From Variovorax sp. HW608 (GTDB taxonomy: Bacteria > Pseudomonadota > Gammaproteobacteria > Burkholderiales > Burkholderiaceae_C), in the NCBI RefSeq assembly GCF_900090195.1, contig NZ_LT607803.1, positions 1 through 64,000 on the forward strand: a stretch of 64,000 nucleotides of DNA. Reading direction: 5' to 3'. The number at the start of each line of letters is the position of its first letter. Position 1 is the stretch's first letter. The notes under the pieces were generated by a model. The model had not been told where the DNA came from. It was given only the letters and a program-made list of their open reading frames with translations, and made no database searches. The translations under genes and the position numbers were made by a program. Positions 1-64,000 of the stretch are shown here, piece by piece.

Positions 1-30
1 CGAAAGCTTCCGAAAGCTCCCGAAAGATTC
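1..30. repeat. Three tandem 10-bp repeats upstream of dnaA
   Basis: Three consecutive 10-mers, cgaaagcttc, cgaaagctcc and cgaaagattc, open the window, and a degenerate fourth (cgaaacacac) lies at about 47-56. The array may begin before the window. Its position about 230 bp before dnaA suggests part of the origin or dnaA control region, but I recognise no protein site in it. Confidence 0.5.
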
Positions 31-153
31 GGCCCCCGAGATACCCCGAAACACACAAAGAGGATTTCAGGGAAACCCGCGATTATCGCAAACATTCGAG
101 TAGCCGACAATCCCGATCGACGTTTCTTCGCCTTTCCATCCCCGCTGGAACGA

Positions 154-212
154 TGTGGATAAGTTTTTGACAAGTTAGAATCGAAGGCGCATCGCGGGTG
201 CGACTATCCACA
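154..212. promoter_or_regulatory. DnaA boxes in the dnaA upstream region
   Basis: A perfect DnaA box lies at 154-162 in the reverse sense (TGTGGATAA), and a one-mismatch box, CTATCCACA, at 204-212. They flank a TTGACA hexamer (167-172) that could be a -35 element, though no good -10 follows at 16-18 bp. Boxes across the dnaA promoter fit DnaA autoregulation, a well-established feature of dnaA genes. The boxes are seen; the regulation is inferred. Confidence 0.7.
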
Positions 213-261
213 ACACGAACACGAAAGATGGCTGAGGGACAAACCACTTTTCAGAGCACCC

Positions 262-1641
262 ATGTCGAGTGACGGCGTCGGTGACAGCCTCTGGCAGGCC
301 TGCGTCGACCAGCTCGCGCAGGAGCTGTCCGAACAGCAATTCAACACCTGGATCAAGCCGCTGACGGCCAAGGTCGCGGACGATTTTTCGCGGGTCACCG
401 TTTTCGTCGCGAACCGCTTCAAGCTCGACTGGATCCGGGCCCAGTACGCGGGCAAGATCGCTTCGATGGCCGAGAAGATCTACGGCCAGCCCATCGTCAT
501 CGAGTTAGCGCTTGCTCCTCGGGAAATCGTTGCCCGGCCTGCATCCTTGGCCGTCGTATCGGACGTCGACGTGCCGCGCGACCTGCCGAGCCCCGGCGAG
601 GATCCGGCGAATTCGGCTTTCAAGAACCGCCTCAACTCCGGGCTGACTTTCGAGAACCTCGTCGAAGGTACCGCAAACCGGATGGCGCGCGCCGCAGCCA
701 TGCACGTGGCGAGCACGCCGGGCCACCTCTACAACCCGCTGTTCATCTATGGCGGCGTCGGTCTCGGCAAGACGCACTTGATGCACGCTGTGGGCAACCG
801 GCTCTTGGCGGATCGGCCGGACGCCAAAGTTCTCTACATCCACGCCGAGCAATTTGTATCGGATGTGGTCAAAGCGTACCAGCGCAAGACCTTCGACGAG
901 TTCAAGGAGCGCTACCACTCGCTCGATCTGCTGCTGATCGACGACGTGCAGTTCTTCGCCAACAAGGACCGCACGCAGGAAGAGTTCTTCAACGCCTTCG
1001 AGGCCTTGCTGGCGAAGAAGTCGCACATCGTGATGACGAGCGACACCTATCCGAAGGGCCTGTCGGACATCCACGAGCGGCTCGTGTCGCGCTTCGATTC
1101 GGGCCTGACGGTGGCGATCGAGCCCCCAGAGCTCGAGATGCGCGTGGCCATTCTGATCAACAAGGCGCGCGCCGAAAGCGCCGAGATGCCGGAAGAGGTG
1201 GCGTTCTTCGTCGCTAAGAACGTGCGTTCGAACGTCCGCGAGCTCGAAGGCGCGCTGCGCAAGATCCTCGCGTACTCGCGCTTCAACCAGAAGGAAATCT
1301 CGATCGCGCTCGCGCGCGAGGCGCTGCGCGACCTGCTGTCGATCCAGAACCGCCAGATCTCGGTGGAAAACATCCAGAAGACGGTGGCCGACTACTACAA
1401 GATCAAGGTCGCCGACATGTATTCGAAGAAGCGGCCGGCCTCGATCGCGAGGCCGCGCCAGATCGCGATGTACCTCGCCAAGGAACTGACGCAGAAGAGC
1501 CTGCCGGAGATCGGCGAACTCTTCGGCGGCCGCGATCACACCACGGTGCTGCACGCGGTGCGCAAGATTTCCGGCGAGCGCCAGCAGCTCACGGAGCTGA
1601 ACCAGCAACTGCACGTGCTCGAGCAGACGCTCAAGGGATGA
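262..1641 (+). CDS. dnaA: Chromosomal replication initiator DnaA
   Basis: DnaA binds DnaA boxes in oriC, melts the adjacent AT-rich DNA and loads the DnaB helicase. The 459-residue protein has all four domains: an N-terminal interaction domain (about 1-90) with the usual [21 protein letters not shown] start, a short variable linker, an AAA+ domain with Walker A GGVGLGKT (about 164-171) and Walker [10 protein letters not shown] (about 224-232), and a C-terminal helix-turn-helix with the DnaA signature [11 protein letters not shown] near residue 425. The ATG at 228 is out of frame, so 262 is the natural start. It is followed by an intergenic origin and dnaN, the standard order. Identity is certain. 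Confidence 0.99.
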
Positions 1642-1672
1642 TCGATGGACGCCCGCGCACAATCCATCCACG

Positions 1673-1902
1673 CTGTCAAAGCACAACTCTGGGGAAAGTC
1701 TCGGCACAAATGACGGGTTGTCCACAGAGCCGGCGCGCGAACGAATGTTGTTCGCCTCGCGAAGACAGCATCGAAGCGCGGCTGCGCACACCTGTTGCGG
1801 GGCGCCAAGTCCTTGTCGCGGAAGCGGAAAATCGCACTGTCCACAGTGCGGTGCGTCCCTTATCTACTACTACCAATCTGAATTAAAGAAATAAAGGAAG
1901 AG
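1673..1902 (+). other. oriC: oriC in the dnaA-dnaN intergenic region, with DnaA-trio unwinding element
   Basis: This gap holds DnaA boxes TTGTCCACA (1718-1726) and CTGTCCACA (1837-1845). A 12-bp GC-rich spacer follows the second box, then CCCTTATC and three CTA repeats (1864-1872), which read TAG on the other strand, and then an AT-rich stretch (about 1875-1897). Box, GC spacer, TAG trios and AT-rich DNA in this order match the basal unwinding system known from other bacterial origins. A small ORF at 1638-1886 is a by-product of the conserved sequence. A second, inverted copy of the whole block lies at 31313-31542. Confidence 0.85.
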
Positions 1903-1909
1903 GTAAGAC

Positions 1910-5775
<3,866 letters not shown>

Positions 5776-5912
5776 TCGAACGCAAGCGATCGATCATCGA
5801 TCGCCCGCCGCTGTCACAGGGCGGGAACTGCGCGTAAACGCTATTCCTAGCCCGACTCTTGCTAAGCAAAATCTCCGGCGGATTTGACGCCATTCGAGCA
5901 AGAGGACAGCAA

Positions 5913-6416
5913 ATGAACCCCAACCGGTCTTGGCGGCCCCTGTGGGCCGCGGTGATGATGCTGGGCGCATTCACCACCGCGCAGGCACTGACCAATCCCC
6001 CGATCCGGATGGCGCAGGGCATCGAGTACATGTGCGGCGGCAGGACCGGCGAGGAAGCGGCCTTCATGCAGACCGTTTCGCCGCGCTGGGCGGCCACGCT
6101 GGAGTTCGGCATCAGCCGTGCCGGCCGCAGCGTCCGGTTTCCGTCCGAGGTGCATGTCACGGTGCGGGAGCGCTATACCGGCCGCGAGTTGATGCAGGCC
6201 GATACCGGATCGCCCTACATGCTCGCGCGACTCGATCCCGGTGCGTACGAAATCGAGGCGACGATGGGCGGCGTCACGCTGACGCAGCCGCTGGTCGTCT
6301 TCAACGGTGTCGGCGCGAAGGCGGTGTTCATGTGGCCCTCGAACGTGGATTTCGCCTCCGCGATGGGCGCTCCGCAGCGGCCCGAACACCAGGCTGCCGT
6401 CAACACGGGCGATTGA
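5913..6416 (+). CDS. Exported protein of unknown function, possible carboxypeptidase-regulatory-like fold
   Basis: The 167-residue product begins with a signal peptide (charged MNPNRSWR, hydrophobic WAAVMMLGAF, AQA cleavage site), so it is probably periplasmic. I chose the ATG at 5913 over an in-frame ATG at 5859 because agagga lies just before it and the signal peptide starts there. The mature part has an alternating strand pattern (VHVTVRERYTG, ARLDPGAYEIEATMGG, TLTQPLVVF) that resembles small beta-sandwich carboxypeptidase-regulatory-like domains with a conserved PGxYxI/V turn. The function is unknown. It stands alone after gyrB. Confidence 0.75.
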   Translation: MNPNRSWRPLWAAVMMLGAFTTAQALTNPPIRMAQGIEYMCGGRTGEEAAFMQTVSPRWAATLEFGISRAGRSVRFPSEVHVTVRERYTGRELMQADTGSPYMLARLDPGAYEIEATMGGVTLTQPLVVFNGVGAKAVFMWPSNVDFASAMGAPQRPEHQAAVNTGD

Positions 6417-6592
6417 GCACAAACCCGGTGGAGCTACCGCCGGCCAACCCGCGAGGATCTCGCCAGAACCATCATCAGGTTCGCGCAAGGAACCTGCCTT
6501 GAAATAGCGTCGGACAAGGTGGCACGCACCTTGAATGTGGAGCTTGTGGCTCGCATTTGGTGTGTCCGGATTTTTCCGTCCTGCCAGTCCCG

Positions 6593-7765
6593 ATGCCGCT
6601 CCGCCCCCTCATCCTCCTCACCACGCTCCTGCATGTCTACATCGGCCTGCGGCTGCTGCCTGCGCTGGCCGGCGGGTCGGTGCTGCTGGTGATGGCGCTG
6701 GTCGTTTCGGCCGCGACCATGCCGCTGCCGTTCGCCAGCAGGCGCCCGGGCGCCCGTCGCATCGGCGACGGATGGAAGTGGATCGGGCTCTTCTGCATGG
6801 GCTGGTTCTCGTCCATGTTCGTGCTCACGATCGTGCGCGATGCGGGCCTGCTGGTCACCTGGGCGGTGACGCTGCTTTCGGGCTGGGGCATCGACTGGCC
6901 GCGCTGGCTGTCGAAAAGCGCCGGCGCGGTGCCGCTCGTCGCGACGGCGATCACCGCGATCGGCTTCCTCAACGCGCGCCGCACCGCCAATGTGGTGCGC
7001 GTGGACGTGCCGATCCAGGGCCTGCCCGCCGCGCTGGACGGATTCACGATCGCGCAGCTCAGCGACATCCACGTGGGGCCGACGATCCGGCGCGGCTACA
7101 TCCAGCGCATCGTCGACGCGGTCAATGGCCTGGGCGCCGACATGGTCGCCATCACGGGGGATCTGGTCGACGGCACCGTGCCGGAGCTTCGCGATCACGT
7201 CGAACCGCTGCAAGGCCTGCGCGCGAGGCACGGCACCTTCGTGGTGACCGGAAACCATGAGTACTACGCCGGCGCGCACGCCTGGATCGCCGAGCTGCGC
7301 CGCCTGGGCCTGCGCGTGCTGCTCAACGAACACGTCGTGCTGCAGACGCGCAGCGTGAAGGGCGCACAGACCGACGAGGAGGTGCTCGAAAGCGCGCTCG
7401 TCGTGGCCGGCGTCACCGACTACACGGCGGTGCATTTCGATGCCGCGCACGCGAGCGATCCGCAGCTCGCGCTCGACGGCGCGCCGCCGATGGTGCACAC
7501 GCGCGTGCTGCTAGCGCACCAGCCGCGCAGCGCGCCGGCCGCGGCCGAGGCCGGCTACCAGCTGCAGATCTCCGGCCACACGCACGGCGGACAGTTCTTT
7601 CCGTGGAATCTCTTCGTGCCGCTGCAGCAGCCCTTCACCGCCGGCCTGCACAAGCTGCGGCAGATGTGGGTCTACACGAGCCGCGGCACCGGCTACTGGG
7701 GTCCGCCCAAGCGCATCGGCGCGCCTTCGGAAATCACCTTGCTGCGCCTCGTGCCGGAAAGCTGA
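6593..7765 (+). CDS. Membrane-anchored metallophosphoesterase, YkuE/YaeI type
   Basis: This is a calcineurin-like phosphoesterase with a multi-helix N-terminal membrane region (about residues 1-125) and a catalytic domain on one side of the inner membrane. The metal-binding motifs are all present: QLSDIHVG, AITGDLVDG, TGNHEYY, LLAHQP and SGHTHGGQFFP. Related proteins include phosphodiesterases proposed to act on lipid-linked substrates such as UDP-diacylglucosamine. The ATG at 6593 (MPLRPLIL) is preferred because the hydrophobic helix starts there; a GTG at 6557 is possible. It converges with the phasin-like gene, leaving only 2 bp between stop codons. Confidence 0.85.
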   Translation: MPLRPLILLTTLLHVYIGLRLLPALAGGSVLLVMALVVSAATMPLPFASRRPGARRIGDGWKWIGLFCMGWFSSMFVLTIVRDAGLLVTWAVTLLSGWGIDWPRWLSKSAGAVPLVATAITAIGFLNARRTANVVRVDVPIQGLPAALDGFTIAQLSDIHVGPTIRRGYIQRIVDAVNGLGADMVAITGDLVDGTVPELRDHVEPLQGLRARHGTFVVTGNHEYYAGAHAWIAELRRLGLRVLLNEHVVLQTRSVKGAQTDEEVLESALVVAGVTDYTAVHFDAAHASDPQLALDGAPPMVHTRVLLAHQPRSAPAAAEAGYQLQISGHTHGGQFFPWNLFVPLQQPFTAGLHKLRQMWVYTSRGTGYWGPPKRIGAPSEITLLRLVPES

Positions 7766-7767
7766 CT

Positions 7768-8256
7768 TCAGTGCTCAGCCGGTGCCGCGAGGCGGCGTTC
7801 ATTGGCCGTCGCCTTCGCATGGATCGGCCTCAGGCCGCGCTGCACGATGCGTGCGCCGGCGCTGCTGAGCTGGCTCACCGCCGCCGCCGTGCGCGCGGCC
7901 GAGGTGCCGAGAGCTTCGGCATGCGTCACCGCTTGCGCCTGCGACGTGCTGGTCGCGAGCGAAAACAGCGCGACCCCGCCGCTGAGCCAATGCCTGACCG
8001 CACGATTGAAAAGCGCGAACTGGGTGGTGTGCAGCTGGTTCACCATCGCTGCGCCGGCCTCGCTCGCGGCCGCGAGCTTCTCGTGCCCCATGAGCTGGAA
8101 TTCGGCGAGGTCCGCATCGCTGGGCGCGAGGCCCGCCCGGGCGATTCGCTCGGTCCTCATGCGGATCACCGAACCGGACGACAGGAACATTTCGTTGGCT
8201 GTGGCCGCGACATCGGCCCATAGCATCAGGGGATTGAAGAAGCGAACGGAAAGCAT
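7768..8256 (-). CDS. Phasin-like polyhydroxyalkanoate granule protein (putative)
   Basis: The product has 162 residues from the ATG at 8256 (MLSVRFFNPLMLWADV); an upstream in-frame ATG at 8364 would add a low-complexity, unlikely extension. It is predominantly helical, with an amphipathic middle section (ANEMFLSSGSVIRMRTERIA) and an alanine-rich C terminus. These traits fit small phasin-like granule proteins of Burkholderiales, which coat polyhydroxyalkanoate granules. I see no signal peptide. A clearer phasin is encoded at 44300-44791. The family call is moderate. Confidence 0.6.
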   Translation of the reverse strand: MLSVRFFNPLMLWADVAATANEMFLSSGSVIRMRTERIARAGLAPSDADLAEFQLMGHEKLAAASEAGAAMVNQLHTTQFALFNRAVRHWLSGGVALFSLATSTSQAQAVTHAEALGTSAARTAAAVSQLSSAGARIVQRGLRPIHAKATANERRLAAPAEH

Positions 8257-8439
8257 GCGGGATCTCGAAACGCGGCGCGGGGGGGTCGAGGACGAACTAT
8301 AGGCCTTCCGCGCCATTTTTGCTGCAGCGCAGCATGAAATAGGCTCTCGTGCCACCTGTTCCATCGGCGCGGTCTGCGCACGCAGCCGTACAAACCCTTA
8401 CGATTGCCAACGCATTCAACTCAACGCAGGGCCCCAAGA

Positions 8440-9018
8440 ATGAGAAACATGACCTCCTGCGCCAAAGCCATCCTGTGTGCGGGAGGCGCGTTGCTTTCGG
8501 TGGCGGCCCACGCCGCGCCGGACGACAACAAGGCGATGGGCATTTATGTCGAAGCGGGGCACACGCCCCAGAGCGGCCGCTCGACCAATTCGCTGACGGC
8601 CGGCCTGACCCTGCCGATGGGCACCAACCGCCTGATCTGGGGCGGCGACGTGGGCTTCTACTGGGACTTCTTCCTGAGCGGCTGGCGCGCACCGAAGCCC
8701 AGCGGCAACGGCAAGGACAACTACGCCCAGATCGGCGCCATCGCCAACTGGCGCTACCGCTTCGGCGAAGGGCGGTCGCCCTGGTTCGTCGAGGCCGGCA
8801 TCGGCGGCACGTTGATGGACCACCTCTACCGCACCGAAAATGGCCGCGAGTTCAGCACGGCCTTCCAGTTCACCGAGCAGATCGGCGCCGGCCTGAGCTT
8901 CGGAGCGCAACGCGAGCACGAGGTCTCGGTGCGCCTGCAGCACTTCTCCAACGGCCACATCAAGGAGCCGAATCCGGGCGAGAACTTCGTGCGGGTTCGC
9001 TATCTCTATCGCTTCTGA
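8440..9018 (+). CDS. pagL: Lipid A 3-O-deacylase, PagL family
   Basis: PagL is an outer-membrane beta-barrel hydrolase that removes the 3-O-linked acyl chain of lipid A. The 192-residue product starts at the ATG at 8440 and carries a signal peptide ending AHA. It then shows amphipathic strands and ends in aromatic residues (YLYRF), typical of barrel proteins. The C-terminal motif LQHFSNGHIKEPNPGE places His168 and Ser170 like the PagL catalytic pair (H-x-S-N), with Glu181 a likely third member. The last 59 bases overlap, tail to tail, the truncated UdgX-like gene on the other strand. Confidence 0.85.
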   Translation: MRNMTSCAKAILCAGGALLSVAAHAAPDDNKAMGIYVEAGHTPQSGRSTNSLTAGLTLPMGTNRLIWGGDVGFYWDFFLSGWRAPKPSGNGKDNYAQIGAIANWRYRFGEGRSPWFVEAGIGGTLMDHLYRTENGREFSTAFQFTEQIGAGLSFGAQREHEVSVRLQHFSNGHIKEPNPGENFVRVRYLYRF

Positions 9019-9703
9019 GTGGGCTCGGCGCGCAATCGGCGTCGAAGACCTGGTGATAGCAGCCGAGCCACAGGGTCTCGGCCGCATCGCGATCCAACCG
9101 GCGCTCGCAGCGCAGGCCCGCGCCGAATTCGAGTGATTCGCCGCGCCCCCGGACGCAGCACTCCGGCGTGAGCACGGCCCACTGCGCCTGCGCCATCCTG
9201 CGCATGAAGAAGGGCGCGACCGCTTCGACGATGTAGTGCTCGGGCGCGAACCAGGCGATCTGCAGCGGCTCGCCGTCCGCCGTGTGGCGCAGGGTCCTGA
9301 AGCGCACCTGGGACTTCATCTTCTGCATGTCGCGCCGCACCGCGCGCGCCATGTGCAGCGCGCGAAGCCGGTCTTCGTCGTGCGGGTCGCGATAGAGGCC
9401 GGGTTCGTGCACGAGCCGCCAGAGCAGTCGGTAGAGCAACTCGAAGCGCGCGGGGTCGTGGTGCAGGATCACCAGGTTGCACAGGGACAGGAACGAGCGC
9501 GGCAGCACCGGATTGACGCCGCCCGGCGGTTTTTCGTCGGCTCCGCCCTGGCCATCGCAGAGCTGGCTGTGCAGTTCGAGGCTTGCGCGCGCGTCCCAGT
9601 GCGCTTCCTCGGGCGGTACGAGCGCCGCGAGCAGGGCGCGGGCTTCGCGCCGGAATCCCGGCAGATCGGTCTGACTCGCAAGCGTGACGGAATGCAGCGC
9701 CAT
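8960..9703 (-). CDS. Truncated UdgX-like protein, DUF4130 (TIGR03915) part only
   Basis: Residues 1 to about 220 match the DUF4130 module that is usually fused to, or partnered with, a UdgX-type uracil-DNA glycosylase: LASQTDLPGFRREARALLAA at the start, then SLCNLVILHHDPARFELLYRLLWRL and WFAPEHYIVEAVAPFF. The sequence breaks off right after WLGCYHQVF, where family members continue with an FNPARxxxKAM-type segment and then the glycosylase. Here the last roughly 25 residues are a meaningless tail read from the antisense of pagL. I infer a deletion that removed the glycosylase half, so this is probably a remnant. It would lack uracil-DNA binding activity. Confidence 0.7.
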   Translation of the reverse strand: MALHSVTLASQTDLPGFRREARALLAALVPPEEAHWDARASLELHSQLCDGQGGADEKPPGGVNPVLPRSFLSLCNLVILHHDPARFELLYRLLWRLVHEPGLYRDPHDEDRLRALHMARAVRRDMQKMKSQVRFRTLRHTADGEPLQIAWFAPEHYIVEAVAPFFMRRMAQAQWAVLTPECCVRGRGESLEFGAGLRCERRLDRDAAETLWLGCYHQVFDADCAPSPLRSDRDSEPARSSRPDSAP

Positions 9704-9791
9704 GCCCTCAACTTAGGTCGCACCCGCCGACGCCCCTGTAGGCATTCAGGCGAAAAAGGCCGAAGCATGCGCTGGCTTTGCGCTGCGGAAT

Positions 9792-10787
9792 TCAGCCCGA
9801 AGCCGCCGACAGCATCTTTTGCAGGCGCCGCGCGTGCATCTCCGCCACCGCGTAGAACACCAGCGCCACCGCGAGCGGCAGCAGGTAGTAGAGCGCACGG
9901 TACGCGAGGATCGCCCCGAGGAGCCGGGCCTCCGGCAGCCGGTGCGACAGCAAGGCGAGGAACACGGCCTCCAGGACCCCGAGCCCGCCCGGCACGTGCG
10001 TGATGACGCCGGCCACCGCGGCGACGAGAAGCACCGAGAGCACGGTGGGGTACTCGACCTGCCGCTGCAGCAGGAACCAGAGGATCCCACCGATCAGCGA
10101 CCAGTTGGCGCACGACATCAGGAGCTGGAGCAGCGCGATGGGCAGGGGCGGCGTGTCCAGCTCATGGCCGCGGATGTTCCAGGTGTGCTCGCGCGCGACG
10201 GCGCACAGCACCAGATACGCGAAACCGGCCAGCATCAGCCCCGCGCCGAGGACGCGCAGCCCGCCGCTGTCGATCCGCCAGTTCGGCGGCAGCGTCATCG
10301 GCGCGAAGCAGAAGGCCGCGCCGGCCACCATGAAGTAGCCGAACCAGTTGGTGAGCATGCTGAAGCCGAGCACCCGCGTGATGGTGTTGGGGCCGAGCCC
10401 GAGCCGCGAGTACAGACGGTACCGGAAGGCCACCCCGCCGATCAGCGAACCGAAGTTCAGGTTGAACGCATAGCTGATGAAGGTGACGCCCATCACCGGC
10501 AGCGTGGCGAGGGTGTGATGGGTCATGCGCCGGCCGAGCAGGTCGTAGGTGCTGTAGAGCAGGTGGCTGCAGAAGGCCAGCACGCCCGCGGCCAGCACCA
10601 TCGGCAGGGGAATCGCGCGCACCGATGCGAGCACGTTCCACCAGTCGACGTTGCGGGCCTGGCGCCAGATCAGCGCCAGCACCCCCGCGAAGAAGACCCA
10701 CGCGGCGATGCGCTTGGTGTGCTCCCAGGTGCTCGACCCGGTGGATTCCGCAGGCGCCGCCGCGCCGGCTGCCGGCGGGCTGGCCAT
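9792..10787 (-). CDS. ybhN: YbhN-type integral membrane protein, UPF0104 / LPG-synthase TM-like
   Basis: This 331-residue polytopic membrane protein belongs to the family sharing the transmembrane flippase-like domain of lysylphosphatidylglycerol synthase; it has no soluble synthase domain. Signature segments include NLNFGSLIGGVAFRYRLY and ITHVPGGLGVLEAVFLAL. The ATG at 10787 overlaps the clsB stop (TGATG), so the genes are translationally coupled; upstream in-frame starts would run into clsB. The order ybhP, clsB, ybhN is the operon known from E. coli, suggesting a role connected to cardiolipin or other phospholipids. The exact substrate is unknown. Confidence 0.88.
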   Translation of the reverse strand: MASPPAAGAAAPAESTGSSTWEHTKRIAAWVFFAGVLALIWRQARNVDWWNVLASVRAIPLPMVLAAGVLAFCSHLLYSTYDLLGRRMTHHTLATLPVMGVTFISYAFNLNFGSLIGGVAFRYRLYSRLGLGPNTITRVLGFSMLTNWFGYFMVAGAAFCFAPMTLPPNWRIDSGGLRVLGAGLMLAGFAYLVLCAVAREHTWNIRGHELDTPPLPIALLQLLMSCANWSLIGGILWFLLQRQVEYPTVLSVLLVAAVAGVITHVPGGLGVLEAVFLALLSHRLPEARLLGAILAYRALYYLLPLAVALVFYAVAEMHARRLQKMLSAASG

Positions 10788-12043
10788 CACGCCACGTCCG
10801 TCCGCGTGGAACCGCCGCGCGGGCCCTGCTTTCCTAGCGCTTTCAGGCGCGGCACGTGGCGCGGCAGCCATCCGGCCCACGCCGGATACCAGCGCAGCAG
10901 GTGGAAGACGCAGAAGCTGCGCACCAGGCGCCAGGCGCTCCATTCGGTGAGGTCCGACGCCTGCACCTGCTTGCAACTGTTTTGCATCAGGTGGTGGAGC
11001 TTATCCCAGAGCGCCCGGTTGAACGCCTCGCTGCGCACCACCACGTTGGCCTCGAGGTTCAGCGACAGGCTCAGCGGGTCGAGGTTGCTCGAGCCCACGG
11101 TACTCCATTGGTGGTCCACCAGCGCCACCTTGCCGTGCAGCGGCCTGTCGGTGTATTCGTGGATTGAGACGCCCGCATGGAGCAGGTGGTGGTAGAGCAT
11201 GCTGGCCGCCACCTTGACGAAAGGCATGTCGGGCACGCCCTGCAGGACCAGGTGCACCGCGACGCCTCGCTGCGCCGCGCGGCGCATTTCCTTGATCAGC
11301 CGGTAGCCCGGAAAGAAATAGGCGTTGGCGATCACGATGCGCTCGCGGGCGCTGCGGATCGCGGCGCGGTAGTGCCGCTCGATGTCGGTGGTGTGCTGCC
11401 GGTTGTCGCGGGTCACGAAGAGCACCTCGGCCGTGCCCTCGGGCTCGGCCGTGCCTTCGGGCGCGGTCGCGCCCTGGCCCGCGGCCCTGAGACGCCGCCG
11501 GAACCAGCTCGCGCCCTTGCCGCCGAGCGCGATCGCGCGCAGCACGAAATGGTGGATCTCGCGGGCGATCGGGCCCCTCAGTTCCACCGCGTAGTCCTGC
11601 TTCGCCATCGGCCCGAAGCCCCGCAGCTGATCGGCCGAGAAATTCATGCCGCCGACGAACGCGATCAGGCCGTCGACCACCACGATCTTCCGGTGCATGC
11701 GGCGGAAGTAGTTGAGGCGCTGCCCGAAGATCTGCCTGCCCGGATCGAACACCCGCACCCGGACGCCCGCCGAGCCGAGGCCTTCGATGAACTCGGCCGA
11801 GAGCTCCGGCGAGCCGAAGCCGTCGATCATCAGGTCGACCTTCACGCCCCTGAGCGCCGCCTCGCGCAGCACGGCATGCAGCGCCAGACCGACCTTGTCC
11901 TCGAACAGGATGAAGGTCTCGATGATGACCTCGCGCCGGGCGCCGCGGATGGCGTCGAACACGCGCGGGTAGTACTGCTCGCCGTTCTCGAGCAGTTCGA
12001 CCCGGTTGCCGCCGACCCAGCGCTGGCCCTTCGATGCGCTCAC
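10787..12043 (-). CDS. clsB: Cardiolipin synthase B
   Basis: ClsB joins phosphatidyl groups to make cardiolipin at the inner membrane. The 418-residue protein has the two phospholipase-D HKD motifs of the family, HRKIVVVD and HGKVALVD, each followed by the usual GSxNxDP-like or GGMNFS segment. I chose the GTG at 12043 because it overlaps the stop of ybhP by the GTGA arrangement; starting at 12091 would add a long overlap with ybhP. It sits between ybhP and ybhN with overlaps at both ends. A spacer rich in [12 protein letters not shown] repeats lies between the two halves. Confidence 0.92.
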
Positions 12044-12825
12044 AGCTCGATCTCCGCCACCAGCGGCGCGTGGTCCGACAGATGCGCCCACGGCCTGCGC
12101 GGCAGCACCACCGGCGCATGCCCCGTCGCGTTGCGCACGTAGATGCGATCCAGCGGCAGCAACGGAAAGCGCGCCGGGAAGGTCCTGGCCGCGCTGCCGT
12201 GCGCCTGCACGAAGACCTCGTGCAGCGACGCACCCTCTTCCAGGACCGCGTGCGCCTTGCCGCGCCAGTCGTTGAAATCACCCGCGACGATCAGCGGCGC
12301 ATCCGCGGGCACCTCGTCGCGCACGATGTGGCAAAGCAGGTCCAACTGCTGCTGGCGGTGGAATTCGGCCAGCCCGAGATGCGTGCAGATCACGTGCACG
12401 TCCACCGGCCGCGCCGGCAGCCGCAGCACGCAATGCAGCAGGCCGCGCTTCTCGGGCCCGAGAACGGAGACGTCGTGGTTGCGGTAGCGGATGATCGGAA
12501 ACTTCGACAGCACCGCATTGCCATGGTGGCCCTTCGGATACACCGCGTTGCGGCCGTAGGCGAACTGCGGCCACATCGTGTCGGCGAGGAATTCGTAGTG
12601 CGGCGCCTCGGGCCAGTTGTCGATCTTGCGCGAATGCCGCGAGTGCGTGCCGAGCACTTCCTGCAAAAAGACCACATCGGCGCCTACGGTGCGCACCGCT
12701 TCCCGGAGCTCGGGCAGGATGAACCTGCGGTTCAGCGCCGTGAAGCCCTTGTGGGTGTTCACGGTCATCACCTTCAACGAAGTCGGCTTGGCCGTCACGG
12801 CTTCCGTGGGAGACGAGAGCTTCAC
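12040..12825 (-). CDS. ybhP: Endonuclease/exonuclease/phosphatase family protein YbhP
   Basis: The product (261 residues) has the full set of EEP-superfamily motifs: [31 protein letters not shown] and [11 protein letters not shown]. Such folds include DNase I and phosphatases acting on lipids or inositides. As the first gene of the ybhP-clsB-ybhN operon it more likely acts on a membrane phospholipid or head-group than on DNA, though no substrate is established. No signal peptide is visible. Its start lies about 100 bp from the terminator of the oppositely placed upstream gene on the same strand. Confidence 0.88.
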
Positions 12826-12867
12826 GGAATCAGTTGTAAGACGGGCCGCTCAGGCAGGCTGTAGGAA

Positions 12868-12902
12868 GAAAGCCCGCGGCGCTTGCGCGTCGCGGGCTTC
12901 TT
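12868..12902 (-). terminator. Rho-independent terminator of the Spy-like gene
   Basis: The 9-bp arms AAGCCCGCG (12870-12878) and CGCGGGCTT (12891-12899) form a strong GC-rich hairpin. Read on the minus strand it is followed by a T-rich run (tttcttcct), and it lies 20-50 bp past the stop of the Spy-like gene at 12923. It separates that gene from the ybhP operon. Confidence 0.85.
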
Positions 12903-12922
12903 CGTGTGGGCCGGTGAGAGGT

Positions 12923-13477
12923 TCAGCTCTTGGCAGGCGCAGCCGCATGGTGCGGATGGTGGTGGCCTTCGTGATCGCCTGGGCCGAAGCGGCGCATCGA
13001 CTCGGCATCGAAGGTCTTCTGCTGTTCAGGCGTCAGACCGGCGTAGAAGCTGCGGGTCGCATCGGCGCGCTTGGTGAACATCGCGCTGCGTTCGGCCTGG
13101 CGCTTTTGCATCAGGTCGAGGCGCTGCGGCGTCGTCAGCTTGGCGAACTCGTCGCGGTTCATGCGTGCACCTTCCGGCGGCGCGGGCGGCATCTGCTGCG
13201 CTTCGGCGAAGGCGTTCCAGGCGCCTTCCTGCGCCGGGCTGAGCTTGAGCTTTTCCTTCAGCGCCGCGAGATGCTGCGCATGGCGCTGCTTCATCTGCTC
13301 GAAGCGCTGGGCGCGGTCTTCCCGCCCGCGCGGACCCTTGGCCGGAGCTTGCGCGGCGGACTGGTCCTGGGCGGCCGGCGCGGCCGGCGAGGCCGCCGGT
13401 GCCTGCGCGAAGGCGCCCGAGGCCACAGTGGCAGCCAGCAATCCGGCACAGAGAAGGTATTTGCGAGACGTGATCAT
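12923..13477 (-). CDS. Spy/CpxP-family periplasmic chaperone (LTXXQ motif)
   Basis: The family comprises small helical periplasmic proteins that protect unfolded proteins and sense envelope or metal stress. From the ATG at 13477 (preceded by aggaag) the 184-residue product has a signal peptide ending AFA-QA, an Ala/Pro-rich linker, and two LTxxQ-type motifs: LSPAQEGAW and LTPEQQKTF, plus LTTPQR between them. The C terminus is His-rich (HEGHHHPHH), which suggests metal binding. It is a single gene with its own terminator. No CpxAR-type system is adjacent. Confidence 0.88.
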   Translation of the reverse strand: MITSRKYLLCAGLLAATVASGAFAQAPAASPAAPAAQDQSAAQAPAKGPRGREDRAQRFEQMKQRHAQHLAALKEKLKLSPAQEGAWNAFAEAQQMPPAPPEGARMNRDEFAKLTTPQRLDLMQKRQAERSAMFTKRADATRSFYAGLTPEQQKTFDAESMRRFGPGDHEGHHHPHHAAAPAKS

Positions 13478-13610
13478 GAGAGTGCTTCCTTTCGAAGAAG
13501 CCTGCCGCCGATGGGCAGCAGGTGAAGCAAAGTGTGGCCGCCGCATGTGTCCGGCAAATGAGGGCGGGGTTAGCGCGCGTAAAGATAGATGAAGGCGCGC
13601 AGCGGCCCGA

Positions 13611-14516
13611 TCAGCCGAACTTGCCGCGCTGGAAGTCCTGCACCGCCTGCATCAGCTGCTCGCGGGTGTTCATGACGAAGGGGCCGTACTGCGCGATCGG
13701 CTCGCGCAGCGGCTTGCCGGCGATCAGCAGCGCGCGGGCCGGGCTGTGGTTGGTGCCCGGCGCATGCAGCAAGACGCCGTCGCTGCCCGGCTCGTTGGCC
13801 ATGATCGCCATGCGCTTGGTCGGGATCTCGCTGTTGCCGATGAAGACCGATTCGCGGAACACGTAGACCAGCGCGTTGCGATCGTCGGGCAACGGCTGCG
13901 CGAATTCGGCGCCCGGCGGCAGGGTGATGTCGAGATACAGCGGCTCGGTGTGCTCGCGCTTCATCGCGCCGGCGATGCCGTGGCTCTCCCCGGCGATCAC
14001 GCGGACGTGCACGCCGGCCGGCGTGGCGAGTTCAGGAATCTCCTCGCTCTGGATGTCGCGATACCAGGGCTCGCGCATCTTGTCCCTGGCCGGCAGGTTG
14101 AGCCAGAGCTGGAAGCCTTCCATCAGCCCTTCTTCCTGCTCCGGCAGCTCGCTGTGCACTAGGCCGCGGCCGGCCGTCATCCACTGCACGCCGCCGTTCG
14201 ACAGCAGCCCCTCGTGGCCATGGCTGTCGCGGTGGCGCATGCGGCCCGAGATCATGTAGGTCACGGTCTCGAAGCCGCGGTGCGGATGGCTCGGGAAGCC
14301 GCCGATGTAGTCGCCCGGGTTGTCGCTGCCGAAGGCGTCGAGCATCAGGTAGGGATCGAGCCGCTCCTGCAGCGTGTGCTGGAGCACCCGCGTGAGCTTG
14401 ACGCCGTCGCCGTCGCTGGTCGAGACACCCGCGACGATCTGCTCGACCGGCCGCGGGCGGATGAGCGAAGCCGGCGCAGCGGCATGGACGTTGTGGGGGC
14501 GGTGCGAGGTGGTCAT
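13611..14516 (-). CDS. Pirin family protein
   Basis: Pirins are bicupin iron proteins; some bacterial members have quercetin dioxygenase activity and others have regulatory roles. The 301-residue product shows the N-terminal cupin metal-binding signature HPHRGFETVTYM, then GGVQWMTAGRGLVHSE, which supplies the remaining His and Glu ligands, and a C-terminal pirin domain ending in a short helix. The ATG at 14516 gives a family-like N terminus, while the upstream ATG at 14663 would add a low-complexity Ser/Pro extension. It stands alone between the Spy-like gene and the transporter operon. Confidence 0.92.
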   Translation of the reverse strand: MTTSHRPHNVHAAAPASLIRPRPVEQIVAGVSTSDGDGVKLTRVLQHTLQERLDPYLMLDAFGSDNPGDYIGGFPSHPHRGFETVTYMISGRMRHRDSHGHEGLLSNGGVQWMTAGRGLVHSELPEQEEGLMEGFQLWLNLPARDKMREPWYRDIQSEEIPELATPAGVHVRVIAGESHGIAGAMKREHTEPLYLDITLPPGAEFAQPLPDDRNALVYVFRESVFIGNSEIPTKRMAIMANEPGSDGVLLHAPGTNHSPARALLIAGKPLREPIAQYGPFVMNTREQLMQAVQDFQRGKFG

Positions 14517-14571
14517 CGGGGCATGGTGGCACGGTCCGGACGACCGCGCTGGCGGTGGGGGCGGCGAGGGG

Positions 14572-15303
14572 TCAGCCGAAGGACTCGAGCTCCCACGACA
14601 CGCTTTGCCAGGCGACGCCGAAGCCCGCCGCCCGGGTGCGCGAAGCGGGCGAACGGACCGCATCCACGGCCCATTGCGCGCCGGCGTCCACGCTGTCGAC
14701 CAGCGCTACCGGCACCGCGCCGGCGATCTCGGCGGCGATGCCGGCGAGCCCGGCGCCGCCGAGGATCACCGCCTGCACGCCGAAGCGCTGGGCGGCGTCG
14801 CGGCAGGCCTGCGCCAGCAACGACCGCGCACCGTCCGGATCGGCGGCGAGCTGCGCGCCCGTCGGCGCCACGGTGTGGATGCCCGCGAGCGAAGCCGAGA
14901 ACCCGAGCGACCAGGCGAGCCGTTCGAGCATCGGGCGCCAGGCCTCGCCACCGGTGACCACCGCGAATCGGCCCCGGCGCGAGGCGGCGAGAAAGGACGC
15001 TTCCGCCAGCCCGCCGACCGCCACGCCCGCGCCTTCGCGCAGGGCGAAGAGGCCCGGGTCGCCGAAGCAGCCGATCAGCACCGCATCCGGCCGCTCGCCG
15101 TTGGCATGCGCGGCCGCCCAGGCATCGAGCGTGGCGTGCTGCGCGACCGCATAGCTCGCCTCGCTCGCGATGTAGGGCGCGCCGAAGCGCGCGGTGAAGG
15201 TGCGCACGTAGTGCGCCGCGCCGGCCGCGGCGCTCACGCGGCGTTGCAGCAGATCGCTGACCGATGCGGAAGTGTTCGGATTGATGACGAGCAGCCGCGC
15301 CAT
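14572..15303 (-). CDS. Asp/Glu/hydantoin racemase family protein lacking the second catalytic Cys
   Basis: The 243-residue protein starts MARLLVINPNTSASVSD, the hallmark of hydantoin racemase-like members of the Asp/Glu racemase superfamily. These use two cysteines for two-base proton transfer. The first is present (Cys79 in IGCFGDPGL). The second, normally in LGCAGM, is replaced: residues 181-186 read LGGAGL, so Gly183 stands where Cys should be. A normal racemase mechanism is therefore doubtful; a decarboxylase- or isomerase-like role is possible. It is the last gene of the ABC transporter operon, 16 bp after the permease gene, which suggests it acts on the imported compound. Confidence 0.8.
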   Translation of the reverse strand: MARLLVINPNTSASVSDLLQRRVSAAAGAAHYVRTFTARFGAPYIASEASYAVAQHATLDAWAAAHANGERPDAVLIGCFGDPGLFALREGAGVAVGGLAEASFLAASRRGRFAVVTGGEAWRPMLERLAWSLGFSASLAGIHTVAPTGAQLAADPDGARSLLAQACRDAAQRFGVQAVILGGAGLAGIAAEIAGAVPVALVDSVDAGAQWAVDAVRSPASRTRAAGFGVAWQSVSWELESFG

Positions 15304-15319
15304 GCCTGCCGCCGCCGCA

Positions 15320-16210
15320 TCAGCGCCGCCGCGCGGAACGCCTGCGCAGCAACGCCGCCGCGCCGAGCGCCATGCCCATCACCGCGAAGGAGACCACCGT
15401 GGTGACCGTGCCGAGCGCATAGATGGCCGGAGTGGTCACCGTCGAGGTCAGGCCCTGGAGTTCGAGCGGCAGCGTGTTGACGTCGCCGATGGCCTGCGAG
15501 GTGCGCGCGATCTCGTCCCAGCTCAGCGTGAAGCCGAACATGCCGATACCCACCACCGACGGCCCGATCAGCGGCAGCACCACGTGCAGGAAGCTCTGCC
15601 AGGGCGTCGCGCCGAGATCGCGCGCCGCTTCCTCGTAGGCCGGATTGAAGCGGTTGAACACCGCGAACATGATCAAGAGGCCGAATGGCAGCGTCCAGGT
15701 GAGGTGCGCGCCGAGCGCCGAAGTGAGCAGGCCTAGCGCGGTGCCGTAGTTCTCGAGCGTGCTGGTGGCGTCGAGCGCGGTGAGCGCGCTCTTGATGCCG
15801 CTGTCGAGCAGGCGGAACTGCAGGCCGATGCCGAGCGACACGATGATCGACGGCATGATCAGGCTCGCGATGGTGATGAAGAAGAGCGCATTGCCGCCCT
15901 TGAGTTTCTTGCGGAAGGCCAGGCCGGCAAGCACCGAGAGCACCACGGTCAACAGCATCACCACCGCGCCGAGCAGCATCGAGCGCCGGAACGCCGCGCC
16001 GATGTCCACCGTGCCGAGCCCTTCGGCGAGCTTGTGGAACCAGTGCAGCGAGACGCCGCGCAACGGGAAGGTGAGACCTCCTTCGGGCCCCTGGAAGCTC
16101 AGCACGAAGATCGTGATCATCGGGCCGTAGAGGAACAGCACGAAGAGCACGAAGACCACTGCCAGTGGCCAGAATCCGCGGCTGCGCTGCTCACCGATGC
16201 GATGACTCAC
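15320..16210 (-). CDS. ABC transporter permease, PotC-like
   Basis: This inner-membrane permease of the spermidine/putrescine-type (PotC) group has 296 residues and about six transmembrane helices. The cytoplasmic EAA loop is clear (YEEAARDLGATPWQSFLHVVLP), which docks to the ATPase. The start is a GTG at 16210, almost abutting the stop of the partner permease. With the next three genes it forms a complete importer. The substrate is not determined by sequence: polyamine-type importers of this set also carry other small cations or organic acids. Confidence 0.88.
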   Translation of the reverse strand: MSHRIGEQRSRGFWPLAVVFVLFVLFLYGPMITIFVLSFQGPEGGLTFPLRGVSLHWFHKLAEGLGTVDIGAAFRRSMLLGAVVMLLTVVLSVLAGLAFRKKLKGGNALFFITIASLIMPSIIVSLGIGLQFRLLDSGIKSALTALDATSTLENYGTALGLLTSALGAHLTWTLPFGLLIMFAVFNRFNPAYEEAARDLGATPWQSFLHVVLPLIGPSVVGIGMFGFTLSWDEIARTSQAIGDVNTLPLELQGLTSTVTTPAIYALGTVTTVVSFAVMGMALGAAALLRRRSARRR

Positions 16211-16211
16211 C

Positions 16212-17132
16212 TCAAAGCTCCTTGCGTATGTCGACGAGCCGCGTGAGCGACCAGATGATCATCAGCACCACCGCGAGCAGGATCATCGCGTTGGCTGCGG
16301 CAAGCGGGAACTGCAGGTACGAGGTCTGCACCTGGATGATCTTGCCGACCGAGGCGATCTGCTGGCCGCCCATCACGCCGATGGTGACGAAGTCGCCCAT
16401 CACGATCGTGATGACGAAGATCGAGCCGATGAGGATGCCGGTGCGCGAGAGCGGCACGATCACGTTCCACAGCGTCTGCCAGCCCGTGGCGCCGGCGTCG
16501 CTCGCCGCTTCGAGCAGCGAGCGGTCGATGCGCATCATCGAATTGAAGATCGGCACGATCATGAACATCGTGTAGAGGTGCACGAAGGCCAGCACCACCG
16601 AGAAGTCCGAGAACAGCAGCCACTCGATCGGCGAGTCGACCACGCCGAGCCACACCAGCCCCTGGTTGACCAGTCCGTTGCGGCCCAGGAGCGGCACCCA
16701 CGAGATCATGCGGATCACGTTCGAGGTCCAGAAGGGCACGGTGCACAGCACGAAGAGCAGTGTCTGCATCGCGGACGAGCGCACGTGGAACGCGAGGAAG
16801 TACGCCACCGCGAACCCCACGAGCAGCGTGATCGCCCAGACGATGACGCAGAACTTGAGCGTGCTGAGATAGGTGGACAGCGTGACGCAGAGATCGCCGT
16901 TGTCCGTGAGATGCGAACAGCCTTCGAAGATGCTCAGGTAGTTGCGCAGCGAGAGCGCGGGGATGAGTTCGTACTCGTTGAAGTTCCACAGGCTGACCAT
17001 CGCGATCAGCACCAGCGGAACGATGAAGAACAGCAGGAACACCAGCGCGAACGGCGCCGCCTGCCACCATGCGCGGAGGGTCCGCACAGGCGCGGCGGCA
17101 TGGGCCGGAGCCGTTGTCGCGATGGCGCTCAT
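16212..17132 (-). CDS. ABC transporter permease, PotB-like
   Basis: This is the partner of the PotC-like permease, with 306 residues and six predicted membrane helices. The N terminus is Ala-rich and cytoplasmic. The EAA-type loop is LLEAASDAGATGWQTLWNVIVPL. An unusually long periplasmic segment between helices 1 and 2 contains two cysteines (CSHLTDNGDLC), which could form a disulfide. It lies directly downstream of the binding-protein gene (13-bp gap). Confidence 0.88.
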   Translation of the reverse strand: MSAIATTAPAHAAAPVRTLRAWWQAAPFALVFLLFFIVPLVLIAMVSLWNFNEYELIPALSLRNYLSIFEGCSHLTDNGDLCVTLSTYLSTLKFCVIVWAITLLVGFAVAYFLAFHVRSSAMQTLLFVLCTVPFWTSNVIRMISWVPLLGRNGLVNQGLVWLGVVDSPIEWLLFSDFSVVLAFVHLYTMFMIVPIFNSMMRIDRSLLEAASDAGATGWQTLWNVIVPLSRTGILIGSIFVITIVMGDFVTIGVMGGQQIASVGKIIQVQTSYLQFPLAAANAMILLAVVLMIIWSLTRLVDIRKEL

Positions 17133-17145
17133 GGGGTCAGGGACT

Positions 17146-18417
17146 TCAAGCGGCGACGAACTCGTTCCATTTCCTCACCATGTACTCGTTTTCGTCCATG
17201 ACGGCGTTCCAGCACGCGATGCCGCCCATGCGCTGCTCGTAGCTGCCGCCGTCGCGCACCGCGCCGGCCTTGGCGATCACGTCGCCCTGCGGGCTCTTGA
17301 TGTCCTTCTCGGCGGGCTTGCCTTCCATCCAGTAGGCCCACTCGTAGGGTTCCATCTTGGCCTTGGCGGTGTCGAGCACCGCGCTGTAGTAGCCCTGGCG
17401 ATTGAGGTACGCGCCGGCCCAGCCGTCGAGGAACCAGTTGATGAATTCGTAGGCGCCGTCGAGCTTGCGGCCCGACAGCGTCGCCGGCAGCCCGAAACCC
17501 GAGGCCCAGGCGCGATAGCCTTCCTTGAGCGGCTGGAAGACGCAGTCGATGCCCTTGCTGCGCACCGCCGTGACGGCGGGCGACCACATCGACTGGATCA
17601 CCACCTCGCCCGAGGCCATGAGGTTGACCGACTCGTTGAAGTCCTTCCACAGCGCGCGGAACTGGCCCGCCTTCTTGGCCTCGATCAGCGTCTTGATCGT
17701 GAGGTCGATCTCGGCCTTGGTCATGTTGCCCTTGTCGGCGTACTTGTGCAGGCCCTTGGACTCGACCACCATAGCCGCATCCATGATGCCGATCGACGGG
17801 ATGTTGAGGATCGCCGCCTTGCCCTTGAACTCGGGGTTGAGCAGTTCGGCCCACGAGCCGATCGGCCGCTTGATGAGGTCGGGCCGGATGCCCAGCGTGT
17901 CGGCGTTGTAGGTGGTCGGGATCAGCGACATGAACTGCGTGGGCGACTTCGCGAAGGCCTTGCTCTTCTCGCCTTCGAGGTAGATCACCTTGATCGGCGC
18001 AGTGCCCTGGTTGCCGACCTTCTTGCCCGCGACTTCGCCCTTGGTGAAGAGCGTGGTGATCTTGTCCGCGTTCTTCACGCGCTTGGTGTCGATGCCCTTC
18101 AGGTTGCCGGTGGGCACGATCTTCTTGAGCGAGAAGTACTCGGTGTCGATCAGGTCGAAGCTGTTCGGCGCGGTGACCGCGCGCTTGGTGACGTCGTCGG
18201 TGGTCACGGCGACGTACTGGATCTCGATGCCGGTGTCGGCCTTGAACTTCTCGGCGATCGCCTTGTCCTGGTTGACCGCGGTGCCGAGGTAGCGAAGGAC
18301 GATCTTTTCCTCTGCATGAATCGCGGGGAACACGCCCGCCGCAAGGATGCCCGCGGTGCCCTTCAGCAGCGTGCGGCGCTGCACATCGGTCAAAGAGGTT
18401 TCAGTTTTTTTGGACAT
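17146..18417 (-). CDS. ABC transporter substrate-binding protein, PotD-like, Tat signal
   Basis: This periplasmic binding protein (423 residues) belongs to the polyamine-type extracellular solute-binding family. The N terminus carries a twin-arginine motif (QRRTLLKGTAGILAAG) and an AIHA cleavage site, pointing to Tat export in a folded state. The mature protein has the family order of segments, such as VLRYLGTAVNQDKAIAEKF and INWFLDGWAGAYLNRQGYYS near the end. The ligand is unknown; the operon's racemase-like enzyme hints at an amino-acid or hydantoin-like compound rather than a polyamine. That hint is inference. Confidence 0.88.
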   Translation of the reverse strand: MSKKTETSLTDVQRRTLLKGTAGILAAGVFPAIHAEEKIVLRYLGTAVNQDKAIAEKFKADTGIEIQYVAVTTDDVTKRAVTAPNSFDLIDTEYFSLKKIVPTGNLKGIDTKRVKNADKITTLFTKGEVAGKKVGNQGTAPIKVIYLEGEKSKAFAKSPTQFMSLIPTTYNADTLGIRPDLIKRPIGSWAELLNPEFKGKAAILNIPSIGIMDAAMVVESKGLHKYADKGNMTKAEIDLTIKTLIEAKKAGQFRALWKDFNESVNLMASGEVVIQSMWSPAVTAVRSKGIDCVFQPLKEGYRAWASGFGLPATLSGRKLDGAYEFINWFLDGWAGAYLNRQGYYSAVLDTAKAKMEPYEWAYWMEGKPAEKDIKSPQGDVIAKAGAVRDGGSYEQRMGGIACWNAVMDENEYMVRKWNEFVAA

Positions 18418-18498
18418 GGTGGGTCTCCGAAGAGGCAGTGGTGGTGGTGAAGAAGAAAAAGGGAAGGGCGGCCGCCGCGCTGCGACGCACGGGACGGC

Positions 18499-19644
18499 TC
18501 ACGCTGCCATCGCCGCGAGCGCCGCCATCGGCGCGGGTCGGGACACGGGCCAGCCGTTGCCGGGGTCGTCCGGACGGGTGGCGCCGGGCCCGAGCAAACG
18601 CGCGTCGGCTTCGGACCAGGAGAGGTGCACGCCGGCGCCCACCTCGTAGGGGTGCTGGGCGAAAGCCTTCTCGGACAGCAGCACCGAGACGCTGCTGCGC
18701 TCGGGCCGCACACCGGTGATGTGCAGGCCGAGCAGCACATAGGTGCCCTGGTATTCGATGTCGGTGACGTGCGCCGGCATGCCCGTCTCCCCGGCCGCGC
18801 CGGTGGCCGGCGTGATGCGCATGTGGTCGTTGCGCACGGCGACGAGGCCGTCGTTCAGTGCGAAAACGTTGTGGCCGCCCATGAAGCGCGCGACGAACTC
18901 GCTGGCCGGGTGGTTGTAGACCTGGTGCGGCGAGCCCACCTGCTCGATCAGCCCGTGGTTCATCACCACCATGGTGTCGGCCAGCGCCATCGCCTCTTCC
19001 TGCGAGTGCGTGACGTGGATGAAGGTGAGGCCCAGTTCCTTCTGCCAGCGCCGCAGCTCGGCGCGCATCTGGATGCGCAGGAACGGGTCGAGCGCGGACA
19101 GCGGCTCGTCGAGCAGCAGCACGCGCGGTTCGGTGATCAGCGCTCGCGCCAGCGCCACGCGCTGCTGCTGGCCGCCGGAGAGCTCGGCCGGCTTGCGTTC
19201 GGCCAGGTGCCCCATCGCGACGCGCTCCAGCAGATTCCTCGCCCGGCGATGGCGCTCGGCCTTCGCGACGCCCTTCATCTTCAGGCTGAAGGCGACGTTG
19301 TCGAGCGCCGAGAGATGGGGAAAGAGCGCGAAGCTCTGGAACATCATCGCGGTGCCGCGCGCCGCCGCCGGCAGGTTGGTGATGTTGCGGTTGTCCAGCA
19401 GGATGTCGCCCGAAGAAACCGATTCATGCCCGGCGACCATGCGCAGCGTGGTGCTCTTGCCGCAGCCCGAGGGGCCGAGCAGGCAGCAGTAGCTGCCGCT
19501 GGCGATCCGCAGATCGATCTGGTCGACCGCGGGCGGCGTACCCGCGGCGTAGCGCTTGGTCAGCGCGACGATTTCAACGGCGGCGGGCGGTGGGGCGGTG
19601 ACGGCATCCATCGATGCTGGCATCGCAAGACATATGCCAGCCAA
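18499..19644 (-). CDS. ABC transporter ATP-binding protein, PotA-like
   Basis: This is the ATPase of the importer, with 381 residues. Walker A GPSGCGKST, Q-loop MMFQSFALFPH, signature LSGGQQQRVALARAL, Walker B RVLLLDEPLSALD and switch His (THSQEEAMALADT) are all present, followed by a C-terminal TOBE regulatory domain. The start is uncertain: ATG codons at 19644, 19623 and 19611 are all in frame, and conserved sequence begins only after about residue 20. It is the first gene of the operon, and 81 bp separate it from the binding-protein gene, more than between the other members. Confidence 0.9.
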   Translation of the reverse strand: MAGICLAMPASMDAVTAPPPAAVEIVALTKRYAAGTPPAVDQIDLRIASGSYCCLLGPSGCGKSTTLRMVAGHESVSSGDILLDNRNITNLPAAARGTAMMFQSFALFPHLSALDNVAFSLKMKGVAKAERHRRARNLLERVAMGHLAERKPAELSGGQQQRVALARALITEPRVLLLDEPLSALDPFLRIQMRAELRRWQKELGLTFIHVTHSQEEAMALADTMVVMNHGLIEQVGSPHQVYNHPASEFVARFMGGHNVFALNDGLVAVRNDHMRITPATGAAGETGMPAHVTDIEYQGTYVLLGLHITGVRPERSSVSVLLSEKAFAQHPYEVGAGVHLSWSEADARLLGPGATRPDDPGNGWPVSRPAPMAALAAMAA

Positions 19645-19679
19645 CCGGCGCCGTCATGCGCCGTCCTGGTGCGCGGACC

Positions 19680-20954
19680 CTATGGCGCGGCGAACTTGGC
19701 CGCGGCAACGCTCTTCAGCAAGGCCTCCCGCTGCGCCTTGGTGATGCCCCTGACGCCGTCGGCCACCTTGTTCGCGCGCTCGAGGTTGATGTTGCCGTCC
19801 TGCTGCCACTTGCGCACCGCCAGTGCCGGATTCGTGAGCATCGACGCGAGCCAGACCGCCTGCGCCGGTTCCAGGTTGCGGGCCGGGCGCTTGAAGTAGG
19901 TGCGCGCCGCCGCCTCGGCGCCGCAGATGCGTGCACCCCAGGGCGCGTTGTCGAGGTAGAGCTGCAGGATGCGCGCCTTGCCCAGCGTCTGCTCCATCTC
20001 GACCGCGTAGAGCAGCTCGCGCAGCTTGCGGTCGGCGTTCTGCTCGCCGCCGGTGACGAGGATCTTGGCCAGCTGCTGGGTGATGGTGCTGCCGCCGCGC
20101 TCGGTGCGCGAAGACTTCTGGTTGGCTTCGAGCGAGGCCGCGAGTTCGGTCAGGTCGTAGCCGGGGTGGTTGAAGAAGCGCTGGTCCTCGGCCGAGATGA
20201 CGGCGCGCGCCAGCCAGCTCTCGCTGCCGAGGCGGCTGGCCGGGCCGCAGGTCGAACGCGCGTTGGCGATCGCCTCGGTGCCCAGGCCATCGACCGTGAA
20301 GCCCTCGATCTGCGGCGTCAGCGAATACGTGCCGGCCGGCAGCGCCACCTGCGCGCGCAGGCCCATCGTGCCGCCGATGCGTGCGCGCTTGAGCTCCGGC
20401 AGGTCGGGCGCGAGCACCGCGTACCACTGGGCGATCGGCGCGCTGTCGGCGCGGATGTCGAGCAGCAGGCTCTTCTGCGTGAGCCGGCCGTCCCAACGCC
20501 CGCGCAGCACGACGTCGCCGCTGCCCTCGGCCGTCACCGCGCCGGGCGCCGAGGCTTCCAGCAGGCCGCCGAGCGTGCCGGCATCGCGCCGCACCGTGGC
20601 CTTGAGGCGATCGACGCGGATCGGCGCCTTGCCCAGCGAATGCAGCGTGGCGCTGCACGGCGCGCATTGCAGTTCGAGCGTGCCGGTCGGTTCGTTCCAG
20701 CCGAACGCCAGCGGGCCGAAGCCGGTCTCGATGGTGCGGCCCGCGATCCACGGCGCGAACCACGACGAGGTGGCGAGCCGGATCGCCGTGGGCACGCCGA
20801 CATCGATGGAGAAAGGGCCGGCCTTGACCCGCGCGGGCCATTCGTCGGGGCCGGGCGCGAGGGCGAGCCGCACGATCAGGTAGGCGGCGATGCCCGCCGT
20901 CAGCACCAGCGCCAGGGTCGTGAAAAGCAGGTAAAGCAGTGCCTTCTTCAGCAA
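19680..20954 (-). CDS. Monofunctional GT51 peptidoglycan glycosyltransferase with a lipid-facing N-terminal domain
   Basis: The C-terminal half is a GT51 glycosyltransferase, which polymerises lipid II: SAEDQRFFNHPGYDL with the catalytic Glu, RGGSTITQQLAK, and the ELLYAVEMEQTLGKARILQLYLDNAPWG-like helix block (split here by eye). No transpeptidase domain follows. Residues 1-25 form a membrane anchor. Between lies a roughly 200-residue beta-rich, AsmA-like region not found in ordinary MtgA (about 240 residues). I chose the TTG at 20954 because it is the only plausible start before the membrane helix and just follows the stop of the EpsI-like gene. It is last in the exosortase operon. Confidence 0.82.
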   Translation of the reverse strand: MLKKALLYLLFTTLALVLTAGIAAYLIVRLALAPGPDEWPARVKAGPFSIDVGVPTAIRLATSSWFAPWIAGRTIETGFGPLAFGWNEPTGTLELQCAPCSATLHSLGKAPIRVDRLKATVRRDAGTLGGLLEASAPGAVTAEGSGDVVLRGRWDGRLTQKSLLLDIRADSAPIAQWYAVLAPDLPELKRARIGGTMGLRAQVALPAGTYSLTPQIEGFTVDGLGTEAIANARSTCGPASRLGSESWLARAVISAEDQRFFNHPGYDLTELAASLEANQKSSRTERGGSTITQQLAKILVTGGEQNADRKLRELLYAVEMEQTLGKARILQLYLDNAPWGARICGAEAAARTYFKRPARNLEPAQAVWLASMLTNPALAVRKWQQDGNINLERANKVADGVRGITKAQREALLKSVAAAKFAAP

Positions 20955-20961
20955 ATTTCTC

Positions 20962-21534
20962 TCACTCGATCGGTCTCGCCAGGGTGACAGCCTGCCAGGG
21001 GCCGTTCGACCGGCCGGTGGCTGCTGCCCAGTACCAGGCTGAAGTGTCGGTGAAAGCGGCGCCCTCGGCATCGACGATGCGCTCGCAGACGCGCATTTTC
21101 TGCCTGCCCTGGCGCTCGGCGACGAAACAACGCCACAGTCGGGCGTGGACGTCCTGCTCCAGGCGGGCCTGGGCGATGCCCCAGCCGAGCGCGCGATAGC
21201 AGTCGGCGGCCGGATGCAGCATGCGGGTGGGCGTGTCGACGCGGCGCATGACGAGCATCTGGCGGCCATCGGTCATGCGCGCGATCGAGCCGGGGAAGCG
21301 CTCGGCGAAGCGGTGCTCCACCTCGCTGAGCGCCAGCGGGCGCAGCGGTGCGCCTTCCCATTCGCTGGGCCATTCCTGGAAAGTTGCCGCTGCGGGCGAT
21401 GGTGCATCGCCCTGGAGTGCCGAGACGGTCGACCAGAGCATGCACGCGAGCATGGCCGACGCGAAGACCGCCTTGTGCGCGATGCGGTTGACGAAGCGGT
21501 TGGCAAACCAGCGTTCAAAGAGCGGTATCGACAC
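20962..21534 (-). CDS. EpsI-like exosortase-associated protein
   Basis: The 190-residue protein has an N-terminal signal anchor (AVFASAMLACMLW) and a segment reading MLHPAADCYRALGW that resembles the HxPxxCYPxxGW region of EpsI/DUF3485 proteins, which often accompany exosortases. A later stretch (DTSAWYWAAATG) fits the same fold. The GTG at 21534 is preceded by ggaggagg, an excellent ribosome site, and overlaps the exosortase gene by 20 bp, implying coupled translation. The family assignment is by motif and context, so moderate. Its role is probably to assist the exosortase. Confidence 0.65.
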   Translation of the reverse strand: MSIPLFERWFANRFVNRIAHKAVFASAMLACMLWSTVSALQGDAPSPAAATFQEWPSEWEGAPLRPLALSEVEHRFAERFPGSIARMTDGRQMLVMRRVDTPTRMLHPAADCYRALGWGIAQARLEQDVHARLWRCFVAERQGRQKMRVCERIVDAEGAAFTDTSAWYWAAATGRSNGPWQAVTLARPIE

Positions 21535-22399
21535 GGCGACCTCCTCCGCAAGCGACCATCACCCCTGCGATGCCGCCGCACACCAGCGCGAGCACCGCGA
21601 GTCCGAAGGCGTCGTGCAGCCAGGCCGGCGGTGCATGCCCCGCGGCTTCGAGCGCCACGAGCACGCTGTTGCGCACGATGTTCCCGCCGAGCACCATCAG
21701 CCCGACCGCCGGCAGCCGCGTGAGAAAACTGCGGCCATCGCGGCCCGCCCACAGCGCGACCACGCAGGCAGTGAAGTAGCCGAACCACGCCATCTGCACG
21801 CCGGAGCAGGGCGCGTCGACGATCACGCGTTGCCCGTCGACGAGGAGGCTGCTGCCCTCGCGCGCCACGCTGAAGCCCGTCATCAGCAGCCAGCGGCTCG
21901 CCTCGGCGGTGACCACGCGCAGCGGATAGCCCGCGTAGAACTGCACGGACGACAAGAGCGGCAGGGCCAGCAGGGCAAGCAGCACCACCGGCAAGCCGGC
22001 GATGCGCCGGGGCAGGAAGGCCAGCAGGCCGCAGGCCATGGCCAGCACGGCAAGCAACGCGGCAGCCAGCGGTGGCAGCGACGGCAAGGGGCCGATGCCG
22101 GTGCGAAGCAGGGCGGCGCCCAGGGTGCCCGAGGTCGCGACCGCGAGCCAGCCGAGACGCGGCGCGGGTCGCAGTTCGCCGCGAAGACGCCACACCATCA
22201 GCGCCAGCGCGACGAGTGCGAGAAGCCCCAGCGGATCGTCCGAACCGTCGTGCATGCGGCGCGCCATCCAGATCCAGTGCGGCGCGAGCGCAGCGGCCTG
22301 CAGCGCGAGCCAGGCGGCAGCGGGCGCACGATCGAGGCGGATGCCCCAATCGATGACACGCGGGTGGGTTTGTGCGAGTACGGCAAGAGACATGTGCAC
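21515..22399 (-). CDS. Exosortase (dedicated single-target type)
   Basis: Exosortases are polytopic membrane cysteine transpeptidases that recognise PEP-CTERM tails. The 294-residue protein has about eight membrane helices and the three invariant residues: Cys198 in DAPCSGVQM, Arg243 in GGNIVRNSV and His262 in AWLHDAFGL. The only PEP-CTERM protein in the window is encoded 4 bp upstream, which argues for a dedicated enzyme-substrate pair. The ATG at 22393 is an alternative start. It resembles small-operon exosortases rather than the EPS-associated EpsH; I cannot assign the subclass (XrtT would be my guess). Confidence 0.85.
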   Translation of the reverse strand: MHMSLAVLAQTHPRVIDWGIRLDRAPAAAWLALQAAALAPHWIWMARRMHDGSDDPLGLLALVALALMVWRLRGELRPAPRLGWLAVATSGTLGAALLRTGIGPLPSLPPLAAALLAVLAMACGLLAFLPRRIAGLPVVLLALLALPLLSSVQFYAGYPLRVVTAEASRWLLMTGFSVAREGSSLLVDGQRVIVDAPCSGVQMAWFGYFTACVVALWAGRDGRSFLTRLPAVGLMVLGGNIVRNSVLVALEAAGHAPPAWLHDAFGLAVLALVCGGIAGVMVACGGGRRVDTAL

Positions 22400-22402
22400 C
22401 CC

Positions 22403-24481
22403 TCAGGCAGTGAACCGGCGTGCGTCGTGACGCCGCGCACGGCGGCGCAGCATCGCGAGCATCGAGACGACGACCGCGATCGCACCGAGCGTTTCGGGTT
22501 CGGGCGTGCTCGGCACCTCGGCGCCGAGGCTCTGGCCGAGCGCGAGTTCGCTCACGCCCTTGGGCAGCGGCAGCGGCTGGTCGACGCCGACGCCGTTCTG
22601 CGGCGCGACATTGCGCACGACCTTGTCCACCGCGATGAAGCTCGTGTACTGCGTCAGCAGGCTGTAGCGCAGGCCGAGCTCGGTGATGCGCTTGCGATAG
22701 TCGTCGCCGCCCTCCAGCGCTTCCTGGTCGCCGAGGCTCGCGATGCGGTGGCGCGCCCAGAGGCTGCGCAGCGCGGCGGCGTCCCTGCGCGCGTCCGGAT
22801 CGACCTTCAGTTCCTGCCGATACGGGCCGTTGGCGCTGCGGCCTTCGATGATCACGCGGCCCTGGGGCTCGCCGCGCCATTTGCCGAACACGATCACCGG
22901 GCGCTCGCCGAGCACGTCGGGCAAGGCCATGGGTTCGACGTCGTAGACATCCAGCCCTTCGAAGCGCGCCTTCACGCTGGTGAGCACCGGCGATTCGATC
23001 ATGCGGCGGAAGCGCGCCGCCTGTTCGGGCGCCTGCACCGGATCGGTGACGATGAAAGGCTCGCCCATGCCGGCACGCGCGAGGCCTTCCATCAGATGCC
23101 GGTTGACCGACGAACCGATGCCGAAGGCGAAGAGATTGGCCTTGGAGAGGTTCTTGCGCACCAGCTCGAAGGCTTCGCGCTCGACGGTGACGTAGCCGTC
23201 GGTCACGACCACGATGGTGCGCGACACGTCATCGGCCTTCGGTTCGGCATAGGCGCGCTTCAAGGCCGGGATGAGCTCCGTGCTGCCGCTGCCGCCGTAG
23301 TTGCGCAGGGTGGCGAGCGCCTGCTCGATGTTGGCGCGCGTGGCGGGCACCGAGTGCGGCGACAGCATGCGGTTGCTGCCCGAGAACAGCAGCAGGTTGA
23401 AGCTGTCGCTCGGCCGCAGTCCGCCGATGAGCCGCTCCAGGGTGGCCTTCGCGGTGTCCAGCGGAAAGCCGTGCATCGAGCCCGAGATGTCGACCACGAA
23501 GATGTAGTCGCGCGGCGAGATGACATTCGCGGGCACCGACTTCGGCGGCTCGACCATCGCGAGGAAGAAGTTCTCGGCGCTTTCTCCTTGACTGCCGTGG
23601 CCTTCATAGAGCATCAGGCCCGATTCGATGCGCTCGCCGGCGAGCCGGTAGTCGAGCACGAAGTCGCGGTTGTCGGCCGGGCCGCTGCCGCGCGCGAGCG
23701 TGATGTCGGCATGCTCGTCGCCGTCGCGGCGCTGCACGTCGATCTCGTGCGTGAGCGAGCGCACTTCCTTGATGCCCATCGGTGTGTCGAGCGCAACCTT
23801 GAGCTGGAAGCGGGTGTTCGGCTCGATGCCCGCGCGCAGGACAGGCTGCGCGACCCATCGCGCCTGGGCATTCTCCGACTGCGGGCTGTTGTAGCGCGGC
23901 CCCACCACCGTCGGAAAGACGAACTGGTAGTTGCCGCCCTGCGGCACGAGCAGCTCGGTGTAGCGCAGCTCGACCTTGACGTCGTCGCCCGGCAGGATGT
24001 TCGCGACGTTCATCTGGAACACGTTGGGCAGGTGCTGCTCGAGCAGCGCGGCGGTCTTGCCTTCCTTCTTCGCGCTGTCGTACTCGATGCGCGCCTGCTC
24101 CTTCTCGCGGATCTGCGCGGTGACGAGGCGATCGGCCAGGCGCACGTTGAGGCCGCTCACCGCCGCCTTCGTGGAGCCGGGGAAGACGTAGCGCGCCTCG
24201 ATCGGGCGCTTTCCTTCATTGCGATAAGTCTGCGTAACGGTCACGTCCGCGATCACGCCGGAGATCTTCACGTCGACCTCGGTGCCCTTGAGCGGCAGGC
24301 GATCGACTTCGGGGTCGTCGCTCTTCACGAAGAAGTACGGGCTCTCGGTCTTCAGGCGCGGGCCGGGCGCCTCTTCCTGCGCATGCACGGGCCGGGCGAG
24401 CAGCAGGGCGAAGCAGGTGGTGGCGAGGCCGAGCGTGCCGAGCCAGAGCCAGCGGCCGGGGCGGGGTATGGAAGCTTCCAT
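22403..24481 (-). CDS. VIT and vWA domain protein with PEP-CTERM sorting signal
   Basis: The product is about 692 residues long from the ATG at 24481. Domains in order: signal peptide ending VHA-QE; a VIT domain (about 35-165, with VKISGVIADVTVTQTYRNEG); a vWA domain with MIDAS motif DISGSM, later threonine/aspartate positions and VVTDGYVT; a long beta-rich region; and a C-terminal tripartite tail TPEPETLG, a hydrophobic helix and RRRARR. The tail is a PEP-CTERM signal. VIT/vWA proteins of marine proteobacteria carry LPxTG and pair with a sortase; here the same architecture pairs with an exosortase. It probably forms a surface or envelope adhesin or sensor. Confidence 0.88.
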   Translation of the reverse strand: MEASIPRPGRWLWLGTLGLATTCFALLLARPVHAQEEAPGPRLKTESPYFFVKSDDPEVDRLPLKGTEVDVKISGVIADVTVTQTYRNEGKRPIEARYVFPGSTKAAVSGLNVRLADRLVTAQIREKEQARIEYDSAKKEGKTAALLEQHLPNVFQMNVANILPGDDVKVELRYTELLVPQGGNYQFVFPTVVGPRYNSPQSENAQARWVAQPVLRAGIEPNTRFQLKVALDTPMGIKEVRSLTHEIDVQRRDGDEHADITLARGSGPADNRDFVLDYRLAGERIESGLMLYEGHGSQGESAENFFLAMVEPPKSVPANVISPRDYIFVVDISGSMHGFPLDTAKATLERLIGGLRPSDSFNLLLFSGSNRMLSPHSVPATRANIEQALATLRNYGGSGSTELIPALKRAYAEPKADDVSRTIVVVTDGYVTVEREAFELVRKNLSKANLFAFGIGSSVNRHLMEGLARAGMGEPFIVTDPVQAPEQAARFRRMIESPVLTSVKARFEGLDVYDVEPMALPDVLGERPVIVFGKWRGEPQGRVIIEGRSANGPYRQELKVDPDARRDAAALRSLWARHRIASLGDQEALEGGDDYRKRITELGLRYSLLTQYTSFIAVDKVVRNVAPQNGVGVDQPLPLPKGVSELALGQSLGAEVPSTPEPETLGAIAVVVSMLAMLRRRARRHDARRFTA

Positions 24482-24530
24482 GACGTTGGGTCCTTGTCCC
24501 TCGATGTCGTGCAACGGTGCACGTCCCCAA

Positions 24531-24636
24531 TGTCGAAGGAGACCGCGAAGCCTGTTGGAAGCGTGTTGGAAGCCAGTTTGAAGCCGCCTGCGTTGTGTGA
24601 AGTCCGTGTGAAGTCAGGGCTTCACACGGGCTTCGG
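24531..24636 (-). promoter_or_regulatory. CreB-type tag and phased direct repeats between the vWA operon and pbp1A
   Basis: On the minus strand, 24612-24597 reads TTCACACGGACTTCAC, an exact match to the cre/blr tag TTCAC-N6-TTCAC bound by CreB. On the plus strand, 24621-24636 reads TTCACACGGGCTTCGG, a near-tag facing pbp1A. Together they make a large palindrome (24599-24634). Closer to the vWA gene, GAAG-containing repeats recur every 11 bp (TGTTGGAAGCG at 24553, TGTTGGAAGCC at 24564, AGTTTGAAGCC at 24575), with weaker ones before. Phased direct repeats are typical of OmpR-family regulators. creBC is encoded 3 kb away. The rest of this 329-bp gap holds a small inverted repeat and no gene. Confidence 0.7.
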
Positions 24637-24735
24637 CGGCATGCATCAGCATTAGGGCGCCATCCCTTTTGAGATCCGGGCCGGGAACTGGAAAATGCGG
24701 GGTTGCTCCTATTCCGGCCGACGTCGCTATCCGTC

Positions 24736-24752
24736 GCTATCCGACTGATAGC
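24736..24752. repeat. GCTATC-N5-GATAGC inverted repeat, copy A
   Basis: GCTATC and GATAGC are separated by 5 bp (cgact), with an extra GCTATCC-like half just before (about 24725). The same arms with another 5-bp loop occur at 35738-35754. It lies 60 bp before the pbp1A start. It is probably a small interspersed element or binding site; function unknown. Confidence 0.55.
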
Positions 24753-24810
24753 AAATGTATGACTCTGTAAAAGAGTATTCCGAGCATCCCCCGCGTCGGC
24801 CCTCATCTAC

Positions 24811-27192
24811 ATGTCGAAACCATCTCCTTCCAGCGAGCCCGCGCGCTCGGCTCCCCCGAGCCGGTTGCGCCGCATGGCCATCTGGGGCGGCGCCGCGATT
24901 GCGGCCGGTGCCCTCGTCGTGATGATCGGCGCGGCGACCGCGGTTGCCGTGATCTATCCGAAGCTCCCGAGCATCTCCGACCTCGCGGACTATCGCCCCA
25001 AGCTGCCCCTGCGCGTGTTCGCCGCCGACGGCAGCCTGATCGGCGAATTCGGCGAGGAGCGCCGCAATCTCACGCCCTTCGCGGACATCCCGAAGGTCAT
25101 GAAGGACGCGGTGCTCGCGGTCGAGGACGCGCGCTTCTACGACCACGGCGGCGTCGACTACAAGGGCTTCGTTCGCGCGGCCTTCTCGAGCCTGCACGGC
25201 GGCCGGCAGCAGGGCGCCTCCACCATCACGATGCAGGTGGCGCGCAACGTCTACCTGAGCTCTGAACGCACCTTGAGCCGCAAGGCCTATGAAATCCTGC
25301 TGTCGATGCAGCTCGAACGCCAGCTCACCAAGGACCAGATCCTGGAGATCTACCTGAACCAGATCTACCTCGGCAATCGCGCCTACGGTTTCGCGGCCGC
25401 TGCCGAGACCTACTTCGGCAAGCCGCTGCAGAAGGTGACGATCGCCGAGGCCGCGATGCTCGCGGGCCTGCCGAAGGCGCCGGGCACCAACAACCCGGTG
25501 GCCAACCCGCGCCGCGCGCGCGCACGGCAGCTCTACGTGATCGACCGCATGCAGGAGACCGGCTTCATCAGCGCCGAACAGGCGGATGCGGCCAAGAAGG
25601 AGGAACTTCACCTGCGCGATGCCGCCGACCCCAATCGCCTGCACGCCGAGTACGTGGCAGAGACGGTGCGGCAGATGATGCATGCGCAGTACGGCGACAG
25701 CATCTACACCAGCGGGCTCAAGGTCTATACCTCGCTCGATTCGGCCGACCAGGCGGCGGCCTATCGATCGCTGCGTCGCGGCATCCTGGACTACGAACGC
25801 CGCCAGCCCTATCGCGGCCCCGAAGCCTTCGCCGATCTGCCTGACGATCCGAAGCAGCAGGACGATGCGGTGGACGACGCGCTCGCCGATCACCCCGACA
25901 ACGGCGACCTCGTCGCCGCCGTCGTGCTCGCAGCCGGCCCCAAGGAAGTCACCGCGGTGCGCGCCAACGGCGAAACGCTGCAGATAAGCGGCGAAGGCCT
26001 GCGTCCCGCGCAATCGGGCCTGGCCGCGAAGGCGCCGGCCGCGATCCAGATCCGCCGCGGCGCGGTGATCCGCGTCGCCAGGATGGCCAAGGGCGGCTGG
26101 GAGATCACGCAGGTGCCGGAGGTCGAAGGCGCGTTCGTCGCGATGGACCCGAAGAGCGGCGCGGTCAAGGCGCTGGTGGGCGGCTTCGACTTCGGGCGCA
26201 GCAAGTTCAACCATGTCACGCAGGCGTGGCGCCAGCCCGGATCGAGCTTCAAGCCGTTCATCTACTCGGCCGCGCTCGAGAAGGGCTTCGCGCCGAGCAC
26301 CATCGTCAACGATGCGCCGCTGTCCTTCGAGGCCGGCCCCGGCGGGCAGGCCTGGGAGCCGAAGAACTACGACGGCACCTATGACGGCCCGATCACGCTG
26401 CGGCGCGCGCTGCAGCAGTCGAAGAACATGGTCACGATCCGCGTGCTCCAGTCCATCGGCGTCGATTACGCGCAGGACTGGGTCACCCGCTTCGGCTTCG
26501 ACCGCGACAAGCAGCCGGCCAACCTGCCGATGGCGCTCGGCGCGGGCTCGGTCACGCCGATGCAGATGGCGGCTGCGTACTCGGTGTTCGCCAACGGCGG
26601 CTATCGCGTGAATCCGTACCTCGTCACGCGCGTCACCGACATGAAGGACAAGGTCCTGCTCGAAACCGAAGCGCCGGTCCTCGACGAAAGCCGGCGCACG
26701 ATCCCCGAGCGCAATGCTTTCGTCATGGGCTCGCTGCTGCAGAGCGTGGTGAAGGGCGGCACGGCCGCCAAGGCCGGCCAGGCGCTGCGCCGCAGCGACC
26801 TCTTCGGCAAGACCGGCACCACCAACGATTCGTTCGACACCTGGTTCGCGGGCTTCCAGCCTTCGATGGTCGGGATCGCATGGATCGGCTACGACACGCC
26901 GCGCCAGCTCGGCGTGCGCGGCGAGACCGGCGGCAGCCTGAGCCTGCCGATCTGGATCGGCTTCATGCAGACGGCCCTGAAGGGCGTGCCGGTGACCGAG
27001 CCGCGCGCGCCGGACGGACTCATCAACCTAGACGGCGAGTGGTACTTCGACGAGTTCGGGCCGGGCCACGGCGTCGCCAGCCTCGGTGTCGATACGCAGG
27101 CCCCGACCTCGGCCGAAGCGCTCGCAGGGGCCCCGGTCGGCGCGCCGCCGCCCGCCGAGGAGCGCAGTCGCATCCTCGACTTCTTCCGATAG
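24811..27192 (+). CDS. mrcA: Class A penicillin-binding protein 1A
   Basis: This bifunctional enzyme polymerises and cross-links peptidoglycan. The 793-residue protein has a cytoplasmic Pro/Ser-rich start, one membrane helix (about 25-50), a GT51 domain (EDARFYDHGGVD, GASTITMQVARN) and a penicillin-binding transpeptidase domain with SSFK (active Ser), SKN and KTGTT motifs. A beta-rich OB-like insert lies between the two, as in PBP1A. It is divergent from the exosortase operon and shares its CreB-tagged upstream region, so both may answer cell-wall stress. Length and motifs are complete. Confidence 0.95.
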   Translation: MSKPSPSSEPARSAPPSRLRRMAIWGGAAIAAGALVVMIGAATAVAVIYPKLPSISDLADYRPKLPLRVFAADGSLIGEFGEERRNLTPFADIPKVMKDAVLAVEDARFYDHGGVDYKGFVRAAFSSLHGGRQQGASTITMQVARNVYLSSERTLSRKAYEILLSMQLERQLTKDQILEIYLNQIYLGNRAYGFAAAAETYFGKPLQKVTIAEAAMLAGLPKAPGTNNPVANPRRARARQLYVIDRMQETGFISAEQADAAKKEELHLRDAADPNRLHAEYVAETVRQMMHAQYGDSIYTSGLKVYTSLDSADQAAAYRSLRRGILDYERRQPYRGPEAFADLPDDPKQQDDAVDDALADHPDNGDLVAAVVLAAGPKEVTAVRANGETLQISGEGLRPAQSGLAAKAPAAIQIRRGAVIRVARMAKGGWEITQVPEVEGAFVAMDPKSGAVKALVGGFDFGRSKFNHVTQAWRQPGSSFKPFIYSAALEKGFAPSTIVNDAPLSFEAGPGGQAWEPKNYDGTYDGPITLRRALQQSKNMVTIRVLQSIGVDYAQDWVTRFGFDRDKQPANLPMALGAGSVTPMQMAAAYSVFANGGYRVNPYLVTRVTDMKDKVLLETEAPVLDESRRTIPERNAFVMGSLLQSVVKGGTAAKAGQALRRSDLFGKTGTTNDSFDTWFAGFQPSMVGIAWIGYDTPRQLGVRGETGGSLSLPIWIGFMQTALKGVPVTEPRAPDGLINLDGEWYFDEFGPGHGVASLGVDTQAPTSAEALAGAPVGAPPPAEERSRILDFFR

Positions 27193-27287
27193 GCCGCCGC
27201 GCCGGCGGCGGGATAGCCGAGGCGCGAAATGCACGAAAGGGGATGCGGAGCTATCTACACTCCACATCCCCTTTCTCACATCCGGCC

Positions 27288-27893
27288 ATGGAATTCCTGA
27301 TCCTGGCGACGCTCGTCCTCGTCGGCGCCTCCATCCTCAAGTCGACGGACCAGCGCCGCCGCATCGCACTGCTCGGCAGCTACCTCGGCAACTACCAGAT
27401 CGAGAGGCTGATGGAGAACCTCACCGAGGGCTACCTGCGCTGCCTGGGCGAAGACGATCCCGAGCGCCGCTCGCAGATCTGGGCCTTGCTCGACGACACC
27501 GAGCGCAAGCTCGCGACGCAGTTCAGCAACTTCGCCGCCGAGTTCTCGCGCGTGGACGAAAGGGAAGCGCGCGTCAGCACCCTGCCGATCGCCATTCCTT
27601 TTGCGGGCCAGTTGCTGCCGGCCGCGACCTTCGATTTGCGCCGCGCCTTCGCGATCCACGCGCGCGGCATCGCGGAGGTGATGCAGAACGAGGCCCACCG
27701 CACGCACAAGGCCAAGGCCTACATGATGTCCGCCGAGCTCTTCCTGATGCAGCACACCTGCCACTGGTTCTGCAAGTCGAAGGCGGTGGCTTCGGCGCGC
27801 ATGCTCGCCCGGCACAAGACCGCCTACCAGCAGCTCATCGATGCGGTCAGCCCCGCAACGCGCAGCGCCTACCTCGAACTGACCCGTCAGTGA
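27288..27893 (+). CDS. Conserved membrane-anchored protein of unknown function
   Basis: The product has 201 residues from the ATG at 27288. It begins with one hydrophobic helix (MEFLILATLVLVGASIL), followed by a helical, charged cytoplasmic domain with the segment TEGYLRCLGEDDPERRSQIW. Several cysteines and histidines sit together near the C-terminal third (HTCHWFCKSKA). I recognise no characterised family. It overlaps the 3' end of creC by 7 bp, tail to tail. Codon use resembles the neighbours. Confidence 0.75.
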   Translation: MEFLILATLVLVGASILKSTDQRRRIALLGSYLGNYQIERLMENLTEGYLRCLGEDDPERRSQIWALLDDTERKLATQFSNFAAEFSRVDEREARVSTLPIAIPFAGQLLPAATFDLRRAFAIHARGIAEVMQNEAHRTHKAKAYMMSAELFLMQHTCHWFCKSKAVASARMLARHKTAYQQLIDAVSPATRSAYLELTRQ

Positions 27894-29326
27894 TGCGCGA
27901 GCAGCGGCAGCGTGAGCGTGGCCTGCGCGCCGCCGCGCGGCGCGTTGACGAGTTCGACGCGGCCCTGGTGCAGCGTGGCGATCTCCTTCACGAAGGCCAG
28001 CCCGAGCCCGGTGCTCTTCTTCTGGCTGTGCGGACGGGCCAGCGAATAGAACTTCTCGAACACCTTGTCCTTCGCGAACTCGGGGATGCCCTTGCCGCGA
28101 TCGCGCACCGTGATCCGCGCCCGGCGTCCTTCGGCCTCGAGCGCCAGCAGCACTTCGGCACCGTCCGGTGAGAAGTCGATCGCGTTGTCGAGCAGGTTGC
28201 TGACCGCACGGCGCAGCAGGAAGGGATCGCCTTCCACGCGCGCTTCATTGTGGATCGCGACGTTGATGCGGACATCGCGCTTCGACGCCGCGGCCTGCGC
28301 GCCCGCGCCGATGTCGCGCAAGAGCGGCCCCAGCGCCACCGGCTCGCTGCGTTCCAGCGCACGCCGCGTCTCCAGCGCGGTGAGCTCCATCATGCGATCG
28401 ACGATCTCCTGGATGCGCTGCGTCTCGCGCGCGATGTTGGCGAGGAAGCGTTCGCGCTCGGCCTGCGGCATCGAGGGTTCCTGGATCAGCTCGGCGGCGC
28501 CACGGATCGCGGAAAGCGGGCTCTTCACCTCGTGCGTGAAGGTCTGCACGTAGTCGGCCACGTAGTTCCGGCCGGTCAGCGCATCGCGCATCTCGCGCAG
28601 GCCGCCGCGCAGCGTGTCCGCCGCGCGCCGCACCATGCGCGACAGGCTCAGGCTGCGCTGGCTGCGCAGCCAGCCGAGGTAGTCCGAGATGAGCCCGAAG
28701 GGCCGCACCAGCCAGATCGACACGATGATCGCGAGCACCAGCAGCGCCAAGGCCGAGCCGACACCGACCCACAACGTGCGTGCGCGCGCGTCCTCGACGA
28801 ACTGCCCGAAGCTGCGCACCGGCTTGCCGACGGTGACGACGCCTACGATCTCGTTGCCCCAGCGGATCGGCGCCCCGACATACATCACCGAGGTCAGCGG
28901 ATCGCCCGCGATGTCGCGCGAGGTGCGCGCGCCGTAGACGCCGGCCAGTGACCGGCTCACGTCGGTGCGTTGCGAGAAGTCGGCGCCGGCGTTGCGGCCC
29001 AGCGAATCGAAAAGCACGCGACCCGTGCGGTCGGTGACGTACATGCGCAGTTCGACGCGGTTCTTGTGCAGGTTGTAGATCTGCGCCGAGAACTGCCGCG
29101 CATAGACCGAGCGGAACAGCGGGTCGAGGCGCGATACGTTGATCGCGCCCGCGATCACGTCCTGCTCGATGAGGCTCGCCATCAGCTGCGAGGTCTCGAC
29201 CAGCGATTCCTCCGCCGACTCGCGGTAGCGCGGATCGATGTCCGCCACCACGCGGTAGAGCAGGAAGGCGATGCCGACCGTGTAGATCAGCAGGATGCCG
29301 ATGAAGATCCGGGTTCTGCGCGTCAC
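27887..29326 (-). CDS. creC: Sensor histidine kinase CreC
   Basis: CreC is the inner-membrane kinase of CreBC, known in E. coli for carbon-source control and in Pseudomonas and Aeromonas for responding to PBP4 inhibition by beta-lactams. The 479-residue protein has two membrane helices (about 7-27 and 185-205) around a periplasmic CreC-type sensor (RYRESAEESLVE, LYGxR-like FRSVYARQFSAQIY). Then come a HAMP-like region, the phospho-His box FTHEVKSPLSAIRGAA, and the ATPase motifs NLLDNAIDF and GKGIPE. creB lies 4 bp upstream. No creD, the usual output gene, is in the window. Confidence 0.9.
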   Translation of the reverse strand: MTRRTRIFIGILLIYTVGIAFLLYRVVADIDPRYRESAEESLVETSQLMASLIEQDVIAGAINVSRLDPLFRSVYARQFSAQIYNLHKNRVELRMYVTDRTGRVLFDSLGRNAGADFSQRTDVSRSLAGVYGARTSRDIAGDPLTSVMYVGAPIRWGNEIVGVVTVGKPVRSFGQFVEDARARTLWVGVGSALALLVLAIIVSIWLVRPFGLISDYLGWLRSQRSLSLSRMVRRAADTLRGGLREMRDALTGRNYVADYVQTFTHEVKSPLSAIRGAAELIQEPSMPQAERERFLANIARETQRIQEIVDRMMELTALETRRALERSEPVALGPLLRDIGAGAQAAASKRDVRINVAIHNEARVEGDPFLLRRAVSNLLDNAIDFSPDGAEVLLALEAEGRRARITVRDRGKGIPEFAKDKVFEKFYSLARPHSQKKSTGLGLAFVKEIATLHQGRVELVNAPRGGAQATLTLPLLAHH

Positions 29327-29330
29327 CCTG

Positions 29331-30092
29331 TCACGCGCCGGATGGCAGCTCTTCGTTCAGCGCATAGCCGGTGCCGCGCAGGGTGCGGATCGGCTCGACG
29401 TTGGGCGCGATCGCCTTGAGCTTGGCGCGCAGGGTCTTGATGTGTGCGTCCACGGTGCGGTCGAAGCTCTCGCTCGATTCGTCCCACACGAGGCGCAGCA
29501 GCTCGTCGCGCGTGAAGACGCGGCCGGGGCGCTGTACCAGGAGCCGCAACAGCCCGTATTCGTAGCGCGAGAGTTCGAGCAGGCGGCCGTAATAGCGGAT
29601 CTGCATGCGCTCGGTGTCGACCGCGAAGGGGACGGCGGGCGAGGGCGCCGGTGCAGGCGCGGCTGTCGGCGCCGCCGGCGCGCTCTGCCCACCCTGCCCA
29701 CTTTGGCCATTGCGACCGCTGCGCCGCAGGATGGTCCGCACGCGCGCCACCAGCTCGCGGGGAGAAAAAGGCTTGGCCACGTAGTCGTCCGCGCCGAGCT
29801 CCAGGCCCACCACGCGGTCGATCTCGTCGCTGCGCGCCGTGAGAAAGAGCATCGGGACCTGCGCGCCGCCGGGCAGCGCCTGCAGCCGCTTGAAGAGCTC
29901 GAAGCCGTTCATGTCCGGCAAGCCGATGTCGAGAATCGCGAGCGCCGGCGGCTCGGCGGCGAACTGCGTGATCGCCTCCTGCGCGGTCGGGCACCACACC
30001 GGCACGAAGCCATCGGTGCGCAGCACGTACTGCAGGGTGTCGGCGATGCCGGATTCGTCTTCGGCGATCAGGATCCGGGGGTTGAACAGCAT
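29331..30092 (-). CDS. creB: Response regulator CreB
   Basis: This OmpR/PhoB-type regulator (253 residues) has a receiver domain with acidic pocket EDE, phospho-acceptor Asp55 (LAILDIGLPD), the conserved Thr (FLTAR) and Lys (YVAKPFS). A C-terminal winged helix ends in RTLRGTGYAL. Between the domains is a long Ala/Pro linker (APAAPTAAPAPAPSPAV), longer than in E. coli CreB. It binds TTCAC-N6-TTCAC tags; one is present 5.5 kb away upstream of the VIT/vWA-exosortase operon and pbp1A. The start at 30092 (MLFNPRILIAEDES) is natural. Confidence 0.9.
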   Translation of the reverse strand: MLFNPRILIAEDESGIADTLQYVLRTDGFVPVWCPTAQEAITQFAAEPPALAILDIGLPDMNGFELFKRLQALPGGAQVPMLFLTARSDEIDRVVGLELGADDYVAKPFSPRELVARVRTILRRSGRNGQSGQGGQSAPAAPTAAPAPAPSPAVPFAVDTERMQIRYYGRLLELSRYEYGLLRLLVQRPGRVFTRDELLRLVWDESSESFDRTVDAHIKTLRAKLKAIAPNVEPIRTLRGTGYALNEELPSGA

Positions 30093-30123
30093 GGCCCGGA
30101 TGGTAGCCCGCTGTCGTGCGGGC

Positions 30124-30891
30124 TCAGTGTCTGTCGAAGCAGCAGCCGGCGTAGTAGGGCTTGTCGCCGCCTTCGACGAAGGGCACCTCGATCGGCTTGC
30201 CCTCGTTGCGCCAGGCGTCGCGGCGCACGTAGCCCGCCGCGGTGAGATCGGCGAAGATCCGGTCGTGGTGCTCGATGCGGTAGGGGCACACCGCCACGCC
30301 GATGCTGTTGAGCGTGTACATGGTCTTCTCGGGATGCACCGCAGCCGTGTTGATGATGATGCGCTTCGGCTTCACCGGCAGCTCGGCCAGCAGCTCGGAG
30401 AGGTGCTGCGGCAGGTATTGCAGGCAGCCGGAGGCATAGAGGATGTCGCAGCCGCTCGCGTCGTGGAAATCGGTGGTGAAGGCTAGCTGGCCGGCGACTT
30501 GGCGCTGCGCCGCGACCTCGGCGCCGGCCTTGATCACGCCGGGCACGTCGCAAACCGTCCAGTGCAGGTCCGGCGGGTAGTTGAGCACGCGCCGGAACGC
30601 GTAGTACTTGATGCCGATGTGGCCGCCCAGGTCGAACACGGTGCGCAAACCGCTGTCCAGCGAGCGACCGAGCCAGAAGAGAGCCGGGTAGTCGTAGAAG
30701 GCGATCTGGTGGCTGTAGAGGTTCGCGGCTTCAGGCGTGTCGTAGCCCACCGCCTTGCCGGCCGGCGCATGGGCCTCGGCATCCGCGAAGCTCTCGAAAG
30801 AACCCATGAACAGGTTCTCGTCCCGGTTCTCGAGGAATTTGCGGCGGTAGCCGGATTCGCGAACCGAGGAAGGCAGGAGGCTGGAAAGCAT
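30124..30891 (-). CDS. Putative SAM-dependent methyltransferase, TIGR04325 family
   Basis: The 255-residue protein has a class I methyltransferase core with a SAM-binding glycine motif (TVFDLGGHIGIKYY) and an acidic residue at the end of the second strand (TVCDVPGV). Members of the TIGR04325 family usually sit in O-antigen or capsule clusters and probably methylate a sugar or related precursor. Here the gene is alone, between creB and copZ, without glycan genes nearby. The start at 30891 (MLSSLLPSS) is acceptable; no strong ribosome site helps decide. Confidence 0.75.
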   Translation of the reverse strand: MLSSLLPSSVRESGYRRKFLENRDENLFMGSFESFADAEAHAPAGKAVGYDTPEAANLYSHQIAFYDYPALFWLGRSLDSGLRTVFDLGGHIGIKYYAFRRVLNYPPDLHWTVCDVPGVIKAGAEVAAQRQVAGQLAFTTDFHDASGCDILYASGCLQYLPQHLSELLAELPVKPKRIIINTAAVHPEKTMYTLNSIGVAVCPYRIEHHDRIFADLTAAGYVRRDAWRNEGKPIEVPFVEGGDKPYYAGCCFDRH

Positions 30892-31006
30892 GGCACCTCG
30901 TTGATGTCAGCAGAGACGACACATTTTGCACGTTGAAACATAAAGTATTCAACTGCTACGAGGCCTTCCGATGCTTCCGGGCCCTCCAGAAACGGAAATG
31001 CTGTTG

Positions 31007-31201
31007 TTATTGCGCTTTATAGCCGGCGTTTTCGATGGCCACGATGATGTCCGCGCGCGGGTGTTCGCTGACGACGTCGACATGACCCGTTTCCAGGTCG
31101 ACCGTGACCTGTGCCTTGGGATCGATGGTCTGTACCGCGTTCTGCACCAGATTGGCGCAATGCCCGCAGCTCATGCCGGTGACCTGGAATTTCTGGCTCA
31201 T
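31007..31201 (-). CDS. copZ: CopZ-like heavy-metal-associated protein
   Basis: This 64-residue soluble metal-binding domain has the Cu(I)-binding loop GMSCGHC at residues 9-15 and the usual ferredoxin-like alternation, ending ENAGYKAQ. Such proteins pass copper to P-type ATPases or regulators. The ATG at 31201 is preceded by aaggag, so the longer in-frame start at 31261 is rejected. No copper ATPase gene is nearby. Its upstream region adjoins the second origin-like block. Confidence 0.9.
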   Translation of the reverse strand: MSQKFQVTGMSCGHCANLVQNAVQTIDPKAQVTVDLETGHVDVVSEHPRADIIVAIENAGYKAQ

Positions 31202-31312
31202 TGGAGTGGCTCCTTTTCCGACTGGATGACGACAAGCCCCGAGTTTGAACCTTCTCGCCATGGCAATGTCCAGCGCGGGGGCGCGGCGTGCGGAAAAAAG
31301 CGGCTGTTCCTA

Positions 31313-31542
31313 CTCTTCTTCTATTTCTCTTATTCTGATTAGTAGTAGTAGATAAGGGTCGCGCGCGACTGTGGACATATCGATTTTTCTGTTGCGCGAC
31401 AGGGACTTGCAGTTTCCCGTTCACTGTGTGCAGCCGCGCTTTCGCGGCGTTCGCCGAACTCGAACAACTCCGGAAAGGGCGATCGGCCTGTGGATAACCC
31501 ATCGCTTGTGCCGCAACTGTCCCCAGGGTTGTGCTTTGACAG
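31313..31542 (-). other. Second oriC-like sequence, inverted copy of the dnaA-dnaN origin
   Basis: Read on the minus strand this block aligns without gaps to 1673-1902. Hand-counted identity is 163 of 230 positions. Landmarks keep identical offsets: the CTGTCAAAGCACAAC start (31542-31528), a perfect DnaA box (TGTGGATAA on plus, 31489-31497), GCGCGGCTGC (31439-31430), a second box (TGTGGACAT, 31370-31378) and CCCTTATC followed by CTA repeats. It has four TAG trios (31340-31351) and an AT-rich flank (about 31313-31339). The 440-bp gap 31202-31641 holds this block, the copZ upstream region and the promoter side of the next two-component system; no gene is seen. Confidence 0.85.
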
Positions 31543-31641
31543 ACCCGAGGGATTCCGTGTAGAGGGTGCGAAATCGGTCGCGGCGCGCCCCGTGCATGCT
31601 GTACAAACACAAACCCTTACTTTTCTCTCCATGTCCGAGCT

Positions 31642-32331
31642 ATGCGAATCCTCCTGGTTGAAGACGACGCCGTGTTGCGCACCGTGATGCTGCGCAGCCT
31701 GGGTGATGCGGGGCACCGCGTCGATGTAGCGGCGAGCGTGGAAGAAGCGGAGCACCTCTGGCGGGTGCAGACCTTCGACGCCGTGCTGCTCGATCTGAAT
31801 CTGCCGGCCACGCCGAGCCCGACCAGCGGCCTGGCCAGCGGCTTGACGGCATTGCGGCATGCGCGCCAGCGCGGCGATCGCACGCCGGTCCTGATACTGA
31901 CCGCCCGGGACCGCACCGAGGAGCGCATCGCCGGCCTGGATGCGGGCGCCGACGACTACCTCGGCAAGCCTTTCGATCTCGCGGAGGTGGAGGCGCGTCT
32001 TCGCGCGCTGGTGCGTCGCGCCCAGGGCACGGAGGACATCTCCACCCTCGGACGCCTGCGGCTCGACCGTCGCGCGCGGCGCTTCGGCATCGGCAATGTG
32101 CCGCTCGATCTGCCGGCGCGCGAGTTCGAGGTGCTGTGGGAGCTGATGAGCCCGCCGGGCCGCACCATCAGCAAGCGCGAGCTGTCGGACAAGCTCTCGA
32201 GCTTCGACGACTCCCTGGGCGACAACGCGCTCGAAGCCTTCATCTCGCGCCTGCGCAAGAAGCTGGTCGGTAGCGGCGCGGCGATCCGGACCTTGCGCGG
32301 CATCGGCTATCTGCTGGAAGCCGAAGTGTGA
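31642..32331 (+). CDS. OmpR-family response regulator (TctD/QseB type)
   Basis: The 229-residue regulator has a receiver domain (MRILLVEDDAVLRTVMLRSL, phospho-acceptor in DAVLLDLNLP, conserved ILTARD and YLGKPFD) and a winged-helix DNA-binding domain ending in IRTLRGIGYLLEAEV. It overlaps the kinase gene by 4 bp, forming a two-component pair. Its promoter must lie inside or beside the origin-like block ending at 31542, so DnaA binding could influence its expression; this is inference. The target genes are unknown. Confidence 0.88.
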   Translation: MRILLVEDDAVLRTVMLRSLGDAGHRVDVAASVEEAEHLWRVQTFDAVLLDLNLPATPSPTSGLASGLTALRHARQRGDRTPVLILTARDRTEERIAGLDAGADDYLGKPFDLAEVEARLRALVRRAQGTEDISTLGRLRLDRRARRFGIGNVPLDLPAREFEVLWELMSPPGRTISKRELSDKLSSFDDSLGDNALEAFISRLRKKLVGSGAAIRTLRGIGYLLEAEV

Positions 32332-33698
32332 GCGTGACGCCGCCGCGCAGGTCGGGCGCGCCGTCGCTGACCACGCGCGTGCTGCGCGGCGTGCTGCTGC
32401 CGCTGGCGCTGACCTGGTTTCTCGGCACGGCGGTGGCGCTGTATCTCGCGAGCTATTTCACGCGCCAGGCTTTCGACCGCGCGTTGCTCGACGATGCCTA
32501 TGCGATATCGGCCAATGTGCGAACAGGGCAGCACGGCATCGAGTTGCAGCTGTCGCCGCGCGAAGTCACGAACATGCTCTTCGACCAGGACGAGCAGGTG
32601 TACTTCGCGGTGCTGCGGCCCGATGGATCGCTGCTGGCCGGCAATCCGGGATTGCTGGCGCCGCTGCCGGACGAAGGCGCGCGGCATCGTTTCTCGGAAG
32701 TGATCTACGACGGCCGGCCGTTGCGGGCGGTGGTGATGAATCATGACGAGCCCGATGCCTACAGCGTGGTGGTGGCGCAAACGACCTCAGCGCGCAGCGT
32801 GCTGATCGAAAGGCTGCTGATCTATTCGATCGCGCCGCAGATCGTGTTGCTGGGATTGCTTGCGACCTGGCTGCTGCGCCACATCCGGCGCGAGCTTCGT
32901 CCGCTCGGTGAATTGCGCCAGACGCTGGAGAAGCGCAATGCGAGCGACCTGAAGCCGGTGCCGGTCGCAAGAAGCTCGCGCGAGCTGGAGCAGTTGGGCG
33001 ACACGCTCAATGCCCTGCTCGAAAGGCTGGCGCAGAGTGCGTCGGCGCAGCGCGAGTTCGCCGGCAACGTGGCGCATGAACTGCGCACGCCGCTCGCCGG
33101 CATCCGTGCGCTCGCGGACTATGGCCTCGCGCAGCAAAAACCGGCCGTGTGGCGCGAGCAGCTGGAGCAGATCGCGACCAGCCAGGCGCGTGCCAGCCAT
33201 CTGGTGGACCAGCTGCTGGCGCTGGCGCTGGCCAACGAGAGGCGCACGGGTTTGCAGCAGCAGGCGGTGCGTCTGGACGAGCTGATCCGGCAGGCGGTGC
33301 TGCGCCATCTGGCCCGCGCCGACGCCAAGGGCGTGGATCTGGGCGCGAAGGGCATCGACGAACCGGTCACGGTGCAGGCAAGCATGGCGCTGGTCGAGGG
33401 CACGCTCGACAACCTGATCGACAACGCGCTGCGTTACGGCGGACACACGATCACCATCGAACTCGATGGCAGGACCATGAGCGTGATCGACGATGGCCCC
33501 GGCATCCCCGATGCGGCCCAGCGCGACCTGATGCAGCGGTGGACGCAGGGGCCCGAGGGCCAGAAGCTCGGCGAAGGCGCCGGGCTCGGCCTGGCGATCG
33601 TGGCGCGCTACGCGAAGCTGCTCGATGCGGAGCTCAGCTTCGCGAAGGCTTCGGAGGAAGGCGGGCTGCGCGTCAGCCTGGCTTTCGGGCCGGACTGA
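32328..33698 (+). CDS. Sensor histidine kinase (TctE/QseC type)
   Basis: The 456-residue kinase starts with a GTG inside the regulator's stop region. It has an N-terminal membrane helix (about 20-45), a periplasmic sensor of the 2CSK_N kind (FTRQAFDRALLDDAYAIS), a second helix (about 165-185), the phospho-His box FAGNVAHELRTPLAGIRA, and ATPase boxes NLIDNALRYGG, DDGPGIP and GEGAGLGLAIV. In relatives such as TctE the ligand is a tricarboxylate, but no tctCBA genes are here, so the signal is unknown. Confidence 0.88.
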   Translation: MSVTPPRRSGAPSLTTRVLRGVLLPLALTWFLGTAVALYLASYFTRQAFDRALLDDAYAISANVRTGQHGIELQLSPREVTNMLFDQDEQVYFAVLRPDGSLLAGNPGLLAPLPDEGARHRFSEVIYDGRPLRAVVMNHDEPDAYSVVVAQTTSARSVLIERLLIYSIAPQIVLLGLLATWLLRHIRRELRPLGELRQTLEKRNASDLKPVPVARSSRELEQLGDTLNALLERLAQSASAQREFAGNVAHELRTPLAGIRALADYGLAQQKPAVWREQLEQIATSQARASHLVDQLLALALANERRTGLQQQAVRLDELIRQAVLRHLARADAKGVDLGAKGIDEPVTVQASMALVEGTLDNLIDNALRYGGHTITIELDGRTMSVIDDGPGIPDAAQRDLMQRWTQGPEGQKLGEGAGLGLAIVARYAKLLDAELSFAKASEEGGLRVSLAFGPD

Positions 33699-33730
33699 CG
33701 CGATGCGCCTGCGCCCCTGGGTGCGGCCTG

Positions 33731-34834
33731 TCAGGCCAGCGCCGGATAGTCGATATAGCCCGCTTCGCCGCCGCCGTAGAAGGTCTTGTTGTCCCACGCA
33801 TTGAGTGGCGCGTTCTCGCGCAGGCGGCGCACGAGGTCGGGGTTCGAGATGAAGGGCTTGCCGAAGGCGACGAGGTCGTCGCCTTCCTTCAGTGCCTCTT
33901 CGGCGAGCGGCTTGTCGTAGCCGTTGTTCACCATCCATGCGCCCTTGCCTCCGGCTTGGGCGTAGGCGGCCTTCAGCGCTTCGTAGTCGAAAGGCCGGTC
34001 GGCGATTTCGCGCGGGCCGCCGGTCGCGCCCTCGATGACGTGGATGTAGGCGAGGTTCAGCGTCGCGAGCTGGCGGATCAGGTAGTCGAAGAGCGGTTGC
34101 GGGTTGTCGTCGTAGACGTCGTTGGCGGGCGTGACGGGCGACAGGCGGATGCCGACCTTGCCGCCGCCCACCGCATCGACCACGGCGCGCGTCACTTCGA
34201 GCAGAAGGCGTGCGCGGTTCTCGATGCTGCCGCCGTAGTCGTCGGTGCGCTTGTTGCTGCCGTTCTTGAGGAACTGGTCGAGCAGATAGCCGTTCGCGCC
34301 GTGGATCTCGACGCCGTCGAAACCGGCGGTCTCGACCGCGTTGCGCGCGGCGACCGCGTAGCCGTGCACGATGCCGGGTAGTTCGGCGGCTTCGAGCGCG
34401 CGCGGCTCGGAGGTTTCGGTGAAGGTCGGGACGCCGTTCTTGATCAGCACGGTCTTGGTCTTCGCCGCGATCGCCGAAGGCGCGACCGGCTTGCCGCCCT
34501 CGGGCTGGAGCTCGGTGTGCGAGACGCGGCCGACGTGCCAGAGCTGCACCACGATCTTGCCGCCCTTGGCGTGCACCGCGTGGGTCACGCGCTTCCATGC
34601 GTCGAGCTGTTCGGTGCCATAGAGGCCCGGAACGTCCGCGTAGCCCTGGCCCTGGTGGCTGATCGCGGTGGCTTCGGTGATCAGCAGGCCCGCGCTCGCG
34701 CGCTGCGCGTAGTAGGTCGCGGTGATGGCCTGCGGAATGGCGTTGGGCGAGCGGTTGCGCGTGAGCGGCGCCATGACGACGCGGTTGCGCAGATGCAGGT
34801 CGCCGACCTGGATGGGATCGAAGAGGGAGGACAT
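33731..34834 (-). CDS. nemA: Alkene reductase, Old Yellow Enzyme family (NemA-like)
   Basis: This FMN-dependent NAD(P)H enzyme reduces activated C=C bonds, N-ethylmaleimide or nitro compounds. The 367-residue product starts MSSLFDPIQVGDLHLRNRVVMAPLTR and has the classical segments: VQLWHVGR, FDGVEIHGANGYLLDQFL with the substrate-binding His/Asn pair, and DYGGSIENRARLLLEV. The ATG at 34834 is the family start; upstream ATGs are rejected. It is cytosolic. It is not linked to a TetR/LysR regulator here; a GST gene lies upstream on the same strand, which hints at electrophile detoxification. Confidence 0.92.
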   Translation of the reverse strand: MSSLFDPIQVGDLHLRNRVVMAPLTRNRSPNAIPQAITATYYAQRASAGLLITEATAISHQGQGYADVPGLYGTEQLDAWKRVTHAVHAKGGKIVVQLWHVGRVSHTELQPEGGKPVAPSAIAAKTKTVLIKNGVPTFTETSEPRALEAAELPGIVHGYAVAARNAVETAGFDGVEIHGANGYLLDQFLKNGSNKRTDDYGGSIENRARLLLEVTRAVVDAVGGGKVGIRLSPVTPANDVYDDNPQPLFDYLIRQLATLNLAYIHVIEGATGGPREIADRPFDYEALKAAYAQAGGKGAWMVNNGYDKPLAEEALKEGDDLVAFGKPFISNPDLVRRLRENAPLNAWDNKTFYGGGEAGYIDYPALA

Positions 34835-34980
34835 GTTCACGTTGCTTGTTGTTGAGAACGAGGCAAGGGTAAACCCGAAGCGCATCCCCCGCTGTCACGG
34901 GGTTGTCCGTTTGCTGGTAGGCGGGCCCGCTGCCGGCTCGCGGCCGAGGCCACGCAGCGATGGAACGCCCGCCCCGGCGC

Positions 34981-35589
34981 TTACTTGACGAGGCCTTCCA
35001 GCTTCATCGCTTCCTGTACGGCGGGACGCGCAGCGATGCGGGCGTGCCACGCGGCGACGTTCGGGAAGCCGGAAAGCTCGATGCCCATCGGCTTGGCCCA
35101 GTTGGTGACGGTGAACAGGTAGCCGTCGGCAACCGTGAAGTGGTCGCCCATCAGGAAGGCCTTGCCCTCGAACTGGCCATTGAGCCATTCGTAGCGCGAC
35201 TGGAGCTTGGCCTTGAAGACCGCCTTGGCCTCTTCCGGCATGCTGGGGTTGAAAAGCGGCGAGAAGGTCTTGTGGATCTCGGTGCCGATGAAGGTCAGCC
35301 ACTCCTGCAGGCGGTAGCGCGGCAGGGTGCCGTTGGCGGGCGCGAGATTCTTGTTGGGCGCGAGGTCGGCGATGTACTGCACGATCGCCGGGCCTTCGCG
35401 AAGGCGCGTGCCGTCGTCGAGCTCGAGCATCGGCACGTAGCCAAGCGGGTTGATGCCGTAGTAGTCGGTGCCGTCCTGGAGCTTGTGGCTCTTGGTGCTG
35501 GCGAGTACCGGTTCGAAGGCGAGCCCGGCTTCGCGCAGCGCGATGTGGGGGGACAGCGAGCAGGCGCCCGGCGAGTAATACAACTTCAT
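34981..35589 (-). CDS. gstA: Glutathione S-transferase, beta class
   Basis: The 202-residue enzyme has a thioredoxin-like N-terminal domain beginning MKLYYSPGACSLSPHIAL, with the beta-class active-site Cys at position 10. It also has the cis-Pro loop GYVPMLELDDG with the glutathione-binding EGPAIVQYIADL segment, and a helical C-terminal domain with the capping-box aspartate region (MGDHFTVADGYLF). It conjugates or reduces electrophiles and peroxides with glutathione. It is on the same strand as the ene-reductase 146 bp downstream, but that gap makes a shared operon uncertain. Confidence 0.92.
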   Translation of the reverse strand: MKLYYSPGACSLSPHIALREAGLAFEPVLASTKSHKLQDGTDYYGINPLGYVPMLELDDGTRLREGPAIVQYIADLAPNKNLAPANGTLPRYRLQEWLTFIGTEIHKTFSPLFNPSMPEEAKAVFKAKLQSRYEWLNGQFEGKAFLMGDHFTVADGYLFTVTNWAKPMGIELSGFPNVAAWHARIAARPAVQEAMKLEGLVK

Positions 35590-35735
35590 GCAAAAACCTC
35601 CAAGGGAATATCGATAGGTGTTTTTCGGAAGGGGAGGACGATGCTAGCGGGTTCGGGCGGACCGCGTTTTTTGTCCTGAGGGGGCCTCGCGAGGCGGCGA
35701 TGGCAGCATGGCGTGAGCATCCACTAACTAAACGA

Positions 35736-35756
35736 TTGCTATCAAATAGATAGCAA
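35736..35756. repeat. GCTATC-N5-GATAGC inverted repeat, copy B
   Basis: TTGCTATC (35736-35743) and GATAGCAA (35749-35756) form perfect 8-bp arms around aaata. The core matches copy A at 24736-24752 with a different loop. It lies in the 269-bp divergent gap between gstA and mnmG, which contains no other clear feature. It may be a dispersed element or a shared regulator site. Confidence 0.6.
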
Positions 35757-35858
35757 CAGTTCAAGCACTGGCTTTGTCCCCAAAGCGGCGAGTGACGCTG
35801 CCGGCGATTAAAATCATGGCCCCCTTTGCGCAGCGCACGCGGCAGTGCGCCCACTCTC

Positions 35859-37805
35859 ATGCTGTATCCCGAAGAATTCGATGTGATCGTTGTCGGCGGA
35901 GGCCATGCCGGCACCGAAGCGGCGCTCGCATCCGCCCGGATGGGCGCCCGCACGCTCCTTTTGACCCACAACATCGAGACGCTGGGGCAGATGAGCTGCA
36001 ATCCGTCGATCGGCGGCATCGGCAAGGGCCATCTGGTCAAGGAAGTCGATGCGCTGGGTGGCGCGATGGCGATCGCGACGGACGAGGCCGGGATCCAGTT
36101 CCGGGTGCTGAATTCGAGCAAAGGTCCGGCGGTGCGTGCGACGCGCGCGCAAGCCGACCGCGTACTCTACAAGGCCGCGATCCGGCGCCGGCTGGAGAAC
36201 CAGCCGAATCTCTCGCTTTTCCAGCAGGCCGTGGACGACCTCATGATCGAGGGCGATCGCGTCATCGGCGCCGTGACGCAGGTTGGGATCGCTTTCCGCG
36301 CCCGCACCGTCGTGCTGACCGCGGGGACCTTCCTCGACGGCCGCATCCATGTGGGGCTGGACAACTACCAGGCCGGCCGGGCGGGCGATCCGCCCGCGGT
36401 GAGCCTGTCGGCACGTCTCAAGGAACTCAAGCTGCCGCAAGGGCGGCTCAAGACCGGCACGCCGCCGCGTCTCGATGGCCGCACCATCGATTTCTCGAAG
36501 TGCACCGAGCAGCCGGGCGACGGCATGCCGGGTGGGGCAGGGCCGATGCCGGTCTTCAGCTTCATGGGTCGCGCGGACATGCATCCGCAGCAGATGCCGT
36601 GCTGGATCACGAACACCAATGCACGCACGCACGAGATCATCCGCTCCGGCTTCGATCGCAGCCCGATGTTCACCGGCAAGATCGACGGTGTCGGTCCGCG
36701 CTACTGCCCGAGCGTGGAAGACAAGATCAATCGCTTCGCGGACAAGGAAAGCCACCAGATCTTCCTCGAGCCCGAGGGGCTGACCACCAACGAGTACTAC
36801 CCGAACGGGATCTCGACCAGCCTGCCGTTCGACATCCAGTTCAAGCTGGTGCGTTCGATGGCCGGGTTGGAGAACGCCCACATCCTGCGTCCAGGCTACG
36901 CGATCGAGTACGACTATTTCGACCCCCGCGAGCTCAAGAGCAACTTCGAGACGCGCGCCATCCGGGGTTTGTTCTTCGCCGGGCAGATCAACGGCACGAC
37001 CGGCTACGAAGAGGCCGCGGCTCAGGGGCTGTTCGCCGGCATCAACGCGGCGCTCCAGTGCAGGGGAGAGGCGCCTTGGCTGCCCCGGCGTGACGAGGCC
37101 TACCTGGGCGTGCTGGTCGACGACTTGATCACCAAGGGCGTGACCGAGCCGTACCGGATGTTCACGAGCCGGGCCGAATTCCGGCTCCAGCTTCGCGAAG
37201 ACAACGCCGACATGCGGCTGACCGAGGTCGGCCGCAAGCTCGGGCTGGTGGACGATGCCCGCTGGGACGCTTTCTCGCGCAAACGCGACCTTGTTTCACG
37301 TGAAACAGAGCGGCTGCGTTCGATCTGGGTGAATCCGCGCAATCTGGCGGCCGCCGAATCCGAACGGGTGCTGGGTAAGGCGATCGATCACGAATACAAC
37401 CTCGGCGATCTGCTGCGGCGCCCCAATGTGAGCTACGAATCGCTCATGTCGCTGGACGGCGGCAAGTACCGCTCGGACGAAACGCTCGGCGAGACGGAAA
37501 TCGAGCAGATCGAAATCGCCGCCAAGTATTCCGGCTACATCGACCGCCAGCACGACGAAGTGGAGCGCGCCGCACACTTCGAGAGCCTCAAGCTGCCGGA
37601 CGATCTGGATTACAGCCAGGTCAAGGCGCTGAGCATCGAAGTCCGGCAAAAGCTGGCGAAGCACCGCCCCGAGACCTTGGGCATGGCATCGCGCATCTCC
37701 GGCGTGACGCCGGCGGCGATCTCGCTGCTGATGATCCATCTTCGCAAGGGTGGACACCGGGCACTCCTGCGCGAAGCAGCAGCCGAAGCGCAGTCCGACG
37801 AATGA
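35859..37805 (+). CDS. mnmG: tRNA uridine-5-carboxymethylaminomethyl modification enzyme MnmG
   Basis: With MnmE, this FAD enzyme makes the cmnm5U34 modification in tRNA wobble positions. The 648-residue protein starts [22 protein letters not shown] (FAD dinucleotide motif) and has the MnmG signatures [25 protein letters not shown] and [18 protein letters not shown]. The C-terminal helical domain recruits MnmE. The ATG at 35859 is chosen because the in-frame ATG at 35826 adds an unconserved stretch. A perfect parS site is embedded in the coding sequence. It overlaps rsmG by 4 bp. Confidence 0.97.
37292..37307. promoter_or_regulatory. parS: parS site 1, inside mnmG
   Basis: TGTTTCACGTGAAACA is a perfect 16-bp palindrome identical to the consensus chromosomal parS bound by ParB. 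It sits in mnmG codons for VSRETE, 3.3 kb before parB. ParB loads here and spreads, and ParA then segregates the origin region. Confidence 0.95.
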
Positions 37806-38440
37806 GCCAGAAGGAACAGCTGCGCCGGGGCGCCGAGGCACTCGGCATCGCGCTCGGCGGCGAACAGGCGGAACGGCTCCTGGCGTACGGAGACCTCATC
37901 CTTAAATGGAACAAGGTCTACAACCTGACCGCGCTCCGGGATCCAGCGGCCGTCCTGACCCATCATTTGCTCGACAGTCTGGCCGCCGTCGGTCCTCTCC
38001 AGCGCCAGCGGGGTGGGGCGGCCAAGCTGCTTGACGTGGGCGCGGGCGCCGGATTGCCCGGCGTCGTGATCGCGATTCTTCGGGGCGACGTCCAGGTCAC
38101 CTGCGTGGACGCGGTCGCGAAGAAGGCGGCCTTCGTCCAGCAAGTGGCGTCGGAATTGGCGTTGCGAAACCTGCACGGGCTGCATGCCCGGGTCGAGGCG
38201 CTGACCGGCAGTTACGACGTCATCAGCTCACGCGCCTTTTCGTCCTTGCCTGATTTCGTGCTCGGATCCGTTCATCTTCTGGCGCCGGACGGCGTCTGGA
38301 TGGCGATGAAGGGCAAGGTGCCGAACGACGAAATCGCCCAGCTTCCGCCCCAGGCCGAGGTGTTTCACGTGGAACAACTGCTCGTTCCGGGGCTGGATGC
38401 CGAGCGCTGCATCGTCTGGATGCGAAAACCTGCCGGTTGA
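37802..38440 (+). CDS. rsmG: 16S rRNA m7G527 methyltransferase RsmG
   Basis: RsmG methylates N7 of G527 in 16S rRNA; loss gives low-level streptomycin resistance in other bacteria. The 212-residue protein has the N-terminal helical cap ([22 protein letters not shown]) and SAM motif [17 protein letters not shown], followed by [15 protein letters not shown]. The start overlaps the mnmG stop (ATGA), the conserved arrangement. A one-mismatch parS lies near its 3' end. Confidence 0.97.
38361..38376. promoter_or_regulatory. parS: parS site 2, inside rsmG
   Basis: TGTTTCACGTGGAACA differs from the parS consensus at one position. It lies 1.07 kb from the first site and 0.75 kb before parA, inside rsmG codons for VFHVEQ. 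Paired parS sites near parAB are common in proteobacteria. Confidence 0.88.
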
Positions 38441-38499
38441 GCGGTCGGCTCCGCGCCGACCTCGCTTAGACTCGGCGCATCCCTTTTTGAGCCATTCGC

Positions 38500-39114
38500 A
38501 TGTTCGGCATCGCTGATTACGGCGCGTTCGTCGCAGCCATCATCCTTTTTCTCGCGATTCCCGGACCGGGCAACCTGGCGCTGATCACTTCGACCAGCAA
38601 AGGTGGCATCCGCGGCGGCATGGCGGCGACTTTCGGCCTGATTTCAGGGGATCAGGTGCTCATGTGGGCCGCTGTCGCGGGCGTTGCGACCTTGCTCGCT
38701 GCCTATCCGACCGCCTTCCACCTCGTCCAGTGGCTCGGCGCGGTCTATCTTGCGTGGCTCGGCTTCAAGATGCTGCGTACCAAGCCCGGCGCTGCGCCGA
38801 TCCTCAATATCCGTCCCCGCCAGTACTTCCAGCAGGCGGTGACGATCACGCTGTTGAATCCGAAGGCGATCGTCTTCTACATGGCATTTTTCCCGCTCTT
38901 CGTCGATCCGGCACGCCATCAGGGCCTCACGACCTTCGCGGTCATGGCGATGACCATCGCCTTCCTGACCTTCCTCTACGGCCTCACCGCCACGCTGCTG
39001 ACCCACTTCCTGGCCGAAAGAGTCCGCGCCAACCCGCGTGCGACGGTCTGGCTCAACAAGATCGCCGGCGTGTTCCTGATCGGTTTCGGCGTCCGGCTCG
39101 CGATCTCGAGGTAA
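38500..39114 (+). CDS. LysE/RhtB family amino-acid exporter
   Basis: This 204-residue inner-membrane exporter has about six helices, with the family signature LAIPGPGNLALITSTSKGG near the N terminus and LNPKAIVFYMAFFPLFVD in the middle. It probably exports an amino acid or homoserine-lactone-like compound; the substrate cannot be read from sequence. It lies between rsmG and parA (59 bp and 10 bp gaps), interrupting the usual rsmG-parA adjacency. Confidence 0.9.
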   Translation: MFGIADYGAFVAAIILFLAIPGPGNLALITSTSKGGIRGGMAATFGLISGDQVLMWAAVAGVATLLAAYPTAFHLVQWLGAVYLAWLGFKMLRTKPGAAPILNIRPRQYFQQAVTITLLNPKAIVFYMAFFPLFVDPARHQGLTTFAVMAMTIAFLTFLYGLTATLLTHFLAERVRANPRATVWLNKIAGVFLIGFGVRLAISR

Positions 39115-39124
39115 GCCGCGCGTC

Positions 39125-39994
39125 ATGGCAAAGATCTTCTGCATTGCGAACCAGAAGGGCGGCGTCGGCAAGACGACGACCACGGTGAATCTGGCTGCCG
39201 GCCTGGCGAAGGTCGGACAACGGGTCCTGATGATCGATCTCGACCCCCAGGGCAACGCGACCATGGGCTCCGGCATCGACAAGCGGCAGCTCGAGACCAC
39301 GGTGTACGACGTGCTGCTCGAATCGGCCTCGGTCGCCGAAGCGCGGGTGAGGGCCGAGAAATGCGGCTACGACGTGCTGGGCGCAAACCGCGAGCTGGCC
39401 GGGGCAGAAGTCGAAATGGTGGCGCTCGACCGGCGCGAGAAACGCCTGCGCACTTCGCTCGCGGCCGTCGGCGCCGAGTACGACTTCATCCTCATCGATT
39501 GCCCCCCGAGCCTGAGCCTGCTGACGCTCAACGGCCTGTGCGCGGCGCATGGCGTCATCGTGCCCATGCAGTGCGAGTACTTTGCGCTCGAAGGGCTGAC
39601 GGACCTCGTCAACACCATCAAGCAGGTCCACGCCAACCTCAACAAGAACCTGCAGATCATCGGCCTGCTGCGCGTGATGTTCGATCCGCGCATCACGCTG
39701 CAGCAGCAGGTCAGCGAGCAACTCAAGGCGCACTTCGGCGAGAAGGTGTTCGACACCGTCATTCCGCGCAACGTGCGGCTCGCGGAAGCTCCGAGCTACG
39801 GCCTTCCGGGCGTGGTCTTCGATCCGCCGGCCAAGGGCAGCCAGGCTTTCATCGCCTTCGCAGAAGAGCTGGTGCGCAAGATGCCGCCGGCCAGTGCCAT
39901 GAGCTCCGATGCCTCGGCGCCCGCCGTGCCAACGCCGATGGACCCGCCGCCGGTGACGGTCCATGCACCCGAGGAAACACCGGAATCCCCCTGA
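39125..39994 (+). CDS. parA: Chromosome partitioning ATPase ParA
   Basis: ParA is the Walker-type ATPase that, with ParB bound to parS, drives origin segregation along the nucleoid. The 289-residue protein starts MAKIFCIANQKGGVGKTTTT (deviant Walker A with the signature Lys), then LMIDLDPQGNATMGSGI and DFILIDCPPSLSLLTLNGL. The last roughly 30 residues are a Pro/Ala/Ser-rich extension (SSDASAPAVPTPMDPPPV), unlike the short tail of typical ParA. parB follows after one inserted gene. Confidence 0.96.
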   Translation: MAKIFCIANQKGGVGKTTTTVNLAAGLAKVGQRVLMIDLDPQGNATMGSGIDKRQLETTVYDVLLESASVAEARVRAEKCGYDVLGANRELAGAEVEMVALDRREKRLRTSLAAVGAEYDFILIDCPPSLSLLTLNGLCAAHGVIVPMQCEYFALEGLTDLVNTIKQVHANLNKNLQIIGLLRVMFDPRITLQQQVSEQLKAHFGEKVFDTVIPRNVRLAEAPSYGLPGVVFDPPAKGSQAFIAFAEELVRKMPPASAMSSDASAPAVPTPMDPPPVTVHAPEETPESP

Positions 39995-40025
39995 CCACAC
40001 CCACCACTCCACGCCTACCTCACCG

Positions 40026-40568
40026 ATGACTTCTTCCCAGATCCTGTTGCTGCCCGGCTGGCAGAACAGCGACCCCGCCCACTGGCAAAGCCGCTGGGAA
40101 GCGATCCATGGCGACCGCCGCGTCGAGCAGCATGACTGGATGAGGCCCCTGCGCGGCGACTGGTCGGCGCGCCTGGAGGAGGAGGTCATTGCTGCGCCGG
40201 GGCCGGTGGTCCTGGTGGCGCACAGTCTCGGCTGCATCCTCGTCGCGGCCTGGGCGGCGCATTCGCGCCATGCCGGCAAGGTGCGTGCTGCGCTGCTGGT
40301 CGCGCCGGGCGACGTCGAGCGCGAAGATCTGCGGCAGATGATCCCGGGCTGGGCCCCGATCGTGCGCCGGCCGCTGCCATTTCCGTCGCTGATGGTCGCG
40401 GCCCCCAACGACCCTTACTGCGCCGCCGAGCGCTCGCGCGGGTTGGCGCGCGATTGGGGCGCGAACTACATCGACGCCGGCGCACGCGGCCACATCAACA
40501 GCGAATCCGGCCTCGGCGACTGGCCCGAGGGCCGCAAGCTCCTGACCGATCTCCTGAAAGAAGACTGA
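40026..40568 (+). CDS. RBBP9/YdeN family alpha/beta hydrolase
   Basis: The 180-residue serine hydrolase has an LLLPGWQNSDPAHWQSRWE start typical of the RBBP9/YdeN group. The nucleophile Ser is in VAHSLGC, the acid in AAPNDPY and the catalytic His in GHINSESGLGDWPEG. The substrate is unknown. The ATG at 40026 is chosen over 39963, which would put the start inside parA and add unconserved residues. It is wedged between parA and parB (31 bp and 5 bp gaps), probably cotranscribed. Confidence 0.9.
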   Translation: MTSSQILLLPGWQNSDPAHWQSRWEAIHGDRRVEQHDWMRPLRGDWSARLEEEVIAAPGPVVLVAHSLGCILVAAWAAHSRHAGKVRAALLVAPGDVEREDLRQMIPGWAPIVRRPLPFPSLMVAAPNDPYCAAERSRGLARDWGANYIDAGARGHINSESGLGDWPEGRKLLTDLLKED

Positions 40569-40573
40569 TCTCC

Positions 40574-41524
40574 ATGGCGACCAAAAAACCCAAGGGCCTC
40601 GGCCGCGGACTCGAAGCCCTGCTGGGCCCCACCTTCAACGGGCCAGACACCGCCTTGCCGGACGATTCGGCGCCGCCGAGCCCGACGTCGCTGAACCTCG
40701 ACCAGATGGTGCCGGGCGTCTATCAGCCGCGGACCCGAATGGACGAGGGCGCGCTCTATGAACTCGCCGAGAGCATCAAGGCGCAGGGGATCATGCAGCC
40801 GATCCTCGTGCGCCGCCTCGATGGGGACGCCGCGCGCATGAAGAACGCCGAATTCGAGATCATCGCCGGCGAGCGCCGCTTCCGCGCCGCCCGCCTTGCC
40901 GGGCTCGAAAGTGTGCCCGTGCTGGTCCGCGACGTGCCCAACGAGGCCGCCGCCGCCATGTCGCTGATCGAGAACATCCAGCGCGAAGACCTCAACCCGC
41001 TGGAAGAAGCCCAGGGTTTGCAACGTCTGGTCATTGAGTTTGGACTCACTCACGAATCGGCTGCGCAAGCCGTGGGACGCTCCCGGAGCGCCGCCAGCAA
41101 CCTGCTGCGCCTGTTGAATCTGGCCGAGCCGGCGCAGGCGATGCTCATGGCCGGCGACATCGACATGGGTCACGCGCGCGCGCTGCTGTCGCTTGACAAG
41201 GGCACCCAGATCACGGCCGCGAACCAGATCGCGGCCAGGAAGATGTCGGTGCGCGAAGCCGAGGCGCTGGTGAAGCGGCTGGCCGCCGAGTTCAGCCTGA
41301 CGCCGACATCGCGCCGCGGCACCCCCGAGAAATCGCGCGATCTGCTGCGCGTGGAAGAAGAGCTTGCCGACCTGCTCGCCGCCGAGGTCGAGGTGCGCAT
41401 CAAGAAGCGCAGCAAGCGCGGCGGGCGCGTGGAAGAGAGCGGCGAACTGGCGATCCACTTCGGATCGCTGGACGCCCTCAACGGCCTGATCGACCGCATT
41501 CGCCAGACGGCAGCTACAGACTGA
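40574..41524 (+). CDS. parB: Chromosome partitioning protein ParB
   Basis: ParB is a CTP-dependent DNA clamp that loads at parS and spreads along DNA. The 316-residue protein has an N-terminal ParA-contacting segment (KGLGRGLEALLG) and the CTP-binding ParB/Srx domain with VPGVYQPRTRMDE and IIAGERRFRAARLAG. A helix-turn-helix DNA-binding domain (THESAAQAVGRSRSAASNLLRLLNL) and a C-terminal dimer domain follow. The start MATKKPKG at 40574 is the family start. Two parS sites are upstream in mnmG and rsmG. Its 3' end overlaps the convergent flavoprotein gene by 11 bp. Confidence 0.97.
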   Translation: MATKKPKGLGRGLEALLGPTFNGPDTALPDDSAPPSPTSLNLDQMVPGVYQPRTRMDEGALYELAESIKAQGIMQPILVRRLDGDAARMKNAEFEIIAGERRFRAARLAGLESVPVLVRDVPNEAAAAMSLIENIQREDLNPLEEAQGLQRLVIEFGLTHESAAQAVGRSRSAASNLLRLLNLAEPAQAMLMAGDIDMGHARALLSLDKGTQITAANQIAARKMSVREAEALVKRLAAEFSLTPTSRRGTPEKSRDLLRVEEELADLLAAEVEVRIKKRSKRGGRVEESGELAIHFGSLDALNGLIDRIRQTAATD

Positions 41525-42938
41525 AGATTTTTCCGGGGTTCATGATGTTCTTCGGATCGAGCGCACGCTTGATCGTCCGCATCAGCTCTACCGCGCCGGC
41601 GCCGGCCTCATCGACCAGGAAGCCCATCTTGTGCAGCCCCACGCCGTGCTCGCCGGTGCAGGTGCCTTCGAGCGACAGGGCGCGCGCGACCAGCGAGTGA
41701 TTCAGTTGCTCGGCCGTTTCGCGTTCCTTCGGATCGTTGGGATCCAGGAGGTAGCCGAAGTGGAAATTGCCGTCGCCGACATGGCCGACGAGGAAGTAGG
41801 GGATGCCGCTCGCATCGGCTTCGGCGACCGATTCGAGCAGGCAGTCGGCCAGCCGGGAGATCGGCACGCAGGTATCGGTCGAGATCACGCGGCAGCCCGG
41901 GCGCGATTGCACCGCGGCGAAATAGCTGTTGTGGCGCGCGGTCCAGAGGCGGGTGCGCTCCTCGGGCGTGCTGGCCCATTCGAAGGCATTGCCGCCGTGG
42001 CCGCTCGCGATCTCCTGCACCGTCTCGGCCTGCTCCTTGACACCGGTGGGAGAGCCGTGGAATTCCATCAGCAGCATCGGCTCTTCGCGCAGGCTGAGCT
42101 TGGCATAGGCATTGACCATGCGCACCGTGTTCACGTCGATCAGTTCGACGCGCGCGATCGGCACGCCGAGCTGGATGGTCTCGATGACCGTGCGCACCGC
42201 CGCCTCGATGCTCGGGAACGAGCAGATCGCCGCCGAAACCGCCTCGGGCAGCGGATAGATCCGCAGCGTGATCTCGGTGATCACGCCCAGCGTGCCTTCG
42301 CTGCCGACGAACAGGCGCGTGAGGTCGTAGCCGGCGGAAGACTTCTTGGCGCGCGTGCCGGTGCGGATGACCTCGCCGCTCGCGGTCACCACCTCGAGCG
42401 AGAGGACGTTCTCGCGCATCGTGCCGTAGCGCACGGCGTTGGTGCCGCTCGCGCGCGTGGCGGACATGCCGCCGATCGAGGCATCGGCGCCCGGATCGAT
42501 CGGGAAGAAGAGGCCAGTGCTCTTGATCTCCTCGTTGAGCTGCTTGCGCGTCACGCCGGGCTGCACCGTCACCGTCAGGTCGTCGGCATTGACCGACAGC
42601 ACGCGGTTCATGCGCCCGACGTCGATGCTGATGCCGCCCTGCACCGCGAGCAGGTGGCCTTCGAGCGAGGAGCCCACGCCGAAGGGGATCACCGGCACGC
42701 TGTAGTCGCTCGCCAGCCTCACTGCATCGGCCACGTCCTGCGTGCTTTCGGCGAACACGACGGCAGAGGGCGGCGGCGCTTCGAAGGAGGATTCGTCACG
42801 GCCGTGCTGGGTGCGCACCGCCATCGCGGTCGAGCACTGATCGCCGAAGCGGGCCTTCAGGGCGTCGATCAGCGCATCGGGTACCTCGCGCAGCGCGATC
42901 TCGGGCGTCAGGTGGGACAGTGCGGCGGGGGCGTTCAT
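41514..42938 (-). CDS. FAD-linked oxidase, D-lactate dehydrogenase (cytochrome) / GlcD type
   Basis: This flavoenzyme oxidises a D-2-hydroxy acid, most likely D-lactate, passing electrons to the respiratory chain. The 474-residue protein has an N-terminal FAD-binding domain (IPFGVGSSLEGHLLAVQGGISID, PGADASIGGMSATRASGTNAV, SSAGYDLTRLFVGSEGTLGVITE). Its C-terminal FAD-oxidase domain has VGHVGDGNFHFGYLLDP and CTGEHGVGLHKMGFL, the latter characteristic of D-lactate dehydrogenases. The ATG at 42938 (MNAPAALSHL) is the right start; longer frames run antisense through the next gene. It is transcribed toward parB. Confidence 0.88.
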   Translation of the reverse strand: MNAPAALSHLTPEIALREVPDALIDALKARFGDQCSTAMAVRTQHGRDESSFEAPPPSAVVFAESTQDVADAVRLASDYSVPVIPFGVGSSLEGHLLAVQGGISIDVGRMNRVLSVNADDLTVTVQPGVTRKQLNEEIKSTGLFFPIDPGADASIGGMSATRASGTNAVRYGTMRENVLSLEVVTASGEVIRTGTRAKKSSAGYDLTRLFVGSEGTLGVITEITLRIYPLPEAVSAAICSFPSIEAAVRTVIETIQLGVPIARVELIDVNTVRMVNAYAKLSLREEPMLLMEFHGSPTGVKEQAETVQEIASGHGGNAFEWASTPEERTRLWTARHNSYFAAVQSRPGCRVISTDTCVPISRLADCLLESVAEADASGIPYFLVGHVGDGNFHFGYLLDPNDPKERETAEQLNHSLVARALSLEGTCTGEHGVGLHKMGFLVDEAGAGAVELMRTIKRALDPKNIMNPGKIFSL

Positions 42939-43004
42939 CGGCAGACTCCTGAAGGGGGCTAACATTCTACGAACCGCACTCTCGAAAGAAGACAGGGACA
43001 TTCC

Positions 43005-43595
43005 ATGGGCAACCGCCTGACCCAGATCGCGACCCGTACCGGCGACGACGGCACCACCGGCCTCGGCGACAACACCCGCGTGCCCAAGGACCACCTGCGC
43101 GTGCAGGCCATGGGCGACGTGGACGAACTCAACTCGAACATCGGCGTGCTGCTGTGCGAGCCCATGCCCGAGCCGGTGCGCGAGCTGCTCGTCGACGTGC
43201 AGCACCAGTTGTTCAATCTCGGCGGCGAGCTGTCGATGCCGGGCTACACCTTGCTCAAGCCCGAGGCGCTGCTGCAGCTCGACAATGCGCTCGCCGACCA
43301 CAACGCGGCGCTGCCGCGCCTGGCGGAATTCATCCTGCCGGCCGGCACCTGCGGGGCGTCGCTCGCGCACGTGTGCCGCACGGTCGCCCGCCGCGCCGAG
43401 CGCGCCGTGGTGGCGCTTGGCAGGGCGGAAGAGATCAACGACACCTTGCGCCGCTACCTCAACCGCCTGAGCGACCTGCTCTTCGTGCTGGCCCGTGTGC
43501 TCAACCGTGTCGACGGCGGCGACGATGTCTACTGGAAGAGCGAACGCATGGCGCGCGCGGCCGCCGAATCCGAATCGAAGGAAGACCATTCATGA
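43005..43595 (+). CDS. Cob(I)alamin adenosyltransferase, PduO type
   Basis: The enzyme attaches adenosine from ATP to cob(I)alamin, giving adenosylcobalamin. The 196-residue protein has the PduO signatures: TRTGDDGTTGLGDNTRVPK (ATP-binding P-loop-like start), GDVDELNSNIGV, and RAERAVVALGRAEEINDTLRRYLNRLSDLLFVLAR with the Arg/Asn active-site helix. Its product is the cofactor of the class II ribonucleotide reductase encoded 3.4 kb downstream, which gives a direct functional link. It overlaps the next small gene by 4 bp. Confidence 0.92.
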   Translation: MGNRLTQIATRTGDDGTTGLGDNTRVPKDHLRVQAMGDVDELNSNIGVLLCEPMPEPVRELLVDVQHQLFNLGGELSMPGYTLLKPEALLQLDNALADHNAALPRLAEFILPAGTCGASLAHVCRTVARRAERAVVALGRAEEINDTLRRYLNRLSDLLFVLARVLNRVDGGDDVYWKSERMARAAAESESKEDHS

Positions 43596-43918
43596 CTTCA
43601 CGCAACGAGAACCGCGTTCCCGTCCTGGCACGCGCCGCAGCATGTCTTGCGCTCGCGGCCACCGGCCTGCTCCAGGCCCCGGCCGCCTTCGCGAACACCA
43701 GCGACAGCAAGGTCCTGGGCGGCATCGAACGCGGCGCGAATGCCACGGGCCGCGGGATCGAGCGCGGCGCCGACGCCACACGCAGGGGCGTCAACAACAC
43801 CGCCGAGCGGGCCAGCGCGCCGGTGCGGCGCTGGGGCGAAAGCCTGGGCCGCAAATTGCCGCACGGCTCGAACCATGCGGCGCCGCCGACGGTCGGCCCG
43901 CAGGGCAGCGCGCCCTGA
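43592..43918 (+). CDS. Small exported protein with RG-rich repeats
   Basis: The 108-residue product has a signal peptide (LARAAACLALAATGLLQ, AFA cleavage site) and a short mature part. Its core is a near-repeat: GIERGANATGRGIERGADATRRGVNNT, broken here as GIERGANATGRG and GIERGADATRRG. The mature protein is strongly basic. The start codon overlaps the adenosyltransferase stop (ATGA), so the genes are coupled. I recognise no family; the periodic helix could bind membrane or nucleic acid, but that is speculation. Confidence 0.65.
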   Translation: MTSRNENRVPVLARAAACLALAATGLLQAPAAFANTSDSKVLGGIERGANATGRGIERGADATRRGVNNTAERASAPVRRWGESLGRKLPHGSNHAAPPTVGPQGSAP

Positions 43919-43924
43919 GCCTGC

Positions 43925-44170
43925 TCAGGAAGCGGGGGTCGCCACCTGCGCGCAGACGTTGCGGCCCGTGATCGTGAGCCGCAACCCGCCGCCGTGCCAT
44001 TCGAGCCAGTTGAGCTTGACGTAGGCTTCGATGTCGTTGTCGTCGATCCGGCCGGCCTGGTGCTGCCGCAGATGGCCCACGGTCGCGGGCAGGGCCTGCC
44101 GCAGTCGTTCACGCTCGGCGGCTTCGCCGCCGGGCTTCGAGGATGCGCGAGTCTGAGAAATCGATGCCAT
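43925..44170 (-). CDS. Small protein of unknown function
   Basis: The product has 81 residues from the ATG at 44170 (MASISQTRASSKPGG); an in-frame ATG at 44215 is less likely. The end contains an ordered stretch (IDDNDIEAYVKLNWLEWHGGGLRLTITGRNVC) that looks like a small beta or winged-helix-type fold. It lies 6 bp from the end of the convergent exported-protein gene. Function unknown. Confidence 0.55.
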   Translation of the reverse strand: MASISQTRASSKPGGEAAERERLRQALPATVGHLRQHQAGRIDDNDIEAYVKLNWLEWHGGGLRLTITGRNVCAQVATPAS

Positions 44171-44299
44171 GGTTTGATTCTTGATCGTCGGATCGCTTGA
44201 ACAGAACCCTAGCAATGTACGCGCCTTGTGTGACGTGTCACGGGCGTATTTCTCGTTTTCGCGAAGGAGAAACCCCGAGCCGCGGGCACGGCGATGCTG

Positions 44300-44791
44300 C
44301 TATTTGCGGCTGCGCAGCAGCTTGCTCACCTCGTCCACGTTCTCGCCGATGCGCTTGCGCACCACTTCGAACGCCTCGGACTGCGACTTGGCGGCCATCT
44401 CGGACAGCTCGCGGATGTCGTCCAGCGCCTGCTTGAAGGCGGCCTTGCCCATCGCATCGAGCTTGGCGAGGTTCTCGCGCGGCTCGCCGGCCGACATGCC
44501 CTTGACGGTGTTCTGCCAGTCCTGGATCGATGTCTTGAGCATCTCGGTCTGCCGCTGCACCACGGCCTGCAGGCCCTGGTAGGACTTCTCGTTGGCCTGC
44601 ACGAGCGCCTGCAGGTCCTTGCGTCCGCTTTCCACGATCGCGCCAGCGGCACCGGCCAAGGGCAGGTTCTGGAGCCGCTCGGCCATGCCCTTGAGCGGCT
44701 TGACCAAGACGTCCTGGATGTCGTCGGCGGCGCTGCCGCGTGTGGAGCCCGCCTTTTTCGCGGCGGTAGTGCTCGTTCTGCTTGTTGCCAT
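44300..44791 (-). CDS. Phasin family protein
   Basis: This helical granule-associated protein (163 residues) belongs to the phasin_2 type, which coats polyhydroxyalkanoate granules. It has a basic Ser/Thr/Lys-rich N terminus, a long amphipathic heptad-like middle (SYQGLQAVVQRQTEMLKTSI, DWQNTVKGM) and a helix QALDDIRELSEMAAKSQSEA typical of phasins. The ATG at 44791 has ggaga before it. It is divergent from ompW across a 243-bp gap. Longer frames upstream are antisense of other genes. Confidence 0.85.
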   Translation of the reverse strand: MATSRTSTTAAKKAGSTRGSAADDIQDVLVKPLKGMAERLQNLPLAGAAGAIVESGRKDLQALVQANEKSYQGLQAVVQRQTEMLKTSIQDWQNTVKGMSAGEPRENLAKLDAMGKAAFKQALDDIRELSEMAAKSQSEAFEVVRKRIGENVDEVSKLLRSRK

Positions 44792-44936
44792 GGTGCGATG
44801 TCTCCAGTTGATGTTGGGGTTGCCACGATACGCCCACAGGGCGGTTCGATGGAAGCCCTGGACGCACGATTCGTTGGCAGCGAACCGCTGACCTGGATCA
44901 AGTCCATCGCCATCGCGGCGCCCCTTGGCGCTTGTC

Positions 44937-44950
44937 TTGCCATGGATCAA
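44937..44950 (+). promoter_or_regulatory. FNR/Anr-like box upstream of ompW
   Basis: TTGCCATGGATCAA matches the FNR/Anr consensus TTGAT-N4-ATCAA at 8 of 10 defined positions; the right half is perfect. It is centred about 92 bp before the ompW ATG. A further ATCAA half lies near 44897. OmpW genes are controlled by FNR or Anr in other proteobacteria. A plausible but weak site. Confidence 0.4.
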
Positions 44951-45034
44951 GGTTTTCGCCTGCCACGCGCACCGACACTGCCTCCGGCTGCCGACGCACC
45001 CTCTGACGTCGGCCCAATCTGGAGTTGCTGATAC

Positions 45035-45700
45035 ATGAACAAGAATCTTCCGCGCGCATGGATTGCCGTTGCCATCCTCGGCGCACTGGGCGCCGGGTTC
45101 GCACAGGCGCAGGAAGCGCAGGGCACGCAGGGAAACTGGCTGCTGCGCGCACGCGCCGTGCGCCTCGACACCGCCAACAAGTCCGACCCGATCCCGTCGC
45201 TCGCGATCCCCTCGGATGCGATCACGGTCAACAACAAGACCATCCCCGAACTCGACATCACCTATTTCTTCACGCCCAACATCGCGGCCGAGCTGGTGCT
45301 GACCGTGCCGCAGAAGCACACCGTCACCGTGCAGCAGAGCGCGCTGGGCGGGCCGGTCGACATCGGCACCTTCAAGCATCTGCCGCCGACGCTGATGCTG
45401 CAGTACCACTTCATGCCCGACGCCAAGATCCGTCCCTACGCGGGCGTGGGCCTCAACTACACGCGCATCAGCTCGGTGAACCTCTTCGTGCCGACCGTGG
45501 GCCGCCTGGATCTCGACCACAACAGCTGGGGCCTCGCAGCAGGCGGCGGCGTGGACATCGAGCTGACGAAGAACTGGTTCCTCAACTTCGACGTCAAGAA
45601 GGTGCAGATCCGCACCGACTTGACGCAATTCGGCCAGAAGCTCTCGACGGTCAAGGTGGATCCCTGGCTGTTCGGCGCGGGCGTCGGCTATCGCTTCTGA
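45035..45700 (+). CDS. ompW: OmpW family outer-membrane protein
   Basis: This 8-strand beta-barrel porin (221 residues) has a signal peptide ending AQA-QE. Family segments include IPELDITYFFTPNIAAELVLTVPQKHTV, the PPTLMLQYHF strand, and RPYAGVGLNYTRI. The C terminus ends in Phe (GAGVGYRF), the barrel-assembly signal. OmpW takes up small hydrophobic molecules and is linked to stress and oxygen response. An FNR-like box lies upstream, and nitrate respiration genes lie downstream in the window. Confidence 0.92.
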   Translation: MNKNLPRAWIAVAILGALGAGFAQAQEAQGTQGNWLLRARAVRLDTANKSDPIPSLAIPSDAITVNNKTIPELDITYFFTPNIAAELVLTVPQKHTVTVQQSALGGPVDIGTFKHLPPTLMLQYHFMPDAKIRPYAGVGLNYTRISSVNLFVPTVGRLDLDHNSWGLAAGGGVDIELTKNWFLNFDVKKVQIRTDLTQFGQKLSTVKVDPWLFGAGVGYRF

Positions 45701-45710
45701 TGGGGCGCAC

Positions 45711-46958
45711 ATGACGCGTACATCCGACGTGGCGCCGTGCGATGCGGCGTCTGTGGCCGACAAGCTGAGGGCGCTCGCCGCGAAGTCGGGCCTCAGCAGC
45801 TGGAAGCTCGCGGGCCGCGAACTGCTGCCTGTCGTGCAAGGCGGCATGGGCGTGGGCATCTCGGCCGGCGGTCTGGCCGGCACGGTGGCGGGGCTCGGCG
45901 GCGTCGGCACGGTGTCGTCGGTCGACCTGCGCCGGCTGCATCCGGACCTGATGGCGAAGACGGCGAATCTCGACGCGGAGCCCGACGCGGGACCGCGCAT
46001 CGATGCGGCCAACCTGGAAGCGCTCGGCCGCGAGATCAGCCTGGCGCGCCGCCTGTCGGGCGGGCGCGGGCTCCTGGCCGTGAACGTGATGAAGGCGCTC
46101 TCCGCCTACGCGGCGCAGGTGCGGCAGGCGCTCGCCTGCGGCATCGATGCGCTGGTGGTGGGCGCCGGCCTGCCGCTCGACCTGCCCGACCTCGCGCAGG
46201 ACCACCCGGAGGTCGCGCTGATCCCGATCCTGTCCGACGCGCGCGGCGTGCAGCTGATCGTGCGCAAGTGGGAAAAGAAGGGCCGCCTGCCCGATGCGAT
46301 CGTGATCGAGCATCCGCGCCTCGCGGGCGGTCACCTCGGCGCGGCGAAGGTCGGTGACCTGAACGATCCGCGCTTCGACTTCGAGGTCGTGCTCCCGCAG
46401 ACGCAGGCGTTCTTCAAGTCGGCCGGCATCGAAGGGAAGATCCCGCTGATCGCCGCCGGCGGCATCGGCACCCAGGAGGACATCCGCCGCCTGCAGTCGC
46501 TGGGCGCGACCGCGGTGCAGCTCGGCACCGCCTTCGCGGTCACCACCGAATGCGACGCCGACCCGAAGTTCAAGCAGGTGCTGGCCGATGCCAAGCCCGA
46601 GGACCTGGTCGAATTCACCAGCGTGGCGGGCCTGCCCGCGCGTGCGGTGCGCACCAAGTGGCTCGCGAAGTACCTCCGGCTGGAGCCCCGGCTGAACGCC
46701 AAGGTCCACAAGGAGACGGAATGCACCATGCGCTTCGACTGCCTGGCCCACTGCGGCCTGCGCGACGGCACGCCGGGCTGGGGCAAGTTCTGCATCGACA
46801 AGATGCTCGGCCATGCCTTCTCGGGCCAGACCGAGCAGGGCCTGTTCTTCCGGGGCGCGGGCAAGCTGCCCTTCGGCAGCGAGATCCGCTCGGTGCAGGA
46901 CCTGCTGCAGTGGCTGCTCGGCGGGCTGCGTCCCGCACCGCTGACGGGCGCGGCATAG
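45711..46958 (+). CDS. Nitronate monooxygenase family flavoprotein
   Basis: This FMN-dependent TIM-barrel enzyme belongs to the nitronate monooxygenase / 2-nitropropane dioxygenase superfamily. The 415-residue protein has the early PVVQGGMGVGISAGGLAG, the FMN-phosphate segment PLIAAGGIGTQEDIRRLQSLGATAVQLGT-like (motif GGIGT, VQLGT), and a family-specific C-terminal region with two Cys clusters (CTMRFDCLAHC and KFC). It oxidises alkyl nitronates or acts as a related enoyl reductase; the true substrate is unclear. It is followed after 4 bp by nrdJ, probably one transcript. Confidence 0.85.
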   Translation: MTRTSDVAPCDAASVADKLRALAAKSGLSSWKLAGRELLPVVQGGMGVGISAGGLAGTVAGLGGVGTVSSVDLRRLHPDLMAKTANLDAEPDAGPRIDAANLEALGREISLARRLSGGRGLLAVNVMKALSAYAAQVRQALACGIDALVVGAGLPLDLPDLAQDHPEVALIPILSDARGVQLIVRKWEKKGRLPDAIVIEHPRLAGGHLGAAKVGDLNDPRFDFEVVLPQTQAFFKSAGIEGKIPLIAAGGIGTQEDIRRLQSLGATAVQLGTAFAVTTECDADPKFKQVLADAKPEDLVEFTSVAGLPARAVRTKWLAKYLRLEPRLNAKVHKETECTMRFDCLAHCGLRDGTPGWGKFCIDKMLGHAFSGQTEQGLFFRGAGKLPFGSEIRSVQDLLQWLLGGLRPAPLTGAA

Positions 46959-46962
46959 AGCC

Positions 46963-49359
46963 ATGAAGCGCGACGACGAAGTCACGGGCCGCCTGCCCGT
47001 GCAGCCGATCAGCCAGGACGTGCTGGTCCAGAAATACCTCAAGCCCGGCGAGCAGGGCGCGGACGACCTGTTCCAGCGGGTCGCGGCCGCGCTGGCCTCG
47101 GTGGAAAAGGAAGAACTGCGCGACACCTGGCGCGAGCGCTTCCTCGCGAACCTGCAGGCCGGCGCGATCGGCGCGGGCCGCATCATGAGCGCCGCCGGCA
47201 CTGGCCTCGAAGCCACGCTCATCAACTGTTTCGTGCAGCCCGTCGGCGACTGCATCCAGGGCCAGGACGCGGACGGCTACCCCGGCATCTACGAAGCCCT
47301 GCGCGAAGCCGCCGAGACCATGCGGCGCGGCGGCGGCGTGGGCTACGACTTCTCACGCATCCGGCCGCGCGGCGCGGCGGTGCGCGCCACCGCCTCGCTC
47401 GCCTCGGGGCCGTGCAGCTACATCGACGTCTTCGACCGCTCGTGTTCCACGGTGGAAAGCGCGGGCGCGCGGCGTGGCGCGCAGATGGGCGTGCTGCGCA
47501 TCGACCATCCCGACGTGCTGGAGTTCATCACCGCCAAGCGCACGCCGGGGCGCTGGAGCAACTTCAACGTCTCCGTCGCGGTCAGCGATGCCTTCATGCA
47601 GGCGCTCGAGGCCGACGGGGACTGGGCGCTGGTGCATCGCGCACAGCCGGGTGGGGCGCTGATCGCGCAGGGCGCGGTGAAAGAGGGCGACCGCTGGGTC
47701 TACCGCCGCCTGCCCGCACGCGCGCTGTGGGACACGGTGATGCGCTCGGCCTACGACTTCGCCGAGCCGGGCATCCTGTTCACCGACACCATCAACAAGG
47801 ACAACAACCTGCGCGAGCTGGAGCGCATCGACGCCACCAATCCCTGCGGCGAGCAGCCCTTGCCGCCCTACGGCTGCTGCGACCTGGGCCCGGTGATCCT
47901 GCCGCGCTTCGTGCGCCATCCGTTCTCGATCGGCGGCAAGGCCGGCTTCGACTTCGACGCCTTCGGCGCCGCCGTCGCGGTGCAGGTGCGCGCGCTCGAC
48001 AACGTGCTCGACCTGAGCTTCTGGCCGCTGCCGCAGCAGCGCGCGGAAGCGATGGCCAAGCGGCGCATCGGCGTCGGCTTCACCGGCCTGGGCGACGCGC
48101 TCGCGATGCTCTGCCTGCGCTATGACGAGGCCGAAGGCCGCGAGATGGCCGCACGCATCGCACGCACGCTGCGCGATGCGGCCTATGCGGCCTCGGTGGC
48201 GCTGGCGCGCGAGAAGGGCGCGTTCCCGGCCTTCGATGCGCAAAGCCATCTCGCGCCCGGCACCTTCGCGAGCCGGCTCGATCCCGCACTGCAGGCGCAG
48301 ATCCGCGAACACGGCCTGCGCAACAGCCATCTGGTCTCGATCGCGCCGACCGGCACCGTGAGCCTCGCCTTCGCGGACAACGCATCGAACGGCATCGAGC
48401 CGGCCTTCTCGTGGACCTACCGGCGCAAGAAGCGGGAGGCCGACGGCAGCGTCAGCGAATACCAGGTCGAGGACCACGCCTGGCGGCTCTACCGCTTCCT
48501 CGGCGGCGACATCGAGCGGCTGCCCGCATACTTCGTCTCGGCGCTCTCGATGCCCGCCTCGGCGCACCTCGCGATGATGGAAGCGGTGCAGCCCTACGTC
48601 GACACCGCGATCTCGAAGACTGTGAACGTGCCGGCCGAGTTTCCCTACGCGGACTTCAAGGGCCTCTACCAGCAGGCATGGAACGCGGGCCTCAAGGGGC
48701 TCGCGACCTACCGGCCCAACACGATCGTCGGCTCGGTGCTCGACGCCGCGCCCGCGCAAGCGCAACCGGAGGCGCAGGCGGCTGCTGTGGCGGCCGATCC
48801 GATGCGCGCGCAGATCGAGAGCCGGCCGAAGGGCGCATTGAACGCGCTCGCCGACAAGATCGAGTACTGGACCTCGCAGGGCCGCCAGACGCTGTACCTC
48901 GTGGTGTCCTTTCTGCCGCTCGCCGACGGGCGCGAGCGCGCGGTCGAGTTCTTCATGCCGGTGGGCCAGAACGGCGAGTCGCAGCAGTGGGTCACGGCGA
49001 GCATGCGCCTGCTGTCGCTGGCCGCGCGCGGCGGGTTCCTCGAACGCGCGCTGGCCGACATGCGCAAGGTGGCGTGGGACCGCGGCCCGGTGCGCCTGGG
49101 CCACTACCGCAAGGCCGACGGCACGCTGGTGCCGCAGTGGCACGACTCCGAAGTGGCGGCCATCGCCTTCGCGATCCAGAACCTCATCGCGCGGCGCGGC
49201 AACCTGGAGGAGGGCGCGTCGCCGGACGGCGCTTCATCGATCGAAGCACCCGCGCCGATGGCCGGCGCGAAGTGCCCCGAGTGCGGCGCGCACGCCATGA
49301 TCCGCAAGGACGGCTGCGACTTCTGCACCCAGTGCGGCCACGTCGGGAGCTGCGGATGA
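46963..49359 (+). CDS. nrdJ: Adenosylcobalamin-dependent (class II) ribonucleotide reductase
   Basis: This enzyme makes deoxyribonucleotides with a cobalamin-generated thiyl radical, independent of oxygen. The 798-residue protein has the early Cys (LINCFVQPVGDCI), the GGGVGYDFSRIRPRGA substrate region, the radical-Cys loop NPCGEQPLPPYGCCDLG, and APTGTVSLAFADNASNGIEP. It lacks an N-terminal ATP cone. The C terminus is a zinc-ribbon-like tail (CPECG and CTQCGHVGSC). Its cofactor enzyme is encoded at 43005-43595. It overlaps the next gene by ATGA. Confidence 0.93.
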   Translation: MKRDDEVTGRLPVQPISQDVLVQKYLKPGEQGADDLFQRVAAALASVEKEELRDTWRERFLANLQAGAIGAGRIMSAAGTGLEATLINCFVQPVGDCIQGQDADGYPGIYEALREAAETMRRGGGVGYDFSRIRPRGAAVRATASLASGPCSYIDVFDRSCSTVESAGARRGAQMGVLRIDHPDVLEFITAKRTPGRWSNFNVSVAVSDAFMQALEADGDWALVHRAQPGGALIAQGAVKEGDRWVYRRLPARALWDTVMRSAYDFAEPGILFTDTINKDNNLRELERIDATNPCGEQPLPPYGCCDLGPVILPRFVRHPFSIGGKAGFDFDAFGAAVAVQVRALDNVLDLSFWPLPQQRAEAMAKRRIGVGFTGLGDALAMLCLRYDEAEGREMAARIARTLRDAAYAASVALAREKGAFPAFDAQSHLAPGTFASRLDPALQAQIREHGLRNSHLVSIAPTGTVSLAFADNASNGIEPAFSWTYRRKKREADGSVSEYQVEDHAWRLYRFLGGDIERLPAYFVSALSMPASAHLAMMEAVQPYVDTAISKTVNVPAEFPYADFKGLYQQAWNAGLKGLATYRPNTIVGSVLDAAPAQAQPEAQAAAVAADPMRAQIESRPKGALNALADKIEYWTSQGRQTLYLVVSFLPLADGRERAVEFFMPVGQNGESQQWVTASMRLLSLAARGGFLERALADMRKVAWDRGPVRLGHYRKADGTLVPQWHDSEVAAIAFAIQNLIARRGNLEEGASPDGASSIEAPAPMAGAKCPECGAHAMIRKDGCDFCTQCGHVGSCG

Positions 49360-50246
49360 AGCGGCCAGCGTGGGTGCGCGGCGTCTCGAGCGGCCTCTTG
49401 CTCGGGCTCAACACGCTGGCCGGCTTCTCGATGATGGTGGTGCCGGCGCTGTGCAAGCGGGTGCTGCCGGCCGGGCGGCTGCGCACCGCCTGCGACCGGC
49501 TGCTCAATGCGATCGCGGCCCGCTGGGTGGCCGTCAACAACGCCTGGATCGCGGCCGCATGCCCGTCGCCGTGGAAGGTCCGGGGCCTCGACGGGTTGAA
49601 TCGGCACGGCTGGTATCTTGTGTGCGCCAACCACCAGAGCTGGGTGGACATCCTCGTACTGCAGCGGATCTTTCACGGCCGCATCCCGTTCCTCAAGTTC
49701 TTTCTCAAGCAGCAGCTCATCTGGGTGCCCTTCGTCGGCCTCGCCTGGTGGGCGCTCGACTTTCCCTTCCTGAAGCGCGGCCGCGATGCGCGGTCGCAGC
49801 GCGAGGACCTCGCCGCCACGCGCGAGGCCTGCGAGAAGTTCAAGCGCATGCCCACGGCCGTCATCAACTTCGTCGAGGGCACGCGTTTCACGGCCCACCG
49901 GCATGCCGGCCAGCGCAGCCGCTACCGGCATCTGCTGGAGCCCAAGGTCGGCGGCGTCGGCGTGGCGCTGCAGACCCTGGGCGCGCGCTTCGACGCGATG
50001 CTCGACGTCACCATCGTCTACCCCGACGGCACGCCCAGCTTCTGGGACCTGCTGTGCGGCCGCGCGCGGTCGGTGACCGTCGACGTGCGCCAGCGCGAGA
50101 TCCCGGCCCCGCTGGTGCGGTCCGAGCTCGCCGCCGACAAGGCCTACCGCCGGCGCCTGCGCGAATGGATCGAGCTGCAATGGGCGGAGAAGGATTCGCT
50201 CATCCCCATCTTGTTGAAGGAGTCGACCCATGCCGCTGGACGCTGA
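49356..50246 (+). CDS. yihG: 1-acyl-glycerol-3-phosphate acyltransferase-like protein, YihG type
   Basis: This membrane-bound PlsC-family acyltransferase transfers an acyl chain to lysophosphatidic acid or a related acceptor. The 296-residue protein has one N-terminal hydrophobic helix, the catalytic motif NHQSWVDI (HX4D), FLKFFLKQQLIWVPF, and the substrate motif FVEGTRFT. These match the E. coli YihG group rather than PlsC. The start overlaps the nrdJ stop, and the end overlaps ubiM by 17 bp, so the three genes are tightly coupled. Confidence 0.87.
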   Translation: MKRPAWVRGVSSGLLLGLNTLAGFSMMVVPALCKRVLPAGRLRTACDRLLNAIAARWVAVNNAWIAAACPSPWKVRGLDGLNRHGWYLVCANHQSWVDILVLQRIFHGRIPFLKFFLKQQLIWVPFVGLAWWALDFPFLKRGRDARSQREDLAATREACEKFKRMPTAVINFVEGTRFTAHRHAGQRSRYRHLLEPKVGGVGVALQTLGARFDAMLDVTIVYPDGTPSFWDLLCGRARSVTVDVRQREIPAPLVRSELAADKAYRRRLREWIELQWAEKDSLIPILLKESTHAAGR

Positions 50247-51465
50247 AGTGGTCATCGTCGGCGCCGGCCCCGCCGGGCTGGCCATGGCCATCGCGCTGGC
50301 CGATGCGCACTTTTCCGTCACCGTGATCGACCTCCAGCCGCGCGCGGCGCTGGCGGCGCCGGCCGAGGACGGCCGCGAGATCGCACTGACCCATTCGAGC
50401 GTCGAGACCCTGCGCACGCTGGGCTTGTGGTCGCGCCTGCGGCCCGGCGAGATCGGCCGCATCCGGGAGGCCCGCGTGATCGACGGCGATCGCCACGACG
50501 CGGCGTTGCAGTTCCGCTCGCAGGGCGCGCTGGGCTGGATCGTGCCCAACCACGCGCTGCGGCGCGTGAGCTTCGAGGCCGCCTGCGAGCGCGCGGGCGT
50601 GCGGCTGCAGGACGCGGTGCGCCTGGTCCAGGTCGCGACCGCGCCGAGCCATGTCGACCTCGCCGTCGAACACGTGGCGGACGGATCTCGCGAGGCGCTG
50701 CGCGCGCAGCTCTTCGTGGCCGCCGACAGCCGCTTCTCGTGGGCGCGGCGGCAGATCGGCATCGCGGCCGACATGCATGAGTTCGGCCGCACCATGATCG
50801 TCTGCCGCATGCGCCATGCGCTGCCGCATCACGACGTGGCCCATGAATGCTTCGGCTACGAGCGCACGCTCGCGGTGCTGCCGCTGGCGGGCGAGATGTG
50901 CTCGGCGGTTCTGACCACCGACACCGCTTCGGCAACGCGGCTCATGGCGCTGCCGGCGGCGGAGTACGCCGCGCTCGTCGAGACCCAGTTCGGCGGCCGG
51001 CTCGGGCCGATGCATCTGGTGGGCGAGCGCTTCGCCTATCCGCTCGTCACGGTCCTGTCGCGCCGCTTCACGGCCATGCGAAGCGCGCTGATCGGCGATG
51101 CGGCGGTGGGCATGCACCCGGTCACGGCGCACGGCTACAACCTGGGACTGCAGGGCGTCGCCGCGCTGACCCGGATCCTGCGCGAGGCACGCGACCAGGG
51201 GCGGGACATCGGCGACGCCGCCGTGCTGGCCGGCTACGAGCGCGCGCATCGCCGCGACGCGGTGGTGATGTACCACGGCACCAATGCGGTCGCGAAGCTC
51301 TATGCGGGCCAGGGCGCGGTGCAGCGGCTGGCGCGCCAGTGGGTCCTGCGCGGCGCGCAGAACCTGCCGTTCCTGAAGACCGCGATCATGGCGCGGCTGA
51401 CGGGACGCGGCGGGCTGCAGCCGCCCGTGTCATTGCGCCTGGGCGATCCGACGCAGCGCCGCTGA
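50230..51465 (+). CDS. ubiM: UbiM-type FAD hydroxylase of ubiquinone biosynthesis
   Basis: This FAD monooxygenase of the UbiH/UbiF/VisC family (411 residues) has the dinucleotide motif VVIVGAGPAGLAMAIAL, the middle GREIALTHSSVETLRTLG, and the FAD-ribose motif SALIGDAAVGMHPVTAHGYNLGLQG. UbiM members take over one or more ring hydroxylations in proteobacteria lacking other Ubi hydroxylases. The UbiM assignment is by overall similarity to that branch and is less certain than the family. It follows yihG with overlap. Confidence 0.8.
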   Translation: MPLDAEVVIVGAGPAGLAMAIALADAHFSVTVIDLQPRAALAAPAEDGREIALTHSSVETLRTLGLWSRLRPGEIGRIREARVIDGDRHDAALQFRSQGALGWIVPNHALRRVSFEAACERAGVRLQDAVRLVQVATAPSHVDLAVEHVADGSREALRAQLFVAADSRFSWARRQIGIAADMHEFGRTMIVCRMRHALPHHDVAHECFGYERTLAVLPLAGEMCSAVLTTDTASATRLMALPAAEYAALVETQFGGRLGPMHLVGERFAYPLVTVLSRRFTAMRSALIGDAAVGMHPVTAHGYNLGLQGVAALTRILREARDQGRDIGDAAVLAGYERAHRRDAVVMYHGTNAVAKLYAGQGAVQRLARQWVLRGAQNLPFLKTAIMARLTGRGGLQPPVSLRLGDPTQRR

Positions 51466-51479
51466 GGGAGGCGCCGCGC

Positions 51480-52163
51480 TCATTCCGAGCGGCTCACCGC
51501 GTACACCGCCGCCTGCACGCGCGAGCTGAGGTTCAGCTTGCGCAGGATGTGCTGCACGTGGATCTTGACCGTGGTCTCCGCGATGCCGAGGGCGCGCGCG
51601 ATGTCCTTGTTGCTGGCGCCGCGCGCGATGTGGGCGAGGATCTCCTGCTCGCGCGGCGAGAGGCTTCCGATCGGGTCCGCCGGTTCGCTCGGCTGGGGCT
51701 GCTGCGCAGGCTGGCCCTGGACGGCGCGGAAGGCGGTGACGAGCTTGCCCGTCATCTCCGGGCTGATGGTGGATTCGCCCTGCATCGCGCGCACGATCGC
51801 GCTGGCCATCACATCGCTGTCCACGGTCTTCAGCAGGTAGCCCTGCGCTCCGCCGCGCAGCGCGGCGGCGAGGTCGTTCTCGTCCTCGCTCACCGTGAGC
51901 ATCAGGATGCGCGCTCCGGGCGCGGCCTGCTTGAGGCCGGCGAGGGCGTCCACGCCCTTCACGCCGGGCAGGTGGTTGTCGAGCAGGATGATGTCGGGCT
52001 GGCTCTCGGCGGCGCGGCGCTGGGCTTCGCCGGCGTCGCCCGCTTCGGCGACGACGCGAAAGCGCGGGTCGCCCTCGAGCAGCGCGATCACGCCGCGACG
52101 GAACAGGGTGTGGTCATCGACCACGAGGAGGCGGATCGGCGTCGTGGTGTCGTCGTGGGTCAT
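51480..52163 (-). CDS. narL: Nitrate/nitrite response regulator NarL
   Basis: The 227-residue LuxR-type regulator has a receiver domain (RLLVVDDHTLFRRGVIALLEG, Asp in IILLDNHLPG, Lys in YLLKT). Its DNA-binding helix-turn-helix (LSPREQEILAHIARGASNKDIARALGIAETTVKIHVQHIL) matches NarL. The start at 52163 overlaps the narX stop, an ATGA coupling. It should control the nar operon to its right. Larger frames across the region are antisense of narX. Confidence 0.92.
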   Translation of the reverse strand: MTHDDTTTPIRLLVVDDHTLFRRGVIALLEGDPRFRVVAEAGDAGEAQRRAAESQPDIILLDNHLPGVKGVDALAGLKQAAPGARILMLTVSEDENDLAAALRGGAQGYLLKTVDSDVMASAIVRAMQGESTISPEMTGKLVTAFRAVQGQPAQQPQPSEPADPIGSLSPREQEILAHIARGASNKDIARALGIAETTVKIHVQHILRKLNLSSRVQAAVYAVSRSE

Positions 52164-54058
52164 GTCGTGGGGGTCGTCGCTTCCGGCGCCAGCGCTTCGG
52201 CGACGGGCAGGGTCATCACGATGCTGGTGCCGGCGCCGATGACGGAGTGCACCTCGACCTCGGCGCCGATGCTGCGCGCGCGCTCGCGCATGATGCGCAG
52301 GCCGACGTGGATGCCGTCGGGTGCGTGCTCGGGCTCGGCGAAGCCGCGGCCGTCGTCGCGCACCTCGACGCGCCATGGCGGCGACTGCTGCACCTCGACC
52401 CACACGGCGCTGGCGCCCGAATGCTTGCGCACGTTGGACAGCGCCTCCTGCACCACGTGCAGCACCTGCACCTGCACGTCGGCAGCGAGCGGCAGGCCCT
52501 GGCCTTCGACGGAGAGATGGGTGGCAAGGCCGGTCTGGTGCTCGAACTTCTGCAAGGTGATCTGGATCGCCGGGATGATGTCCTCGGTGTTGGTGCGGGT
52601 GCGGAAGTGCACCAGCAGTTCGCGCACGTCGGACAGGCTGCCGTGGACCCCCGCATCGAGTTCGGCGAGGGTGCGGTCGGCCTGCGCGCTGTCGCCGCGC
52701 TTGAGGGCGCCACGCAAGAGGCCGATCTGGATCTTGAGGAAGGCGAGGCTCTGCGCGATGGAATCGTGCAGCTCGCGCGCGAGCAGGCCGCGTTCCTCGG
52801 CGATCGCGGCCTCGCGCTGCAGCGCCGCGCCGCGCAGGCCCTCGATGGCGCCGGCCAGGTGGCTCGCCAGGGTTTCGAGCAGCGCGCGGTCGTCGTCGGC
52901 GAGCGCGACGGGCTGGCGGTAGAAGAGGTTCAGTTCGCCGACCAGGCGCTCCTGCAGCCGCACGGGCACGCTCACCACCGCGCCGTAGCCGGCACGCGTG
53001 CAGTGGCCGAGGAAATCCGGCCGGTTCTGCGCCACGATCGGGATCACCTGCGTGCTGGCGTGGGCCGCGTCCTGGCCGCAGAAGCAGTCGCCGGTGGGCA
53101 GGCAGTACTCGTCCTCGACCAAGGTGCGCGGCAGGCCGTCGGAGGCCAGCATGATGTAGCGGCGGTTCGATTCGTCGGACCAGCGGATCGCCGAGGCATC
53201 GGCCTCGGCGACGGCGCGGATCTGCTGCGCGAAGCCTTGCGCGAGTTCGTCCAGCGTGCCGGCGCGGTTCACGAAGTCGGCCGCCTTGTAGAGCGCGGCG
53301 AGCCGGGCGTGCTCGGCTTCCAGGCGCATGGTCTTTTCCTGCACCTTGGATTCGAGCCCGTGGTAGAGGTCCTGCAGGGTTTCGGCCATGCGGTTGAAGC
53401 CATCGGCCAGCGCCCCGAATTCGTCCTGCGACGGATGCTCGACGCGCGCCGAGAGGTCGCCGTCGCGGATGCGCGTGAGCCCGGCCTGCAGCCGCGCCAG
53501 CGGGTTGAAGACCAGCAGGTACGACAGGTAGAGGATGGCGACGGCGCTCGCGAGCACCAGCGCGACCATGGCCAGCTGGACCGCATTGAGGATGGCGGTG
53601 AGGCGCGAGAGGTAGCCCTCGATCTGCGAGACGAAGCGGTCGATCTCCTCCACCAGCGTGCGGGCGCGTTCGGCGGCGGCTTCGGCCGAGGGCGCGGGCG
53701 AAGCGGACCAGTCGTGGCGCAGCGCGCTCCAACCGGCTTGCACCTGGTCGAAGGCGGCGAGCGAATCCTTGTCGCGCGGCACGAAGAGCGGTCGGCCGGG
53801 GTCGCCCTGGCGCAGCAGCAGGATGCTCTGGTCGAGCTCCTCGGACAGCGCGGCGATCTTCCGCGGATCGGCGAAGGCCTGCGCCTGCGCGAGCCGCCAT
53901 GTCTGCATGCGCATCCGCCCCGCTTCGTTGATGGCGGCCGCGCCGCCTTCGAGCTGCCAGGTCATCCACAAGGTGAGCCCGATGGAGGCGATCGCGGCCA
54001 GCAGCAGGGCGCCGCCGATGGCGCCCAGCTTGGCCACCAGGGACGGGGATCTGCGCAT
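52160..54058 (-). CDS. narX: Nitrate/nitrite sensor kinase NarX
   Basis: The 632-residue membrane kinase has one helix at about 8-34, then the periplasmic nitrate-binding P-box at about 41-58 (AAINEAGRMRMQTWRLAQ). Next come a second helix near 160-185, a HAMP domain, a coiled coil, and a GAF-like module with cysteines (CLPTGDCFCGQD). The HisKA_3 phospho-His box is LLARELHDSIAQSLAFLKIQ near residue 430, and the ATPase domain ends in GTSIVMTLP. The P-box marks it as a nitrate sensor. narL follows on the same transcript. Confidence 0.93.
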   Translation of the reverse strand: MRRSPSLVAKLGAIGGALLLAAIASIGLTLWMTWQLEGGAAAINEAGRMRMQTWRLAQAQAFADPRKIAALSEELDQSILLLRQGDPGRPLFVPRDKDSLAAFDQVQAGWSALRHDWSASPAPSAEAAAERARTLVEEIDRFVSQIEGYLSRLTAILNAVQLAMVALVLASAVAILYLSYLLVFNPLARLQAGLTRIRDGDLSARVEHPSQDEFGALADGFNRMAETLQDLYHGLESKVQEKTMRLEAEHARLAALYKAADFVNRAGTLDELAQGFAQQIRAVAEADASAIRWSDESNRRYIMLASDGLPRTLVEDEYCLPTGDCFCGQDAAHASTQVIPIVAQNRPDFLGHCTRAGYGAVVSVPVRLQERLVGELNLFYRQPVALADDDRALLETLASHLAGAIEGLRGAALQREAAIAEERGLLARELHDSIAQSLAFLKIQIGLLRGALKRGDSAQADRTLAELDAGVHGSLSDVRELLVHFRTRTNTEDIIPAIQITLQKFEHQTGLATHLSVEGQGLPLAADVQVQVLHVVQEALSNVRKHSGASAVWVEVQQSPPWRVEVRDDGRGFAEPEHAPDGIHVGLRIMRERARSIGAEVEVHSVIGAGTSIVMTLPVAEALAPEATTPTT

Positions 54059-54087
54059 GGGGTGGGTACTTTAGCGCAGCCGCCTTC

Positions 54088-54867
54088 TCATTGAACCAGA
54101 GGTGTCGTGGCGGCGTCCAGATCGACGCCTTCGATGCGCGCCGCGCCGGCCAGGAGGCTCAGGTACTGGCGCAGGGCGGTCACGTAGCTCTGCTGGCGCA
54201 GGGCCTGCGCGACGGCCGACCGGACCGCCTCGAAGGCCGGCACCGCGCCGCCTTCGCGCGCCAGCACTTCCACCACGTGCAGGCCGAAGCGGGTCGGAAC
54301 CAGTTGCGGCAGCACGCCGATTTCCCGGCCGCCGAACAAGGCGCGTGCGAATTCGGGCGCGCAGTCGTTCGTGGTCAGCCAGCCGAGCTCGCCGCCGTGC
54401 GCACCGCTCGGGCAGTTGGAGAACTCGGCGGCCATGGCGGCGAAGGCCTCGCTCGCGCTCGCGGCATCCTGGCAGCGCAGGTCGAGCAGGCAGGCTTCGG
54501 CGCGCATGCGCACGAGCGCGATGTCGACGCCGGGCGTGACCGCGAAGAGCACGTGGCGCGCATGCACGCGCTCGCCGCTGGCGTAGTGCTTCGGGTGCGC
54601 GGCGTGGTGGCGGCGGCAGGCTTCTTCCGAGGGCTCGGGCCGGACGATCTCGCGCTCGAGCAGCGCCTCGATGGCGCGGGTCGCCGCATCGCTGGTCGCG
54701 CCTTCGACCGGCGCGGGGTCGGCCGCATCGAGCAGGCCGGCGCGCATCGCGGCCTGCCGCAGCAGTTCGGTGCAGGCGCGCTGGCGCAGTGCTTCGGGGC
54801 CCGGCGATTCGCCGTCGCGCGCGAGCGCAACGCCGTTCACCGAGGGCAGGTCGGTCAGTGTGGTCAT
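54088..54867 (-). CDS. Parvulin-type peptidyl-prolyl isomerase of the nar operon
   Basis: The 259-residue protein has a helical N-terminal domain and a C-terminal rotamase domain with HARHVLF, CPSGAHGGELGWLTTNDCAPEFARALF and ALVPTRFGLHVVEVL-type motifs, as in PpiC and NifM. No signal peptide is present, so it should act in the cytoplasm, possibly folding a nitrate reductase subunit. It is the gene after narI (18-bp gap), an arrangement seen in other betaproteobacteria. Substrate unknown. Confidence 0.87.
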   Translation of the reverse strand: MTTLTDLPSVNGVALARDGESPGPEALRQRACTELLRQAAMRAGLLDAADPAPVEGATSDAATRAIEALLEREIVRPEPSEEACRRHHAAHPKHYASGERVHARHVLFAVTPGVDIALVRMRAEACLLDLRCQDAASASEAFAAMAAEFSNCPSGAHGGELGWLTTNDCAPEFARALFGGREIGVLPQLVPTRFGLHVVEVLAREGGAVPAFEAVRSAVAQALRQQSYVTALRQYLSLLAGAARIEGVDLDAATTPLVQ

Positions 54868-54885
54868 GGCTTTTTGCTCCTTCGC

Positions 54886-55611
54886 TCAGGCCGGACGGCG
54901 CGGCTCTGTGCGGTCGGCCGCGAGGTTCAGCCGCCGCGAGCGCACCACCTGGTAGGGCCGGAAGAGGTAGCCGACCGATGCGAGCCCGCTCCACACATGC
55001 ACCAGGCGCGTGAACGGGAACAGCAGGAACAGCGTCATGCCCAGCACCATGTGCGCCTTGAAGGGCCAATCCACGACCGCGAGCGCGGACGCGTTGGGGC
55101 GGAAGGTGACGATGCCCTGGGCCCAATCGGCCAGGATCATCATCGTGCCGCCGTCGCGGTGGTGCACCGAGAAGGGCAGCGTGACGAGGCCGAGCACGAG
55201 CTGCGCCCACAGCACGACGAGGATCGCGATGTCGGTGGGCTGGCTGGTGGCGCGGATGCGCGGGTCCGAGAGCCGCCGCTGCAGCAGCAGCGTGAGCCCG
55301 ATGAAGCACAGCAGGCCGGCCGTGCCGCCCGAGACCACGGCCAGCATCTGCTTCTGGCCGGCGCTGATGAAGGGCTCGTAGAGCCAGTGCGGCGTCAAGA
55401 GCCCGACCGTGTGGCCGAACAGCAGGAACAGGATGCCGATGTGGAACAGGTTGCTGCCCCAGCGAAGCTGGCCGCTTCGCAGCAGCTGCGACGAGTCGCT
55501 CTTCCACGTGTACTGGTCGCGGTCGAAGCGCGCCAGGCTGCCGAGCAGGAACACCGCGAGGCAGATGTAGGGATAGACCGTGAACAGGAAGTCATGGACC
55601 GCGCGTGTCAT
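54886..55611 (-). CDS. narI: Respiratory nitrate reductase gamma subunit, NarI
   Basis: NarI is the membrane cytochrome b that takes electrons from quinol and passes them to NarH. The 241-residue protein has five membrane helices with heme-ligand histidines in GSNLFHIGILFLLFGHTVG and later in FKAHMVLGMTL and TRLVHVWSG. It overlaps narJ by 4 bp. The C-terminal tail is Arg-rich and cytoplasmic. Length and ligands are normal. Confidence 0.95.
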   Translation of the reverse strand: MTRAVHDFLFTVYPYICLAVFLLGSLARFDRDQYTWKSDSSQLLRSGQLRWGSNLFHIGILFLLFGHTVGLLTPHWLYEPFISAGQKQMLAVVSGGTAGLLCFIGLTLLLQRRLSDPRIRATSQPTDIAILVVLWAQLVLGLVTLPFSVHHRDGGTMMILADWAQGIVTFRPNASALAVVDWPFKAHMVLGMTLFLLFPFTRLVHVWSGLASVGYLFRPYQVVRSRRLNLAADRTEPRRPA

Positions 55612-56324
55612 GCCGAGGCTCCTTGGGCGTGTGGGTTGGAGGGGGTGGCGGCCCGCCGCACGATGCGCACGGGCTGCGGCGTGCCGGGCGCGGCCTGTCC
55701 TTCGGTGGAGCAGCCGCCGAAGGCGAGCGGCTCCTCCCAGGCCTCGTCGAGCGCGGGTTCGGGCGCGATCGGCACGGGCTGCGCCTTTTCACCGGCGAGT
55801 TCGAGCACCGCGGCGAGCACGCAGGCATAGGGGCTGCGGCGCTCCAGCAGCGCGCTGAAGATGCTGCGCGTGATGTGCGCGAATTCCGCCAGGAAGGCGG
55901 CGGCCTGCGCGGGCGGCTGCGTCGATGCGTATTCGAGCACCACCGTCAGGTGGTCCGGCAGCTCGCCGGGGCGCAGCCGCAGGCCGGCCTGCGCGTAGGT
56001 CTGCGTGAGGTCGACCATCGCGGGGCCGCGATCGCGCGAATCGCCGTGCACATGCTCGAACAGGTGCAGCGCGGTGGCGCGGCCGCGGTCGAAGAGGTCG
56101 ACGTACCCGGCTTCGATGTCGAGCGGCGGGCTGACTGCGAGGTGCGCGATCAGCGCGTCGATTTCGGCGAGCCTGGCCGCATCGAGCGCGGCTTCGGCAT
56201 GCAGCGCGCCCTGCATCGCATCGAGGTGCGCGCGGAGTTCGGCGTCGGGGTAGGCCAGCAGCCGGGCCAGCACGCGCAGCGTGTGGGCCATCGGCGCGGC
56301 GGTGGGCTTGTTGAAGAGGGCCAT
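55608..56324 (-). CDS. narJ: Nitrate reductase molybdenum cofactor assembly chaperone, NarJ
   Basis: NarJ is a TorD-family chaperone that inserts the molybdenum cofactor into NarG. The 238-residue, all-helical protein has the family segments TLRVLARLLAYPDAELRAHLDAM and YVDLFDRGRATALHLFEHVHGDSRDRGPAMVDL. The C terminus is a Pro-rich tail. The narH gene ends 3 bp before its start. It is cytoplasmic and not part of the final enzyme. Confidence 0.94.
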   Translation of the reverse strand: MALFNKPTAAPMAHTLRVLARLLAYPDAELRAHLDAMQGALHAEAALDAARLAEIDALIAHLAVSPPLDIEAGYVDLFDRGRATALHLFEHVHGDSRDRGPAMVDLTQTYAQAGLRLRPGELPDHLTVVLEYASTQPPAQAAAFLAEFAHITRSIFSALLERRSPYACVLAAVLELAGEKAQPVPIAPEPALDEAWEEPLAFGGCSTEGQAAPGTPQPVRIVRRAATPSNPHAQGASA

Positions 56325-56327
56325 GGC

Positions 56328-57851
56328 TCAGGACTCCACGCGGATCGGAATGGTCCGCTTCTTCTGGCCGCCGAACAGGCTGGTGTCGGTCTCGCCGTCG
56401 GAGCAGCCGTTGCCGAAGCTGAAGCCGCAGCCGCCGCGCAGGTCGAAGGCGTTCTCGGCGTACTCGCGGTGCGTGCTCGGGATGACGAAGCGGTCCTCGT
56501 AGTTGGCGATCGCCATCACGCGGTACATCTCCTCGACCGTCTCGGCGTCGAGGCCGACCTGTTGCAGGGCCGCGGCATTGCCTTCGCCCTCGACGTGCTT
56601 GCCGCGCTGCCAGGCGCGCATCGCCAGCATGCGTTCGAGCGCGCGGACCACGGGCGCGGTGTCGCCGGCCGTGAGCAGGTTGGCGAGGTACTTCACCGGG
56701 ATGCGCAGCTGGTTCACGTCCGGGATCTCGCCATTGCTGCCGATGTGGCCGGCCTGCGCCGCGCCGGTGATCGGCGACAGCGGCGGCACGTACCAGACCA
56801 TCGGCAGGGTGCGGTATTCCGGATGCAGCGGCAGCGCGACCTTCCAGTCCATCGCCATCTTGTAGACCGGGCTCGAGCGCGCGGCCTCGAGCCAGTTCTC
56901 GGGGATGCCGTCGCGACGCGCCTGCGCGATGACTTCGGGATCGTGGGGGTCGAGGAAGACGTCGAGCTGCGCCTGGTACAGGTCCTTGTCGCGCTCCACG
57001 CTCGCGGCCTGCTCGATGCGATCGGCGTCGTAGAGCATCACGCCGAGGTAGCGGATGCGGCCCACGCAAGTCTCGCTGCAGACGGTGGGCTGGCCGGCCT
57101 CGATGCGCGGGTAGCAGAAGATGCACTTCTCGGCCTTGCCGCTCTTCCAGTTGTAGTAGATCTTCTTGTACGGGCAGCCCGAGACGCACATGCGCCAGCC
57201 GCGGCACTTGTCCTGGTCGATCAGCACGATGCCGTCTTCCTCGCGCTTGTAGATCGAGCCCGAGGGGCACGAGGCCACGCACGCCGGGTTCAGGCAGTGC
57301 TCGCACAGGCGCGGCAAGTACATCATGAAGGTGTTCTCGAACTGGCCGTAGATGTCCTTCTGGATGTCGTCGAAGTTGCGATCCTTGCTGCGCTTGGCGA
57401 ATTCACCGCCCAGGATCTCTTCCCAGTTCGGGCCCCAGACGATCTTCTCCATGCGCTGCCCGGTGATGAGGCTGCGCGGCCGTGCGGTGGGCGCGGCCTT
57501 CATCTCGGGCGCGGTGTGCAGGTGCTCGTAGTCGAAGGTGAAGGGCTCGTAGTAGTCGTCGATCTGCGGCAGGTTCGGATTGGCGAAGATGCGCATCAGC
57601 AGCTTCCACTTGCCGCCCTGGCGCGGCGTGATCGAGCCGTCCGCGTGGCGGGACCAGCCGCCGTTCCACTTGTCCTGGTCTTCCCAGTCCTTGGGGTAGC
57701 CGATGCCGGGCTTGGTCTCGACGTTGTTGAACCAGGCGTACTCGACGCCGGGCCGGCTGGTCCAGACGTTCTTGCAGGTCACGCTGCACGTGTGGCAGCC
57801 GATGCACTTGTCGAGGTTCAGCACCATGCCGATCTGTGCGCGCACTTTCAT
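56328..57851 (-). CDS. narH: Respiratory nitrate reductase beta subunit, NarH
   Basis: NarH carries four iron-sulfur clusters between NarI and NarG. The 507-residue protein shows the ferredoxin-like Cys sets: CIGCHTCSVTCKNVW, CEHCLNPACVASCPSG, CRGWRMCVSGCPYKK with Trp replacing one Cys of a [3Fe-4S] cluster, and CIFCYPRIEAGQPTVCSETC. The start MKVRAQIGMVLNLDKCIGC is canonical. A 115-bp gap containing an interspersed repeat separates it from narG. Confidence 0.97.
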   Translation of the reverse strand: MKVRAQIGMVLNLDKCIGCHTCSVTCKNVWTSRPGVEYAWFNNVETKPGIGYPKDWEDQDKWNGGWSRHADGSITPRQGGKWKLLMRIFANPNLPQIDDYYEPFTFDYEHLHTAPEMKAAPTARPRSLITGQRMEKIVWGPNWEEILGGEFAKRSKDRNFDDIQKDIYGQFENTFMMYLPRLCEHCLNPACVASCPSGSIYKREEDGIVLIDQDKCRGWRMCVSGCPYKKIYYNWKSGKAEKCIFCYPRIEAGQPTVCSETCVGRIRYLGVMLYDADRIEQAASVERDKDLYQAQLDVFLDPHDPEVIAQARRDGIPENWLEAARSSPVYKMAMDWKVALPLHPEYRTLPMVWYVPPLSPITGAAQAGHIGSNGEIPDVNQLRIPVKYLANLLTAGDTAPVVRALERMLAMRAWQRGKHVEGEGNAAALQQVGLDAETVEEMYRVMAIANYEDRFVIPSTHREYAENAFDLRGGCGFSFGNGCSDGETDTSLFGGQKKRTIPIRVES

Positions 57852-57871
57852 GATCTCACCCCCGTTGCTTG

Positions 57872-57950
57872 CTCACTTCGTGTAGCCGCCTCCCCCCTCG
57901 AGGGGGCGCACCCAGCGGCCCGGCAAAGCCGGTTCCGCGGGTGCCCTGGG
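57872..57950 (+). repeat. Interspersed GC-rich repeat, copy 2 (narG-narH gap)
   Basis: The same modules as the dnaN-gyrB copy (3034-3111) occur in the same order: cacttcgtgt, cctcccccctcgaggggg hairpin, gcggcccggc, aagccggttccgcggg. It fills the 115 bp between narG and narH, where in most nar operons the genes nearly abut. Inside an operon such a stem-loop may tune narG versus narHJI transcript levels; that is inferred. Confidence 0.8.
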
Positions 57951-57966
57951 TTGTGTTGTGCCGGTT

Positions 57967-60900
57967 TCATACGTTGTGGACCTTGTCGAGTGGGGTGTTT
58001 TGCGGTTGATCGAGCCAGTCGACCTTGTTCATCTTGCGCACCACCACGAACTCGTCGCGGTTGGTGCCGATGGTTCCGTAGTAGTTGAAGCCGTAGCTCA
58101 GCTGCGCGTAGCCGCCGATCATGTGCGTGGGCTTGAGCACGATGCGGGTCACCGAGTTGTGGATGCCGCCGCGCGTGCCGGTGATCTCCGACCCCGGGGT
58201 GTTGATGATCTTCTCCTGCGCGTGGTACATGAGCACCATGCCGGGGTGGACGCGCTGGCTCACCACCGCGCGCGCCGCGATCGCGCCGTTCACGTTGAAC
58301 AGCTCCACCCAGTCGTTGTCCTCGATGCCGGCCTTCTTCGCGTCGTCCTCGCTGAGCCACACCACCGGTCCGCCGCGGTTGAGCGTCAGCATCAGCAGGT
58401 TGTCGCTGTAGGTGCTGTGGATGCCCCACTTCTGGTGCGGCGTGATGAAGTTCAAGAGGATCTCGGCATTGCCGTTGGGCTTGATGCCGTGCATGCCGTT
58501 GGTGGCCTTCATGTCCACCGGCGGGCGGTAGCTCGAGAAGCCTTCGCCGAAGGCGATCATCCACGGGTGGTCCTGGTAGAACTGCTGGCGGCCCGTCAGC
58601 GTGCGCCATGGGATCAGCTCGTGGACGTTGGTGTAGCCGGCGTTGTAGCTCACCGTCTCGCTCTCGATGCCGCTCCAGGTCGGGCTGCTGATGATCTTGC
58701 GCGGCTGCGCCTGCACGTCGCGGTAGCGGATCTTCTCATCCTCGCGGTAGAGCGCGAGGTGCTTGTGGTCGCGGCCGGTGGCCTTGGACAGTGCTTCCCA
58801 CGCCTTCACCGCCACGTGGCCGTTGGTCTCGGGCGCGAGCTGCAGGATGACTTCGCAGGCGTCGATGTCGGTGACGATCCTCGGCCGGCCCTTCGTCGCG
58901 CCCTCGGCTTGCGTGAAGCCGTTGAGCTGGCCGAGCTGCGTGACCTCGGTCTCGGTCTTCCACGCGATGCCCTTGCCGCCGTTGCCGAGCTTGTCCATCA
59001 GCGGGCCGAGCGCGGTGAAGCGCTTGTAGAGGTTCGGGTAGTCGCGCTCGACCACCGCGATCTGCGGCGCGGTCTTGCCGGGCACCAGCTCGCACTCGCC
59101 CTTCTTCCAATCCTTGACCTCGAAGGGCTGCGCGAGTTCGGCGGGCGTGTCGTGCATCAGCGGCGTGAGCACCACTTCGCGCTCGACGCCGAGATGGCCG
59201 ACGCACACCTCGCTGAAGGCCTTGGCGAAGCCCTTGTAGATCTCCCAGTCGCTGCGCGACTGCCACACCGGGTCCACCGCCGCCGAGAGCGGGTGGATGA
59301 AGGGGTGCATGTCGCTGGTGTTGAGGTCGTTCTTCTCGTACCAGCTCGCGGTGGGCAGCACGATGTCCGAATACAGGCAGGTGGTGCTCATGCGGAAGTC
59401 GAGCGTCACGAGCAGGTCGAGCTTGCCTTCGGGCGCCTGGGCATGCCATTCGACCTCGGCCGGCTTGGCGTCATCGGCGCCGAGATCCTTGCCCTGCACG
59501 CCGTTCGAGGTGCCGAGCAGGTGCTTGAGGAAGTACTCGTGGCCCTTGCCGCTGGAGCCCAGCAGGTTGCTGCGCCAGACGAACATGTTGCGCGGCCAGT
59601 TCTGCGGCGCGTCCGGGTCTTCGCAGCTCATCTGCAAGGTGCCGTCACGCAAGCCCTGCACGACGTAGTCGCGCGGCTCCATCCCGGCCTTGCCCGCATC
59701 CTTCACCACCTGCAGCGGATTGGTCTTGAGCTGCGGCGCGCTCGGCAGCCAGCCCATGCGCTCGGCGCGCACGTTGTAGTCGATCATGCTGCCGCCGTAG
59801 AGCGACTTGTCGGCCAGCGGCGAGACGATCTCTTCCATGCCGAGCTTCTCGTAGCGCCACTGGTCGGTGTGGGCGTAGAAGAAGCTGGTGCTGTTCATCT
59901 GGCGCGGCGGGCGGATCCAGTCGAGCGCGAAGGCGAGGGCGGTCCAGCCGGTCTGCGGGCGCAGCTTCTCCTGGCCCACGTAGTGCGCCCAGCCGCCGCC
60001 GCTCTGGCCGATGCAGCCGCACATCATCAAGAGGTTGATGACGCCGCGGTAGTTCATGTCGGCGTGGTACCAGTGGTTCATCGCCGCGCCGATGATGACC
60101 ATCGACTTGCCCTGCGTCCGGTCCGCGTTGTCGGCGAACTGGCGCGCGACGGTGGCGATCTGATCGCGCGGCACCCCGGTGATGGATTCGGCCCAGGCGG
60201 GCGTGTAGGGCGCGTTGTCGTCGTAGCTCGCAGCGCCGCTGCCGAGGCCGCGGTCGATGCCGTACTGCGCCGCCTGCAGATCGAACACGGTCGCCACGAA
60301 GGCCTCGCGGTATTCGCCTTCCTTGCCCAGGCGCAGGCGCACGACCGGCACGCGGGCGTCGATCACGTCGCCCTTCTGCGTGTTGGCGATGAAGTGGGGC
60401 GTCTCGACACCGCCGAAGTACGGGAAGCTCACGTCCTGCACTTCATGCGCCTGCGCGCCGTCCTCGAGCACCGAGAGCTTCAGGCGCACGTCGGCGTCGT
60501 GGCGCGCTTCCTTGCTTTCCAGGTTCCACTTGCCGGCGTCCTCGCGCCCTTCGGCGCCCCAGCGGAAGCCGATCGAGCCGTTGGGCAGCACCGCGCGTCC
60601 GTCGGTGTCGAAGGCGACGGTCTTCCAGTCCGGGTTGTTGCCCTGGCCCAGCTTGCCGTTGAAGTCGCTCGCGCGCAGGTAGCGGTCGGGCACGAGGGTG
60701 GTGCGGCCGTCGGCATGCTGCTTTTCCTTGAGCATCACCAGCATCGGCAGATCGGTGTAGCGGCGCGCGTAGTCGTCGAAGTAGGCGCTGCGCCGCTTGA
60801 AGTAGAACTCGTTGAGCGCGACATGGCCCATCGCCATCGCGAGCGCGGCATCGGTGCCCTGCTTGGGGTGCATCCAGAGGTCGGCGAGCTTGGCGACCTC

Positions 60901-61758
60901 GCTGTAGTCGGGCGTGACCGCCACGGTCTTCGCGCCCTTGTAGCGCACCTCGGTGAAGAAGTGCGCATCGGGCGTGCGCGTCTGCGGCACGTTGCTGCCC
61001 CAGGCGATGATGTAGGTGGAGTTGTACCAGTCGGCCGATTCGGGCACGTCGGTCTGCTCGCCCCAGATCTGCGGGCTGGCCGGCGGCAGGTCGCAGTACC
61101 AGTCGTAGAAGCTCATGCAGACGCCGCCGATCAGGCTCAGGTAGCGGCTGCCGGCCGCGTAGCTGACCATGCTCATCGCCGGGATCGGCGAGAAGCCGAT
61201 GATGCGGTCCGGCCCGTGCTGCTTGATCGTGTAGACGTTGGCGGCGGCGACCAGCCGGTTGACCTCGTCCCAGGTGCTGCGCACGAAGCCGCCCATGCCG
61301 CGCACCTGCTGGTAGTCGCGGCGCGCCTCGGGGTTCTCGGCGATCGAGGCCCAGGCCGAGACCGGGTCCTTGCTCACCGCGAGCGCGGCGCGCCAGCGTT
61401 CGAGCAGGCGGCCGCGCACCATCGGGTATTTCACGCGGTTGGCGCTGTAGAGGTACCACGAGTACGAGGCGCCGCGCGCACAGCCGCGCGGCTCGTGGTT
61501 GGGCATGTCCCAGCGCGTGCGCGGATAGTCGGTCTGCTGGGTTTCCCAGGTGACGATGCCGCCCTTGACGTAGATCTTCCACGAGCAGGAGCCCGTGCAG
61601 TTCACGCCGTGCGTGCTGCGCACGACCTTGTCGTGCGCCCATCGGTTGCGGTAGGCGTCTTCCCAGGTCCGGTCTTCGCCGGTGGTCACGCCGTGGCCGT
61701 CGGCGAAGCTTTCCTTGGGGAGGCTGAAGTGGGTGAGGCGATCGAGGAAATGGCTCAT
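57967..61758 (-). CDS. narG: Respiratory nitrate reductase alpha subunit, NarG
   Basis: NarG is the catalytic bis-MGD molybdenum subunit that reduces nitrate in the cytoplasm. From the ATG at 61758 the protein has 1263 residues, the usual size. The N terminus (MSHFLDRLTHF) is the retained remnant of a Tat-like leader. The [4Fe-4S] ligand set HGVNCTGSC with a later Cys (RGCARG) is typical, as is the molybdenum-coordinating aspartate region (YNSTYIIAWGSNVPQTRTPDAHF). narK2 lies 16 bp upstream, so the operon runs narK1-narK2-narG. Confidence 0.97.
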   Translation of the reverse strand: MSHFLDRLTHFSLPKESFADGHGVTTGEDRTWEDAYRNRWAHDKVVRSTHGVNCTGSCSWKIYVKGGIVTWETQQTDYPRTRWDMPNHEPRGCARGASYSWYLYSANRVKYPMVRGRLLERWRAALAVSKDPVSAWASIAENPEARRDYQQVRGMGGFVRSTWDEVNRLVAAANVYTIKQHGPDRIIGFSPIPAMSMVSYAAGSRYLSLIGGVCMSFYDWYCDLPPASPQIWGEQTDVPESADWYNSTYIIAWGSNVPQTRTPDAHFFTEVRYKGAKTVAVTPDYSEVAKLADLWMHPKQGTDAALAMAMGHVALNEFYFKRRSAYFDDYARRYTDLPMLVMLKEKQHADGRTTLVPDRYLRASDFNGKLGQGNNPDWKTVAFDTDGRAVLPNGSIGFRWGAEGREDAGKWNLESKEARHDADVRLKLSVLEDGAQAHEVQDVSFPYFGGVETPHFIANTQKGDVIDARVPVVRLRLGKEGEYREAFVATVFDLQAAQYGIDRGLGSGAASYDDNAPYTPAWAESITGVPRDQIATVARQFADNADRTQGKSMVIIGAAMNHWYHADMNYRGVINLLMMCGCIGQSGGGWAHYVGQEKLRPQTGWTALAFALDWIRPPRQMNSTSFFYAHTDQWRYEKLGMEEIVSPLADKSLYGGSMIDYNVRAERMGWLPSAPQLKTNPLQVVKDAGKAGMEPRDYVVQGLRDGTLQMSCEDPDAPQNWPRNMFVWRSNLLGSSGKGHEYFLKHLLGTSNGVQGKDLGADDAKPAEVEWHAQAPEGKLDLLVTLDFRMSTTCLYSDIVLPTASWYEKNDLNTSDMHPFIHPLSAAVDPVWQSRSDWEIYKGFAKAFSEVCVGHLGVEREVVLTPLMHDTPAELAQPFEVKDWKKGECELVPGKTAPQIAVVERDYPNLYKRFTALGPLMDKLGNGGKGIAWKTETEVTQLGQLNGFTQAEGATKGRPRIVTDIDACEVILQLAPETNGHVAVKAWEALSKATGRDHKHLALYREDEKIRYRDVQAQPRKIISSPTWSGIESETVSYNAGYTNVHELIPWRTLTGRQQFYQDHPWMIAFGEGFSSYRPPVDMKATNGMHGIKPNGNAEILLNFITPHQKWGIHSTYSDNLLMLTLNRGGPVVWLSEDDAKKAGIEDNDWVELFNVNGAIAARAVVSQRVHPGMVLMYHAQEKIINTPGSEITGTRGGIHNSVTRIVLKPTHMIGGYAQLSYGFNYYGTIGTNRDEFVVVRKMNKVDWLDQPQNTPLDKVHNV

Positions 61759-61774
61759 GGCTTGGCTTTCGGAA

Positions 61775-63184
61775 TCAGCAGGGCATCGGTGCATTGCGGC
61801 GCGCGTAGTGCCACCACGTCACGCCGATGCACAGCAGGTAGAAGACGATGAAGACATAGAGCGCCGCGTCGGGGCCGCCGGTCAGCGCGATCGAGCTGCC
61901 GTAGCTCTTCGGGATGAAGAAGCCGCCGTAGGCCGCGAAGGCCGCGGTGAAGCCGAGCGTGGCGGCGGCCTCGGTGTTGGCCTCCTTGGTGGCGCGCGCG
62001 ACGGCCTCGCGGTCGCCCGCGTCCACCTCGCGCAGCTTCTGCGTCTGGAAGATCACCGGGATCATGCGGAAGGTCGAGCCGTTGCCGATCCCGGTCGTGA
62101 GGAACAGCACGAGGAAGCTCAGGAAGAAGCCCGCGAAGCTGCCGCCCAGCGGTCCGTGCGGCAGGAAGACCAGCACGCCGCCGACCGCGATCGTCATCAC
62201 GATGAAGTTCCAGAACGTGACCTTGGCGCCGCCGAGCTTGTCGGCGAGCCAGCCGCCGAAGGGCCGCACCGCCGCACCGGTCAGCGGGCCGAGCCATGCG
62301 TAGGCGAGCGGGTTGATGCCCGGGAACTGGCTCTTGATGAGCAGCGGGAAGCCCGCCGCATAGCCGAGGAAGGAACCGAAGGTGCCGAGGTACAGGATGC
62401 ACATCAGCCAGTTGTGCTTGCGGCGGAAGATCACGGCCTGCTCGGCGAACGAGGCCTTCGCATCCGCGAGGTCGTTCATGCCGAACCATGCGGCCAGCGA
62501 TGCGAGCGCGATCCACGGCACCCAGATGAAGGCCGCGTTCTGCGTCCACACCTGCACCGTCTGGTTGTTCCGGGTGATGGTCTGAGCGTCGCCGCCGAAG
62601 ATGCCGAAGATGCCGGCCGTGACGACCAGCGGGCTCAGGAACTGCACCACCGAGACGCCGAGGTTGCCGAGGCCCGCGTTGATGCCCAGCGCCGAACCCT
62701 TGCGCTCCTTCGGGAAGAAGAAGCTGATGTTGGCCATGCTGGAGCTGAAGTTGCCGCCGCCCAGGCCGCACAGCAGCGCGAGGATCAGCATGGTCGGGTA
62801 GCTGGTCGTGTTGTCCTGCACCGCGAAGCCGATGCCGAGTGCCGGGATCAAGAGCGAGGCGGTCGAGATCGCGGTCCAGCGCCGGCCGCCCACCAGCGGC
62901 ACCATGAACGAATAGAAGATGCGCAGGGTCGCGCCGCTCAGCGCCGGCGCGGCGGCGAGCCAGAAGAGCTGGTTGGTCGAGTAGTTGAAGCCGAGCCCGG
63001 GCAGGCTCACCGCCACCACGCTCCAGACCTGCCAGATCGCGAAGGCCAGGAACAGTGCCGGGACCGAGATCCAGAGGTTGATCTTGGCGATGGCCTCGCC
63101 TTCGCGTTCCCAGAAAGCCTTGTCTTCCGGCTTCCAGATTTCGAGCAGGCGGCCGCGCCGCGCGCCCATGGTTTGAGTGGTCAT
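61775..63184 (-). CDS. narK2: Nitrate/nitrite transporter NarK2-type
   Basis: This MFS transporter (469 residues) imports nitrate or exchanges it for nitrite. It has 12 membrane helices and the two nitrate signature motifs, seen as GLGGGNFSSSMANISFFFPKERKGSALGINAGLGN (split here) and later TGIGNGSTFRMIPVIF. The cytoplasmic N terminus (WKPEDKAFWEREGEAIAKINL) marks the NarK2 branch. The start overlaps the narK1 stop by ATGA. Confidence 0.93.
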   Translation of the reverse strand: MTTQTMGARRGRLLEIWKPEDKAFWEREGEAIAKINLWISVPALFLAFAIWQVWSVVAVSLPGLGFNYSTNQLFWLAAAPALSGATLRIFYSFMVPLVGGRRWTAISTASLLIPALGIGFAVQDNTTSYPTMLILALLCGLGGGNFSSSMANISFFFPKERKGSALGINAGLGNLGVSVVQFLSPLVVTAGIFGIFGGDAQTITRNNQTVQVWTQNAAFIWVPWIALASLAAWFGMNDLADAKASFAEQAVIFRRKHNWLMCILYLGTFGSFLGYAAGFPLLIKSQFPGINPLAYAWLGPLTGAAVRPFGGWLADKLGGAKVTFWNFIVMTIAVGGVLVFLPHGPLGGSFAGFFLSFLVLFLTTGIGNGSTFRMIPVIFQTQKLREVDAGDREAVARATKEANTEAAATLGFTAAFAAYGGFFIPKSYGSSIALTGGPDAALYVFIVFYLLCIGVTWWHYARRNAPMPC

Positions 63185-64000
63185 ACGGGTAGCTCCTTGG
63201 GGTTCAGGGGCGCGGTGCCCAACAGATCGGTCTTGCGCACTTCGGTCCAGTACATCCAGACGAGCGAGACCCAGACCACGCCGTACATCAGCATGAAGGC
63301 GCTGGATCGCACGCCGGTGAGGTCCATCAGCGCGCCGAACAGGATCGGCAGCACGAAGCCTCCGAGCCCGCCCGCGAGCCCGACGATGCCGCTGATGGCG
63401 CCGATGTTGTGCGGGTAGTCGTCGCTGATGTACTTGAAGACGCTGGCCTTGCCGAATGCGAAGGCGATGCCGAGCAGGAACAGCAGCGCGGTGAAGCCAT
63501 AGACGCCGAGCCCGATGTGGAAGCTCTTCGGGCCATCCACCGTGAGCACCGTGAAATCGGTCTGCGGGTAGCTCAGCAGGAAGAGGCACACCCAGCTCAG
63601 CCACATGACCCACCAGGTGACCTTGTGGGCGCCATGCCTGTCCGACAGCATGCCGCCGATCGCGCGCAGCACGCCGCCCGGCAGCGAGAAGCAGGCCGCG
63701 AGCAGCGCGGCCACGCGGATGTCGAGGCCGTATTCGCCGACGTAGTACTGCACCATCCAGAGGCTCAGCGCCACGTAGCCGCCGAACACGATGCTGTAGT
63801 ACTGGCAGTACTTGAGCACGCGCGGATCCTTGAGCGCGCGCAACTGGTCTGCGAACTTCGTGTTCGAGGGCACGACGTGCCTCGGGTCGCTCGCGCTGCC
63901 GAGCCAGAACACGATCAGCGTGCCGAGCATGATGGCCGCGTAGACCTCGGGCACGACGGTCCAGCCGAAGGCCACCATCAGCGCGGGTGCGACGAACTTG
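63181..64000 (-). CDS. narK1: Nitrate transporter NarK1-type, 5' end outside the window
   Basis: Only the C-terminal about 270 residues are in the window; the frame continues through 64000 (KFVAPALMVAFGW), so the ATG at 63978 is internal. The visible part has several MFS helices and a nitrate-signature-like FGKASVFKYISDDYPHNIGAISGIVGLAGGLGG. NarK1-type proteins are proton-nitrate symporters, complementing NarK2. The gene order implies the nar promoter is to the right of the window. Confidence 0.88.
   Translation of the reverse strand, partial: KFVAPALMVAFGWTVVPEVYAAIMLGTLIVFWLGSASDPRHVVPSNTKFADQLRALKDPRVLKYCQYYSIVFGGYVALSLWMVQYYVGEYGLDIRVAALLAACFSLPGGVLRAIGGMLSDRHGAHKVTWWVMWLSWVCLFLLSYPQTDFTVLTVDGPKSFHIGLGVYGFTALLFLLGIAFAFGKASVFKYISDDYPHNIGAISGIVGLAGGLGGFVLPILFGALMDLTGVRSSAFMLMYGVVWVSLVWMYWTEVRKTDLLGTAPLNPKELPV

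Follow-up and report, generated by a model that had tools for sequence, protein, structure and literature searches.

Comparison with relatives suggests an origin relocation in progress in Variovorax sp. HW608

Comparison of the Variovorax sp. HW608 chromosome with its relatives suggests that its replication origin is partway through a relocation, in which a newer copy appears to have taken over and the old one has been kept. The window analysed here is a stretch of 64 kb at the start of a single-contig genome of 7,733,565 bases (label G000). It carries one oriC module between dnaA and dnaN (copy 1) and a second, inverted module (copy 2) 29.6 kb from the first. In our preferred reading, to which we assign a probability of about 0.7, copy 2 is a complete oriC that was inserted in this lineage and now acts as the main origin, the ancestral origin has been retained as copy 1, and the chromosome is at the two-copy stage of a relocation of a type that recurs in the family. 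The two copies, the insertion, the constraint on both modules, the strand-bias shift and the family pattern were each computed from the genomes.

Bacterial chromosomes normally carry a single origin, which makes it a long-standing question how that origin can relocate while the cell stays viable. An intermediate seems to exist here in living species, surrounded by relatives that have an empty site, the old site only or the new site only.

Two oriC modules on one replicon

Copy 1 and copy 2 align without gaps and are identical at 163 of 230 positions, the count that a sequence-only reading of the window had given. When all offsets on both strands of the 64-kb window are compared, the mean is 59.6 matches (sd 6.6) and the runner-up reaches only 92. 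No third copy was found in the 7,733,565-base contig by BLAST (E up to 0.001) or with R1, a sequence profile built from 38 related oriC copies (E up to 0.01; its stricter filters may lose weak matches). One replicon carries two complete modules, since both lie on the single contig. Each holds two DnaA boxes, a GCGCGGCTGC block, a CCCTTA stretch, a DnaA-trio tract and an AT-rich tract. The features of the window are as follows.

154..162, minus strand: TTATCCACA box upstream of dnaA
262..1641, plus strand: dnaA (NCBIfam TIGR00362, 559.5 bits, above cut-off)
1673..1902, plus strand: copy 1 (site A), oriC module in the dnaA-dnaN interval (profile R1, 160.9 bits)
1718..1726, plus strand: first DnaA box of copy 1, TTGTCCACA (from the sequence)
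1776..1785, plus strand: GCGCGGCTGC block of copy 1 (from the sequence)
1838..1846, plus strand: second DnaA-box-like site of copy 1, TGTCCACAG
1864..1875, plus strand: DnaA-trio tract of copy 1, three CTA trios and a broken fourth (CCA)
1910..3016, plus strand: dnaN (NCBIfam TIGR00663, 318.9 bits, above cut-off)
3157..5775, plus strand: gyrB (NCBIfam NF011501 and TIGR01059, above cut-off)
31007..31201, minus strand: gene for a 64-aa heavy-metal-associated (HMA) domain protein, left of copy 2 (Pfam PF00403)
31313..31542, minus strand: copy 2 (site B), inverted oriC module in the interval flanked by the HMA-domain and response-regulator genes
31340..31351, minus strand: DnaA-trio tract of copy 2, four intact CTA trios
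31369..31377, minus strand: second DnaA-box-like site of copy 2, TGTCCACAG
31430..31439, minus strand: GCGCGGCTGC block of copy 2 (from the sequence)
31489..31497, minus strand: first DnaA box of copy 2, perfect TTATCCACA
31642..32331, plus strand: gene for an OmpR-type response regulator, right of copy 2 (Pfam PF00072 and PF00486)
37293..37306: parS-like site inside mnmG (pattern GTTNCACGTGNAAC)
38362..38375: parS-like site inside rsmG (GidB) (pattern match)

The DnaA boxes stand in a fixed register, with the same offsets in both copies and conservation across the 38 aligned copies. The coordinates within each copy also bear out the earlier claim that both boxes, the GCGCGGCTGC block and the trio tract keep identical offsets. 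That claim had been joined by another, that conservation is concentrated in these elements, and this too agrees with the alignment: with column conservation graded over 68 other copies, copy 1 and copy 2 are identical at 75 of 80 columns in the class of 95% and above, at 48 of 61 columns with 70-95% conservation, and at only 33 of 82 columns below 70%.

Copy 2 had further been credited with the stronger box and with four trios against three. This is true of the window's genome, where the perfect box is one of four TTWTNCACA sites in 464 kb, but that box is peculiar to this genome and the two sister species that share the pair (G019 and G021) have TTGTCCACA at this place. All three species share the broken fourth trio of copy 1, which is absent from the 15 further dnaA-side copies listed. 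In the available text of PMC8287927, three DnaA trios are the minimum for activity, and copy 2 has four and copy 1 three intact ones. The same text uses a box-to-trio spacer of 0-16 bp as a search rule for the basal unwinding system. In copy 1, 17 nt separate TGTCCACAG (1838-1846) from the first CTA (1864), a count that may overlook a weaker box nearer to the trios.

Copy 2 lies 4.3 kb ahead of mnmG-rsmG, the two genes that hold the parS-like sites. The calls at 37293 and 38362 follow the motif GTTNCACGTGNAAC, which we take to be the parS pattern. A ParA-family gene (39125-39994) is located beyond these sites, and the distance to the first of them is about 6 kb from copy 2 and about 35 kb from copy 1. 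Selection for nearness to parS (6 kb) is weakened as the cause of the copy 2 site, because in the other two-copy clade the additional copy lies beyond dnaA, on the opposite side. KOPS-like motifs are too few for a polarity test.

Origin positions among relatives and the arrival of copy 2

A set of 61 genomes of the genus yielded 58 with a profile match and 56 with a dnaN match; the 55 with both were scored. Nine have the dnaA-dnaN copy alone (A only). Three, which are the window's genome, G019 and G021, also have the inverted copy 30 kb downstream (A+B), six have A plus an upstream copy (A+C), and one has the upstream copy with a weak remnant at dnaA (G057). The largest class, with 28 genomes, has an inverted copy 27-75 kb downstream and none found at dnaA (B). 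Two genomes have a copy 5-7 kb downstream, and in six the copies lie exclusively on other contigs. In total, 18 of the 55 genomes keep an intact dnaA-dnaN copy. The gap between dnaA and dnaN measures 39-100 bp in 17 named Variovorax contigs without the module and 264-286 bp in seven that keep it.

The distal copy is the only match in 17 of the 28 B genomes, and so distal modules seem able to serve alone. The distal sites differ by their neighbours. In the window's clade these are the HMA and regulator genes, and in the paradoxus group the copy lies beside a CreB-like regulator. Another site, immediately upstream of orthologues of the gene at window position 5859, recurs and holds the only oriC match in four genomes (G053, G028, G058 and G036).

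Several further arrangements were observed in the genus. In one genome a stretch of 2.7 kb (G001:C36:129787-132444) has a tandem array of five oriC-like copies, three of them strong and two weak, and these are its only matches found. Members of the paradoxus group (G038, G048, G046 and G016) have a further oriC-like copy that is more diverged and lies, among different neighbours, 331-358 kb upstream of dnaN. Extra oriC-like copies on other contigs were identified in G007, G009, G016, G017, G049 and G051.

The family was sampled with one genome from each of 100 genera, of which 96 gave a match (including weak ones, down to 29 bits, and several draft genomes) and 95 also had a located dnaN. The scorable genera comprise 43 with a single copy at dnaA, one with a tandem pair there (G122), one with a dnaA-side and a far copy (the window's genome), 27 with copies only elsewhere on the dnaN contig (one or two also on other contigs) and 23 with copies only on other contigs. 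An intact dnaA-dnaN copy is therefore kept in 45 of 95 genera, and 50 of 95 have no match there. More than one copy is present in 25 of the 96 genera, often as close pairs with spacings from a few hundred bases up to 10 kb, and draft relatives may hide others. Judged by these positions, oriC seems to move often in this family, and the window's genome seems to be a two-copy intermediate.

The sequence-only reading had proposed a search for the pair in relatives, and copy 2 is indeed present in both sister species, in the same order and orientation and on one contig each. Its presence in three separate genomes leads us to reject an assembly artefact. In these genomes the gap between the HMA and regulator genes is 406-448 bp and includes the module. 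Both neighbours were recovered in seven of the 12 A and A+C genomes (G002, G024, G027, G013, G008, G052 and G005), where the gap is 118-236 bp and has neither box nor trio. In four of them (G002, G024, G027 and G013) the flanks align with those of the two-copy genomes on both sides of the insert. Because relatives have this short empty site between the same neighbours, synteny identifies copy 2 as a derived insertion of about 0.3 kb in this lineage. We rejected an island or plasmid remnant, since the insert is small, lies between two chromosomal genes and has no called gene of at least 60 aa; by the same features copy 2 does not look like an origin brought by a mobile element.

A tree of dnaA, dnaN and gyrB (FastTree) places the window's clade as sister to A+C genomes G055, G044 and G002 (support 1.00). 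It falls within a larger clade (1.00) whose members are of the A, A+C and C types, at a distance from the paradoxus group; the support of some inner nodes is weak. The window's genome has an empty upstream site. Trees built from the 230-bp copies fail to resolve, and AU tests on a tree with 59 of the 74 copies of the first tree (most extra and other-contig copies being left out) rejected none of the groupings of the window's own copy 2: with its own copy 1 (p 0.45), with upstream copies (p 0.74) or with paradoxus-type distal copies (p 0.58). Copy 2 may have come from copy 1, from an upstream copy or from another distal copy, all of which are compatible with the trees.

The three two-copy species differ at 21-25% of fourfold sites, which provides a scale for constraint. 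Among them, the 80 conserved columns change at 0-1 positions for copy 1 and at 1-4 for copy 2, and the 82 variable columns at 11-18 positions for copy 1 and at 17-30 for copy 2. The variable columns of copy 2 change about as fast as fourfold sites or faster, and its trio and AT-rich tracts are kept in all three species. This contrast between columns indicates that both copies are maintained by selection in the three species, copy 1 more strictly. The slower evolution of copy 1 in this clade counts against our preferred reading, as it does not look like decay. The sequence-only reading had argued for selection on origin function at both places rather than a recent duplication. Selection at both places is supported by the constraint on both copies. 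Synteny marks copy 2 as derived and does not support the view of it as simply an old second origin, and the AU test neither demonstrates nor rejects a recent descent from copy 1.

Strand bias and the copy in use

A move of the origin from site A to site B reverses fork direction over the intervening genes. We therefore compared orthologous genes one by one at fourfold sites in eight of the nine A, four of the six A+C, 12 of the 28 B and all three A+B genomes. For 15 shared genes between the sites, the leave-one-out residual is positive in seven of eight A and all four A+C genomes, and negative in all 12 B and all three A+B genomes; the exception is A-only G040, with a slightly negative value (-0.007). 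Fourfold T/A skew is +0.066 in A, +0.067 in A+C, -0.010 in A+B and -0.022 in B. The A+B value is lower than the A and A+C mean for 19 of 22 genes (sign test p 0.0009) and lower than that of the four A+C genomes for 20 of 23 (p 0.0005), where these p values are a guide only, as they assume independent genes and neither genes nor species are independent observations. Two A-only genomes nested in an otherwise distal-copy clade (G026 and G056) carry the A signature, which indicates that the bias tracks where the origin lies and not the clade.

Copy 2 is probably the main origin, with copy 1 mostly passive, because the intervening genes have the bias of genomes with a distal copy only and not that of genomes with a dnaA-side copy only. 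Which copy fires, how far copy 2 dominates and what copy 1 does are points that we infer from such patterns. Some of the comparisons temper this reading. A and B separate as predicted in only 12 of 16 genes of one gene set. Two control genes downstream of copy 2 are higher in A+B than in both other classes, which counts against the reading, and a larger set of five such genes reveals no consistent drop. Four upstream control genes give mixed differences between A and B.

The GC-skew check that had been proposed beforehand gave a curve too noisy to place the origin: fourfold GC skew of the genome itself (464 kb) indicates no sensible position. Fourfold T/A skew prefers 54 kb (residual 420.0), followed by 31.4 kb (423.2) and 1.8 kb (431.3). 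The orientation of the genes between the two sites, mostly on the minus strand, is weakened as evidence for copy 2, given that the A-only genome G005 is oriented alike.

Regular firing of both origins, with forks converging within the 29.6 kb in many cycles, would be in keeping with two complete and constrained modules, and also with dnaN, which adjoins copy 1, keeps an A-like bias and deviates the opposite way (+0.126 against A). However, the half of the interval adjoining copy 1 should then look A-like, and among genes at 5-16 kb the A+B genomes are below the A and A+C mean in eight of 10 and below the four A+C genomes in nine of 10. This shift speaks against equal firing, and so does the loss of an intact fourth trio from copy 1 in each of the three species. 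We consider regular firing of both unlikely.

We give even less credence to the idea that copy 2 is a neutral duplicate heading for loss and that the strand-bias shift is lineage drift, which we regard as very improbable. Multiple copies are common in the family, and control genes for the bias are few. Nevertheless, copy 2 spares its conserved columns relative to its variable ones in the counts given above, and genes upstream in the two-copy genomes are unshifted (-0.013 and -0.009 in two of the three).

Under another account, copy 1 would still be the origin and copy 2 would be an oriC-derived site for DnaA control, serving as a titration site or as a DnaA-activity locus similar to datA or DARS. 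These E. coli loci have DnaA boxes without an unwinding element and influence which nucleotide DnaA carries. The perfect box in copy 2, its position in a divergent promoter region and the more diverged copies hundreds of kb away in some relatives would fit such a function. Arguing the other way, copy 2 has trios and an AT-rich tract, which titration does not need and which three species have kept, the strand bias of the intervening genes is of the B type, and comparable distal copies are the sole match in many relatives. This dampens our enthusiasm for a control site, which we find improbable.

The second two-copy clade offers a parallel. Its six A+C genomes have a direct second copy 34 kb upstream of dnaA (site C). 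This independent upstream copy is located between genes for an SPFH-domain protein and malic enzyme (G055, G057, G002, G024 and G023); G057 has it too, but at dnaA shows no more than a weak remnant of 19 bits. Residuals for the upstream interval range from +0.024 to +0.049 in all six A+C genomes and C-only G057, each above all seven reference genomes (-0.013 to +0.019, with a mean near zero by construction). Genes are shifted as predicted in 18 of 25 cases (p 0.005), including 10 of 13 in the half adjoining the upstream copy and eight of 12 in the half adjoining dnaA (p 0.15, not significant). T/A skew over the interval is +0.002 in A+C, -0.007 in C, -0.171 in A, -0.107 in A+B and -0.034 in B. 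Four genes beyond the upstream site differ between clades as well and form a weak control. The second two-copy clade shows a matching strand-bias shift.

If copy 2 is indeed the main origin, the following sequence of events could be envisioned. A second complete oriC would have entered the divergent intergenic region between the HMA and response-regulator genes. DnaA would load on the boxes of copy 2, extend along the trios and open the AT-rich tract. The leftward fork would then cross gyrB, dnaN and dnaA, and so copy 1 would be replicated passively in most cycles. Copy 1, the presumed ancestral dnaA-dnaN origin, would persist under selection with its broken fourth trio, serving either for DnaA binding or as an origin that is weak or kept in reserve. 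The chromosome would represent a long-lived two-copy stage of a kind of relocation that is repeated in the family. More tentatively, and with some doubt, we speculate that an old oriC is long kept as a conserved reserve (dormant) origin, and that rounds of duplication, takeover and loss account for the roughly half of genera that have no dnaA-side match.

Relation to known origins

Placing oriC beside dnaA by default is a common habit. If the matches elsewhere are origins, this default is wrong for about half of the sampled genera of the family. The short length of the copies (about 230 bp) makes the coexistence of two oriC modules, the identity of the firing copy and the role of the quieter copy directly testable.

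The oriC of E. coli adjoins mnmG/gidA, away from dnaA. It and the Caulobacter origin are settled states of an oriC away from dnaA. Both resemble the condition that we propose for distal-only relatives, in which a single oriC is not beside dnaA, but the window's genome has both copies. The Caulobacter oriC adjoins hemE (PMC4403523).

Bipartite origins, as described for Bacillus subtilis and Helicobacter pylori in the available text of PMC4285127, likewise have two DnaA-box regions near dnaA. There a spacer gene, usually dnaA, splits the parts, one part has the unwinding element, and the whole spans up to about 2 kb. We rejected this model for the window, where the copies are 29.6 kb apart and both have trios and an AT-rich tract.

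Two autonomously replicating origins have been described for Pseudomonas aeruginosa (Yee and Smith 1990 and Jiang et al. 2006, as cited in PMC4403523). That chromosome similarly has two origin-capable sequences, only one of which is essential in the laboratory according to this text. The present case adds relatives with the old site, both sites and the new site.

Putative double origins on bacterial chromosomes were proposed earlier in DoriC (Gao 2015, PMC4403523), and so a paired arrangement, which the sequence-only reading had not known as described, is rare but not unprecedented. The inverted pair itself was not found described in open-licence PMC papers, as represented by the openings of their abstracts. 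The DoriC cases are similar in that two oriC-like regions, one beside dnaA, were found by sequence and the second has no assigned function. They are single genomes, picked by clusters of DnaA boxes and by switches of disparity curves near dnaA, parB or hemE. The window's genome differs in having alignable copies of one module, present in three species and accompanied by an empty site, measured constraint and a test of strand bias. What is added to the known prediction of two origins is thus a series of relatives with the old site, two sites and the new site, together with the empty site and a sister clade that offers a parallel.
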